Below, one piece after another: positions 1 through 40,311 of a stretch of 40,311 nucleotides of DNA (its first letter is position 1; each line of letters begins with the position of its first letter). Origin of the DNA: Bartonella bilalgolemi (lineage in GTDB: Bacteria; Pseudomonadota; Alphaproteobacteria; Rhizobiales; Rhizobiaceae); the NCBI RefSeq assembly GCF_023500045.1, contig NZ_JAMCOF010000001.1, positions 269,161 to 309,471 on the forward strand, given 5' to 3'. Both the position numbers and the translations under genes were made by a program. A model generated the notes under the pieces. The model ran no database searches. It saw nothing but the letters and a program-made list of their open reading frames with translations, and was not told the origin of the DNA.

Positions 1-138
1 GAGCGGGCAGGCTTCGAGGGAAGTGGTTATGAGCGGGCAGGCTTCGAGGGAAGTGGTTATGAGCGGGCAGGCTTCGAGGGAAGTGGTTATGAGCGGGAAG
101 GATCCGAGGGAAGTGGTTATGAGCGGGAAGGATTCGAG
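1..138. repeat. 30-bp tandem repeat array at the 3' end of the YmdB gene
   Basis: Four head-to-tail 30-bp units start at 1, 31, 61 and 91, followed by a partial fifth unit to about 138. The first three are identical. The fourth carries changes (gggaaggatccg in place of gggcaggcttcg), and the partial fifth resembles the fourth. The array continues to the window edge, so its full copy number is unknown. Each unit contains TAA on the minus strand, and the stop codon of the phosphoesterase lies at the unit 4/5 boundary, so the extra copies are untranslated. It looks like a length-variable tandem repeat. Confidence 0.95.
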
Positions 139-1001
139 AAGCTAAGCTCCGAAAGGGGCAAAGGGCTCCAAAAATCTGGAGTTTCAGGCTTTAAATGAGG
201 GCCAATGCGGACAGCTGAAACTTTTTCAGCAAGGCCAGTACGGTCAGAAAGCTCAACTGCTAAACCACAAAGTGTTGCTGGTCCTTTTGCAGGCTCATAA
301 AATTTAAACTTTTTCTTGTAAAGAAAACGGTAAAGGGGTTCTTCTTTATCCATGCCTAAAGAGGAATTATAATCACCGCACATTCCTGCATCTGATAAGT
401 AAGCGCTTCCTCCCTCTAAAATTTGTGCATCAGCCGTCGGGATATGTGTATGGGTGCCGACAATAACACTAACACGTCCATCAAGAAAGTGACCAAAACA
501 CTGTTTCTCACTTGTCGCTTCCGCATGAAAGTCAAAAATAATGGCGTCCGCTTGTTCACGCAGAGGACACGCAGCGATAATCTTATCAGCAGTGTGAAAA
601 GGGTCATCAACTGTGCAGGGCATAAAAACAGTGCCCATTACATTCGCAATAAGAACACGAGCACCATTCTTCGCTGTCCATATACCAGAACCTTTCCCAG
701 GAGTGCTTTCAACAAAATTCGCTGGACGTAAAAAACGATCACTATAAGAGGCATAGCTCAAAGCCTCTTTACATTTAAATGCGTGATTGCCCGTTGTGAC
801 AACATCAGCACCCACTGCTAAAAGATCTTGATAAACTGTCTGCGTAATACCAAAGCCATTGGAGGCATTTTCACCGTTAACAACAACAAAATCAAGGTGC
901 CAATGTTCAATTAAACAAGGAAGAAGCTGCGACACAACTCTACATCCCGTTTGCCCAACAATATCACCTAAAAATAAAAAGCGCATAAGCGTTTTAATCA
1001 T
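117..1001 (-). CDS. YmdB-family metallophosphoesterase
   Basis: Predicted cytoplasmic metal-dependent phosphoesterase of the YmdB/TIGR00282 family. Characterised members in Gram-positive bacteria hydrolyse cyclic nucleotides, but the alphaproteobacterial substrate is not established. Visible motifs are FLGDIVG near the N terminus, VVNGEN, GNHAF and a C-terminal GTHTH, which together form the di-metal site. The length of 294 residues is slightly above the roughly 260-280 usual for the family. An internal ATG at 986 (MRFLFLGDIVG) may be the true start, and no strong ribosome binding site separates the two. It begins 3 bases after the upstream cyclo-ligase, so the two are probably cotranscribed. 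The last few codons (SNPSRS) are encoded by a degenerate copy of the 30-bp repeat, meaning the repeat has replaced or extended the original C terminus. Confidence 0.9.
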   Translation of the reverse strand: MIKTLMRFLFLGDIVGQTGCRVVSQLLPCLIEHWHLDFVVVNGENASNGFGITQTVYQDLLAVGADVVTTGNHAFKCKEALSYASYSDRFLRPANFVESTPGKGSGIWTAKNGARVLIANVMGTVFMPCTVDDPFHTADKIIAACPLREQADAIIFDFHAEATSEKQCFGHFLDGRVSVIVGTHTHIPTADAQILEGGSAYLSDAGMCGDYNSSLGMDKEEPLYRFLYKKKFKFYEPAKGPATLCGLAVELSDRTGLAEKVSAVRIGPHLKPETPDFWSPLPLSELSFSNPSRS

Positions 1002-1004
1002 AAT

Positions 1005-1616
1005 TTAAAGGGCAAGAAAACCCTTTTCTGTAAAAATACCCTCTAAAAGAAGATCATCTGTTCTCGGAGGAATGAAGTCAACTTCTTGGCACGAAAAACC
1101 AAAACCAAGTAAGTGTACAGAATGACCTTGGGCGCGAAAGTTTTCAACTATCCGGTCATAGTAACCTGATCCATATCCAAGTCGATGACCTTGACGGTCA
1201 AAAGCAGAAAGAGGAACAAAAATAAAATGCGGTAAAACAACAGCCTGTTTAGAACCAGGGCAAAGAATGCCAAAATGCATCCGCTCTAATTCACTTTCAT
1301 GCGAAAAACGACGAAAAACCATTGTTGTATAATCAAAAACTGCTGGTAAAGCTAAGCGCCCCCCTCGTGATGTGATAAAATCAAACAAAGGACGAGGGTC
1401 AATCTCCGAACGAATGGGCCAATAACCAGCAAAAATAATCCCTGAAAAATCACTCACGTTCTTGTCAAGATAATCCGCGGCATGAGAACAGGCTCGATGC
1501 GAAAAAATATGGCGGTCCTGTAATGACAAATGGTCTCGTTGTGATAAACCCCACTGGCGCAAAGAATTGCGAACCAATAAAGAGGAAGAGGTGCTTTGGG
1601 AGGAGTGTGTCATCAT
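1005..1616 (-). CDS. ygfA: 5-formyltetrahydrofolate cyclo-ligase
   Basis: Converts 5-formyl-THF to 5,10-methenyl-THF with ATP in one-carbon metabolism, in the cytosol. The family signature is the C-terminal LGYGSGYYDR loop, preceded by PLSAFDRQGHRLG. The N terminus holds the basic helix region (LRQWGLSQRDHLSLQ), and the IFAGYWPIRSEIDPRPL block is typical. The 203-residue length is normal. The start may be at 1616 or the adjacent ATG at 1613. It lies directly downstream of the 6S RNA candidate. That linkage (ssrS followed by ygfA) is widespread in proteobacteria and supports both calls. The YmdB-family gene follows 3 bases downstream. Confidence 0.93.
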   Translation of the reverse strand: MMTHSSQSTSSSLLVRNSLRQWGLSQRDHLSLQDRHIFSHRACSHAADYLDKNVSDFSGIIFAGYWPIRSEIDPRPLFDFITSRGGRLALPAVFDYTTMVFRRFSHESELERMHFGILCPGSKQAVVLPHFIFVPLSAFDRQGHRLGYGSGYYDRIVENFRAQGHSVHLLGFGFSCQEVDFIPPRTDDLLLEGIFTEKGFLAL

Positions 1617-1681
1617 TAATCAGGGGGGGGCAATAAGTGCATAAATCAGACCAAACAATATCCAAAGCATAAACAAATACG

Positions 1682-1848
1682 AAAAGGTGAACCACAACAA
1701 CCGATGGAAAAGGTTGATTCCGAGTGCCTAGTCTACTAGGTGGGCACCGTGTGAAAAAGCCCACGAGCTCTTTCAGGGACAGCTCCCTTGGAAATCAATA
1801 AGGCCTCAGGAATGTTTTATTTCCTGTCAAGAAGCGCAGAACACCTTC
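1682..1848 (-). ncRNA. ssrS: 6S RNA candidate
   Basis: 6S RNA binds the housekeeping RNA polymerase and mimics an open promoter. This segment sits just upstream of ygfA, its conserved position. On the minus strand a perfect TATAAT (1853-1858) precedes the predicted 5' end by a few bases. The first bases (GAAGGTG) can pair with CACCTTTT near 1682-1689, closing a rod of about 165 nt, the expected size. The internal stretch GGGAGCTGTCCCTGAAAGAG (1771-1790) resembles the central region I remember from rhizobial 6S RNAs. Both ends are estimates, because no covariance model was run. Confidence 0.7.
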
Positions 1849-1905
1849 AGGCATTATAGAATAATTTCAACTTCTCGGCTAGATAAAAAATTATTTATGA
1901 TGATT

Positions 1906-2760
1906 TTAAACTTTTTGATCTAATTGTTGGGATACAAGAAAATCAAGACGCTGATGAAGAAACTGCATTTGCGGATAAAAAGAGAGAGCTGTTTCATAAG
2001 CTTTTATCGCAAGATGTGGGCGATCCGTCTCTTCCATAATAATGCCAAGCTCAAGAAAGGCTATGTAATGCCGAGGTTCAAGCTTGAGTGCATGGGATAA
2101 ATCAAACATCGCAAGCTTAAAATCACTCAATTGAATATGAATCCAAGCCCGTTTTACCCAAGGTTCAGCGTAGTTCGGATCAAGAGAGATAATAGAATCA
2201 ATCCTATCAAGAGCAGGACCATAATCCAATGCTATAATGCTTTGTTCTGCCCATGTCATTAAAAGGTCAATAGTTTCACTGCCCGAGCTTGACCATAAAC
2301 GCTGAAGTTGACGACTAAGATTTTTCGCTTCTTTAACATTAGAACAGTGTTTCAATTCTTTGAGAAGGCGTACAATCTCTTGCTCTTTGCGGTCACTCGC
2401 AAGAGATTGATGTGAGTGAGGCTGTAATGCATAATCGTCAAGTAGAATTGCACCTGAGCGAGAGCTCGATGAGGCAGAACTGTCAGGCTGAGTCGAAGGA
2501 AAATCAGGAATGAGATCCTCTAGAGGCAAAAGAGATTGTGGAGAAGGTGATTCTTCAAACGGTATAGAAGGGGGGCTTTGTCCATAGCTAGGAGAAAGAA
2601 AAAAAAGACTGCTGAAAAATAAAATAAAAACACTCTGCCGTCTTAAAGATCTTGAAAAGAAAAAAACATCTTTAAAAAAAATGAAAAACCTTAAACGAAC
2701 AGAACAAATCAATGTCCACACAAAAATAGCAGAAACTAAAAATCTGTCCTTTAAACCCAT
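1906..2760 (-). CDS. TPR-repeat protein, probably exported
   Basis: The C-terminal half (about residues 165-275) carries TPR-like helical pairs, for example LDPNYAEPWVKRAWIHIQLS and LEPRHYIAFLELGIIMEETD, suggesting a protein-protein scaffold. A hydrophobic stretch at about residues 44-60 (FILFFSSLFFLSPSYGQ) looks like a signal peptide with cleavage after the SYGQ region. The 40 basic/aromatic residues before it are unusual, so the true start may lie further downstream at a non-ATG codon. As annotated, the ATG overlaps the rpmJ stop codon by one base (TAATG), implying translational coupling. The exported-TPR architecture is seen in rhizobia, but the partner is unknown. Confidence 0.75.
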   Translation of the reverse strand: MGLKDRFLVSAIFVWTLICSVRLRFFIFFKDVFFFSRSLRRQSVFILFFSSLFFLSPSYGQSPPSIPFEESPSPQSLLPLEDLIPDFPSTQPDSSASSSSRSGAILLDDYALQPHSHQSLASDRKEQEIVRLLKELKHCSNVKEAKNLSRQLQRLWSSSGSETIDLLMTWAEQSIIALDYGPALDRIDSIISLDPNYAEPWVKRAWIHIQLSDFKLAMFDLSHALKLEPRHYIAFLELGIIMEETDRPHLAIKAYETALSFYPQMQFLHQRLDFLVSQQLDQKV

Positions 2761-2885
2761 TATCCCTGACGGGCTCTAAAGCGCGGATTCGTTTTATTCA
2801 AAATATAAATACGACCCTTACGGCGAACCAACCGATTATTACGGTGACGTTCTTTGAGTGCTTTGAGCGAATTCTTAATTTTCAT
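2760..2885 (-). CDS. rpmJ: 50S ribosomal protein L36 (bL36)
   Basis: The 41-residue protein reads [18 protein letters not shown], then a basic block and the ending FRARQG. It is the short alphaproteobacterial form of bL36, which lacks the zinc-binding CxxC/CxxH residues of the other form. It is a component of the large ribosomal subunit. Three consecutive ATG codons (2891, 2888, 2885) are in frame. The third gives the family-typical MKIKNS start. The stop TAA overlaps the start of the following TPR gene by one base. Between it and the hip remnants lies about 500 bases without a gene. Confidence 0.95.
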
Positions 2886-2891
2886 CATCAT

Positions 2892-3357
2892 CACCGTTTA
2901 CATATACTCTGAGCAAAATATTCTTTTCTTAAGAGAAAAAGACTATGCTCTTGAGACATAAGACACTACAAAAATATTCTTCACCTTTGTTGTAAAAAAT
3001 GTTCCTTATTGTAAAAAACACTGAAACTTCTCAACATAATGGGTAAGTGAAGACTGTTAATTTGTAACAGGAAGTCCTTTTTTTGTCAAGTATACTTTCC
3101 TTTATCTGTATGCTCTATACGGCGAAAGAGTCGTCTTTTAGGATTGTTGATAGAAGAAGAAGGTCCTAAAAATAGGGAAAGCGAGAGGTCACTTAACTTA
3201 ATTGAAAATACATGCGCTCTTTTTTGAAAATCTTTTTCATCATCAAAAGAAAAATACAAAGCTTTTTTTAACGTTTGACCTTTTCTCCACCTGTAAAAAA
3301 CGAGGTCTTATATCCATCTTAAAAAACGAGATTTTAGAGGATACAGAATAAAAACGT
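2892..3357. other. Intergenic stretch between rpmJ and the hip remnant
   Basis: About 470 AT-rich bases without a recognisable gene. It should contain the rpmJ promoter on the minus strand. A short direct repeat of the type aaaaaacgag occurs near 3296 and 3322. I see no tRNA, no strong terminator and no coding remnant. It marks the left edge of the accessory island. Confidence 0.6.
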
Positions 3358-3423
3358 CCCGTACGGGTTTATTTTACTGCAATAAAAACAGAAAATGATA
3401 AAATCATCCCTTTCGGGATGATT
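3358..3423. promoter_or_regulatory. Two palindromes upstream of hipB, candidate autoregulatory operators
   Basis: CCCGTACGGG (3358-3367) is a perfect 10-bp palindrome. At 3402-3423 the arms AATCATCCC and GGGATGATT surround a 4-base centre (TTTC), a perfect 9-bp inverted repeat ending at the hipB start codons. HipB-type antitoxins bind inverted repeats with ATCC/GGAT half-sites ahead of their own operon, so an operator role is plausible. The second palindrome could instead form an mRNA hairpin over the start. That these bind HipB is inference. Confidence 0.5.
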
Positions 3424-3426
3424 ATG

Positions 3427-3634
3427 ATGAAGACCAAAATAAAAATATTGGGTTTGATTGTTAGAAGTACACGCAAAAAACAAGGATTAACGCAAAAGCA
3501 ATTAGCCGCTACATTAGGGGTTTGGTATACGATTTATCCGTGATTTAGAAAAAGAATCTTGTCAAATTGGAAAAGCCATACATGTGCTTGCAATGCTAGG
3601 TCTTGACATTAAAATTGGAAATGAAAAATTATGA
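3427..3634 (+). pseudogene. hipB: hipB-like antitoxin, frameshifted
   Basis: An XRE-family (helix-turn-helix) antitoxin that would neutralise HipA and repress its operon. The reading frame from ATG 3427 (alternatives 3424, 3418) gives GLIVRSTRKKQGLTQKQLAA, a typical recognition helix region, and then runs into TGA at 3541. Removing one base in gggtttgg near 3522-3528 restores the continuation VGIRFIRDLEKE, and the frame then runs to TGA at 3632-3634. The restored stop overlaps the hipA ATG as ATGA, the usual coupled hipBA arrangement. The restored length of about 69 residues is normal for small HipB proteins. A sequencing error is the main alternative, but the truncated hipA supports genuine decay. 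Confidence 0.8.
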
Positions 3635-4086
3635 CCCGCACACTTGATGTTTATTTGCATACAAAACGCATCGGTCAATTGCATCAAGAAAACAGTGGAG
3701 ATCTCATTTTTCTCTACGATAGCGACTATTTGCAACAAGACTTACAAGGTATTTCTGTCTCTCTTCCTCCACGTGTTGAAGCTTATAAAGGTCAACCAGT
3801 AAAAGCTTTTTTTTCTGGTCTCTTACCTGATGAAAGTGTAAGACAGCGTCTAGCAACTTACTTAGGTCTTTCTGAACAAAATTCTTTTGCCTTACTTAAA
3901 GTTGTTGGTGGAGATTGTGCTGGAACTCTCGCTTTATATCCACATGGACAAGTTCCAAATTTGCGACAAGTTCCAAATTTGCGACAAGTTCCAAATTTGC
4001 GACAAGTTCCAAATTTGCCAACTGATGATATCAAAAACCTTTATGCCTCTCGGCAGTTTCAAAAACATATGCCGAAGTATGTTTGA
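3631..4086 (+). pseudogene. hipA: hipA-like kinase toxin, truncated to its N-terminal domain
   Basis: HipA toxins are serine/threonine kinases of about 400-440 residues. Here only 151 residues remain. The N-terminal subdomain is recognisable (LDVYLHTKRIGQL, ISVSLPP, FFSGLLPDESVRQRLA, LLKVVGGDCAGTLALYP). The kinase core that follows in the family is missing. After the N-terminal domain come four copies of QVPNLR and a short unrelated tail ending at TGA 4084-4086. Catalytic activity is therefore not expected. It follows the frameshifted hipB with an ATGA overlap. Confidence 0.85.
3949..4020 (+). repeat. 18-bp in-frame tandem repeat in hipA remnant (4 copies)
   Basis: The unit caagttccaaatttgcga is repeated at 3949, 3967, 3985 and 4003, the last copy with one change (gcca). 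It encodes QVPNLR. It lies exactly where the family sequence normally passes from the N-terminal domain to the kinase core, so expansion here probably accompanied the loss of function. Confidence 0.95.
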
Positions 4087-4487
4087 TTATATTATCCCAT
4101 ATGTTTTGATAGAAAGTCGTTTCTAGTATAATATTTGCAATAGCATTAGGTAAATCATGGAAAAATATATTTTTGACCCAAATGTTATAGTTAGCAGCCT
4201 GTGTCGTGAGTGTAACAATAATGGCCAGTTTAACTGCTGTCGCTATAAATTTCCATAAAGATCAAAGAAAAGAAGAGCGCCCATAGATAACATTATAACC
4301 AATAAATGCACTGTCGATTGTATAAGATAAGGATAATGGAGGTGGATAAAGCTTTTGAAAGATTAGTCATTAGCTTTATCCATTATTGTTACAATGGGTT
4401 CTATCAAATCATTATCGATACCGGTGAGTACCTGTAGATCTTCTCGTGCCATTGTGTGTTCGTTTTATCAAATATCTATAAATATGA
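4087..4487. other. 400-base stretch without a supported gene
   Basis: No intact gene is visible. Short open stretches on the plus strand, such as one around 4157-4286, are interrupted and match nothing I recognise. They may be debris of hipA or of another island gene. No terminator with a T tract is evident. Confidence 0.5.
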
Positions 4488-5111
4488 TCATTTCTGCTCT
4501 AGTTGATTTTCCAAATCATTATCTACTCTTTCTTGTTGTTTTTTAAGTATAGCTCTTATTCTAGCTTCGGTTGCAGCTTCCTCTTCTTTAGTTACAGCTT
4601 CCTCTTCTTTGGTTACAGCTTCCTCTTCTTTAGTTGCAGCTTCCTCTTCTTTAGTTACAGCTTCCTCTTCTTTAGTTGCAGCTTCCTCTTCTTTAGTTAC
4701 AGCTTCCTCTTCTTTGGTTGCAGCTTCCTCTTCTTTAGTTGCAGCTTCCTCTTCTTTGGTTGCAGCTTCCTCTTCTTTAGTTACAGCTTCCTCTTCTTTG
4801 GTTGCAGCTTCCTCTTCTTTGGTTACAGCTTCCTCTTCTTTGGTTACAGCTTCCTCTTCTTTGGTTACAGCTTCCTCTTCTTTGGTTACAGCTTCCTCTT
4901 CATTTTTTTTTCTACGTTCTGTATTAAGCTCATCATCTGCTAATCGTGCATTTTGACAATTCTTAGAACTCTCTGTGGAGCCACACTTAGCAATCCATTC
5001 TTGTAATAATTTCTCATCTTCCTTAAAATCTTCTACGCTATAGGTTTTTTCGCAACCAGCAACGAGAATTCCAGCGCAAAGAATGAGTGCTGTGATAATG
5101 ATTTTATTCAT
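4488..5111 (-). CDS. EexN-like lipoprotein with expanded glutamate-rich repeat
   Basis: Predicted outer- or inner-membrane lipoprotein. The signal peptide is MNKIIITALILCAGILVAGC with lipobox VAGC and Cys20 as the acylation site. The mature N terminus CEKTYSVEDFKEDEKLLQEW followed by a Cys-containing segment matches the EexN family. EexN proteins are named for entry exclusion in conjugative IncN-type systems and are common beside Bartonella type IV secretion genes. The central 112 residues are 16 copies of a 7-residue unit (EEEAVTK or EEEAATK), strongly predicted as a long charged helix. The tail is ARIRAILKKQQERVDNDLEN. A second EexN-like gene follows at 5200-5469 on the same strand. No type IV secretion gene is in the window, so its present role is unknown. 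Confidence 0.85.
   Translation of the reverse strand: MNKIIITALILCAGILVAGCEKTYSVEDFKEDEKLLQEWIAKCGSTESSKNCQNARLADDELNTERRKKNEEEAVTKEEEAVTKEEEAVTKEEEAVTKEEEAATKEEEAVTKEEEAATKEEEAATKEEEAATKEEEAVTKEEEAATKEEEAVTKEEEAATKEEEAVTKEEEAVTKEEEAATEARIRAILKKQQERVDNDLENQLEQK
4565..4900. repeat. 21-bp tandem repeat, 16 copies, inside the EexN-like gene
   Basis: Units of the type gcttcctcttctttagttaca repeat with a strict 21-base period. They differ mainly at the codon alternating Val/Ala (gtaac versus gcaac on the coding strand) and at a tta/ttg wobble. Because 21 is a multiple of three, copy-number change keeps the frame. Long open frames on the opposite strand here are by-products of the repeat. Confidence 0.95.
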
Positions 5112-5199
5112 GATTAATTTCCTTTTTTGTTTTACACTTTAATGACCACGGAGTTATTTCGAGGCTATTGTCTCTTTTTTCCTTAGCTTGCATTTTAGA

Positions 5200-5469
5200 T
5201 TATCTCTTAAAATCCTCTTCTTCATCTGTAGAAACAGGTGGTGTTCCGAAAAATCTTTCATTTTCTGCTTGTAGTACATTTTGACAATTTTTAGATGACA
5301 AAGATGGTTGAGTGGTTATTCCTGAAGGGTAGCATTTCAACTCCCACTCTTCCCTCAATTTATCGTTTTTCTTGAATTCTTCAACGCTGTAGATTTTTTC
5401 ACAACCAGATATGAATAATGTGGCAGATATGAATAATGTGGCCATACAGAACAAAATAAATTTTTTCAT
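5200..5469 (-). CDS. Second EexN-like lipoprotein
   Basis: An 89-residue lipoprotein paralogous to its neighbour. The signal peptide ends in the lipobox ISGC, and the mature part begins CEKIYSVEEFKKNDKLREEW and continues with a Cys-rich segment (LKCYPSG, SSKNCQN), the EexN pattern. The hydrophobic core of the signal peptide contains a duplicated ATLFIS, produced by an 18-bp tandem duplication at 5407-5442. It lacks the long charged repeat of the first copy and ends in DEEEDFKR. The family role in excluding related conjugative elements is known only for plasmid relatives. Upstream on the same strand is a small membrane protein. Confidence 0.85.
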   Translation of the reverse strand: MKKFILFCMATLFISATLFISGCEKIYSVEEFKKNDKLREEWELKCYPSGITTQPSLSSKNCQNVLQAENERFFGTPPVSTDEEEDFKR

Positions 5470-5548
5470 TTTTCCCCTCTTTAAATATCATGTTTTTCCC
5501 CAAATGGGATTTTGGTTAGCATTGTTAGTGGAATAGAATAAGAAGAAT

Positions 5549-5824
5549 TCAAGACAGAGATCGTATGAGTCTGTTATAAAAGAAAATTAAAAGAAAAGAA
5601 CCAAAACTAAGGACAAATGCCCAAATCATAAGATATACAAGTTCTTGTATCCAATCCCTTTCAAATATTGATACTGCCCTTTCAAATATTGATACTGTAA
5701 GAGGTATTGTTACGAGAGCGAGAAAGCTTATAGCAGCTGTAATGCTTAGTATTATCCTGAATGGAATACGCAGCCATAAAAGAAAAGGGACCAATGTTTT
5801 TTTGCCTATTTGTATTTTGGTCAC
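5549..5824 (-). CDS. Small two-helix membrane protein, unknown function
   Basis: A 91-residue protein with two clear hydrophobic helices, about residues 20-45 (IILSITAAISFLALVTIPLTV) and 63-83 (LVYLMIWAFVLSFGSFLLIF). The loop contains a duplicated VSIFERA/VSIFERD produced by a 21-bp tandem duplication at 5656-5697. I do not recognise a family. It sits upstream of the two EexN-like genes on the same strand and may belong to the same mobile-element remnant. Confidence 0.6.
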   Translation of the reverse strand: MTKIQIGKKTLVPFLLWLRIPFRIILSITAAISFLALVTIPLTVSIFERAVSIFERDWIQELVYLMIWAFVLSFGSFLLIFFYNRLIRSLS

Positions 5825-6174
5825 TGACTTCCCCTTTTAAATTTTTTATGTTTGATTGTTTTAAGGTATACAAAAAATGAGAAAGGACACAAGTCATTTT
5901 TTATAAAATCTTCGATATCTGTTTAGTATTCATTGGATAAAATATCTGCTTTGTCAGAAAATGGTTTGATTTTATATTTTTGTATGAGAGCTACCGAGTG
6001 ATTTTTTTTGAAAAATAGAGTGGAATGAAGCCAATATTGATTATGCAGTTTTGTGGTGAGGAAGTGCAGAAGAGAGCACTTTGGAGCAAGAGAGCGTTTC
6101 TGTAGGAGAAGAGAGGGAAGGTGAAGAAGTGCTTTCTTCCTCTATTTAAGAAAATCTGCTGAGGACTTTGGACT
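5825..6174. other. Intergenic stretch between island and purK
   Basis: About 350 bases without a supported gene. A purine-rich segment near 6058-6140 (gaagagagggaaggtgaaga) resembles the GA-rich repeats at 10245-10425. No terminator with a clear hairpin and T tract is seen for purK. Confidence 0.5.
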
Positions 6175-7290
6175 TTATTCTTTTGCTTGGGAAGATTTTG
6201 TTGCTGGTCCTGTTAATTGAATGACATGGCCCATTTTGCGTTTTGGTTCGACAAGAGTTTTGCCATATAAATGGACGGATGTTGATTGTTGCTGTAAAAA
6301 ATTTTGGTAATCTTTCAAATTCATACCAAGAAGATTTGTCATCTCACAATTGCTATGGCGCGAGGTATCCCCTAAAGGAAGAGCACAAATAGCACGGATA
6401 TGCTGTTCAAATTGTGAAGTAATGCAGGCTTTTTGCGTCCAATGACCCGAATTATGCACACGAGGTGCTAATTCGTTAACCAAAAGACTGCCATCGGCTA
6501 AAACAAAAAATTCGACACAAAGAACACCAACATAATCAAGAATATCCATAATCTGAGCGTTAATCTCTTGTGCTGTTTTTTGGAGCAATGGTGAAGCGTG
6601 TGAAGGCACAAATGTTTTATAAAGAATGCCGCTCTTATGCTGATTTTCACAGCAATCATAAAAAGCATGCTCTTTTTGAGGATTTGATGCCGATATAACA
6701 GATATTTCAAACAAAAAGGGGACAATCTCTTCTAAAATGAGAGGTTGATGATCAAGGGCAATTAAAGCTTTATCGATGATTTCTTCACTCGGATGGTGAA
6801 GACCAATTTGATGTTTGCCATCATAACCAAAACAGCGCGTCTTCAAAAGACCACTTCCTCCCAAGGCCGATAAACCCTCAATAAGAGAATTTCGGTCATG
6901 AACCGCATACCATTTAGCCGTTCGAATCCCATGATCGTTCAAAAATTTTTTCTCAAGGACGCGATCTTGTGAAATTTTCAAAATCTCAGAAGAAGGATAA
7001 AGATAACTTTTTTGTTCAATATACTCTGCTGTTTGCAAAGGTAGATGTTCAAACTCATAGGTTATCACATTACAAACAGAAAGAAGATGCGTTAGCGCCG
7101 CTTGATCTTCATACGAAGCAAGAATATGCTCCATGCTAATTTGAGAGGCAGGACAATCAATCTCAGGACTCAGAACAACTGTCTTAAAACCAAATTCCGC
7201 TGCTGCAAGCCCTAACATTCGCGCTAATTGACCGCCTCCAAGAAGGCCAATAGTTTTGTCAGAATATAAGTCTTCAAAAGAATAAGACAT
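6175..7290 (-). CDS. purK: 5-(carboxyamino)imidazole ribonucleotide synthase
   Basis: ATP-grasp enzyme of purine synthesis that carboxylates AIR to N5-CAIR using bicarbonate. The N-terminal dinucleotide-like motif is TIGLLGGGQLARML, followed by the ATP-grasp core (ALGGSGLLKTRCFGYDGKHQ), the metal-binding VEFFVLADGSLLVNELAPR and VHNSGHWTQ. The length of 371 is normal. It follows purE on the same strand with a 94-base gap. That gap and the first codons of purK are a degenerate copy of the purE 3' end (see the separate repeat entry), so the purK start region appears to have arisen by tandem duplication. Confidence 0.96.
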   Translation of the reverse strand: MSYSFEDLYSDKTIGLLGGGQLARMLGLAAAEFGFKTVVLSPEIDCPASQISMEHILASYEDQAALTHLLSVCNVITYEFEHLPLQTAEYIEQKSYLYPSSEILKISQDRVLEKKFLNDHGIRTAKWYAVHDRNSLIEGLSALGGSGLLKTRCFGYDGKHQIGLHHPSEEIIDKALIALDHQPLILEEIVPFLFEISVISASNPQKEHAFYDCCENQHKSGILYKTFVPSHASPLLQKTAQEINAQIMDILDYVGVLCVEFFVLADGSLLVNELAPRVHNSGHWTQKACITSQFEQHIRAICALPLGDTSRHSNCEMTNLLGMNLKDYQNFLQQQSTSVHLYGKTLVEPKRKMGHVIQLTGPATKSSQAKE

Positions 7291-7481
7291 CTTTATTTTC
7301 CATCATTGGAGTTGTTGCTACGTGAGGTGTTTTTTTTATGCTGCTGCTGTAAATGCTGTAAAACATTTGGATAAAACACTATCATTATAAGATATCTTCA
7401 TTGGCCATCGTTGGAGTTATTGCTACGTTGGCTGTTTGTTCTGCGCGCCAGTGTTGTAAACGTTCGGATAAAACATCATCG
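7282..7481 (-). repeat. Tandem duplication of the purE 3' end that forms the purK leader
   Basis: On the plus strand, ataagacatctttattttcc at 7282 and the bases after it align with ataagatatcttcattggcc at 7387. The alignment continues through catcattggagttgttgcta (copy 2) and catcgttggagttattgcta (copy 1), then less well to ggataaaacactatcat and ggataaaacatcatc. The offset is about 105 bases and the aligned span about 95 bases. Copy 1 is the coding end of purE. Copy 2 has lost coding capacity and supplies the spacer, the ribosome binding region and the first codons of purK. Confidence 0.85.
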
Positions 7482-7894
7482 TAAACCGCAAGAACTGCTG
7501 CCGATAAAAGAGCTGCATTAATTGCCCCTGCTTTACCGATTGCTAAAGTGCCAACCGGTACGCCTGCCGGCATTTGTACTATCGAAAGCAAAGAATCTTG
7601 ACCCGATAAAGCTTCAGAGTGAATCGGAACGCCAAAAACAGGTAAAGGTGTAAGAGAGGCCAACATCCCAGGAAGATGCGCTGCTCCTCCAGCGCCAGCA
7701 ATCAAAACTTTAAAACCAGAAGCTTTTGCGTCTTTTGCAAATTGGTAAAGTCGTTCAGGTGTGCGATGCGCCGAAATGATCTGTGTGAGATGAGAAATGC
7801 CAAGGTGAGTTAAAATATCTGAGCTATGGCGCATGGTATGCCAATCAGATTGGCTGCCCATCAAAAGTGCTACGTCATACAATTTTTCAGCCAT
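7385..7894 (-). CDS. purE: N5-CAIR mutase
   Basis: Class I PurE converts N5-CAIR to CAIR in purine synthesis as an octameric cytosolic enzyme. The signature blocks are [53 protein letters not shown] and [13 protein letters not shown]. The 169-residue length is normal. The start is fixed by an AAGGAG ribosome binding site 5-6 bases upstream of the ATG at 7894. A sigma70-like promoter lies at 7932-7960. It forms an operon with purK, which is downstream. Confidence 0.97.
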
Positions 7895-7931
7895 TTAATC
7901 TCCTTTTTCATTTTGCAAGAGGCTTAGTTCT

Positions 7932-7976
7932 CTAGCAATGGGCACTTTGTATATTGTCAAAGGGCGATTCAATCGC
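7932..7976 (-). promoter_or_regulatory. Probable purEK promoter with adjoining palindrome
   Basis: On the minus strand TTGACA (7955-7960) is followed after 17 bases by TGCTAG (7932-7937), about 38 bases before the purE ATG. Immediately upstream of the -35 lies the perfect inverted repeat GCGAT-TGA-ATCGC (7964-7976), followed on the plus strand by a T-rich stretch. It may be an operator or an upstream terminator stem. Which of these is undecided. Confidence 0.5.
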
Positions 7977-8395
7977 TTTTAAAAGTTTTATCGCTTTTTT
8001 GCAAAGTGAATTAATAGATTTTTATTCCCTTTAAGAAGGGAAAATAAATTTTTGAGTTCAATTGTTAAGAAAAAAAAGATAGAGAAAGAAGACCATCAAT
8101 AAAAAAGCATGGAATAATGGTCTTATTAAGAAGAAAAGTGAAGAACAGAAGTTACGTTAAAGCACAGTTATTGTCTCAGGACTGGCTTTTATTTTGTCAT
8201 GAAAAGCGATCATATGAAATTAAGTGAAAATGAGGACAAGAAAAATAAAAATGCTCTCACAAACAATATATAAAGAAAATCTCTCTTTCTTTCTTAAATC
8301 CCTGTTCACAAAATCAAAAAAATAAGATATGGAAAAACAACAATAACTTATTATATAAAATCAACGACATACGCTATAAAAGGAAATCAATCTTT
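7977..8395. other. Intergenic stretch between purE and infA
   Basis: About 420 AT-rich bases between divergent genes, presumably holding the infA promoter. I see no coding remnant, tRNA or repeat. A purine-rich aaaggaaatcaat sequence lies just ahead of the infA start. Confidence 0.5.
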
Positions 8396-8614
8396 ATGTC
8401 TAAAGAAGAAGTGCTGGAGTTTTCTGGAATTGTTACAGAACTTTTACCAAACGCAATGTTTCGCGTAAAATTAGAAAATGATCATGAAATTATTGCTCAT
8501 ACCGCTGGAAGAATGCGCAAAAATCGTATTCGTGTTTTAGTCGGTGATAAAATTATGGTGGAAATGACCCCTTATGATTTATCAAAAGGACGAATTACAT
8601 ATCGTTATAAATAA
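8396..8614 (+). CDS. infA: Translation initiation factor IF-1
   Basis: A 72-residue single-domain OB-fold (S1-like) protein, the family's standard length. It binds the A site of the 30S subunit and assists IF-2 and IF-3. Diagnostic segments are [39 protein letters not shown] and the ending [11 protein letters not shown]. It stands ahead of maf and yacG on the same strand, an order common in Rhizobiales. Confidence 0.98.
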
Positions 8615-8850
8615 TCATCAAAAGGAAAATTCTGTAGCAAAAATCAATCAATATTCCTCACATTAGCCAACTTTGCTGCACAATGAAATTCTGTAAAAAA
8701 ATTTAAATCAAGGAATATGAAATTCTTCAAGTAATCAAGTGATGAGGCACAAAATAAAAAATAGAGAGGGGTGAAAAGTAAAAATTTAAATAAAGCGGGG
8801 ATGTTGGGACAAAAGTGCATGCGCTCAAGATTGGTGAAAGGGGTTCTATC

Positions 8851-9480
8851 ATGGATATCAATTTGGTTCTTGCTTCTGCTTCTCCGCGGCGTTTAATGCT
8901 TCTTGCACAAATAGGAATTGATCCGGAATTTGTTTATGCAACCAATATTGATGAAACGCCAAAATCAAGAGAGCATCCGGCAAATTTGGCAAAGCGTTTA
9001 GCAAAAACAAAAGCCCTCGCAGCACAGGAAAATTGGTTAAGAGATCAGAAAAATAATCCAAAAAAATATTTAATTTTAGCCGCAGATACAGTGGTGGCAG
9101 TGGGGCGTGTCATTTTTCCTAAAGCAGAGGGAGAAGAGGAAGCATACGAATGTTTGCGTTTCCTTTCAGGGAGAGCCCATAAGGTGTATAGTGCTGTGTG
9201 TCTTTTGAATGAACGTGGAAAAATAAAGAGCAAATTGGTTGAAAGTTCTGTGCGGTTTAAACGGTTAACTAAAATAATGATGGAGGCCTATATGGCTTCT
9301 GGAGAATGGGAAGGAAAAGCCGGGGGATACGCTATTCAAGGAAAAGCAGAGGCTTTCGTGACAAATATAACGGGGTCTTACTCCAATGTCGTGGGACTCC
9401 CTTTAGCTGAAACAATGGATCTCTTAATGGCTTATCAGTATCCATTGCTTAATCATTGGAGCAAAAATTGTTGTGGATAA
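8851..9480 (+). CDS. maf: Maf-family nucleoside triphosphate pyrophosphatase
   Basis: Maf proteins hydrolyse nucleoside triphosphates, often dTTP/UTP or modified nucleotides, to monophosphates as house-cleaning enzymes. Motifs are LASASPRRLMLL at the N terminus, DETP, KAxA-type KTKALAA, LAADTVV, and SGRAHKVYSAVCL. GKAGGYAIQGKAE and ITGSYSNVVGLPL are near the C terminus. I chose ATG 8851 (MDINLVLASAS), preceded by a gaaagggg ribosome binding site, over the in-frame ATG at 8815, which would add 12 unconserved residues. The resulting 209 residues are normal. yacG follows. Confidence 0.94.
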   Translation: MDINLVLASASPRRLMLLAQIGIDPEFVYATNIDETPKSREHPANLAKRLAKTKALAAQENWLRDQKNNPKKYLILAADTVVAVGRVIFPKAEGEEEAYECLRFLSGRAHKVYSAVCLLNERGKIKSKLVESSVRFKRLTKIMMEAYMASGEWEGKAGGYAIQGKAEAFVTNITGSYSNVVGLPLAETMDLLMAYQYPLLNHWSKNCCG

Positions 9481-9557
9481 GACAAAATGGGCGAAAATTT
9501 AATGGGTAAAGGCAAAAGAAAACAAAAATTTGCAGAAAAAAGGCGCCTTGAAAAACA

Positions 9558-9782
9558 ATGAAACAGCGCAAAAAAGACGGAAAAAAAGCAGAAATATATC
9601 AACTGCCATTACAAAAAAATAATCTGCGTCCATCACGCCCTTGTCCAGAATGTGGAAAAATGTCTCAGCAGGATTCTTATCCTTTTTGTTCATCACGGTG
9701 TCGTGCAATCGATCTAAACCGTTGGCTTTCTGGGGCATATATTTTGCCTCCACCACCTCAAAAAACTGATGAGGAAGAGTGA
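9558..9782 (+). CDS. yacG: DNA gyrase inhibitor YacG, zinc-binding
   Basis: A 74-residue protein with the YacG zinc finger: CPECGK followed by [18 protein letters not shown]. In E. coli YacG binds GyrB and inhibits gyrase. The basic N terminus ([12 protein letters not shown]) and the proline-rich, acidic tail are typical of alphaproteobacterial forms. It follows maf, a frequent pairing. A 24-codon open frame from ATG 9487 ends with TGA overlapping this start (ATGA). It might couple translation, but I do not call it a gene. Confidence 0.92.
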
Positions 9783-10244
9783 ACGAAAATAAGAATATTT
9801 CAAAAAGGAAAACTGCTACCCTGATGCTACTCTTGTGTTCCCACTATATTTGTGGCTAAGATTAAATGCTTTTGGAATTTTTAACGGATGGCTTATACTC
9901 TTACCAGAGCGTGAATGCTTTATATAAGCGCTCTTTACATTAATTTTCTCAAAAATATGAGTCAGTATTCTGTTCTTTTATTTTCTTTCTTTATCCGTAC
10001 TAAAACAACAATGGTACAAACGCGCTTGATATCAGGCTTAGAGTATCGGGTAAAAACGTTTAAACTATTACATAATGCGCTTTTATATGCTTGTTATGTC
10101 AAGCTTGGATGTCAGTGAAACAAGTCTTATGTCCGCGATATATATTCAGAGTAAAACAGTAAGAGAGAAAAGGAAATGTTCCAGTATAATTTTTTCTTTA
10201 ATCGAGTGTTATGGTGCTCTTGAAAAATAATCGTAAGAGCACGT
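9783..10244. other. Intergenic stretch after yacG
   Basis: About 460 bases before the GA-rich repeats. A 67-codon frame at 9915 has no ribosome binding site or recognisable motif and I do not accept it. No tRNA or terminator is evident. Confidence 0.5.
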
Positions 10245-10425
10245 ATGAGGGAGGCTCTGTAGGAAAGGAAAAGAATGTGGGGAGGATTGTTGAGAGAAGC
10301 TATGGGAGGAGAGCTGTGAAAGGGTGAGCTGTAGGGAAGAAGAGTGATGAGGGAGGCTCTGCGGGAAAGGGAAAGAATGTGAGGGGGATTGTTGAGAGAA
10401 GCTATGGGAGGAGAGCTGTGAAGGA
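10245..10425. repeat. 102-bp GA-rich tandem repeat, about 1.8 copies
   Basis: Copy 1 runs 10245-10346 and copy 2 begins at 10347 (atgagggaggctctg in both) and fades near 10425. The plus strand is almost purine only over long stretches. The shared core includes gattgttgagagaagctatg. The period of 102 is divisible by three, so an open frame of 93 codons survives on the minus strand (10209-10490) with a Ser/Pro/His-rich product. That product looks like a consequence of composition rather than a protein. Confidence 0.85.
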
Positions 10426-10547
10426 GAAAAGGATTTTCTTTTCAGAAGAGATTTTGTTTTCCTCTTGCTATAGCAAGAGGATGTTCCCATATTTCTTTAT
10501 ATTAAAATAAATGATTGTTTATGGGTGTGTAGAAGATCGTTAAGGCG

Positions 10548-10575
10548 CTTGAAAAGAAGTGCTCAGCGGTAAAAT
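10548..10575 (+). promoter_or_regulatory. Candidate heat-shock-type promoter of clpB
   Basis: CTTGAA at 10548-10553 is followed after 16 bases by TAAAAT (10570-10575), about 63 bases ahead of the clpB ATG. CTTGAA is the usual -35 of alphaproteobacterial RpoH promoters and clpB is a standard RpoH target. The -10 is only a weak match and would also serve sigma70. A short tandem duplication of gagtctgtaacg lies between this element and the gene. Confidence 0.35.
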
Positions 10576-10638
10576 GTAAGCTCGTGAAGACAAAGAGTCT
10601 GTAACGGGAGTCTGTAACGGCAAAGAGAAAGAAAAAAA

Positions 10639-13230
10639 ATGAATTTGGAAAAATATAGCGAACGGCTTCAAGGTTTTTTACAAGCAGCGCAAAGCAGTGC
10701 TCTTTCTTCTGATCATCAACAATTTATGCCTGAACATTTCTTGAAAGTGCTTTTAGAAGATAGTCAAGGGTTGGCAGTTTCTTTAATCCAAAAGGCAGGA
10801 GGCAATTTGCCGGCTATTCAAAAAGAGCTCAAAGAAGCTCTCGATGCTTTGCCAAAAGTACAAGGCGGAAATGGACAGCTCTATATGTCTCAGCCTTTAG
10901 CAAAAGTTTTTACAAAAGCAGAAGAAATCGCCCAAAAAGAAGGTGATCAATTTGTAACAGTAGAGCGTGCTCTACAAGCTTTGCTCCTCGAAAAAAATGC
11001 AAAAACAGCCGATATTTTGGCAACAGGAGGAGTAACAGCTCAGGCTCTTGATCAAGCCATCAAGACAATGCGAAAAGGAAAGGTGGCAACAAGTCGTCAT
11101 GCTGAAAGCCAATATGAAGCATTGGAAAAATATGCACGTGATTTGACAAAAGAAGCACGAGAGGGAAAACTCGATCCTGTCATTGGACGAGAAGAAGAAA
11201 TTAGAAGAACTGTTCAAGTTTTATCGCGACGGACCAAAAATAATCCCGTGTTAATAGGAGAACCAGGAGTTGGAAAGACCGCTATTGTTGAAGGGTTAGC
11301 GCTCCGCATTGTCAATGGTGATGTTCCAGAAACATTGCGGGATAAACAACTCTATGCCCTCGATATGGGAGCGCTTATCGCCGGGGCAAAATATCGAGGC
11401 GAGTTTGAAGAGCGTTTGAAAGCTGTGCTCACAGACATTCAAGCCGAAAATGGACAAATTATTCTTTTCATTGATGAATTGCATAATCTCGTAGGAGCCG
11501 GGAAATCGGATGGGCCTATGGATGCTTCCAATTTGCTCAAACCCGCTCTTGCTCGCGGTGAGCTTCATTGTGTGGGAGCAACAACGCTCGATGAATATCG
11601 AAAATACGTCGAAAAAGATGCCGCTTTAGCACGACGTTTTCAACCTGTCTTTGTTCCTGAGCCAACTGTAGAGGACAGTATCTCTATCTTGCGCGGAATC
11701 AAAGAAAAATACGAACAACATCACAAAGTGCGCTTGGCCGATAGTGCTTTGATTGCTGCTGCACGATTGTCTCATCGCTATATTGCAGATCGTTTTTTGC
11801 CCGATAAAGCAATCGATTTGATCGATGAAGCAGCCGCACGTTTGAGAATGCAGGTCGATTCAAAACCAGAAGAACTTGATGCAATCGATCGACGTATCAT
11901 GCAGTTGAAAATCGAACAGGAAGCTTTAAAAACAGAAGTCGATCCCGCAGCAAAAGAACGCTTGAAAATCGTTCAAGCTGAACTCGAAACATTGGAAAAA
12001 AACTCAGCAGAAATGACACAAGCTTGGCAGGCCGAAAAACAAAAATTAGGTTATGCTGCTGATCTGAAAAGACAACTCGAAGAAGCACGAAATGCTTTGG
12101 CTATTGCACAACGAAATGGACAGTTTCAACGCGCTGGTGAACTCGCCTATAGTGTCATCCCTGAACTCGAAAAACAACTCAATGTTGCCGAAAATGATGA
12201 CCAAAAAAATAATCTCGTCGAAGAAATCGTTACGGCCGAACATATTGCACAAATCGTTTCACGATGGACAGGAATCCCTGTCGATCGAATGCTCGAAGGT
12301 GAACGAGAAAAATTATTACGCATGGAAGACGAAATCGGAAAACGAGTAGTAGGTCAGGCTGAAGCTGTCCATGCTATTGCACGCGCTGTACGACGCGCAC
12401 GCGCTGGATTGCAAGATCCTCATCGTCCTATCGGGTCTTTTATGTTCTTAGGGCCAACAGGTGTGGGAAAAACTGAACTCACAAAAGCACTCGCTGCTTT
12501 TCTGTTTCAAGATGCTCAGGCTATGTTGCGGATTGATATGTCCGAATATATGGAAAAACATGCTGGAGCACGCTTGATCGGTGCCCCCCCAGGATATATT
12601 GGATATGAAGAGGGAGGTCTTCTCACTGAAGCTGTCAGACGAAGACCCTACCAGGTTATTCTCTTTGACGAAATTGAAAAAGCGCATCCCGATATTTTTA
12701 ATCTGCTTCTTCAAGTGCTTGATGAAGGGCGCTTGACAGATAGTCAAGGACGAACCGTCGATTTTCGAAATACCGTTCTCATTATGACTTCTAATCTCGG
12801 CGCTGAAATTTTGACCGCATTGCCAGAAGGGCAAATAACACATCAAGCAAGAGATGAAGTGATGCAAGTAGTAAAAGCTGCTTTCCGACCAGAATTTCTT
12901 AATCGCGTCGATGAGATTATTCTCTTTCAAAGATTACAGCGGAAAGATATCGAAGCAATCGTCGATCTTCAAATCCAACACTTACAAAATTTACTGAGTG
13001 AACGCAAAATTACCTTGCAGATCACACCAGAAGCGCGAACATTGCTTGCCCATAAAGGCTATGATCCCCTCTATGGGGCGCGGCCGTTAAAACGAATGAT
13101 GCAAAGAGAAATTCAAGATCCCCTCGCGGAAAGCATTTTAAAGGGGACAATTCATGACAACACAATCGTGACAATTACAAAAGAAGGAGAACAATTGATT
13201 TTTTCCTCTGAAACAGAAAATGAAAAATAA
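10639..13230 (+). CDS. clpB: ClpB disaggregase
   Basis: Hexameric AAA+ chaperone that rescues aggregated proteins with DnaK. Domains in order: N-terminal Clp repeat domain (about 1-150), NBD1 with Walker A GEPGVGKT at residues 207-214 and Walker [10 protein letters not shown], the coiled-coil middle domain (about 400-530), and NBD2. NBD2 has Walker A GPTGVGKT at 605-612, Walker [14 protein letters not shown] and arginine-finger region [11 protein letters not shown]. The C-terminal domain includes YGARPLKR. The 863-residue length is normal. The ribosome binding site is weak (aaagagaaagaaaaaa). It ends about 180 bases before the first long inverted repeat of the phage region, so it marks the conserved left flank of the GTA locus. 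Confidence 0.98.
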
Positions 13231-13407
13231 ACACTTGAAAGGGGAAATGACAGAGAAATCAAATAAAACTTGACAAGGTGAATCTCAATAGCTATCATAG
13301 AGACATAATCAGAATTTCGTGTTTATTTAAGTGTTCCATGTTGGTTGTATGAAATCAGCAGAGGTTTTTTTGCGGGTTTATAATTTCTTCTGACAATTTA
13401 AGCTGAT

Positions 13408-13863
13408 TAAAGGATTCCATTGGACAGTGGGAGGTTTTCTTCATTCTTTTTAGAAAAGAAGAGGCTTCTGCGTGTTGTTCGTTATTGTTTGTAGGGATTT
13501 ATGGGTCGTGTCGGAACTAAAGCATGGATGATTGAGGCTCTTGCTTCATTTTTCTGTTGAGGAGCAGAGCCATAATTTGAAGAGATTGTGCTGTTTCGGA
13601 TGTTTCCTTTTTTGTATACAAAACTTTAAAATTTGTTGAAAAAAGCGTTTTGGTTATTCGCTATCATCATTTAATTTAATGCATGATCTCTTCAAATTAT
13701 GGCTCTGCTCCTCAATGCGAAGCAAGAGCCTCAATCATCCATGCTTTAGTTCCGACACGACCCATAAATTTCTACAAACAATAACGAACAACACGCAGAA
13801 GCCCCAAGGTATTTTAAAAAACAGAAAGAAAATCTCCCATTGTCCTATGGCCTTCTTTAAAGA
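13408..13863. repeat. Long inverted repeat 1 (arms about 178 nt, spacer 100 nt)
   Basis: The left arm (13408-13585) is matched by the reverse complement of the right arm (13686-13863). Well-conserved segments include GGAACTAAAGCATGGATGAT and GAGCAGAGCCATAATTTGAA. The outermost parts are more diverged but still align (for example CCATTGGACAGTGGGAG with CCATAGGACAATGGGAG). A transcript across it would form a very long hairpin. No transposase or complete gene lies within it. Confidence 0.9.
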
Positions 13864-14153
13864 AAAAACAATTTTTTCATGCACAAGGCAAATTTTCTTC
13901 TCTTAAGAACAATCTTCGCCTCATAAAACAAGTCTGCTTTTCTTAAGACAAAGCTCTGTTCTATTGGCATCTTCTGTCATATTGAACTTTATGAAAAGGC
14001 TAAAATCTGTTTAATGACTCTTTTTCCTGCTTAGCTTCTGCAGAGCAACACAATTTTCCACACTGCCTTCCAGGATATTGAGGAAGTGATGGCCTATGAT
14101 GAAAACGTTTTTTCAACCGATTAAGGTTTTGCATATGAATAAGGGACTATCTG

Positions 14154-14489
14154 ATGATACAGGATAATTCTCTCTATTTGAAGGGAAGAGGCCGACCAAA
14201 AGGAACGGTGAATAAGACAACAAAGATTTTCAAAAAAGCGCTTCTTACCGCTGCTGAACAGGCGGGTAATCAGTATGGTCATGATGGATTGGTCTCTTAT
14301 CTTTGTTATCATGCGATCAATAATCCTGTTCCTTTCTTTTCTTTGTTAGCAAAAGTTTTGCCTTTGCACGTGACAGGAGAAGATGAGGGAAAGACTAAGG
14401 TCGTTTCGCGTGTTGAGATTGTACCGATGGTTCCTAATGAGATAATGAGTGATAAGCTTTATGAAGGTTCTCATGAGAATGAGACATAA
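14154..14489 (+). CDS. Small terminase-like phage protein
   Basis: A 111-residue protein. The N terminus GRGRPKGTVNKTTKIFKKAL is the DNA-binding-like start seen in many small phage proteins that precede the large terminase. The middle (LVSYLCYHAINNPVPFFSLLAKVLPL) resembles the same group. Small terminase subunits recognise DNA for packaging. The large terminase is 1.5 kb downstream, an unusually wide separation filled by two inverted repeats. The ribosome binding site aagggac lies upstream of the ATG. A 27-base segment of its 3' end (14412-14438) recurs with two mismatches at 15244-15270, so part of the gene has been copied. Confidence 0.6.
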   Translation: MIQDNSLYLKGRGRPKGTVNKTTKIFKKALLTAAEQAGNQYGHDGLVSYLCYHAINNPVPFFSLLAKVLPLHVTGEDEGKTKVVSRVEIVPMVPNEIMSDKLYEGSHENET

Positions 14490-14534
14490 AGATATGAGAG
14501 AAGGATTATTCAAAACGCTGTAAGACAATATTTT

Positions 14535-15060
14535 GGCATAATCAATTGCAGTAATCGAAGATGGTATAAGTATTAATGTTAACAGAAAAAGCGAGACGTT
14601 TGACAAAAAGAGCAAAAAGCTAATGAAAAAGCCGAAGAAGAATTCAACATTTAATGAAAGACGAAACTAAAAATAATGCAAAGATTATCTAAACCATTCT
14701 CTTTTAATAATTTTGGGAGAAGTGAATGAAAATTCTTCTCTTTAGAGGATGGCTATGAGATGCTCTGTGTTTTGATCCTTTGGATATGTGTTAAAAAAAG
14801 ATTTTCATCTCTGGACAGAATGAATGCATTAATCAAAATGAGTAAAAGAGCGCAGAGAGTTTTTCGAGAGACCATAAACGAATTCTCTATTTAGAGAATG
14901 GCTTAGGTAATTTTTGCGTTGTTTTTAGTTTAGTCTTTCATTGAATGTTGTACCATTGGCTTACTTTTTCATTGGCTTTCAGTTGTTGTGGCCGGTATCC
15001 TTTCTTTTCCTTCTGCCACTAATATTGATACCGTCTTCGATTACTGCATCTGATTATGCC
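14535..15060. repeat. Long inverted repeat 2 (arms 168 nt, spacer 190 nt)
   Basis: The left arm (14535-14702) pairs with the right arm (14893-15060). Conserved pieces include GGCATAATCA, GCAGTAATCGAAGA, CATTxAATGAAAGAC and an inner end of the form ATTACCTAAGCCATTCTCT in the right arm (ATTATCTAAACCATTCTCT in the left). Indels and substitutions are spread along the arms, so they are not recent perfect copies. No open frame spans it. Confidence 0.9.
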
Positions 15061-15243
15061 AGCACCACTATGGAGGTTTTAATTTTATCTTCCTGATTGT
15101 GTTGAGCAATGGAATTATCCTCTTAAGAGTGGCTTTTTTCCATGCTATAGAGGATTTATGGATTGATAGTTGTAAAGACAGGGAGGGGGTCTAGCACTGT
15201 TTTTTTTGTGTAATCTATCCTTTTTGTAAGAGGATCGAGCTTC

Positions 15244-15270
15244 GTTGAGATTGTATCGATGGTTTCTAAT
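15244..15270 (+). pseudogene. Copied fragment of the small-terminase-like gene
   Basis: These 27 bases match 14412-14438, inside the 3' part of the small-terminase-like gene, with two substitutions. They still read VEIVSMVSN in one frame (VEIVPMVPN in the gene). The surrounding sequence does not form a gene. This indicates that a related coding segment once stood here or was duplicated. Confidence 0.7.
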
Positions 15271-15287
15271 ATCGGTAAATCTAAATA

Positions 15288-15773
15288 ATCAAATAACATC
15301 TTGGACACATCGGGAGTATTTTGACACACTCAATCGTTCCTTACAAAAACAATGATAAACGCAAGCTGAAGGAGCAGATAAAAAATAAAGAACGCAAGCA
15401 AATGGAAAGCAAACAGCTGATAAATGACGATTTAAAAATTACCTAAGCCATACTCTATTCCCTGATTTTTAAAGAATATATGAAATTCTTTTTTTCAGTG
15501 ATTGATGAAGGTGGTGTATGTTTCAGGTCTTTTATGCTTGAATATATCCATAAGAAACGCATAAATGCAAAATTTTTTAAAAAACCGTGAGTGATTTATA
15601 TTTTAGGGTATGGCTTAGGTAATTTTTAAATCGTCATTTATCAGCTGTTTGCTTTCCATTTGCTTGCGTTCTTTATTTTTTATCTGCTTCTTCAGCTTGC
15701 GTTTATCATTGTTTTTGTAAGGAACGATTGAGTGTGTCAAAATACTTCCGATGTGTCCAAGATGTTATTTGAT
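15288..15773. repeat. Long inverted repeat 3 (arms 167 nt, spacer 152 nt)
   Basis: The left arm (15288-15454) pairs with the right arm (15607-15773) at very high identity, with only a few mismatches (for example cgggagtattt versus cggaagtattt). The inner ends again carry ATTACCTAAGCCATAC. The left arm is open for about 50 codons on the plus strand, ending NDDLKIT and stop, and is rich in Lys/Glu/Gln. It has no start codon near its beginning and may be the 3' end of a lost gene. The right arm ends about 220 bases before the large terminase. Confidence 0.95.
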
Positions 15774-15995
15774 CTTAACTCTTTGTGTTAAGGAATGAAA
15801 TTTTACTCTTAAGGGTAACTATTATTATGAATGATGTTTTATGATTTTTGGATTAAGAGTCTTATGGATAAGGATTTCGCAGAGAGCAGATATCACTTTT
15901 TGAAAAGTGTACTCTTTGAAGAGGATCATAGAGTGTTCCATAATGAGAGAGATTTCTGTCGGTTAACAAGGGTTTATCAAGAATGAGAGTGCACA

Positions 15996-17324
15996 ATGAC
16001 AACCGCTCAGATTGCCTTGATTCCAAAACTCATTCCTATTTTTACCGGAAAAGCTGATGTTCGTGCTGCTTGGGGAGGAAGGGGATCAGGAAAAACACGC
16101 TCCTTTGCTTTGATGACAGCTGTGATCGGTTATCATCACGGAAAAGCTGGAGAACGAGGTATTATCCTCTGTGCGAGGCAATTCCAAAATTCATTGGCTG
16201 AAAGTTCTCTCGAAGAAATTAAACGTGCTATCGAATCCTATTCCTTTTTAAGCGACTATTATGAAATTGGCGATAAATATATTAGATCAAAAGATGGCTG
16301 TATCGTATATGCTTTTGCTGGTCTTGACCGCAATATTGCTAGCGTTAAATCTATGGGGCGTATTCTGCTCTGTTGGGTGGATGAGGCAGAACCTGTGACC
16401 GATGCCGCTTGGCAAGTCTTGATTCCAACGCTAAGAGAAGAGGGAAAAGAGTGGCATTCCGAGTTATGGGTGACATGGAACCCCTGCCGAGAAAATGCTG
16501 CCGTTGAAAAACGATTCCGTTTTACCAAGGATCCTAATATCAAAGGCGTTGAAATTAATTGGCGTGATAATCCAAAATTTCCTGCAAAACTTAATCGCGA
16601 TCGAACAGCTGATTTAGAACAAAGACCTGAACAATATCAACATATTTGGGAAGGGGAGTATCTGCAGGCAATGCAAGGGGCTTATTACCAAAGATTGCTG
16701 CTTGAAGCAGAACAAGAAGGGCGTATTACTATAGTGCCACGTGATCCTCTGATTCAGGTTAAAATCTTTTGGGATATCGGTGGAACGGGCGCTAAAGCTG
16801 ATGCAACGGCTCTATGGGTAGCTCAATTTGTTGGACGCGAGATTCGTGTTCTCGATTATTATGAAGCACAAGGACAACCCTTGTCAGAGCATATCGGCTG
16901 GATCTGTCACAAAGGTTATGAAAAGGCACTGATGGTTTTGCCCCATGATGGCGCTACAAAAGATCGTGTTTATAATGTCAGTTTTGAAAGTGCACTCCAA
17001 CAGGCTGGTTTTCGTACCCAAATTATTCCTAATCAAGGTGTCGGTGCTGTCAAAATGCGCATCGAAGCTGTAAGACGATTATTCCCCGCTATATGGTTTA
17101 ATCGAGAAACAACAATGGCTGGGCGAAAAGCCCTTGCCTGGTATCACGAAAAACGCGATGAACAACGTAATATCGGTTTGGGAGCTGAACACGATTGGGC
17201 AAGTCATGGGGCCGATAGCTTTGGACTGTTATGCGTGGCCTATGAACAACCCAGTGCTCAAAAAAAACGAGATATTTATCGGTCGCGTTCTTCTTCTTCT
17301 ACAACATCATGGATGGCTTTTTAA
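15996..17324 (+). CDS. Phage/GTA large terminase subunit
   Basis: ATP-driven DNA packaging motor with an endonuclease domain, docking on the portal. The Walker A is GGRGSGKT at residues 27-34 and the Walker B ILLCWVDEAE has D129/E130. The coupling/adenine region is in between. The C-terminal RNase H-like nuclease shows FWDIGGTGAKADATALW with D260 and D269, and later acidic residues in LPHDGATKD and HDWASHGADS. At 442 residues it is in the usual range. Its stop overlaps the portal start by one base (TAATG). The cluster order fits a podovirus-like element and the BaGTA. Confidence 0.93.
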   Translation: MTTAQIALIPKLIPIFTGKADVRAAWGGRGSGKTRSFALMTAVIGYHHGKAGERGIILCARQFQNSLAESSLEEIKRAIESYSFLSDYYEIGDKYIRSKDGCIVYAFAGLDRNIASVKSMGRILLCWVDEAEPVTDAAWQVLIPTLREEGKEWHSELWVTWNPCRENAAVEKRFRFTKDPNIKGVEINWRDNPKFPAKLNRDRTADLEQRPEQYQHIWEGEYLQAMQGAYYQRLLLEAEQEGRITIVPRDPLIQVKIFWDIGGTGAKADATALWVAQFVGREIRVLDYYEAQGQPLSEHIGWICHKGYEKALMVLPHDGATKDRVYNVSFESALQQAGFRTQIIPNQGVGAVKMRIEAVRRLFPAIWFNRETTMAGRKALAWYHEKRDEQRNIGLGAEHDWASHGADSFGLLCVAYEQPSAQKKRDIYRSRSSSSTTSWMAF

Positions 17325-19144
17325 TGAATATGCAGACTGCTTCTCTTCATTCAATTGAAACCCTCGAACATCAGGCGCTCTTTCAAAAGCTTGTTAAGTG
17401 GTATCAAGAGGATATTGTTCATGTTGAGCAATGGCGAAAAAATGCTCAAGAAGATTACGATTTTTACAATGGACGACAGTGGAATGAACAAGATCTTGCT
17501 GTCTTGCAGGAACAAAACAGACCCGTCATGACATTTAATCGTGTTGCGCCTTTGATTAATGCCGTCGTCGGAACCGAACGCAACAATAAACGCCATGTTC
17601 AATTTATTCCGCGACAAGAAGGTGCCGCTATCGCTAATCAAATCCTCACTGGAGCGGCAGAATGGTTTCGCGATGAGGCTCATGGTGAATATGAAGACTC
17701 CGATGCTTTTCAAGATACTGTTATTTGTGGGATGGGATGGACCGATACTCGGCTCGATTATGAAGAAGATCCTAGGGGAAAACCCGTCATTGCTCGGCTC
17801 GATCCTATGAAGATGGTTTGGGATACAAGCGCTGTCAAGCCTAATCTTATTGATGCTCAGCGGATTTGGTATATCGATGAAAAACCACTGGAAGTAGCGC
17901 AAGAAATGTTCCCCAATGTGCATTGGAGTGAGCTGAATGCAGATTGGGTGCAACAGCAAACGGGAGTGGGTGTTCATAGCCATGGTGACGATTATCAAAG
18001 TGAAAGTCTCGATGGTGGTGAGAGCATTCTGCAAAGCCCTAAAATGGTCACACTGGCTGAATGTCGGTGGTTCGAACGCGAAGTCATCTATAAGGTTCTT
18101 AATCCTCAAACAGGCCGGTTTACTGAGTATTCTGAACAGGATTTTCAACAGATCAAAAGAGAATTTCTACCATTTCCCGCAACAAGAATGACAAAAAAAG
18201 TTGTTAAACGCGCTTTCTTGGGGAAAAAATTGCTCGAGGCACCTGATAGACCATTGGTACCTTCTAACCAATTGGGATGGGAATGTATTACTGGGACATT
18301 CGATAAATTAAGTCGACAATTTTATGGAATTGTCCGTCCAACCAAAGATCCTCAACGTTGGGCTAATAAATATTTTAGTCAAGTTATGCACTTGCTCAAC
18401 AGTCAATCTAAAGGCGGAGTCATGGCAGAGCGGGATGCGTTCGATGATGATCGACAAGCCACAGAAAGCTGGGCAAGGGCCGATAGTATTACCTGGCTAA
18501 AAAATGGTGCTGTAGCCGCTGGAAGAATACAACCAAAACCCGTTGCACAGTTTCCAAATGGCTTTTTTCAACTCTTTAATGAAGCAAAAGGAGCTATTTC
18601 TCAGGTGACAGGATTGTCTCCTGAATTTATTGGAACACGCTCCGTCAATCAACCAGGTATACTCGAAGAACAACGCCGGCAATCTTCACTCAATCTTTTG
18701 GCCGCCTTCTTTGATGGGTTGCGTCGCTATCGACAACGACAGGGGAAAATAATTCTCTATCTTATCCAAAATTATCTTTCTGATGGCCGCTTGATCCGTA
18801 TTGCTGGAGAAGACAATGCTAAATATGTACCCCTTACACGGGAAATGGTCACAAGTTTAGAATATGATATTGTAGTAGACGATGCGCCAACAAGCACGAA
18901 TGAAAAAGAACGGACATTTTCTGTGATTATGCAATTGCTGCCGCTTATGCAACAATTTGCAACACCAGAGATTATACTTGATTTTCTGCACTATTCACCT
19001 TTACCTGCGTCGCTTATCCATAAAATTGCGCTCAAAGCACAGCAGAACAGTCAAGTGCTCAATGAGCAACAAGGGCTCCAACAACTCCCAGAAGGAGCAG
19101 AAGGTGTACGAGTTGCACAAGTTCTACAAGACCTTGTGGGGTGA
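17324..19144 (+). CDS. Portal protein, P22-like
   Basis: Forms the dodecameric portal ring through which DNA enters the head. I use ATG 17324, which overlaps the terminase stop (TAATG), rather than the in-frame ATG at 17309; this gives 606 residues, close to P22-type portals. Diagnostic early region: QEDYDFYNGRQWNEQD, then RPVMTFNRVAPLINAVVGTE. Later come QVTGLSPEFIG and the long helix segment with QPGILEEQRRQSS. The C-terminal third is helix-rich and glutamine-rich. A 285-base noncoding gap with a partial direct repeat separates it from the scaffold gene. Confidence 0.92.
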   Translation: MNMQTASLHSIETLEHQALFQKLVKWYQEDIVHVEQWRKNAQEDYDFYNGRQWNEQDLAVLQEQNRPVMTFNRVAPLINAVVGTERNNKRHVQFIPRQEGAAIANQILTGAAEWFRDEAHGEYEDSDAFQDTVICGMGWTDTRLDYEEDPRGKPVIARLDPMKMVWDTSAVKPNLIDAQRIWYIDEKPLEVAQEMFPNVHWSELNADWVQQQTGVGVHSHGDDYQSESLDGGESILQSPKMVTLAECRWFEREVIYKVLNPQTGRFTEYSEQDFQQIKREFLPFPATRMTKKVVKRAFLGKKLLEAPDRPLVPSNQLGWECITGTFDKLSRQFYGIVRPTKDPQRWANKYFSQVMHLLNSQSKGGVMAERDAFDDDRQATESWARADSITWLKNGAVAAGRIQPKPVAQFPNGFFQLFNEAKGAISQVTGLSPEFIGTRSVNQPGILEEQRRQSSLNLLAAFFDGLRRYRQRQGKIILYLIQNYLSDGRLIRIAGEDNAKYVPLTREMVTSLEYDIVVDDAPTSTNEKERTFSVIMQLLPLMQQFATPEIILDFLHYSPLPASLIHKIALKAQQNSQVLNEQQGLQQLPEGAEGVRVAQVLQDLVG

Positions 19145-19394
19145 TTTTATTATATGCGTTCTTTGTGTGAGAGAGGGACATAATATATACGAGGGAAGAA
19201 TGTTCAGAGTTATGCCCTTCTTGCTTGGGATATAAGGGATTTATCCAAGGGAAGATGAAGAGATTTTGATCTCAGAAGGAATATTCTTTTTAAGAAATGA
19301 TAGGTGAGTGTGAGATTTGAGGATCGAGAAGTCGAGCCTGCTCTGTAGGTTTTTAGGAAGATTTTACTGTATGCGTTCTCTGCATGAGAGAGGG
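19144..19394 (+). repeat. 34-bp imperfect direct repeat in the portal-scaffold gap
   Basis: Bases 19144-19177 and 19361-19394 align over 34 bases without gaps and with six differences, sharing tatgcgttct and gagagaggg. They begin at the end of the portal gene and just ahead of the scaffold gene, so the 217-base unit between them looks like one duplicated period. No gene lies between. Confidence 0.8.
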
Positions 19395-19429
19395 GCGTTT
19401 TATTGTTTTAGGCAAAGAAGGAAAGCACA

Positions 19430-20332
19430 ATGAACGAAGAAACTTTAACATTAGAAGAACAGCACATATGGGAAAAGCATTCTTTGCAAAAGACAGATGA
19501 TAGTGAGGAAGGGGACTCTGGGAGAGAAGAAGGAGGCAATGTCCTTGCAGAAGAGGACGATGAAAATGAAACAGTTTCGCTAGAGCAGGAGAGTGGAGGT
19601 GATCAAAGGGCACAGTCTCAGAATGGAGAGCAAATGCAAGCACCACCAGATCCACAAAAAGACTTTATGGGCTATCTCCAATGGCTTGGACAGGTGCTTC
19701 AAAATAAACAGGAGACGTCGGAGGTTCAACAGACTGTTTCGCAGGTGCAGGAGCCTTCAGAAGCAGAGCGGTTGCAGTCTTTTTTTCATCAGTCTGTGGA
19801 AACTGTCAAAAAAACACATAGCGATTTTAATCAAGCTGCTGATTTTGTTTATGAAATGCGTGCAAAACAATTGGCTGCTTGTGCTTCTCTTTATCCTGAA
19901 CTAACAGATCCGAAAGTTATTGATGCCATGATCGGGGATGAATTGAAAAAGATCGTGCAAGATTGTAGCGAAAAGAATAAAAATCCTGCCGAGGTGATTT
20001 ATACAATCGCACAGACTATTGGCTATACAACACCACAAAATCATCAAGGTGCAACTATAAAAGATCATCAGGATGAAACTATACAAGAGACTGAGGGGAT
20101 GGAGGGAACTAAGGGAGCAAAAAGCTTACAAGAAAGTGTATGGGGGGATAAAGATATTCAAGAAAGGCAAAATTCTGCTCGTACCCTTTCAGCTTATAAT
20201 GGTTTGAGCCCCAATGGGCCAATTTCTTTGGATTTTCTTGATAAGATGTCTGAGGGGGAATTTAATGTTTGGATCGATAATCCAAAAAATAAAGCCGCTT
20301 TTAACCATTTAATGAGTGGGGGAGGGCTTTAA
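19430..20332 (+). CDS. Scaffold-like phage protein
   Basis: A 300-residue hydrophilic protein between portal and capsid, the place of the internal scaffolding protein in podovirus-like clusters. The first 110 residues are very acidic and Gln/Glu-rich (EEGDSGREEGGNVLAEED), with little expected structure. The middle (QSVETVKKTHSDFNQAADFV) is predicted helical and the C terminus (LDFLDKMSEGEFNVWIDNP) is the more conserved-looking part. Scaffolds diverge quickly, so the call rests on position and composition rather than a motif. Its gene is followed by a strong terminator. Confidence 0.65.
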   Translation: MNEETLTLEEQHIWEKHSLQKTDDSEEGDSGREEGGNVLAEEDDENETVSLEQESGGDQRAQSQNGEQMQAPPDPQKDFMGYLQWLGQVLQNKQETSEVQQTVSQVQEPSEAERLQSFFHQSVETVKKTHSDFNQAADFVYEMRAKQLAACASLYPELTDPKVIDAMIGDELKKIVQDCSEKNKNPAEVIYTIAQTIGYTTPQNHQGATIKDHQDETIQETEGMEGTKGAKSLQESVWGDKDIQERQNSARTLSAYNGLSPNGPISLDFLDKMSEGEFNVWIDNPKNKAAFNHLMSGGGL

Positions 20333-20416
20333 AAAGAGGAAAAATACTAAACAAATAAGATACTAAAACTAAAAAAGAACTTTCTGTTTTGAGCATTAGA
20401 ATAGGAAAAATAAACA

Positions 20417-20439
20417 CCCGGTATCATACCGGTTTTTTT
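20417..20439 (+). terminator. Rho-independent terminator between scaffold and capsid genes
   Basis: The stem CCGGTA / TACCGG with a 3-base loop (TCA) is followed by seven T residues. It lies 27 bases ahead of the capsid start. It could end the packaging transcript or attenuate it, setting the ratio of capsid to upstream proteins. Confidence 0.85.
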
Positions 20440-20465
20440 ATATCAAAAATTGTGAGGGGGGAAAA

Positions 20466-21596
20466 ATGGCTGTAACTCGCATCGGACTTAATAATCCACT
20501 GGCTGTACGCACATGGTCGAAATTACTTAATCAAGAAGTCTCAAAAGCAATTTCTATTGCACCACTTATTGGAAGAGATTCCAATAGTATTATCCAATTG
20601 AAAGATGAAACCAATAAAGCTCATGGAGATTCTATTAGCTTTGGTTTACGCGTCCAATTGTTTGGTGAAGGAGTGACCGAAGGAGAAGAACTTGCAGGAA
20701 AAGAAGAAGATTTGCAATTCCTTAATGATCGCTTGGTCATTAATGAACTCTCTCATGCTGTTCGTGTTAAAAATGAAGGCACAATCGATCAACAGAGAAC
20801 TTTACATAATTTACGGACAGAAGCCAAAAATGCTCTTGTCGATTGGTATGCGGATCGTTTGAGCTTGATGTTCTTTCTTCATGTGTGTGGGTTTACAGCC
20901 AGTAGCATCAATTTTGAAGGACGGACCATAACGCTGAGACCTGTGCATTACGGATTTAATAAACCAACTGAACCAAGCGATAAACGGATACTGCGCCCTA
21001 ATGGCAAAACAAAAGATTCAGATCTTAAAGCAGCGGATACCTTTACTCTTCAGTTGATTGATAAAGCTGTTGAACGCGCTAAACTTGCTAATCCAAAAAT
21101 TAGACCTGTGCGTGTCGATGGAGAAAATGTTTATGTACTTTATCTTCATCCAACACAAGTAACACAATTAAGAACCAATACAGAGCCAGGGCAATGGCTT
21201 GATATCACTAAGGCAGTTTATAGTGGAAGCCGTGTGAAAAATCCCATCTATAATGGATCATTGGGCATGTATAATGGGGTCATTTTACGAGAAGCAGAGC
21301 ATGTTACAGAAGGTGTAGGCGCGTCGACTGAAAATGCTGAGACTATAGCTATGGTTCCTCATGTGCGTCGTGCCGTTTTGCTAGGGGCACAAAGTGCTGT
21401 TATCGCTTTCGGTAAAGATCGGGGCGCTACACGCTATAAATTGGTAGAAGAGCTCTTTGACTATGAGCGTGAATTTGGCGTTGCTGCAAAAACAATTATT
21501 GGCATGAAAAAAACACGCTTCAGTTCGGGAAATGATTCTAAAGGAGCTCAGGATTTCGGAACCATCGTGATTTCAACATATGCTGTATCTTCTTAA
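20466..21596 (+). CDS. Major capsid protein, N4-gp56 family
   Basis: Builds the icosahedral head. The 376-residue length and the N-terminal half match the N4-gp56/DUF4043 capsid family: HGDSISFGLRVQLFGEGVTE, then GKEEDLQFLNDRLVINELSH and AVRVKNEGTIDQQRT. The C-terminal half includes GAQSAVIAFGKDRGATRYK and DYEREFGVAAKTIIGMKKTRF, which are typical of the end of this family. The ribosome binding site is gaggggggaaaa. The gene is framed by a terminator just upstream and a GC-rich hairpin just downstream, suggesting a separately controlled transcript. Confidence 0.93.
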   Translation: MAVTRIGLNNPLAVRTWSKLLNQEVSKAISIAPLIGRDSNSIIQLKDETNKAHGDSISFGLRVQLFGEGVTEGEELAGKEEDLQFLNDRLVINELSHAVRVKNEGTIDQQRTLHNLRTEAKNALVDWYADRLSLMFFLHVCGFTASSINFEGRTITLRPVHYGFNKPTEPSDKRILRPNGKTKDSDLKAADTFTLQLIDKAVERAKLANPKIRPVRVDGENVYVLYLHPTQVTQLRTNTEPGQWLDITKAVYSGSRVKNPIYNGSLGMYNGVILREAEHVTEGVGASTENAETIAMVPHVRRAVLLGAQSAVIAFGKDRGATRYKLVEELFDYEREFGVAAKTIIGMKKTRFSSGNDSKGAQDFGTIVISTYAVSS

Positions 21597-21609
21597 AAAA
21601 ATTATAAAA

Positions 21610-21642
21610 TTCCCTCCCGGTTTTTAGATCTTTGGGAGGGAA
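21610..21642 (+). terminator. GC-rich hairpin after the capsid gene
   Basis: Nine-base arms TTCCCTCCC and GGGAGGGAA flank a 15-base loop (21619-21633). No T tract follows (caaaataa), so it may protect the 3' end of the capsid mRNA or act as a partial terminator rather than a full rho-independent one. Confidence 0.55.
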
Positions 21643-21662
21643 CAAAATAAAAGGAAGCACTC

Positions 21663-22379
21663 ATGCCTATTCCTGGATCTTCTTTAACAAAATCTTCTGC
21701 TAAATCTTATTCATTTGTTTCAAAATTCTCCGATTATGCCAAAACATTTGGGCAGATGATGGCGCTGATTCAAGATGAAATCGATGATACAACAGGCGAA
21801 TATTCTGTTCAAATTCAAGATTCTATTTTAACTGCTCTTCGCTTGTGTGAACAGGAGCCCTTTTTCTTCAATAAAATGGGGGAAATGCGCTTTAAAACAC
21901 AAAGCGGAAAGACATGGTATGGATACGAAGATACCGCTTTTCTTGAGACAGAAATGGTGATTGAGTCTTTAGTTCTTGAGCAAAAAGAAGCGAGGCCAAT
22001 ACCCCTTCTTTATAAATCAGTGAAAAAAGCCCAAAAAGAATATAAAAATCATTCAGTTCAGGGAACACCCGTATTCTATACTTTTTTGGATCAACAGATC
22101 GGACTCTTTCCGACACCTGAGACTGTTGAAACTGTTCGCCTTTTTTGGAGATCAGCACACTTTTCCGATATTCTCACTCTGCAAGATGAGAATCCCTGGT
22201 TTGTTTATGCTTTCGATCTGATTAAAGCACGTGCAAAATATGAACTCTATAAAAATATTCTCAAAGATACTGAATATGCCGCTATCGCGTTTAATGATTT
22301 TCAAGAACAGCTCCAACTCTTGCGTTACGAAACATCGCGTCGCGAAGGATGCTCCAATATTCTTTCAACGGGGTTTTAA
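21663..22379 (+). CDS. Head-tail adaptor-like protein
   Basis: A 238-residue protein right after the capsid gene, the position of the connector/adaptor that sits under the portal. The N-terminal helix region FSDYAKTFGQMMALIQDEID followed by QIQDSILTALRLCEQEPFFF resembles adaptor proteins of podovirus-like phages. The rest (YGYEDTAFLETEMVIESLVL) is a mixed fold. The C-terminal region is helical (ARAKYELYKNIL, FQEQLQLLRYETSRREG). Its stop directly abuts the ATG of the next gene, so translation is probably coupled. Family assignment is by pattern and position. Confidence 0.7.
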   Translation: MPIPGSSLTKSSAKSYSFVSKFSDYAKTFGQMMALIQDEIDDTTGEYSVQIQDSILTALRLCEQEPFFFNKMGEMRFKTQSGKTWYGYEDTAFLETEMVIESLVLEQKEARPIPLLYKSVKKAQKEYKNHSVQGTPVFYTFLDQQIGLFPTPETVETVRLFWRSAHFSDILTLQDENPWFVYAFDLIKARAKYELYKNILKDTEYAAIAFNDFQEQLQLLRYETSRREGCSNILSTGF

Positions 22380-23843
22380 ATGGCTTTTTTTCCTCTTGCG
22401 GATTATCGTCCCGATGTTGCTCATATCAATAGTCTTTTTACCGATGAGCTTGTCAATGTGCTTCCTGCGGATGGATCTTATATTCCAATGCCCAGTTTTA
22501 GCCCATTTTCAGAGCCTTGTCCGGGGGCTATTTTAGGGGCCATCGCTGTCAAAACAAAAAATGGTGTATCGATTATTGCTGGAACAGAGAAAAAAATCTA
22601 TCAGCTCAATAATACAACTTTGCAGTGGAAAGATATTACGCATAAAGATAAATCTTATTTTGCTAATGTCGACGCACCTTGGTCTTTTGCTTTGTTTGGC
22701 GATTATGTCATTGCTGTTAATGCGAATGATAAGCCTCAAGTGATTGATATTAATCAAGATGAAAATTTTAGAGATTTAGGTGGGAATCCTCCACAAGCAG
22801 GAATTGTCCGCGTTTGGGGCGATTTCGTTTGTCTCATGAAATTATCCGAACATCCACGACGTGTCCATTGGTCTGGCTTGAATAATGCGGAGTTCTGGAC
22901 CGTGGGGAAAAAAAGCTGCGATTATCAAGATTTTCCCGATGGAGGATATGTTCAAGGAGCAACAGAAACAACGAATCCATTGATCTTTATGCGTTCTGCA
23001 ATTTATGCTGGCTCTTTTATCCCTGGATCTAAAATCATCTTCAGTTTCCAGAAAATACACGATAAACGCGGTGCAAAAAACGCTGAATCAATTGTTTGCC
23101 GGGGGGATCTGGCTTTCTTTGCCGATGAGGGAGGTTTTTACCAAATCACTACCGATGGGCGGATCTCTCCGATCGGCTTCGAAAAAGTAGATCGAACCAT
23201 GGTGGCAAAAATCTCAGAAAATCAATTGTCTACTCTGAGTGCCGCAATCGATGGCGTGTATAACCGTGTTTATTGGATTATCGATGCCGATGAAACGATC
23301 CAAGAACGGATTTTGCTGATCTATGATTGGGGATTGCAAAAGTGGACGAAAGCAACCGTCAATATCAAAATGATTTTGCCCATTTTTTTGGCTGGATATA
23401 CCTTAGAAGGGCTTGATAGGGTCTCAGAAAGTCTCGATGATTTACCTTTTTCTCTCGATAGTAAAGTGTGGCAAAATGAAACACCAATTCTGGGAGCTTT
23501 CGATCATGAAGGAAGGCTTGGATCATTTTCTGGATCCCCTATGGCTTGTGTGATAACCTCACAAGAAATGGGGCAGACAAATGGTATGGTCACCAGGGTG
23601 AGAAATATTATGCCTCAGGTGAATAGTAAAACATTTTATTTGTCAATTGGTATGCGCTTTCGTCAAGCCTTTGAGGAAGAAACTGTTTGGTTGCCAGAAA
23701 GACAACCTTCTACACATACGGGACAAATTCATTCCCGTGCTAGAGCGCGGTTTTATCGTTTTAAGCTTCGGATACCGGAAGGGATCAATTGGTCTCACGT
23801 GACTGGCTTCAATGTCGAGTTGAAGCCTGCCGGCATGCGTTAG
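22380..23843 (+). CDS. Tail hub / stabilisation protein, P22 gp10-like
   Basis: A 487-residue, beta-rich protein directly following the adaptor. The opening FFPLADYRPDVAHINSLFTD and the segment SGLNNAEFWTVGKKSCDYQDFPDGG resemble the tail hub proteins that follow the adaptor in many rhizobial podovirus-like elements. So does the blade-like pattern (DLAFFADEGGFYQITTDG, YNRVYWIIDADETIQERILL). It would close the portal channel and carry the tail fibres. No enzymatic motif is visible. It ends at 23843 and is followed by about 345 noncoding bases. Confidence 0.75.
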   Translation: MAFFPLADYRPDVAHINSLFTDELVNVLPADGSYIPMPSFSPFSEPCPGAILGAIAVKTKNGVSIIAGTEKKIYQLNNTTLQWKDITHKDKSYFANVDAPWSFALFGDYVIAVNANDKPQVIDINQDENFRDLGGNPPQAGIVRVWGDFVCLMKLSEHPRRVHWSGLNNAEFWTVGKKSCDYQDFPDGGYVQGATETTNPLIFMRSAIYAGSFIPGSKIIFSFQKIHDKRGAKNAESIVCRGDLAFFADEGGFYQITTDGRISPIGFEKVDRTMVAKISENQLSTLSAAIDGVYNRVYWIIDADETIQERILLIYDWGLQKWTKATVNIKMILPIFLAGYTLEGLDRVSESLDDLPFSLDSKVWQNETPILGAFDHEGRLGSFSGSPMACVITSQEMGQTNGMVTRVRNIMPQVNSKTFYLSIGMRFRQAFEEETVWLPERQPSTHTGQIHSRARARFYRFKLRIPEGINWSHVTGFNVELKPAGMR

Positions 23844-24188
23844 CATAAGGTTAATCCTGATGTGTTGAGCATGCCAAACCATAAGATTAATGCAATGCGT
23901 TGAGTATGCCAAAGGCATAGCTCATGCGTGGAGTGTGCTAAGACACAAAACTAGAGTGCTCTGAGAATGCCTAGGATAAAGATTAATGCGGGTGAGTATG
24001 CTGGGCAAGAGGTTGATTCAGTTGGGTCATTTATCAAGATCATAAGTGTGAAGAAGAGCAATGGAGCCTGATAATAGGATTCTCCCTGCTGTTTTGTGGT
24101 GATGTGTGGAGTGTAGTAGGGCAGATTTAATGACAGGATTATGCTCTTGTGCACAAGAGGATGCTATAGATAAACGGCGAGATATTTT
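23844..24188 (+). repeat. Noncoding gap with degenerate repeated motifs
   Basis: Within about 345 bases, variants of tgcgttgagtatgcc recur: gatgtgttgagcatgcc (about 23859), aatgcgttgagtatgcc (about 23895), catgcgtggagtgtgct (about 23924) and gcgggtgagtatgctgg (about 23988), several preceded or followed by aagattaatg. The pattern looks like an old, decayed tandem repeat. No gene is supported here. Confidence 0.6.
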
Positions 24189-24875
24189 ATGGGGATAAGA
24201 TATGTGTTGAGTATAGCAGCAAAGAGACTTTTGGCGGGAGCAAAGTCAAGAAGCTGGGATGCTGTACCTTGGAAGAAAAAAACTAAAATCGTAACACAAC
24301 GTTCAGATAATGAAGGCTCAGATTCAGATAATGAAGGCTCAGATCATGAAAGTTTGTATTCTCTTCATTGTACGCATCAGTGGCCTTGGGAAAAAATGGC
24401 TCTCTATCGAGAGGCTATTAATGCGGCTATGCGGAAATATGCTCAACGGTTTCCTCATGATGTATGTTTAAAGCATGTGGCTGAAGAGATTATTGGTGGG
24501 CAGGTGCAGCTGTGGCTGATCTTAAAAAATAGAACTGAATTTAGTGCTTTTGGGATAACCAAAATTGAAAAAACGCATGATGGAAAAAAACGTGTTGTTA
24601 TTTTAGATCTTGCTGGTCAGGGAGGGATCAAACTGGTTCCGTTGATTGATCAACTCGAACAATGGGCACGGACTATCAAGGTTGATGAAATTTTAACACT
24701 GGGAAGATCTGGGTGGGCGAAAATGCTTGTTCATCACGGATACGCTATCAATCTTATTCATTATAGAAAGGTTTTAACGCATGAGCAGACGGACAAGTCC
24801 TCAAGTTCAAACAACGACACAGACGAATGCTCCACCCTCGTGGGCAGAAGATATTTTAAAACAGGCAACTTCTGA
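24189..24875 (+). CDS. GNAT-like phage protein
   Basis: A 228-residue protein of a type often found among podovirus tail genes. The core (LWLILKNRTEFSAFGITKIE, then KRVVILDLAGQGG, LEQWARTIKVDEI and GRSGWAKMLVHHGY) resembles acetyltransferase-fold proteins, but catalysis is not shown. The N-terminal 65 residues look unconserved and include a duplicated SDNEGSD from a 21-bp tandem repeat at 24302-24343. A later start at M68 (MALYREAINAAM) is possible. The last 32 codons overlap the next gene in another frame by 95 bases and encode a low-complexity tail, suggesting that the original stop was lost. Confidence 0.65.
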   Translation: MGIRYVLSIAAKRLLAGAKSRSWDAVPWKKKTKIVTQRSDNEGSDSDNEGSDHESLYSLHCTHQWPWEKMALYREAINAAMRKYAQRFPHDVCLKHVAEEIIGGQVQLWLILKNRTEFSAFGITKIEKTHDGKKRVVILDLAGQGGIKLVPLIDQLEQWARTIKVDEILTLGRSGWAKMLVHHGYAINLIHYRKVLTHEQTDKSSSSNNDTDECSTLVGRRYFKTGNF

Positions 24876-25929
24876 AGCTCTCAATTTGTATAATAAAGGC
24901 ATTGAGGGAAATGGTTATCAAAATGTCTATCAAGGAGAACGACATGCCGATTTAAGTGAGACAACACAAAATGCTCTCAAGGGTTTAGAAAATGCAGCCA
25001 ATCAATATAATAATTCAGCACTTAATGAGTGGCTCAAAGAGCCCACAAAAAGTACACAAAATCTCTCTAGTATGGCAGCTGGAAATTGGATGGGCAATAA
25101 TAGCAAATTTAATGATGCCCTTAGTAGGGCACTGAATACAACATCCGATGTTGTTAATCAGTCTATGGCAGGAGCAGGACGTTATGGCTCTGGAGCCCAT
25201 ACCGGTGTTCTCACCGATGAATTGGGAGCATTGGCAACTCAGGCAACTGCACAACAATATAATCAAGATGTTAATCATATGCTCAACGCTAATCAGATGA
25301 TTGATCGTTCAATGCAAAATCAGGTGAATGCGGCTAATAATTTCTATCAAGGTCAAAGCAATGCTCAAAGTAATGCTTTGAAAGGGGGAATGGTACAAGA
25401 TGCAAATAAGCAGCATGCTTTGGATGTAGAACAAGAAAAATGGTTTGAACAGGATAATCAAGCCTGGAATCAATTGGAAAGATTGTTGCAAATTGGAACC
25501 AAAGCAGCCGGTAATTATGGAACAAAAACAGGAGAAGCCACGACTATGCCTGCAATCACAAAGGATCCCTTGCGTGATGCACAGCGCGTGCTTGGCTTGT
25601 TGAAGGGCATTATCGGTCTTTCCGATGTAAACGTTAAAGAAAATATCGTCCTTGTGGGGGAAAAAAAAGGCTATCCTCTTTATGAATTTAATTATAAAGG
25701 AAATTCGCAACGCTATCGCGGGGTTCTTGCTCAAGATCTCATTCGTTTGAATCCTGATGCCGTTTATATGAATATAAAAACACATTTATTACATGTGAAT
25801 TATAACAAGCTTGGTTTTGGATTGGAAAAAATCAAAAAACCAAAGAAAAAATTCTTTGCCTTTCTTTCTTCTTTCTTTTCTTGGGTGTGGTTTGCAAAAA
25901 AGGATAAATCCTATGAGCTCAATTTATGA
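24781..25929 (+). CDS. Tail protein with C-terminal S74-type chaperone domain
   Basis: A 382-residue virion protein. The N-terminal 250 residues are Ala/Asn/Gln-rich and helical (for example SMAGAGRYGSGAHTG followed by AQQYNQDVNHML), as in podovirus injection or tail-needle proteins. At about residues 281-345 there is an intramolecular chaperone (peptidase S74-like) domain: SDVNVKENIVLV with Ser281 and Lys286 as the candidate dyad. YEFNYKGNSQRYRGVLAQDL and a Tyr-rich end follow. Members of the family cleave themselves before the Ser. After the domain there is a basic, hydrophobic tail. It overlaps both the GNAT-like gene (95 bases) and the collar gene (17 bases). Confidence 0.75.
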   Translation: MSRRTSPQVQTTTQTNAPPSWAEDILKQATSEALNLYNKGIEGNGYQNVYQGERHADLSETTQNALKGLENAANQYNNSALNEWLKEPTKSTQNLSSMAAGNWMGNNSKFNDALSRALNTTSDVVNQSMAGAGRYGSGAHTGVLTDELGALATQATAQQYNQDVNHMLNANQMIDRSMQNQVNAANNFYQGQSNAQSNALKGGMVQDANKQHALDVEQEKWFEQDNQAWNQLERLLQIGTKAAGNYGTKTGEATTMPAITKDPLRDAQRVLGLLKGIIGLSDVNVKENIVLVGEKKGYPLYEFNYKGNSQRYRGVLAQDLIRLNPDAVYMNIKTHLLHVNYNKLGFGLEKIKKPKKKFFAFLSSFFSWVWFAKKDKSYELNL

Positions 25930-26902
25930 TTGGTCACTTATCGCAGCTGAGAATGCTCGTGCCGATGAAATAATCAACTGGGCTGAAGGGCAGCCTCCAA
26001 GCTCAGTGAATGATAGTGCTCGCGCAATGATGCAACGTGTCAAAGAGTATTTATCCGATATCGGGGGAACAGTTGAGGTTAAATTCACTATCACTGCCGA
26101 AGAGAAAGAAGCAAGTGAGAAAAAAACCTCTATTCATTTGACAACTAAGGCTCCTTATGCAGCTTATCAAAATGGGATTGTGCTCCGGTTTAAAGCTCAA
26201 GAAACGAATGTTGGGCCAACAAGTGTTGTCTTAAATCAATTGCCTTCTCAGTCAATTTATAAGGGAACACAGGAGGGACTCCAGCCTTTGACCGGTGGCG
26301 AGATGCAAAAGGAAGGGCTTTATGAACTTATCTATTATTCGGAGATCGGGGAAAAAAAAGAAGAAGGGTGGTATTTAACAAATCCAGCCGTCATTCTCCC
26401 TAAAGTCAATGTTTTTCCTTCAGGCTTTATTGCTTGTTTTGCAATGGAAAAAATTGCGGACGGATGGCTATTGTGTGATGGTCAAGCCTATGCACGGGAG
26501 GAATATGCAAGCCTTTTTGAAGCTATTGGAGAAGTATGGGGAAAAGGAGATGGCACGACAACCTTTAATGTTCCCGATTTTCGTGGCATGTTTTTACGGG
26601 GATTGGATAGTGGAAAAGGAATTGATAAAGATCGTGTTTTAGGAAGCGAGCAAAAAGACTCTTTTGAATCCCATACCCATACAGGAAAAACAGACAAAGC
26701 AGGAAAACATGATCACGCATATACAGGACTAGAATCGCTCAATGATGCAAAAGGAGGGGGAGGACTTATCAGACATAGACATAACAGAACACACTATACA
26801 ACCGATTCAGGAGAGCATACTCACAAAATAACCCTCGATAAAACAGGAGGAGATGAAACACGTCCTAAGAATATGGCTGTTATTTATGCTATTAAGGTAT
26901 AA
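25913..26902 (+). CDS. Tail fibre protein with phage collar domain
   Basis: I chose ATG 25913 (MSSIYDWSLIAAENARADEI), which carries the conserved start of such fibres (INWAEGQPPSSVNDSARAMM), over an in-frame ATG at 25811. The result is 329 residues. The central part is beta-rich. The C terminus is a tail-collar domain: GFIACFAMEKIADGWLLCDG, then TTFNVPDFRGMFLRGLD and GSEQKDSFESHTHTG, ending with ETRPKNMAVIYAIKV. His-rich repeats (HTHTG, HDHAY, HRHN, HTHK) could bind metal, as in short tail fibres. It would be the receptor-binding device. It is cotranscribed with the preceding gene. Confidence 0.88.
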   Translation: MSSIYDWSLIAAENARADEIINWAEGQPPSSVNDSARAMMQRVKEYLSDIGGTVEVKFTITAEEKEASEKKTSIHLTTKAPYAAYQNGIVLRFKAQETNVGPTSVVLNQLPSQSIYKGTQEGLQPLTGGEMQKEGLYELIYYSEIGEKKEEGWYLTNPAVILPKVNVFPSGFIACFAMEKIADGWLLCDGQAYAREEYASLFEAIGEVWGKGDGTTTFNVPDFRGMFLRGLDSGKGIDKDRVLGSEQKDSFESHTHTGKTDKAGKHDHAYTGLESLNDAKGGGGLIRHRHNRTHYTTDSGEHTHKITLDKTGGDETRPKNMAVIYAIKV

Positions 26903-27480
26903 AATCTTTCTGTGCTAAAAACAGTAGAGGATCTCTGTTCTCCTCTGAGGAAGAGGAAACGTTGGTTGCAGTTGCTTGAAAAATACCACAATGGAAGAAG
27001 AAAAAAGAGGCCCTTTCTATAAAGGTTTTCTTCCTGCCAAAGGCTCTTTTCATAAGGGCTCTCTTTTTTGTTATTTTTTCTTCGTAGGATAAGAGAGAAG
27101 CATCACTGTTTCTACAATCATTATCGTGGAGGCAGAAGGGAAAATTGTGCACAAGATTAAGAGATCTTGCCTTTTTAAATAAGGAGTTGGCTTGGTTTTT
27201 TCTTTCATGAAGAGAATGCTTTTGCAAAGATAATTTGCGGGGATAAAATGTTTTCCATCGATAAAAAATAATTTTTCATCCTATATTTTCTATGCTTCCA
27301 ATGAATTATTGCAAGAATAACGAGGATTTCATCAGAAGCGTTTTGTTTATAAAATTCTTGAACAGAGAAGCTCTTATGGTTGTTCAATAATGGGAGCAAG
27401 ATAGGGTAATTTATTGGTGAAAATAGAGGAAAATTTTTTCATAGCATATTGATAAATACAAGAATAAAGGAGAAAATAAA
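26903..27480. other. Noncoding gap between fibre and lysis modules
   Basis: About 580 AT-rich bases. The 111-codon minus-strand frame (26892-27227) has no recognisable motif and ends inside the fibre gene, so I do not accept it. No terminator with a T tract is visible. A purine-rich ribosome binding site (aaggagaaaataaa) precedes the next gene. Confidence 0.5.
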
Positions 27481-27732
27481 ATGGCACTATTTCCATTTTC
27501 GATTGCTGATATTGATGATCCTAGTCATATTCGTGTTGTTCTCTATGCGAGTGGAAGAATGGGACATGCTCCTTTAAATGCATTGTTGAAGCAAATCCTT
27601 CAAGAAGGAAAGCGTGAAGATAAAAAACACCAAAAAAACTACATACAACTTTTACAGCGTATTACAGCTTTGGAAGAAAAATTGACAACAGGAATAAAAG
27701 ATCATAGCTTTTCGCTAGAAAAAGCGGGGTGA
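27481..27732 (+). CDS. Small phage-cluster protein, unknown function
   Basis: An 83-residue protein with a good ribosome binding site (aaggag). The N-terminal half (DIDDPSHIRVVLYASGRMGH) looks globular and the C-terminal half (LQEGKREDKKHQKNYIQLLQ, ITALEEKL) is a charged helix, possibly a coiled coil. There is no membrane segment, so it is not a classical holin. Position just before the lysozyme suggests a role late in particle production or release, but I do not recognise the family. Confidence 0.65.
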   Translation: MALFPFSIADIDDPSHIRVVLYASGRMGHAPLNALLKQILQEGKREDKKHQKNYIQLLQRITALEEKLTTGIKDHSFSLEKAG

Positions 27733-27844
27733 TTTTCAAAAGTGAAGAGAGTTAAATGAGCACTTAATTGTCTGCTGAAGAGTGTATGATTGGGGGAAAT
27801 CATTGATTTTAATCACCCTATAGGCGGTTTATGGAATCAGGAAA

Positions 27845-28504
27845 ATGCGGAAAATATCAAAAGAGGGACTTGCACTCATTAAACAATGGGAAGGGCTACG
27901 CTTAAAGGCTTATCAAGATGTTATTGGTGTGTGGACAATTGGATATGGTCATACAGAACAAGCAGGAAAGCCTGTTGTGCAAGATGGCATGGAGATTACA
28001 CATGTTGAAGCAGACACTATACTTCGGCAAGATTTAAAACAATTTGAGCAAACTGTGGAACGGGAAGTTACTCAGTCCTTAACCGATGAACAGTTCGCAG
28101 CTCTTGTATCATTTTGTTATAATATAGGAACAGAGGCATTTTGTAATTCTACGCTCTTAAAAAAGCTGAATAAAGGAGACTATGAAGCCGTACCAGCCGA
28201 ATTGCAAAAATGGATAAGAGCAGGAGGAAGACGTGTGCAGGGGCTGGTGCATCGACGTGCAGCTGAGGCTGGTTTATGGGCTAAAGGGGCGTATGTTTCT
28301 TCTAATTATCAAAAGGTGGAAACAATGAAGAGCATGCCTTTTTTCAAAGCAGAAGTTTTTGCACCATTGATTGCATCTTTTTCAGGTCTTACAGGATTTG
28401 TTACAGGACATGGGCCGGTACAGTGGGCTCTGGCCGGTATTATGATTGTGGTCGTGATTGTCGGTGTTATTTTGTATATTGATACGGTAAGGAAAGAACA
28501 ATAG
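27845..28504 (+). CDS. Phage-type lysozyme (GH24) with C-terminal membrane segment
   Basis: Muramidase that cleaves peptidoglycan to release particles. T4-lysozyme signature: WEGLRLKAYQDVIGVWTIGY with catalytic Glu16, Asp25 and Thr31 at the canonical spacing. SFCYNIGTEAFCNSTLLKKL, WIRAGGRRVQGLVHRRAAE follow. The catalytic part ends at about residue 150. The remaining 70 residues carry one clear transmembrane helix (about 193-213, ALAGIMIVVVIVGVILYI) and a weaker hydrophobic segment before it. This is an extension not found in the usual 150-170-residue enzymes. It may tether the enzyme or replace a holin. The stop overlaps the next gene's GTG by one base. Confidence 0.9.
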   Translation: MRKISKEGLALIKQWEGLRLKAYQDVIGVWTIGYGHTEQAGKPVVQDGMEITHVEADTILRQDLKQFEQTVEREVTQSLTDEQFAALVSFCYNIGTEAFCNSTLLKKLNKGDYEAVPAELQKWIRAGGRRVQGLVHRRAAEAGLWAKGAYVSSNYQKVETMKSMPFFKAEVFAPLIASFSGLTGFVTGHGPVQWALAGIMIVVVIVGVILYIDTVRKEQ

Positions 28505-28755
28505 TGGTTTTTTTATTTCGATGGGGTTTTGTAATCCTTTTAGTCATTGTCATTGCTTTGAGTAGTTTTTTTTATGGACGTTCTTTTGAACGGACAAGAT
28601 CCTTGATGCAAGCGATATCAGCTTTGCAAAATCGTGAGAAAATTAATGCTGAAACTTTTGCTCTTTCCCCTTTTAGCCTCTGTCGTGCTCTTGGAGGGAT
28701 GCCAAAAGAATGTGCCGTTCTCTTGCATAGGATGGAAAAAGCCTCCAATCATTAA
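28504..28755 (+). CDS. Rz-like inner-membrane spanin subunit
   Basis: An 83-residue protein starting at GTG, overlapping the lysozyme stop by one base (TAGTG). The N-terminal transmembrane helix (about 3-22, LFRWGFVILLVIVIALSSFF) is followed by a helical periplasmic part. This is the i-spanin arrangement, in a gene position typical for Rz. The protein is shorter than usual (about 100-150). A second frame inside it encodes a lipoprotein-like Rz1 candidate. Together they would fuse the inner and outer membranes in the last step of lysis. Confidence 0.7.
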   Translation: MVFLFRWGFVILLVIVIALSSFFYGRSFERTRSLMQAISALQNREKINAETFALSPFSLCRALGGMPKECAVLLHRMEKASNH

Positions 28756-28846
28756 CAAACCGGCGCATTTAGTTCAAACAGAACCTTTGTTATCCCGTTG
28801 GATTGTGGAAACAGATCGCTTTGGAAAAAAGCAGAAATGCTGGTGA
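28634..28846 (+). CDS. Rz1-like outer-membrane spanin lipoprotein, nested in another frame
   Basis: A 70-residue product beginning inside the Rz-like gene in a different frame and ending 91 bases after it. The N terminus MRKLMLKLLLFPLLASVVLL ends in LEGC, a near-lipobox with Cys23 as the acylation site, though Glu at that position is atypical. The mature part (QKNVPFSCIGWKKPPIINKP) is proline-containing, as in o-spanins. Nested Rz/Rz1 genes are well known in lambdoid phages, which makes the call reasonable. A chance frame is the alternative. Confidence 0.5.
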   Translation: MRKLMLKLLLFPLLASVVLLEGCQKNVPFSCIGWKKPPIINKPAHLVQTEPLLSRWIVETDRFGKKQKCW

Positions 28847-29226
28847 ACACAAAATGAAGAAAAGCTGATCTTCAAAAGAAAGCTGAATGGTTAGAATGAA
28901 AAAGAGACGCGTGTATACCGTACAAAGATTGACACTCTATTCCCTATTTTATTGATCTCACTGGGATTAAGTATGACGGTGTGTGTTCTTCATTGATGAT
29001 ATTCATGAAAAATTTTGCAAATGTAATGAAGAAAAAAAAGATAAAAAAGCAAGATGAGCTTATCGTAAAGAAAGATTTTAGCCTTGGAAAAACAGCAAGA
29101 TTGATTTCTTAAAACGAATGAAAGATTGCTTTTTGATGTAAGACAATTGATAATAGCTTTTTGGTCCTATTCAACTTTTCTTTTTAAGCATGATTTATTC
29201 TTGGTAGAGTAAAGGATACGCTGTTC
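28847..29226. other. Noncoding gap at the right end of the phage/GTA cluster
   Basis: About 380 bases with no gene. Several stop codons interrupt each frame. I see no attachment-site duplication of a tRNA end and no integrase, so the right boundary of the element is only marked by the end of the lysis genes. Confidence 0.5.
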
Positions 29227-29676
29227 ATGGAAAAAAGACTCCGCGCAAGGCGAAAATCCTATCGTAAAAAATTATATAAAAAAATTACTTTTTTTTGTAT
29301 CGTTCTTTTTTGTGTATTGACTTTTTATTTTGTGGTGAGAACAATTATTAGTCACTTTTTTTTCACACAAGAGATCGTACAAGAAGAGCCTGTTAAATTA
29401 GTTATCCCAACATTTGATTTTCGTGTTTATTGTAAAGAAATTGCTGCTTTAGCTGTGCCTGATATGGTGCGGCAAGTTTATCAGCGTTGTTTTAGTCTAG
29501 AAAGTGAGGCTTTTTTTACGATTCGCAAAATGTGGGAAGACTCTTCCGATGATGCTAAGAAAAAATGTATAAAAATTATTCGTCCAGGAGATGGAAATTA
29601 TTTTTTGCTTCGTGATTGTCTTCTAGGTGAGCAAGAAAAAAGTGAGAGGAATAGTCAAGAGCATCATCATTTTTAA
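29227..29676 (+). CDS. Single-pass membrane protein, unknown function
   Basis: A 149-residue protein with a very basic N terminus (MEKRLRARRKSYRKKLYKK) and one transmembrane helix at about 20-44 (ITFFCIVLFCVLTFYFVV). A domain of about 100 residues follows, containing three or four Cys (YCKEIAAL, QRCFSLESEA, KKCIKII, RDCLLGE). By the positive-inside rule that domain is periplasmic, where the cysteines could form disulfides. The tail is His/Ser-rich. It sits 380 bases beyond the lysis genes, so it may be a flanking chromosomal gene rather than part of the element. I do not recognise the family. Confidence 0.7.
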   Translation: MEKRLRARRKSYRKKLYKKITFFCIVLFCVLTFYFVVRTIISHFFFTQEIVQEEPVKLVIPTFDFRVYCKEIAALAVPDMVRQVYQRCFSLESEAFFTIRKMWEDSSDDAKKKCIKIIRPGDGNYFLLRDCLLGEQEKSERNSQEHHHF

Positions 29677-29904
29677 GATCTCCCCTTTTAAATTTCTTGA
29701 CATTTATGTGAAACAGAAACTTCACTCAAAAGTATCGGATATTTCCCCGTATTAGAATGTTTCTTCCAATGATGTGACCCTCTTCTCACAGAGAGAAGAA
29801 TTGTAGGGAATAAGATTTTTACTGAAATCGCTCAATTGATATTGTTATGCTCTCTCTCAGATCTTTATTCATTTCTATAATCTTTCTGCTTTGTTTATAG
29901 TGTG

Positions 29905-30819
29905 CTATTCGTTTTTAGTACTTACTATGTATTCTGCTAGAAAAGGATTAAAAGATCCCAATTTTAAAGGTAGAGAGGATTGTGAAAGGTGATCGAGTGT
30001 ATAGGCAATATCATCTGCAAAAACGTCCAAAGATGGGTTTTTGTGTTGATCAAGTTGGTTGCAAGAACGCTGACATATTTGGCATGTTTCAACAAGAATA
30101 TCCCCTGAACTTTTGTTAAGATTAGAAGAAGAAATGCTTTGAGTTGATTCGCAAAAGGTGCATTGAAGAAGTGGATACTGCCACAAGGTGCCGCAATAAA
30201 GACAAGAGCAAAATCGTGTGCCTTCTTCTTTTAATCCTTTATCAACAACAATACTGGCTGTATGTGTTCCTCTACAGGCAGGGCATAGATTTTGTTGTTG
30301 TATCTTTATGATTTGAGTATTAAGCTGTGAAGCAGCCAGGGAATAAATAATTTGTAAAACAGCAGTGATAAAGAGATGTTCTCCCATTTGTTGCGGCGGA
30401 ATTTCACAATTGAGTATATTGCTTCCCCAGAGGCGCCATTGATCTTCTTGAAGACGCATTGTGCTTAAAGCTTCTTTTTGTTTTGTAGGAAGTATATCAG
30501 TTGACATATTGTTTAAAAAATCATGCACAATGCTTTCATAAAAGCCCAATTCTAATATCTTTGATCGATCAATAAAAGGAGTGGAAATGGTGCTAAAACG
30601 AGCAAGTGCACTAGAAAAATCTTTAAATCGTTTGACGGATTGTTGTTGGATTGTGCAAAAATGAGCTAAAAAGAGAAGAGTGTCTTTAGCAGAGTGAGTG
30701 GCAGCTAAAGATGTAAAGCGCTGAGCGCGTTTTGTAAACAAAGCTTCACTGTCAGGAAATTTTATAATAAATGGGGTGTGCATTGTAGAAGAAATGTCTG
30801 AATCTTTTTGGTGTAGCAT
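29905..30819 (-). CDS. fdhE: Formate dehydrogenase accessory protein FdhE
   Basis: Cytoplasmic rubredoxin-like protein that helps mature the formate dehydrogenase catalytic subunit, with iron bound by CxxC motifs. All four motifs are present: CPAC, CLYC, CTFC and CQIC, in the typical order and spacing, followed by the conserved region DVFADDIAYTLDHL and the ending FNPFLAEY. The N-terminal helical half is less conserved, as in the family. At 304 residues the length is normal. No formate dehydrogenase structural gene is in the window, so its client is not visible here. Confidence 0.92.
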   Translation of the reverse strand: MLHQKDSDISSTMHTPFIIKFPDSEALFTKRAQRFTSLAATHSAKDTLLFLAHFCTIQQQSVKRFKDFSSALARFSTISTPFIDRSKILELGFYESIVHDFLNNMSTDILPTKQKEALSTMRLQEDQWRLWGSNILNCEIPPQQMGEHLFITAVLQIIYSLAASQLNTQIIKIQQQNLCPACRGTHTASIVVDKGLKEEGTRFCSCLYCGTLWQYPLLQCTFCESTQSISSSNLNKSSGDILVETCQICQRSCNQLDQHKNPSLDVFADDIAYTLDHLSQSSLPLKLGSFNPFLAEYIVSTKNE

Positions 30820-30894
30820 GTGATGTCCCTCTTTTGTATTTTACTTATAACCTTCTCTTTACTTATAAAAAGCTTACGATTACCATTTTTAAAA

Positions 30895-31314
30895 TCACTT
30901 TAATTTATTTTTCTGTGGGAAATGGAACTTTTTTCTATTTTTAGGATTGTCAGTACAAACTTTTTGAACGAGATTAATTAACTCGAAAGTATGAAAAATG
31001 GAGTATCTTTCGGAGGGGAAGAATATCTTTTTATCTATGTGTGTTTCATGATATGAAAGAATGAAGCAGCGTTCATAGGTGAAAAATGGATTTAAAAAGA
31101 GGAGATATTCTTTTAAATCCACAATAAATGTGTGTATCTTTGCACTTTTGTGTTGTTTTTCGACAATATAATGATTTTTTTTAATGAAATTATGATTTAT
31201 TTGAAAAAAACACTTGGCATTTTCTGTGAACACCTCTAGGTTTCTGCTTGTCAGCGGAGAGATAGGGAATTTTTGGGTTAAGTATTCCGTACTATTTTTT
31301 TTGTGATATTTCAA
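30895..31314 (-). CDS. Doubtful hypothetical protein
   Basis: A 139-codon frame on the minus strand between fdhE and the DUF4167 gene. The product is rich in Lys, His and Phe (VFTENAKCFFQINHNF, FFPSERYSIFHTFELINLV) with no signal peptide, transmembrane helix or motif. The region is AT-rich, where long frames arise less often by chance than in GC-rich DNA, so it is listed. I cannot tell whether it is expressed. Confidence 0.25.
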   Translation of the reverse strand: MKYHKKNSTEYLTQKFPISPLTSRNLEVFTENAKCFFQINHNFIKKNHYIVEKQHKSAKIHTFIVDLKEYLLFLNPFFTYERCFILSYHETHIDKKIFFPSERYSIFHTFELINLVQKVCTDNPKNRKKFHFPQKNKLK

Positions 31315-31466
31315 AATATATGCTTTTTATTAAGAAACCAAGGGATGTCGTTTAAGTTAAGTGAAACGGGGATGGTTCAATAACTAAATTTTGGAAGTGA
31401 TCAGCATTATAAAAATAATGCAATGAGAGAGAATTTAAAGAGAAATACAATCCAAAAGGGATAAAT

Positions 31467-32183
31467 ATGAGGCCACAGCAGAATAGACGCGTACGCAGTC
31501 GCAATAACAATGGCAATAATAACAATCGTCGCGGTCCTAATCCGTTGTCTCGTAATTATGAAAGCAACGGGCCAGATATTAAAATTCGTGGAAATGCTCA
31601 GCAGGTCGCTGATAAATACATAAGTCTTGCACGTGATGCGCAAGGAGCAGGTGATCGTGTTATGTCTGAGAATTATTTGCAGCATGCTGAACATTATTTG
31701 CGTATTATTTTAGCGGCTACTGATCAAATGTCTTACTCTCATAAGCGTGATGAAAATAACGAGCAGGAATGTGAAGAAACAAGCGCTGAAGAAAATGCAA
31801 GAGAAGACAATAATAATGAGAGATCATCGTTGCAAGAACAGTCATCAAAAAATGGTGTTGAGCGAAAAAATCAAGGAAGAAAGAAGTATACATCTGATGC
31901 ATTAGAGGAGAATTTTCAAGCTGATAAAGCTGAACAGCAAGAGCAACAAACTGTTGAAGAAGAAGCTGAATCTCTCAAACAATCACGTCGTCTTTCACGT
32001 CGTCGTAAGGTACATGTTTCAGAAACATTATCCCCTAAACAATCAACAGTTGTTTCAGACGTTGCTGAAGAAATTATGACATCAGCAGAAAAAATTGTGC
32101 CTCTGCCTTTGTTAAACGAAAAGGAGCAAAAAAAAACACGTCGGCGTCGGATAATGTCTTCTTCAGCGGAAGAAAATACTTAA
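31467..32183 (+). CDS. DUF4167 family protein
   Basis: An alphaproteobacterial family of unknown function. The N terminus is basic and Asn/Arg-rich (RRVRSRNNNGNNNNRRGPN), which suggests nucleic-acid binding. The conserved core is GPDIKIRGNAQQVADKYISL followed by ARDAQGAGDRVMSENYLQHA and EHYLRII. The remaining 140 residues are low-complexity, acidic and Gln-rich with scattered RRR patches (RRLSRRRKVHV near the end). It stands alone, with no ribosome binding site stronger than aaaaggg. The total of 238 residues is in the usual range. Confidence 0.9.
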   Translation: MRPQQNRRVRSRNNNGNNNNRRGPNPLSRNYESNGPDIKIRGNAQQVADKYISLARDAQGAGDRVMSENYLQHAEHYLRIILAATDQMSYSHKRDENNEQECEETSAEENAREDNNNERSSLQEQSSKNGVERKNQGRKKYTSDALEENFQADKAEQQEQQTVEEEAESLKQSRRLSRRRKVHVSETLSPKQSTVVSDVAEEIMTSAEKIVPLPLLNEKEQKKTRRRRIMSSSAEENT

Positions 32184-32256
32184 ACATTTAAGGTATTTTA
32201 TTCGTTTTAAAAGGTTATATTTTTATTATTATTCTTTGCTTGAGGATAAAAAAGTG

Positions 32257-32679
32257 CTAAGAGCCGTTGTTTTTTTCTGTAATGTTGATAGAAAAAACTG
32301 AAAGAAGTTCACCGGTATGGTAATTATAAATCATCAATTTTGTTTGTCCTTCTGGGGTTAAGAGTCTCAAGACAATATTCTGTTGAGAGAGGCTTTGCGA
32401 TAAAATTTGCGTTTTTGGCGGCAAAGACAAAATATGATGAGGCACTGAAGAAGATAAGGGCTGGGTCAATTTTTGTGTTATTTCAGGTTTGATGATTTTA
32501 TAAATTACTCCAGCAAAGACAGCAAGAATTAACAAAAGCGTGATAGCAATGGAAATGATCATCAAACGCATCAATTTTTTTCTCACCTTTTCCACGGCAG
32601 GATCTAATGGTATGTTTTGTGGAAGAACGCAGGGCTCACTGTACTGAGCTTCGGAATCATACATTGGTTTATGCCTCAC
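32257..32679 (-). CDS. Single-pass membrane protein, DUF6476-like
   Basis: A 140-residue protein with a cytoplasmic N terminus, one transmembrane helix at about 37-62 (LMRLMIISIAITLLLILAVF) and a periplasmic domain. That domain contains LSLPPKTQILSQSLSQQNIV and LLTPEGQTKLMIYNYHTGEL. This pattern is what I recall of DUF6476 proteins in Rhizobiales, but I could not search. It is convergent with the DUF4167 gene. Confidence 0.6.
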   Translation of the reverse strand: MRHKPMYDSEAQYSEPCVLPQNIPLDPAVEKVRKKLMRLMIISIAITLLLILAVFAGVIYKIIKPEITQKLTQPLSSSVPHHILSLPPKTQILSQSLSQQNIVLRLLTPEGQTKLMIYNYHTGELLSVFSINITEKNNGS

Positions 32680-32790
32680 TATTATTGAGTGCTGTTATTG
32701 ATTTTTTGCAGTCAAACCAAATGTATACTTTTAATTATTTTCGTTCAATGGGAAGATGCTTGTAGGAGAGAATAGTTTTGCACATTTTAG

Positions 32791-33084
32791 TTATAATGCT
32801 GTGCGCACGGTATCATCAGTATTTTGTTTTTTCAGGAAAAAATTGCCTTTGTTTGTTACAGACCAGATAAGCGTTACTTCTTGCTGTCGTTTGTTGGCAG
32901 GGACATTTGTGCATTGAGCGAAGATTTGTTCTCCATAAGAGGTAAATTTTTTAATTAAAGGAATAATTTTTTGCTCACATGTTTGTGTTGTGGGATAAAT
33001 TTTAACCATGGTATTATTGGAATAACAACTGTTAAAATCATCTGTGCATGCAACCAGTAGAAGAACAGCAATGACAGGATTCAT
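32791..33084 (-). CDS. Small secreted protein, unknown function
   Basis: A 97-residue protein with a short hydrophobic N terminus (MNPVIAVLLLVACTDDF) that could be a signal peptide. Four Cys (CTDDF, SCYSN, TCEQK, QCTNV) may form two disulfides in the periplasm. The pattern resembles a small rhizobial envelope family of unknown role. It lies 111 bases upstream of the DUF6476-like gene on the same strand. Confidence 0.6.
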   Translation of the reverse strand: MNPVIAVLLLVACTDDFNSCYSNNTMVKIYPTTQTCEQKIIPLIKKFTSYGEQIFAQCTNVPANKRQQEVTLIWSVTNKGNFFLKKQNTDDTVRTAL

Positions 33085-33267
33085 ATTATACTTATCCTAA
33101 AAAATATAGATTGTTAAGAAGTTATCTGAGAGGTGGCTCCTCTAGATTCTAAATAATTTCAAAGAATTTTCGTTCCAGAAGAATACTCTATCTTGCTGTC
33201 GTAGGAGGAAAAGAAAAGCTAAAAGCATCAAGCTTCGATAATCTAGGGATGTAAATCTCCTATTATT

Positions 33268-33370
33268 CGGATCGCTTTGTTTTTAGCTGCGATGCTCGGA
33301 TCGCTTTGTTTTTAGTCGCGATGCTCGGATCGCTTTGTTTTTAGTCGCGATGCTCGGATCGCTTTGTTCT
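33268..33370. repeat. 29-bp tandem repeat just after the kinase gene
   Basis: Units with a strict 29-base period begin at 33268, 33297, 33326 and 33355 (the last partial). The unit starts cggatcgctttgtttttag and ends cgcgatgct. It ends 3 bases before the stop codon of the HWE kinase, so copy-number change would not alter the protein. There are no spacers, so it is not a CRISPR array. Confidence 0.95.
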
Positions 33371-33373
33371 TGT

Positions 33374-34393
33374 CTAAGACAAAATATCGAAATAATTGTT
33401 AGAAACGGATAAACAATAGATCATTTTTTCTTCTGTTAATTTTAAAAAAGCTGAACCATCAACTGCAATGGGAACAATTTTGTCTAAAACGGTATTTCCA
33501 AAACAGGCTTTCTTATGTGCAGGAAGAAAGATTTTCTTTTTAAATTCTTCACTCCATGTGATAAAAAGTTGTGTTTTTCCTTGGGTTATTGCGTTGACTG
33601 TGCAAGTAATAGAAATAGTCCCTTCTTCTTGTGATAAAGCACCAAAAGAGAGAGAATTAATAATTAATTCATGAAAAGCTAATCCAATATGCAAAACTGC
33701 GTTTGGGAAAAGATAAGGATCTATACCCTTGATGGAAAAACGCTCTTTTTCTTTCACTAAATAGTTTAAAATTTGTGTTTGTACCAATTCATGAAATTGA
33801 GCACCACGCCAGTCAGAGTCGGTAATCAGATCTTGAGAATGGGAAAGAGAATGAAGACGTCCCTGAAATTTTCGTAAGAAGGTTTGCAGTGATTCTGTAT
33901 AACGGGCAGTTTGGGTTGCAATACTTTGGATGATTGCTAAAAGATTTTTAGAGCGATGGCTTACTTCCCGCAGTAATATTTTAAGCACTTGTTCGCGACG
34001 GCGTAGACCTGAAATATCGACGCCCGTGGTGATGATACCGATGATTTTTCCGTTTTCATTCCGATGACAGTCAATAGAAAATTTATACCAAATGGTTTGT
34101 TTGGACATATCTTCAAATCGTGCTTCAATAGTTTGTGTTTTGCCTGTTGATAAAACTTGCAGTTTGATGGTTTCCATATTATCCGCAAGATCGATTGAGA
34201 AAAAATCGCTGTCACGACATCCAACTCGCCATTTTGCTTGCAAAAGTTGAGGCAGGTTTTCTGCCCATAAATAGATCAGATTTGTTGTTTGATATAAAAC
34301 GCAAATATCAGCGCCACGGATTGCTTGCATTAAAGCGCTAAGATGTGATCTATCTATGGATGTGGTAGAAACAGGGGGAACGAACATAATCAT
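33374..34393 (-). CDS. Cytosolic PAS-HWE sensor histidine kinase
   Basis: A 339-residue kinase with no transmembrane segment. A PAS fold with its C-terminal PAC motif (about 25-130, ending IIGIITTGVDISGLRRREQV) precedes the dimerisation domain with REVSHRSKNLLAIIQSIA, phosphoacceptor His146. The HWE-type ATPase domain follows, with its N box region LAFHELIINSLSFGALS and the ITWSEE segment of the family. The last 60 residues look shortened. It ends 9 bases after phyR in the same operon, which suggests it feeds phosphate to PhyR, or modulates it, in the general stress response. Confidence 0.85.
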   Translation of the reverse strand: MIMFVPPVSTTSIDRSHLSALMQAIRGADICVLYQTTNLIYLWAENLPQLLQAKWRVGCRDSDFFSIDLADNMETIKLQVLSTGKTQTIEARFEDMSKQTIWYKFSIDCHRNENGKIIGIITTGVDISGLRRREQVLKILLREVSHRSKNLLAIIQSIATQTARYTESLQTFLRKFQGRLHSLSHSQDLITDSDWRGAQFHELVQTQILNYLVKEKERFSIKGIDPYLFPNAVLHIGLAFHELIINSLSFGALSQEEGTISITCTVNAITQGKTQLFITWSEEFKKKIFLPAHKKACFGNTVLDKIVPIAVDGSAFLKLTEEKMIYCLSVSNNYFDILS

Positions 34394-34402
34394 TACCTTC
34401 TG

Positions 34403-35197
34403 TTAGGCGGCTTTAGATGCATTCTCTTGAAAAAATAGAGCTTGTGAGATAAGGGCTTTGACCATATCAGGATTAAAGGGTTTGGTGACCAAAAAAGTTG
34501 GTTCCGGACGCTCTCCAGTGAGCAATCTTTCAGGAAAAGCTGTAATAAAGATTACTGGGATACAATCATTTTTTAAAATATCGTTGACTGCATCAATACC
34601 AGAACTGTTATCAGCTAATTGAATATCAGCTAAAATGAGGCGTGGTTTTTTCTGATGATACATGACAATAGCTTCATCATGTGTTCTTGCAATTCCTATC
34701 ACTTTATGTCCAAGGCCTTCCACCATTTGCTCAATATCCATGGCAATCAGAGGTTCATCCTCAATAATCATTACTTGTGTTGCAATTTGTTGAGAAATAT
34801 CAAAGGAGGCTTGGTTGAGGAGCTCATGAAACTTTTGTGTATTAATTTTCATAATTTCTCCTGCTTCACTTTCATTAAATCCTTCAACAGCGATGAGCAA
34901 GAAAGCTTGTCGTGCACGAGGAGTGAGATAGGATAATTGAGCGCTGGCTTTTTGTTCAAAACCAAATTGTGGCAATGGTTCAGCAATATTGGGTGTAGTT
35001 TGATCAAAAAGATGACAGAAGAGTTGATAAGTTCCAATGCGATCACTGGAGGTTTGGGGGAAAATCGAAAAATCAACAATGAGTGCTTCTAACATAGCAG
35101 CAACATAGGCATCACCAGAAGTTTGGCTCCCTGTGATGGATCGGGCAAAACGTCTAAGATAAGGAAGGTGAGGGGCGATGCGTTGTGATAGGGACAT
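34403..35197 (-). CDS. phyR: General stress response regulator PhyR
   Basis: Alphaproteobacterial anti-anti-sigma factor. The N-terminal sigma-like domain (1-137) mimics an ECF sigma factor and binds NepR. The C-terminal receiver domain (about 141-260) has acidic pocket residues E146/D147, phosphoacceptor Asp191 (LILADIQL), Thr219 and Lys239. Phosphorylation exposes the sigma-like domain, which then captures NepR and frees EcfG. The 264-residue length is normal. It is divergent from nepR-ecfG with GGAAC elements between, and it is upstream of the HWE kinase in the same operon. Confidence 0.96.
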   Translation of the reverse strand: MSLSQRIAPHLPYLRRFARSITGSQTSGDAYVAAMLEALIVDFSIFPQTSSDRIGTYQLFCHLFDQTTPNIAEPLPQFGFEQKASAQLSYLTPRARQAFLLIAVEGFNESEAGEIMKINTQKFHELLNQASFDISQQIATQVMIIEDEPLIAMDIEQMVEGLGHKVIGIARTHDEAIVMYHQKKPRLILADIQLADNSSGIDAVNDILKNDCIPVIFITAFPERLLTGERPEPTFLVTKPFNPDMVKALISQALFFQENASKAA

Positions 35198-35239
35198 GAT
35201 TTATAACTCCTGCAGCTTGTGAAAGCACTTTATTTTTCA

Positions 35240-35265
35240 AAATCCCTTTTGGATAAAAAAGTTCC
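35240..35265 (-). promoter_or_regulatory. Candidate EcfG promoter for phyR
   Basis: On the minus strand GGAAC (35261-35265) is followed after 17 bases by ATTT (35240-35243), about 45 bases before the phyR ATG. GGAAC is the standard -35 of EcfG-type sigma factors. The usual CGTT -10 is not present, so the -10 assignment is weak. The adjoining TTTTTT makes this element nearly identical to the one on the other strand. Confidence 0.45.
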
Positions 35266-35277
35266 TGCTTTCAGTAT

Positions 35278-35303
35278 GGAACTTTTTAGGAGGGACTATA
35301 TTT
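35278..35303 (+). promoter_or_regulatory. Candidate EcfG promoter for nepR-ecfG
   Basis: GGAAC (35278-35282) is followed by TTTTT and, after 17 bases, by ATTTA (35300-35304), about 55 bases before the nepR ATG. It mirrors the candidate on the opposite strand in the -35 sequence, the T-run and the spacing. EcfG genes are normally autoregulated through such sites. Confidence 0.5.
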
Positions 35304-35359
35304 ACAACTTTAAAGAGAAAAACATTCTTTTACTACTATATGGGTTAAGAGGCTAAAAA

Positions 35360-35575
35360 ATGAACAACTTTGGTGAAAAAAATCTCACCGATTATTTTAC
35401 GCTTGAAGATGATCTTCTTGGCGCAAATAGTGAAATAGCGCTGAAATTGCGTCAATTTTATATGCAAATTCAAGAAGAACCACTTCCTTTACATTTGCTG
35501 GAGCTTTTGGACAAATTAGAACAGGCAGAAAAAAATAGTCTTCATTCGGAAGAAAAAAGGTTTGATCTCTTATGA
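35360..35575 (+). CDS. nepR: Anti-sigma factor NepR
   Basis: A 71-residue protein that binds and inhibits EcfG and is itself sequestered by phosphorylated PhyR. The conserved helix region IALKLRQFYMQIQEEPLPLH followed by LLELLDKLEQAE is typical of NepR. The N terminus and the tail are flexible. The stop codon overlaps the ecfG start as ATGA, so the anti-sigma and sigma factors are translationally coupled. Confidence 0.93.
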   Translation: MNNFGEKNLTDYFTLEDDLLGANSEIALKLRQFYMQIQEEPLPLHLLELLDKLEQAEKNSLHSEEKRFDLL

Positions 35576-36126
35576 CACATAGCTCAAAAGATTTTAAACA
35601 AGAATTGCTTTTCGTTTTACCAGCTTTGCGTGCTTTTGCTGTTTCTTTAAGTGGCAAGCATGATAAAGCCGAGGATTTGGTACAAGATACCCTTATGAAG
35701 GCATGGGCTAAGCAAGACAGTTTTGAAATGGGAACCAATATAAAGGCGTGGCTTTTTACGATTTTGCGCAATGAATTTTATAGTCAAATGCGGAAAAGAG
35801 GAAGAGAAGTGCAAGATAGTGATGGTGTTTTCACTCAAAATATGGCTGTTCATCCTTCCCAATACGGGATGCTCGATTTGCATGACTTTAAAAAAGCCTT
35901 AAACACATTATCAGCTGAACAAAGAGAAGCAATCATTTTAATTGGTGCATCTGGTTTTTCTTATGAAGATGCAGCAGCTATTTGTAATTGCGCTGTTGGA
36001 ACAGTTAAAAGCCGTGTAAGTCGTGCACGCAATCGTTTGCAGAAGCTCCTCGAAGTTGATGGTGATACTGATTATGGTCCGGATCTTTATTCGGCTGGAA
36101 GTATCTTATGTTCTTTTAGTGATTAG
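35572..36126 (+). CDS. ecfG: ECF sigma factor EcfG (general stress response)
   Basis: A 184-residue ECF sigma factor. Region 2 (about 15-80) contains DKAEDLVQDTLMKAWAKQDS and NIKAWLFTILRNEFYSQMRK. Region 4 (about 115-170) contains TLSAEQREAIILIGASGFSY and CAVGTVKSRVSRARNRLQ. It directs transcription of stress genes once NepR is removed by PhyR. The start overlaps nepR by ATGA. It is likely expressed from the GGAAC element at 35278. Confidence 0.95.
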   Translation: MTHSSKDFKQELLFVLPALRAFAVSLSGKHDKAEDLVQDTLMKAWAKQDSFEMGTNIKAWLFTILRNEFYSQMRKRGREVQDSDGVFTQNMAVHPSQYGMLDLHDFKKALNTLSAEQREAIILIGASGFSYEDAAAICNCAVGTVKSRVSRARNRLQKLLEVDGDTDYGPDLYSAGSILCSFSD

Positions 36127-36346
36127 GAGAACGAATAATGATGGGTGAGAACATAGTTTTATTCTTGTTATAGCTATAGAGGAATCAAAATTATGGGAAT
36201 GTACAGAGCCTTTTGTCTAGTCTTTTAGGGACAAGAGAAAAAACGAGGATATGGAAAATAATTATCTTTCTTCACTCTTAAAGAAATAAAATAATTTTTC
36301 TTTAAACTGAAGAGTTCTGATTTTTTGGTTCATTGATGGTAAGTAT

Positions 36347-37765
36347 ATGATAACAAAGGCAAATTTGTCTTCTAAAATACCCATTTCTGGTTCAACAACA
36401 TCACGTTGGCGGTGGGGAGCAATTATTGTTTCTCTTTTTATGGCTCTTTTGGCTTCGACCTTTATTATTTTGTTATCTAACGCTGTTGATCAGGAAATCT
36501 CACAGTTGGATACAAGCTCAGAATTGCGTGAACAAGCAGATTTAGCACTTATTAGTTTAATCGATATGGCTGCAGCAAACCGAAGCTATGAAAAAAGCCA
36601 TCGGGCAGAAGATAAAATCCGCTTTGAGAAAGCAGTTCTTCATCTCGATGATATTCTCAATTATATTGCCCTTCTTACTCATTCTCATTTGCAATGGTAT
36701 ACGTGGTTTACAGCTTTTAAAAAAGAGATTAAAGCGCGTATAGCAATCATGAAAGAACATATGATTGCTCTTGATGCATCTTCTGATCAGTCTGTTCATT
36801 TCTCAGATTTTCCTGAAATTAAGACGGATCAAGTTGCGAGTTTGGTTCAATTAATGACCAATTTTATCGATGGCGATGATATTGAACGACAAAAAAAACG
36901 TGAAGATATAGCACTCATGCGTGCTGCTTTAACTTTAGCCGCAATTGTTTCTGTTGTGAGCACTTTTATTTCTGCCTATTTTGTGATTAACCGTTTTCGA
37001 TACGATATTCGGTCTTTAAAAACCTATCAGTTACTTCTTCATAGCGAGAATGCAGCTCTTGAAGCTCGTGTGAAGGAACGGACACAGGAATTGGAAAAGG
37101 CTCGTAATTATGCTGAAAAAGAACGCTGCCGTGTTGAAATGTTGTTACAGGATGCTAGTCACCGCATTGGCAATTCTCTTGGTACGGTTTCTTCTTTGCT
37201 TGGCTTGCAATTAAATCGAAGCAAGAATGAAGAAGTTCGTTCTGTTTTGGGAGCAGCACGAGATCGTATCCAAACAATATCAGCAGCGCATCGTCGTTTG
37301 CGTTTGAGTGATGATATGGAAACAACATTATTGGCAGATTTTCTCAATTTAGTTGTGCATGATGTTGAATTGGCTATACCATTTGAATTACGCGAAAATA
37401 TCACTATTCATACGGATTTCAAAGATTGTCGATTATCTTCAAGAGATGCTACAACGCTTGGAATCATTCTTGGTGAATTGCTTACAAATGCTTTAAAGCA
37501 TGCTTTTCCTGATAAACGTCGTGGGAATATTTATATTTTTTGTGGGCCTCAAAATAATGGAAAAATGGCACTGGTCGTTGAAGATGACGGCATAGGGATG
37601 TGCAGTCAAAATGCAGAGCTAAAAACAGGACTCGGTCGTTTAGTTATAGAACAGCTTTGTATGCAATTTGGTGAGAAAGCATTGTTCGAAACATCAGATT
37701 TAGGAGGGACGAAAGTTATAATTCCTTTGCCAAAAATCATAGAAAATCGTTCAAAGTGTTTTTAA
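36347..37765 (+). CDS. Membrane sensor histidine kinase, HisKA_2 family (PhyK-like)
   Basis: A 472-residue kinase. Two transmembrane helices (about 26-46, IIVSLFMALLASTFIILLSN, and about 193-212, LAAIVSVVSTFISAYFVI) enclose a helical periplasmic sensor domain of about 145 residues, CHASE3-like by pattern. A coiled coil (ALEARVKERTQELEKARNYA) leads to the HisKA_2 domain with ASHRIGNSLGTVSSLLGLQL, phosphoacceptor His272. The ATPase domain has N box ELLTNALKHAF, DDGIGM and GLGRLVIEQL. Such kinases next to phyR phosphorylate PhyR in other alphaproteobacteria. It lies 220 bases after ecfG on the same strand. Confidence 0.88.
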   Translation: MITKANLSSKIPISGSTTSRWRWGAIIVSLFMALLASTFIILLSNAVDQEISQLDTSSELREQADLALISLIDMAAANRSYEKSHRAEDKIRFEKAVLHLDDILNYIALLTHSHLQWYTWFTAFKKEIKARIAIMKEHMIALDASSDQSVHFSDFPEIKTDQVASLVQLMTNFIDGDDIERQKKREDIALMRAALTLAAIVSVVSTFISAYFVINRFRYDIRSLKTYQLLLHSENAALEARVKERTQELEKARNYAEKERCRVEMLLQDASHRIGNSLGTVSSLLGLQLNRSKNEEVRSVLGAARDRIQTISAAHRRLRLSDDMETTLLADFLNLVVHDVELAIPFELRENITIHTDFKDCRLSSRDATTLGIILGELLTNALKHAFPDKRRGNIYIFCGPQNNGKMALVVEDDGIGMCSQNAELKTGLGRLVIEQLCMQFGEKALFETSDLGGTKVIIPLPKIIENRSKCF

Positions 37766-38051
37766 TACTCTCTTTTAAAAACAATATCTTAAGAGAAGCA
37801 TGCCATAATTATTCATTCATAAAAGCACTTAAATTTCTTACTTCATTGGGATAGTGCAGGAGAATTCACCATGATCGATAGGCTTGTGATGAATTCTTGG
37901 ATCTTTATAGTAAAAGATGAACTGAGATCCTTTAAAGGAATATCCCTATAATATTTTCTTTGTTCGATATTTTTAAACTTCATCTTTGATTTAAATGATT
38001 AAGAGATTTCCTCTGGTAGAAAAGCACCAGCTTGCTTGATATATGGATAAA

Positions 38052-40040
38052 TTAAGATGCATTTTCTGGCTGTGTTACGCTCTGTATTAAGGAATCAATA
38101 TTTTTCTTTTCTTTCAGAAATGCTTGTAGATCTTTGTCTTTTAAAGATTTGCTATCAGGAAAACGAATACGCATAGGATCAACTTTTTTACCATTAACAA
38201 TAATTTCAAAGTGACAGTGAGGTCCGGTTGCAAGACCCGTCGATCCAACATATCCAATAATTTGTCCTTGTCTTATTTTGACACCTGGCTTAATATCAGG
38301 AGCATAACTATTTTGATGTGAATAACTACTGACATAGCCATTGGCATGTTTAATTTCTGTATGGTTACCATAACCGCTTACGACTCCAACTTTTGTTACC
38401 ACACCATCTCCAACAGCAATAATAGGCGATCCTTTTGGTGCTACCCAATCAACACCTGTATGCATGCGCACATAGCCTAAAATAGGGTGCTTTCGTAGAC
38501 CAAAAGGCGAACCGAAAATGCCATTAGGGATTGGCTTTCTAAGCAAAAAAGGTTTTGAACTTTTGCCTTCTGAGTCATAATAATCGGCATTCCCATCTGT
38601 GGATTGATAATGGTAATATTTATAAGTAACATTTCCAAAGGTCGCGCTTATATAACGGATTTCAGGATCTCCATTGGTAGAAGAAGGGGCAGTTTTCAGT
38701 TGCGTGCTATTTTTTATGTTCTTACTGTTTTTTTCAGTATGTTGTTTAGGAAGAGCATAAAATATTTCGAGCTGATCTGTTGGTGTGACGCGGTTTTTCA
38801 TATCAATATTCATTGCGAGCAAATGAATAAGGTGCTGTGAAAGAGACTGCGACATATTATGACTGAGAACAGCTTGATAGATTGCATCATAAACCGTTGG
38901 TAATTGTGCCGTATTAACATAAGAATGAGGTTGACCATTTTGAAATGCAGTTTTAAGCGCATATGACATTTCTGGTTCTGTACTTGCGACAAATTGGTTG
39001 TCATCATTAAGCGCGATTGTTAGAATATGATTCATTTTTTGGTAAATACTTACCCGAACAAGATGATCTTCTTCACCGTGTTGTGTGACAATTCCGATAC
39101 GTAAAAGACTTCCTGCTTTGAGTGTATTTGAATGGTTCAATTCAGCTAATATTTGTGCAATTTTCTCCACTTGTTCTTGTGGATAGTCGGATTTTTGAAG
39201 TACTTCTAAGATTGTTTGCTTTTTATGAATGGGAATAATATCTTCAGCATAGTTTTTGGACAGATCAATTCGATGGTTGTGTGCTGTAATAGTGACATTT
39301 TCTTGGACAAGGCGCACATTAGGAAGCTTCGGCATTTTAAGAGAAGATGTTGAAATATCGAGTTGTGCAGGGTCTAAAAAAGGAAGAAGTGAAAGCTTTT
39401 CATTATTTTTATCCAAAGCAAATCCGGATTTTTGTACTTCTTTTTGTACTTCATCAGCAGTAAGTATATCAGTTTCATCAAAGTGCGTCTGCTCAATAAT
39501 GAAATCACGGTTGCGTAAAGTCATTTTTGTTTCAATTTTTGCTCCATAAATTTGTCCTCTTTCGATAGTTTGAGAAATTTGATTGTTCGAATCATGGGAA
39601 AAAATGCTTAAAGCATCAAAAGGTGGATAGGTATATTTATTATGGCGTTCTTCGGCTAAGGCCATTCGGATCCATTCAAAATTCTGAGCTTCAACGACTT
39701 TTTCATCTCCCTTTTTTTGAAGCGTAGATAATTCAAATTGTCTTTTTTTATCAAAGCTTTGACGGGCATGTGTGGGAGCAATACGATCCCCTTTTTTATC
39801 ATAGTCTTCAAGAGAGTGATCTTCTAATAAGAACCATTGTGCAGGAGTAATTAAAGTGTGTTTTCCTTCTAAAGCAGCAAAAAGCGCGATTCCCATAAGA
39901 ATACAAGAGGTTACTCCAGTGAGAATTGTGCCCGTAAGCCAGCGCACAGAAACCTGTCGACGTGCAGGCTTAGAGCGTTGTATCACAAGGGCAGGGTCTT
40001 GCCCGGGATCATTTTTTTGATATTGGTTATTATCCCACAT
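38052..40040 (-). CDS. Membrane-anchored M23 peptidoglycan endopeptidase
   Basis: A 662-residue protein that cleaves peptide cross-links in the periplasm. The N terminus is cytoplasmic and basic, followed by a transmembrane helix at about 34-58 (WLTGTILTGVTSCILMGIAL). The middle includes a LysM/OapA-like region (about 270-360, NHSNTLKAGSLLRIGIVTQ). The M23 domain (about 510-640) has zinc ligands His527 and Asp531 in HTGVDW and the HxH motif HCHFE (His608, His610). All catalytic residues are present. It resembles MepM-type enzymes, but the long middle part is genus-specific in length. The upstream 270 bases to the window end hold no gene that I can see. Confidence 0.92.
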   Translation of the reverse strand: MWDNNQYQKNDPGQDPALVIQRSKPARRQVSVRWLTGTILTGVTSCILMGIALFAALEGKHTLITPAQWFLLEDHSLEDYDKKGDRIAPTHARQSFDKKRQFELSTLQKKGDEKVVEAQNFEWIRMALAEERHNKYTYPPFDALSIFSHDSNNQISQTIERGQIYGAKIETKMTLRNRDFIIEQTHFDETDILTADEVQKEVQKSGFALDKNNEKLSLLPFLDPAQLDISTSSLKMPKLPNVRLVQENVTITAHNHRIDLSKNYAEDIIPIHKKQTILEVLQKSDYPQEQVEKIAQILAELNHSNTLKAGSLLRIGIVTQHGEEDHLVRVSIYQKMNHILTIALNDDNQFVASTEPEMSYALKTAFQNGQPHSYVNTAQLPTVYDAIYQAVLSHNMSQSLSQHLIHLLAMNIDMKNRVTPTDQLEIFYALPKQHTEKNSKNIKNSTQLKTAPSSTNGDPEIRYISATFGNVTYKYYHYQSTDGNADYYDSEGKSSKPFLLRKPIPNGIFGSPFGLRKHPILGYVRMHTGVDWVAPKGSPIIAVGDGVVTKVGVVSGYGNHTEIKHANGYVSSYSHQNSYAPDIKPGVKIRQGQIIGYVGSTGLATGPHCHFEIIVNGKKVDPMRIRFPDSKSLKDKDLQAFLKEKKNIDSLIQSVTQPENAS

Positions 40041-40311
40041 AAGGTTTCATCATTTTCTTAGAAAAACATTTGATATAAAAAGCTAACATGGCTTAGCTAC
40101 TTTCTACAAGAGTACGATCATCTTTAAAAAGCAAAAATCTTAATTATAAGAAGAAAATGAATACTTTTTTGTTCTGTAATTTTATAAAATATTATCCCTG
40201 TTTTTTTATTGATTGAGCATTATATTTTTTAAATTTCAAAAATTATGTTGACTCTTTAGTTAGAAGAGTTTTATATATCATTAATGTGACAGGGGCATTT
40301 ATTAGCTATTT

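Follow-up and report, generated by a model that had tools for sequence, protein, structure and literature searches.

How three large inverted repeats came to lie in a row around a single small gene of a phage-derived particle cluster, and whether they do anything for the cell that carries them, is the question raised by this stretch of Bartonella bilalgolemi DNA (40,311 nt, hereafter the window). The locus that holds the repeats is the Bartonella GTA (BaGTA), as terL and the genes for a P22-like portal and a capsid were found in the Bartonella cluster by matches to phage families. By identity, the nearest relatives of the window terL are those of Bartonella sp. AR15-3 (98%), B. rochalimae (96%) and B. 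clarridgeiae (95%). The name terS is used for the preceding gene because it sits just before terL; residues 5-95 of its product match phrog_11043, a family of unknown function, and the protein is without a Pfam match. The features of the interval are collected in Table 1. Further upstream, the window contains a 6S RNA gene on the minus strand (1685-1845; Rfam RF00013, 71.1 bits) and an ORF with a HipA N-terminal domain (3631-4086).

Table 1. Features of the interval from the clpB-type gene to terL (positions in the window; IR, inverted repeat).
Feature	Position	Strand	Remarks
clpB-type chaperone gene, upstream boundary of the interval	10639..13230	+	Pfam ClpB_D2-small, AAA_2, Clp_N
Conserved promoter-like sequence TTGACA-17 nt-TATCAT	13270..13298	+	11/12 consensus matches
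IR1 left arm	13407..13586	+	
Inverted copy of the terS start region (14102-14173), in/beside the IR1 loop	13581..13651	-	55/75 aligned columns
IR1 right arm	13686..13860	+	
terS-like gene, 111 aa	14154..14489	+	named from its position before terL
27-nt piece of the terS 3' end, copied at 15244-15270	14412..14438	+	
IR2 left arm	14534..14702	+	
IR2 right arm	14893..15061	+	
Flank after IR2	15062..15243	+	in part similar to the IR3-terL flank and to B. clarridgeiae DNA preceding terS
Copy of the terS 3' end	15244..15270	+	93% identical to 14412-14438
IR3 left arm	15288..15457	+	
IR3 right arm	15604..15773	+	
Flank between IR3 and terL	15774..15995	+	
terL, large terminase subunit	15996..17324	+	Pfam Terminase_3 E 4.4e-20; phrog_3717

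A first-pass annotation had described three foldback structures within 13408-15773 that chance could not produce, and both parts of this statement held. Watson-Crick pairs are formed at 154 of 174 aligned positions in IR1 (with seven additional gap columns), at 128 of 167 in IR2 (four gap columns) and at 167 of 170 in IR3, in which all three mismatches are G-U. An inverted repeat of at least 60 nt was obtained in none of 200 dinucleotide shuffles of 13330-15995. Moreover, similar searches revealed no other inverted repeat of this kind in the rest of the window or in 400 kb of sampled genome (13 stretches of the same contig and seven of AR15-3), i.e., three such repeats in 2.4 kb compare with none in 400 kb. 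The location of the terS-like gene between IR1 and IR2 and the second copy of the 27-nt terS piece ahead of IR3 were likewise described correctly. The Lys/Glu-rich open stretch noted in the left arm of IR3 is present but does not appear to encode protein: across 36 codons, the synonymous to nonsynonymous differences amount to 1:12, 4:11 and 3:13 in three species comparisons, and a coding role was rejected because the codon differences are mostly nonsynonymous. Phage records searched with the interval gave no match.

The distribution of the repeats was analyzed in 41 loci, comprising the window and loci from 40 of the 54 further genomes that matched at the DNA level; four of the 14 genomes left were fetched later and stand outside this main comparison, and the loci L040 and L058 were omitted from one upstream alignment. 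Large inverted repeats in the terS-terL gap are present in three of the 41 loci, namely the window, AR15-3 and B. rochalimae. The window and AR15-3 are alike in having two repeats in the gap and one upstream of terS. B. rochalimae carries a single repeat in the gap, which corresponds to IR3, with IR1 and IR2 absent, and the same single repeat is found in a viral-collection record that is 99.3% like B. rochalimae. Conservation beyond a single strain, on which the first-pass annotation had made its proposal depend, is thereby observed, with all three repeats in AR15-3 and IR3 in two B. rochalimae sequences. The arm profiles match loci of lineage 3 only (104 sequences), weak IR1 matches aside; lineage 3 and lineage 4 are names used in the literature. 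Large inverted repeats are absent from B. clarridgeiae and its near relative G042, whose terS-terL gap is only ~50-71 nt, and the repeats are therefore not required for a BaGTA locus.

Among the 39 loci with terL on the contig (L052 and L056 are without it), the terS-terL gap spans 50-1510 nt, values that are approximate as they derive from the ends of tblastn matches. A direct copy of the terS tail lies within this gap in 20 of the 41 loci. In L062, L069 and L044, tandem copies of the terS tail and the gap, up to 99% alike, nearly reach the start of terL. Upstream of terS, a smaller inverted pair at ~430 and ~180 nt is present in 10 loci, a 338-nt imperfect palindrome in one further species (L042), and at least one copy of the smaller upstream inverted element, in some cases weak, in 11 loci compared to none of 20 background stretches. 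In the leader of L043, identical 15-nt units are arrayed ~760-560 nt before terS. None of the 14 loci of other Bartonella inspected for a conserved small gene ahead of terS was found to contain one. Along the cluster, large inverted repeats are almost confined to the clpB-terL interval, with one exception bin at +5500. The motif GAATGGCTTAGGTAATTT gives 15 matches with up to four mismatches in 89,568 nt of clpB-terL sequence vs. four in 383,819 nt outside, its background scan covering one 20-kb stretch. Direct duplications are also seen in gaps elsewhere in the cluster, e.g., in eight of 39-40 loci ~3-3.5 kb after the start of terL, which weakens the notion of a rearrangement hotspot specific for terS.

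More distant terminase loci were compared, too. The nearest ORF upstream of terL, presumably terS, overlaps it by 4-32 nt in 19 relatives from other bacteria and viral contigs. The genome of B. bilalgolemi itself and that of AR15-3 contain a second terS/terL pair (L245, G000:C35:66631-67953, and L246, G041:C1:541100-542422) with a terL that is 72% identical; the two genes overlap by 19 nt, and no BaGTA promoter-like sequence is present within the fetched stretch. In the large-genome Bartonella G044 and G013 (L243, L244), terL is 69% identical and a distant terS-like match lies ~1.3-1.5 kb upstream of it with other ORFs between.

Regarding the origin of the repeats, the suggestion that they are inverted duplications of phage gene ends is supported in part. 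The IR1 loop region contains the terS start in inverted orientation: the reversed alignment matches at 55/75 columns in the window, 61/76 columns with B. rochalimae and 45/55 columns within AR15-3, each reached by none of 300 shuffles, and nhmmer returned E-values of 1.5e-5 in the window and 1.1e-8 in B. rochalimae. The inner arm of IR1 resembles the single-copy B. clarridgeiae sequence just upstream of terS (49/70 and 40/53 columns, 0/300 shuffles), the opposite orientation being equalled by 83 of 300 shuffles. Loop and arm matches, together with their orientations, fit the insertion of an inverted copy, and IR1 most likely arose by an inverted copy of the terS upstream region and the terS start that inserted between that upstream region and terS. 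Such a derivation from adjacent sequence was found for IR1 only, and no source of the IR2 and IR3 arms was found.

For IR2 and IR3, the flanking sequences point to two tandem units, of which the second begins with the 27-nt terS tail. The flank after IR2 aligns to the flank after IR3 over 51/69 columns and to the B. clarridgeiae sequence upstream of terS over 35/44 columns (0/300 shuffles each); the flank after IR3 has no match to the latter (118/300 shuffles as good). The arms of IR2 and IR3 are alike over the inner 23 nt only (22/23), and comparison of the whole IR2 and IR3 arms of AR15-3 gave a match that was equally good in 140 of 300 shuffles. A tandem-duplication origin shared by IR2 and IR3 is thus likely but not proven because the likeness of the arms is limited to these inner 23 nt. 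In B. rochalimae, the equivalents of 14438 (in terS) and 15271 are directly joined and most of IR1 is missing, which looks as if a deletion had occurred between the two 27-nt terS copies.

The way in which the arms change bears on how they are maintained. In an alignment of the IR3 arms of the three species (186 columns), 110 columns keep the same pair throughout, 44 differ from species to species but form a pair in each, and 32 lack a pair in one species or more, many of them beyond the paired part of AR15-3. Insertions and deletions match in both arms, and the arms change together between species, multi-base changes included. The arms pair at 172/175 (IR1), 148/150 (IR2) and 136/142 (IR3) positions in AR15-3 and at 169/172 positions in IR3 of B. 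rochalimae. Between the window and AR15-3, in turn, identity is 75-84% in the arms, 81-89% in the loops, 89-93% in the flanks after IR2 and IR3 and 96% in terL. G-U and A-C mismatches in lineage 3 number 30 and 20 (p 0.20), i.e., there is no significant G-U excess. Two single changes in the right arm of IR3 distinguish the two B. rochalimae sequences: one restores a base pair, the other disrupts one. Because the arms match within but differ between species, outpace the loops and lack a significant G-U excess, DNA-level copying from arm to arm is favored over selected RNA pairing, suggesting that the arms evolve by mutation combined with such copying, which may proceed by replication template switching or gene conversion. 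The smaller inverted pairs of other Bartonella likewise show closer agreement between the arms of one species than across most species, although corresponding arms of sister species can resemble each other even more.

A process of this type is described elsewhere. Template-switch correction of inverted repeats keeps arms complementary by double changes, including multi-base ones (PMC8794818), and in these repeats as in the palindromes of nematomorph mitochondria double changes appear without the need for G-U intermediates (PMC8794818, PMC6649704), as is the case here. The BaGTA repeats are larger, with arms of ~170 nt and loops of ~100-190 nt, three in a row in a bacterial GTA locus; the largest examples mentioned in the parts of those reports available are a 59-bp template-switch pattern (PMC8794818) and a 142-bp nematomorph repeat arm (PMC6649704). 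Crossing-over between arms would sometimes invert the loop, so that the colinear loops, which have one orientation in the window, AR15-3 and B. rochalimae, count against arm copying. However, loop inversion is a frequent but not a required mark of template-switch-corrected repeats.

Upstream of the repeats lies the promoter-like sequence, with the pattern TTGACAAGGT..AATCT.AA...TATCAT followed 5 nt on by a second -10-like hexamer, CATAAT (13304-13309). It could be aligned in all 41 loci, after clpB and 441-6110 nt upstream of terS, and the spacer between the -35 and -10 elements is strongly conserved. With up to one mismatch, the pattern is present in 54 of 71 Bartonella genomes, in two of them twice; the reversed pattern, used as a control in the same 71 genomes, gave no match. 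All 54 belong to the 57 genomes with a BaGTA-type terL (at least 84% identity), and in each the match lies upstream of terS and on its strand. G002 and G007 have the sequence with two mismatches in the fetched loci, and G070, the last of the 57, shows a contig end and a terS fragment at the expected place. In the 14 genomes without a BaGTA-type terL, no match was obtained with up to one mismatch, and in the terL locus of two of these none with up to three. The putative promoter is conserved across the genus and linked to the GTA, which is new here: a search of the open literature on a Bartonella GTA leader, terminator, repeats or palindromes found no description of it, and the accessible portions of the BaGTA papers mention palindromes solely within one gene of the replication region, and neither a promoter nor a leader of the GTA cluster (PMC3610622, PMC6899734). 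The term leader, which the first-pass annotation had applied to all three repeats, is appropriate for IR1, located in an apparently untranslated stretch after the promoter-like sequence; IR2 and IR3 sit between terS and terL. As the promoter-like sequence is conserved upstream, the repeats probably lie within a long untranslated GTA transcript.

This arrangement resembles a known GTA. In the GTA of Caulobacter crescentus, three 150-bp repeats with imperfect inverted repeats follow the first gene and act as a strong terminator, terGTA, which is bypassed with GafZ, a candidate GafZ site lying between the -35 and -10 elements (PMC11150451). Both clusters open with a promoter, or here a promoter-like sequence, and a long, here apparently untranslated, region, and in both the first gene is followed directly by repeats that precede the remaining genes, a likeness in layout that is striking (PMC11150451). 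By analogy, the repeats around terS might be a selected transcription barrier that blocks or stalls RNA polymerase unless an antiterminator is loaded at the promoter, leading to all-or-none expression in few cells. The conserved spacer, where the elements for GafZ, lambda Q and AlpA are said to lie, would suit this, as would the accumulation of repeats in the terS-terL gap, be it as terS-tail copies or, in the three loci, as large inverted repeats. The overlapping gene pairs of the 19 outside relatives and the second terS/terL pairs without such a promoter, in which this gap is missing, point in the same direction. The lambda late promoter has a -10-like pause element, and the second hexamer a few bases after the -10 element resembles it; unlike lambda, the B. 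bilalgolemi genome lacks a Q-type antiterminator (PF06530). Furthermore, intrinsic terminators on the coding strand are not enriched, with 21 vs. 21.0 expected in the leaders and five vs. 9.0 in the gaps, the expectation being derived from one or two shuffles per segment. Rho sites are C-rich, whereas the coding-strand GC skew of the interval is mostly positive, and B. clarridgeiae, a close relative, manages without repeats. The systems also differ in that the Caulobacter cluster starts with the large terminase gene and has GC-rich direct repeats that are a proven terminator (PMC11150451), while BaGTA starts with terS and its repeats are AT-rich, inverted and lineage-specific. A selected barrier is therefore possible, yet we consider it rather unlikely. 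As separate observations, terminator-like sites on the opposite strand of the leaders number 13 vs. 1.5 in shuffles (10/41 loci, e.g., L041, L046, L055 and L057), and in four of the 41 loci (the window at ~13365, L038, L039 and L074) a terminator-like hairpin with a T-run occurs ~54-64 nt into the scanned leader, which might be a promoter-proximal stop.

The other explanations appear less probable. The stems might be selected as long double-stranded RNA, e.g., as RNase III sites that separate the terS from the terL messenger, since the region 15230-16000 has a predicted folding energy of -379.3 kcal/mol compared to a mean of -167.6 for 20 shuffles, pairing is maintained in three species, and G-U exceeds A-C mismatches (78 to 36) in the smaller pairs that other Bartonella carry ahead of terS. 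This excess was rejected as proof of RNA selection, as the T- and G-rich strand predicts a G-U share of 73% and 68% is seen (p 0.25). Moreover, the arms evolve faster than the loops, B. rochalimae does without IR1 and IR2, IR2 of the window has decayed to the pairing given above, and no Rfam family reaches its gathering score in the interval, one sub-threshold match being to a miRNA hairpin with 28.9 bits vs. 70 needed, making a selected RNA improbable. Packaging sites of phages are often located in or near terS, and residual cutting by the packaging enzyme could leave DNA ends whose folding back and copying would yield inverted duplications. Rearrangement on both sides of terS and the copied pieces of both its ends agree with such a break hotspot, but the cut site is hypothetical here and the direct duplications elsewhere in the cluster, such as those downstream of terL, speak against it, so that it is very unlikely. 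Large near-identical arms are finally typical of mobile elements, invertible switches and assembly artefacts. All three are scarcely credible, however: the own genome contains no second copy of IR3 and the arm profiles are restricted to lineage 3 apart from the weak IR1 matches, unlike a MITE- or REP-type element, the uniform loop orientation in three species argues against a phase-variable segment, and independent assemblies have the same layout.

We thus regard it, with moderate confidence, as the best explanation that the three foldbacks are homogenised, non-essential inverted duplications within a long untranslated BaGTA stretch reaching from the promoter-like sequence to terL. In this scheme the inverted insertion next to terS would have given rise to IR1, IR2 and IR3 would reside in two tandem units that each hold a piece of the terS 3' end, and arm-to-arm copying at the DNA level would keep the arms alike. 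The stretch would be transcribed, its transcript would be predicted to fold into very large hairpins, and these may at most act, between terS and the genes that follow, as a non-essential drag or cleavage site. The occurrence of all three repeats at one gene, and of smaller inverted pairs ahead of terS in other Bartonella, hints at something locus-specific that this neutral account does not explain.

As a summary, the repeats are an unusually large, dated case of co-evolving inverted-repeat arms in a bacterial chromosome, and related species display their birth, upkeep, decay and loss. For the biology of the GTA, a wider and rather doubtful possibility is that BaGTA is run throughout the genus by this one promoter, that the transcript has to pass a long, quickly evolving untranslated barrier made of terS-flanking DNA in duplicated and inverted form before terL is reached, that such a repeat barrier with antitermination evolved here independently of Caulobacter, and that arm copying keeps the barrier of lineage 3 intact. 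If a repeat barrier with antitermination were indeed in place, it would explain why few cells use the lethal GTA, and why they do so in an all-or-none manner. The mechanism that turns BaGTA on in a small fraction of cells was called 'yet elusive' in a 2019 review (PMC6899734), and the promoter-like sequence, present at BaGTA loci across the genus, together with the long untranslated stretch that follows it, offers a concrete entry point to this question.
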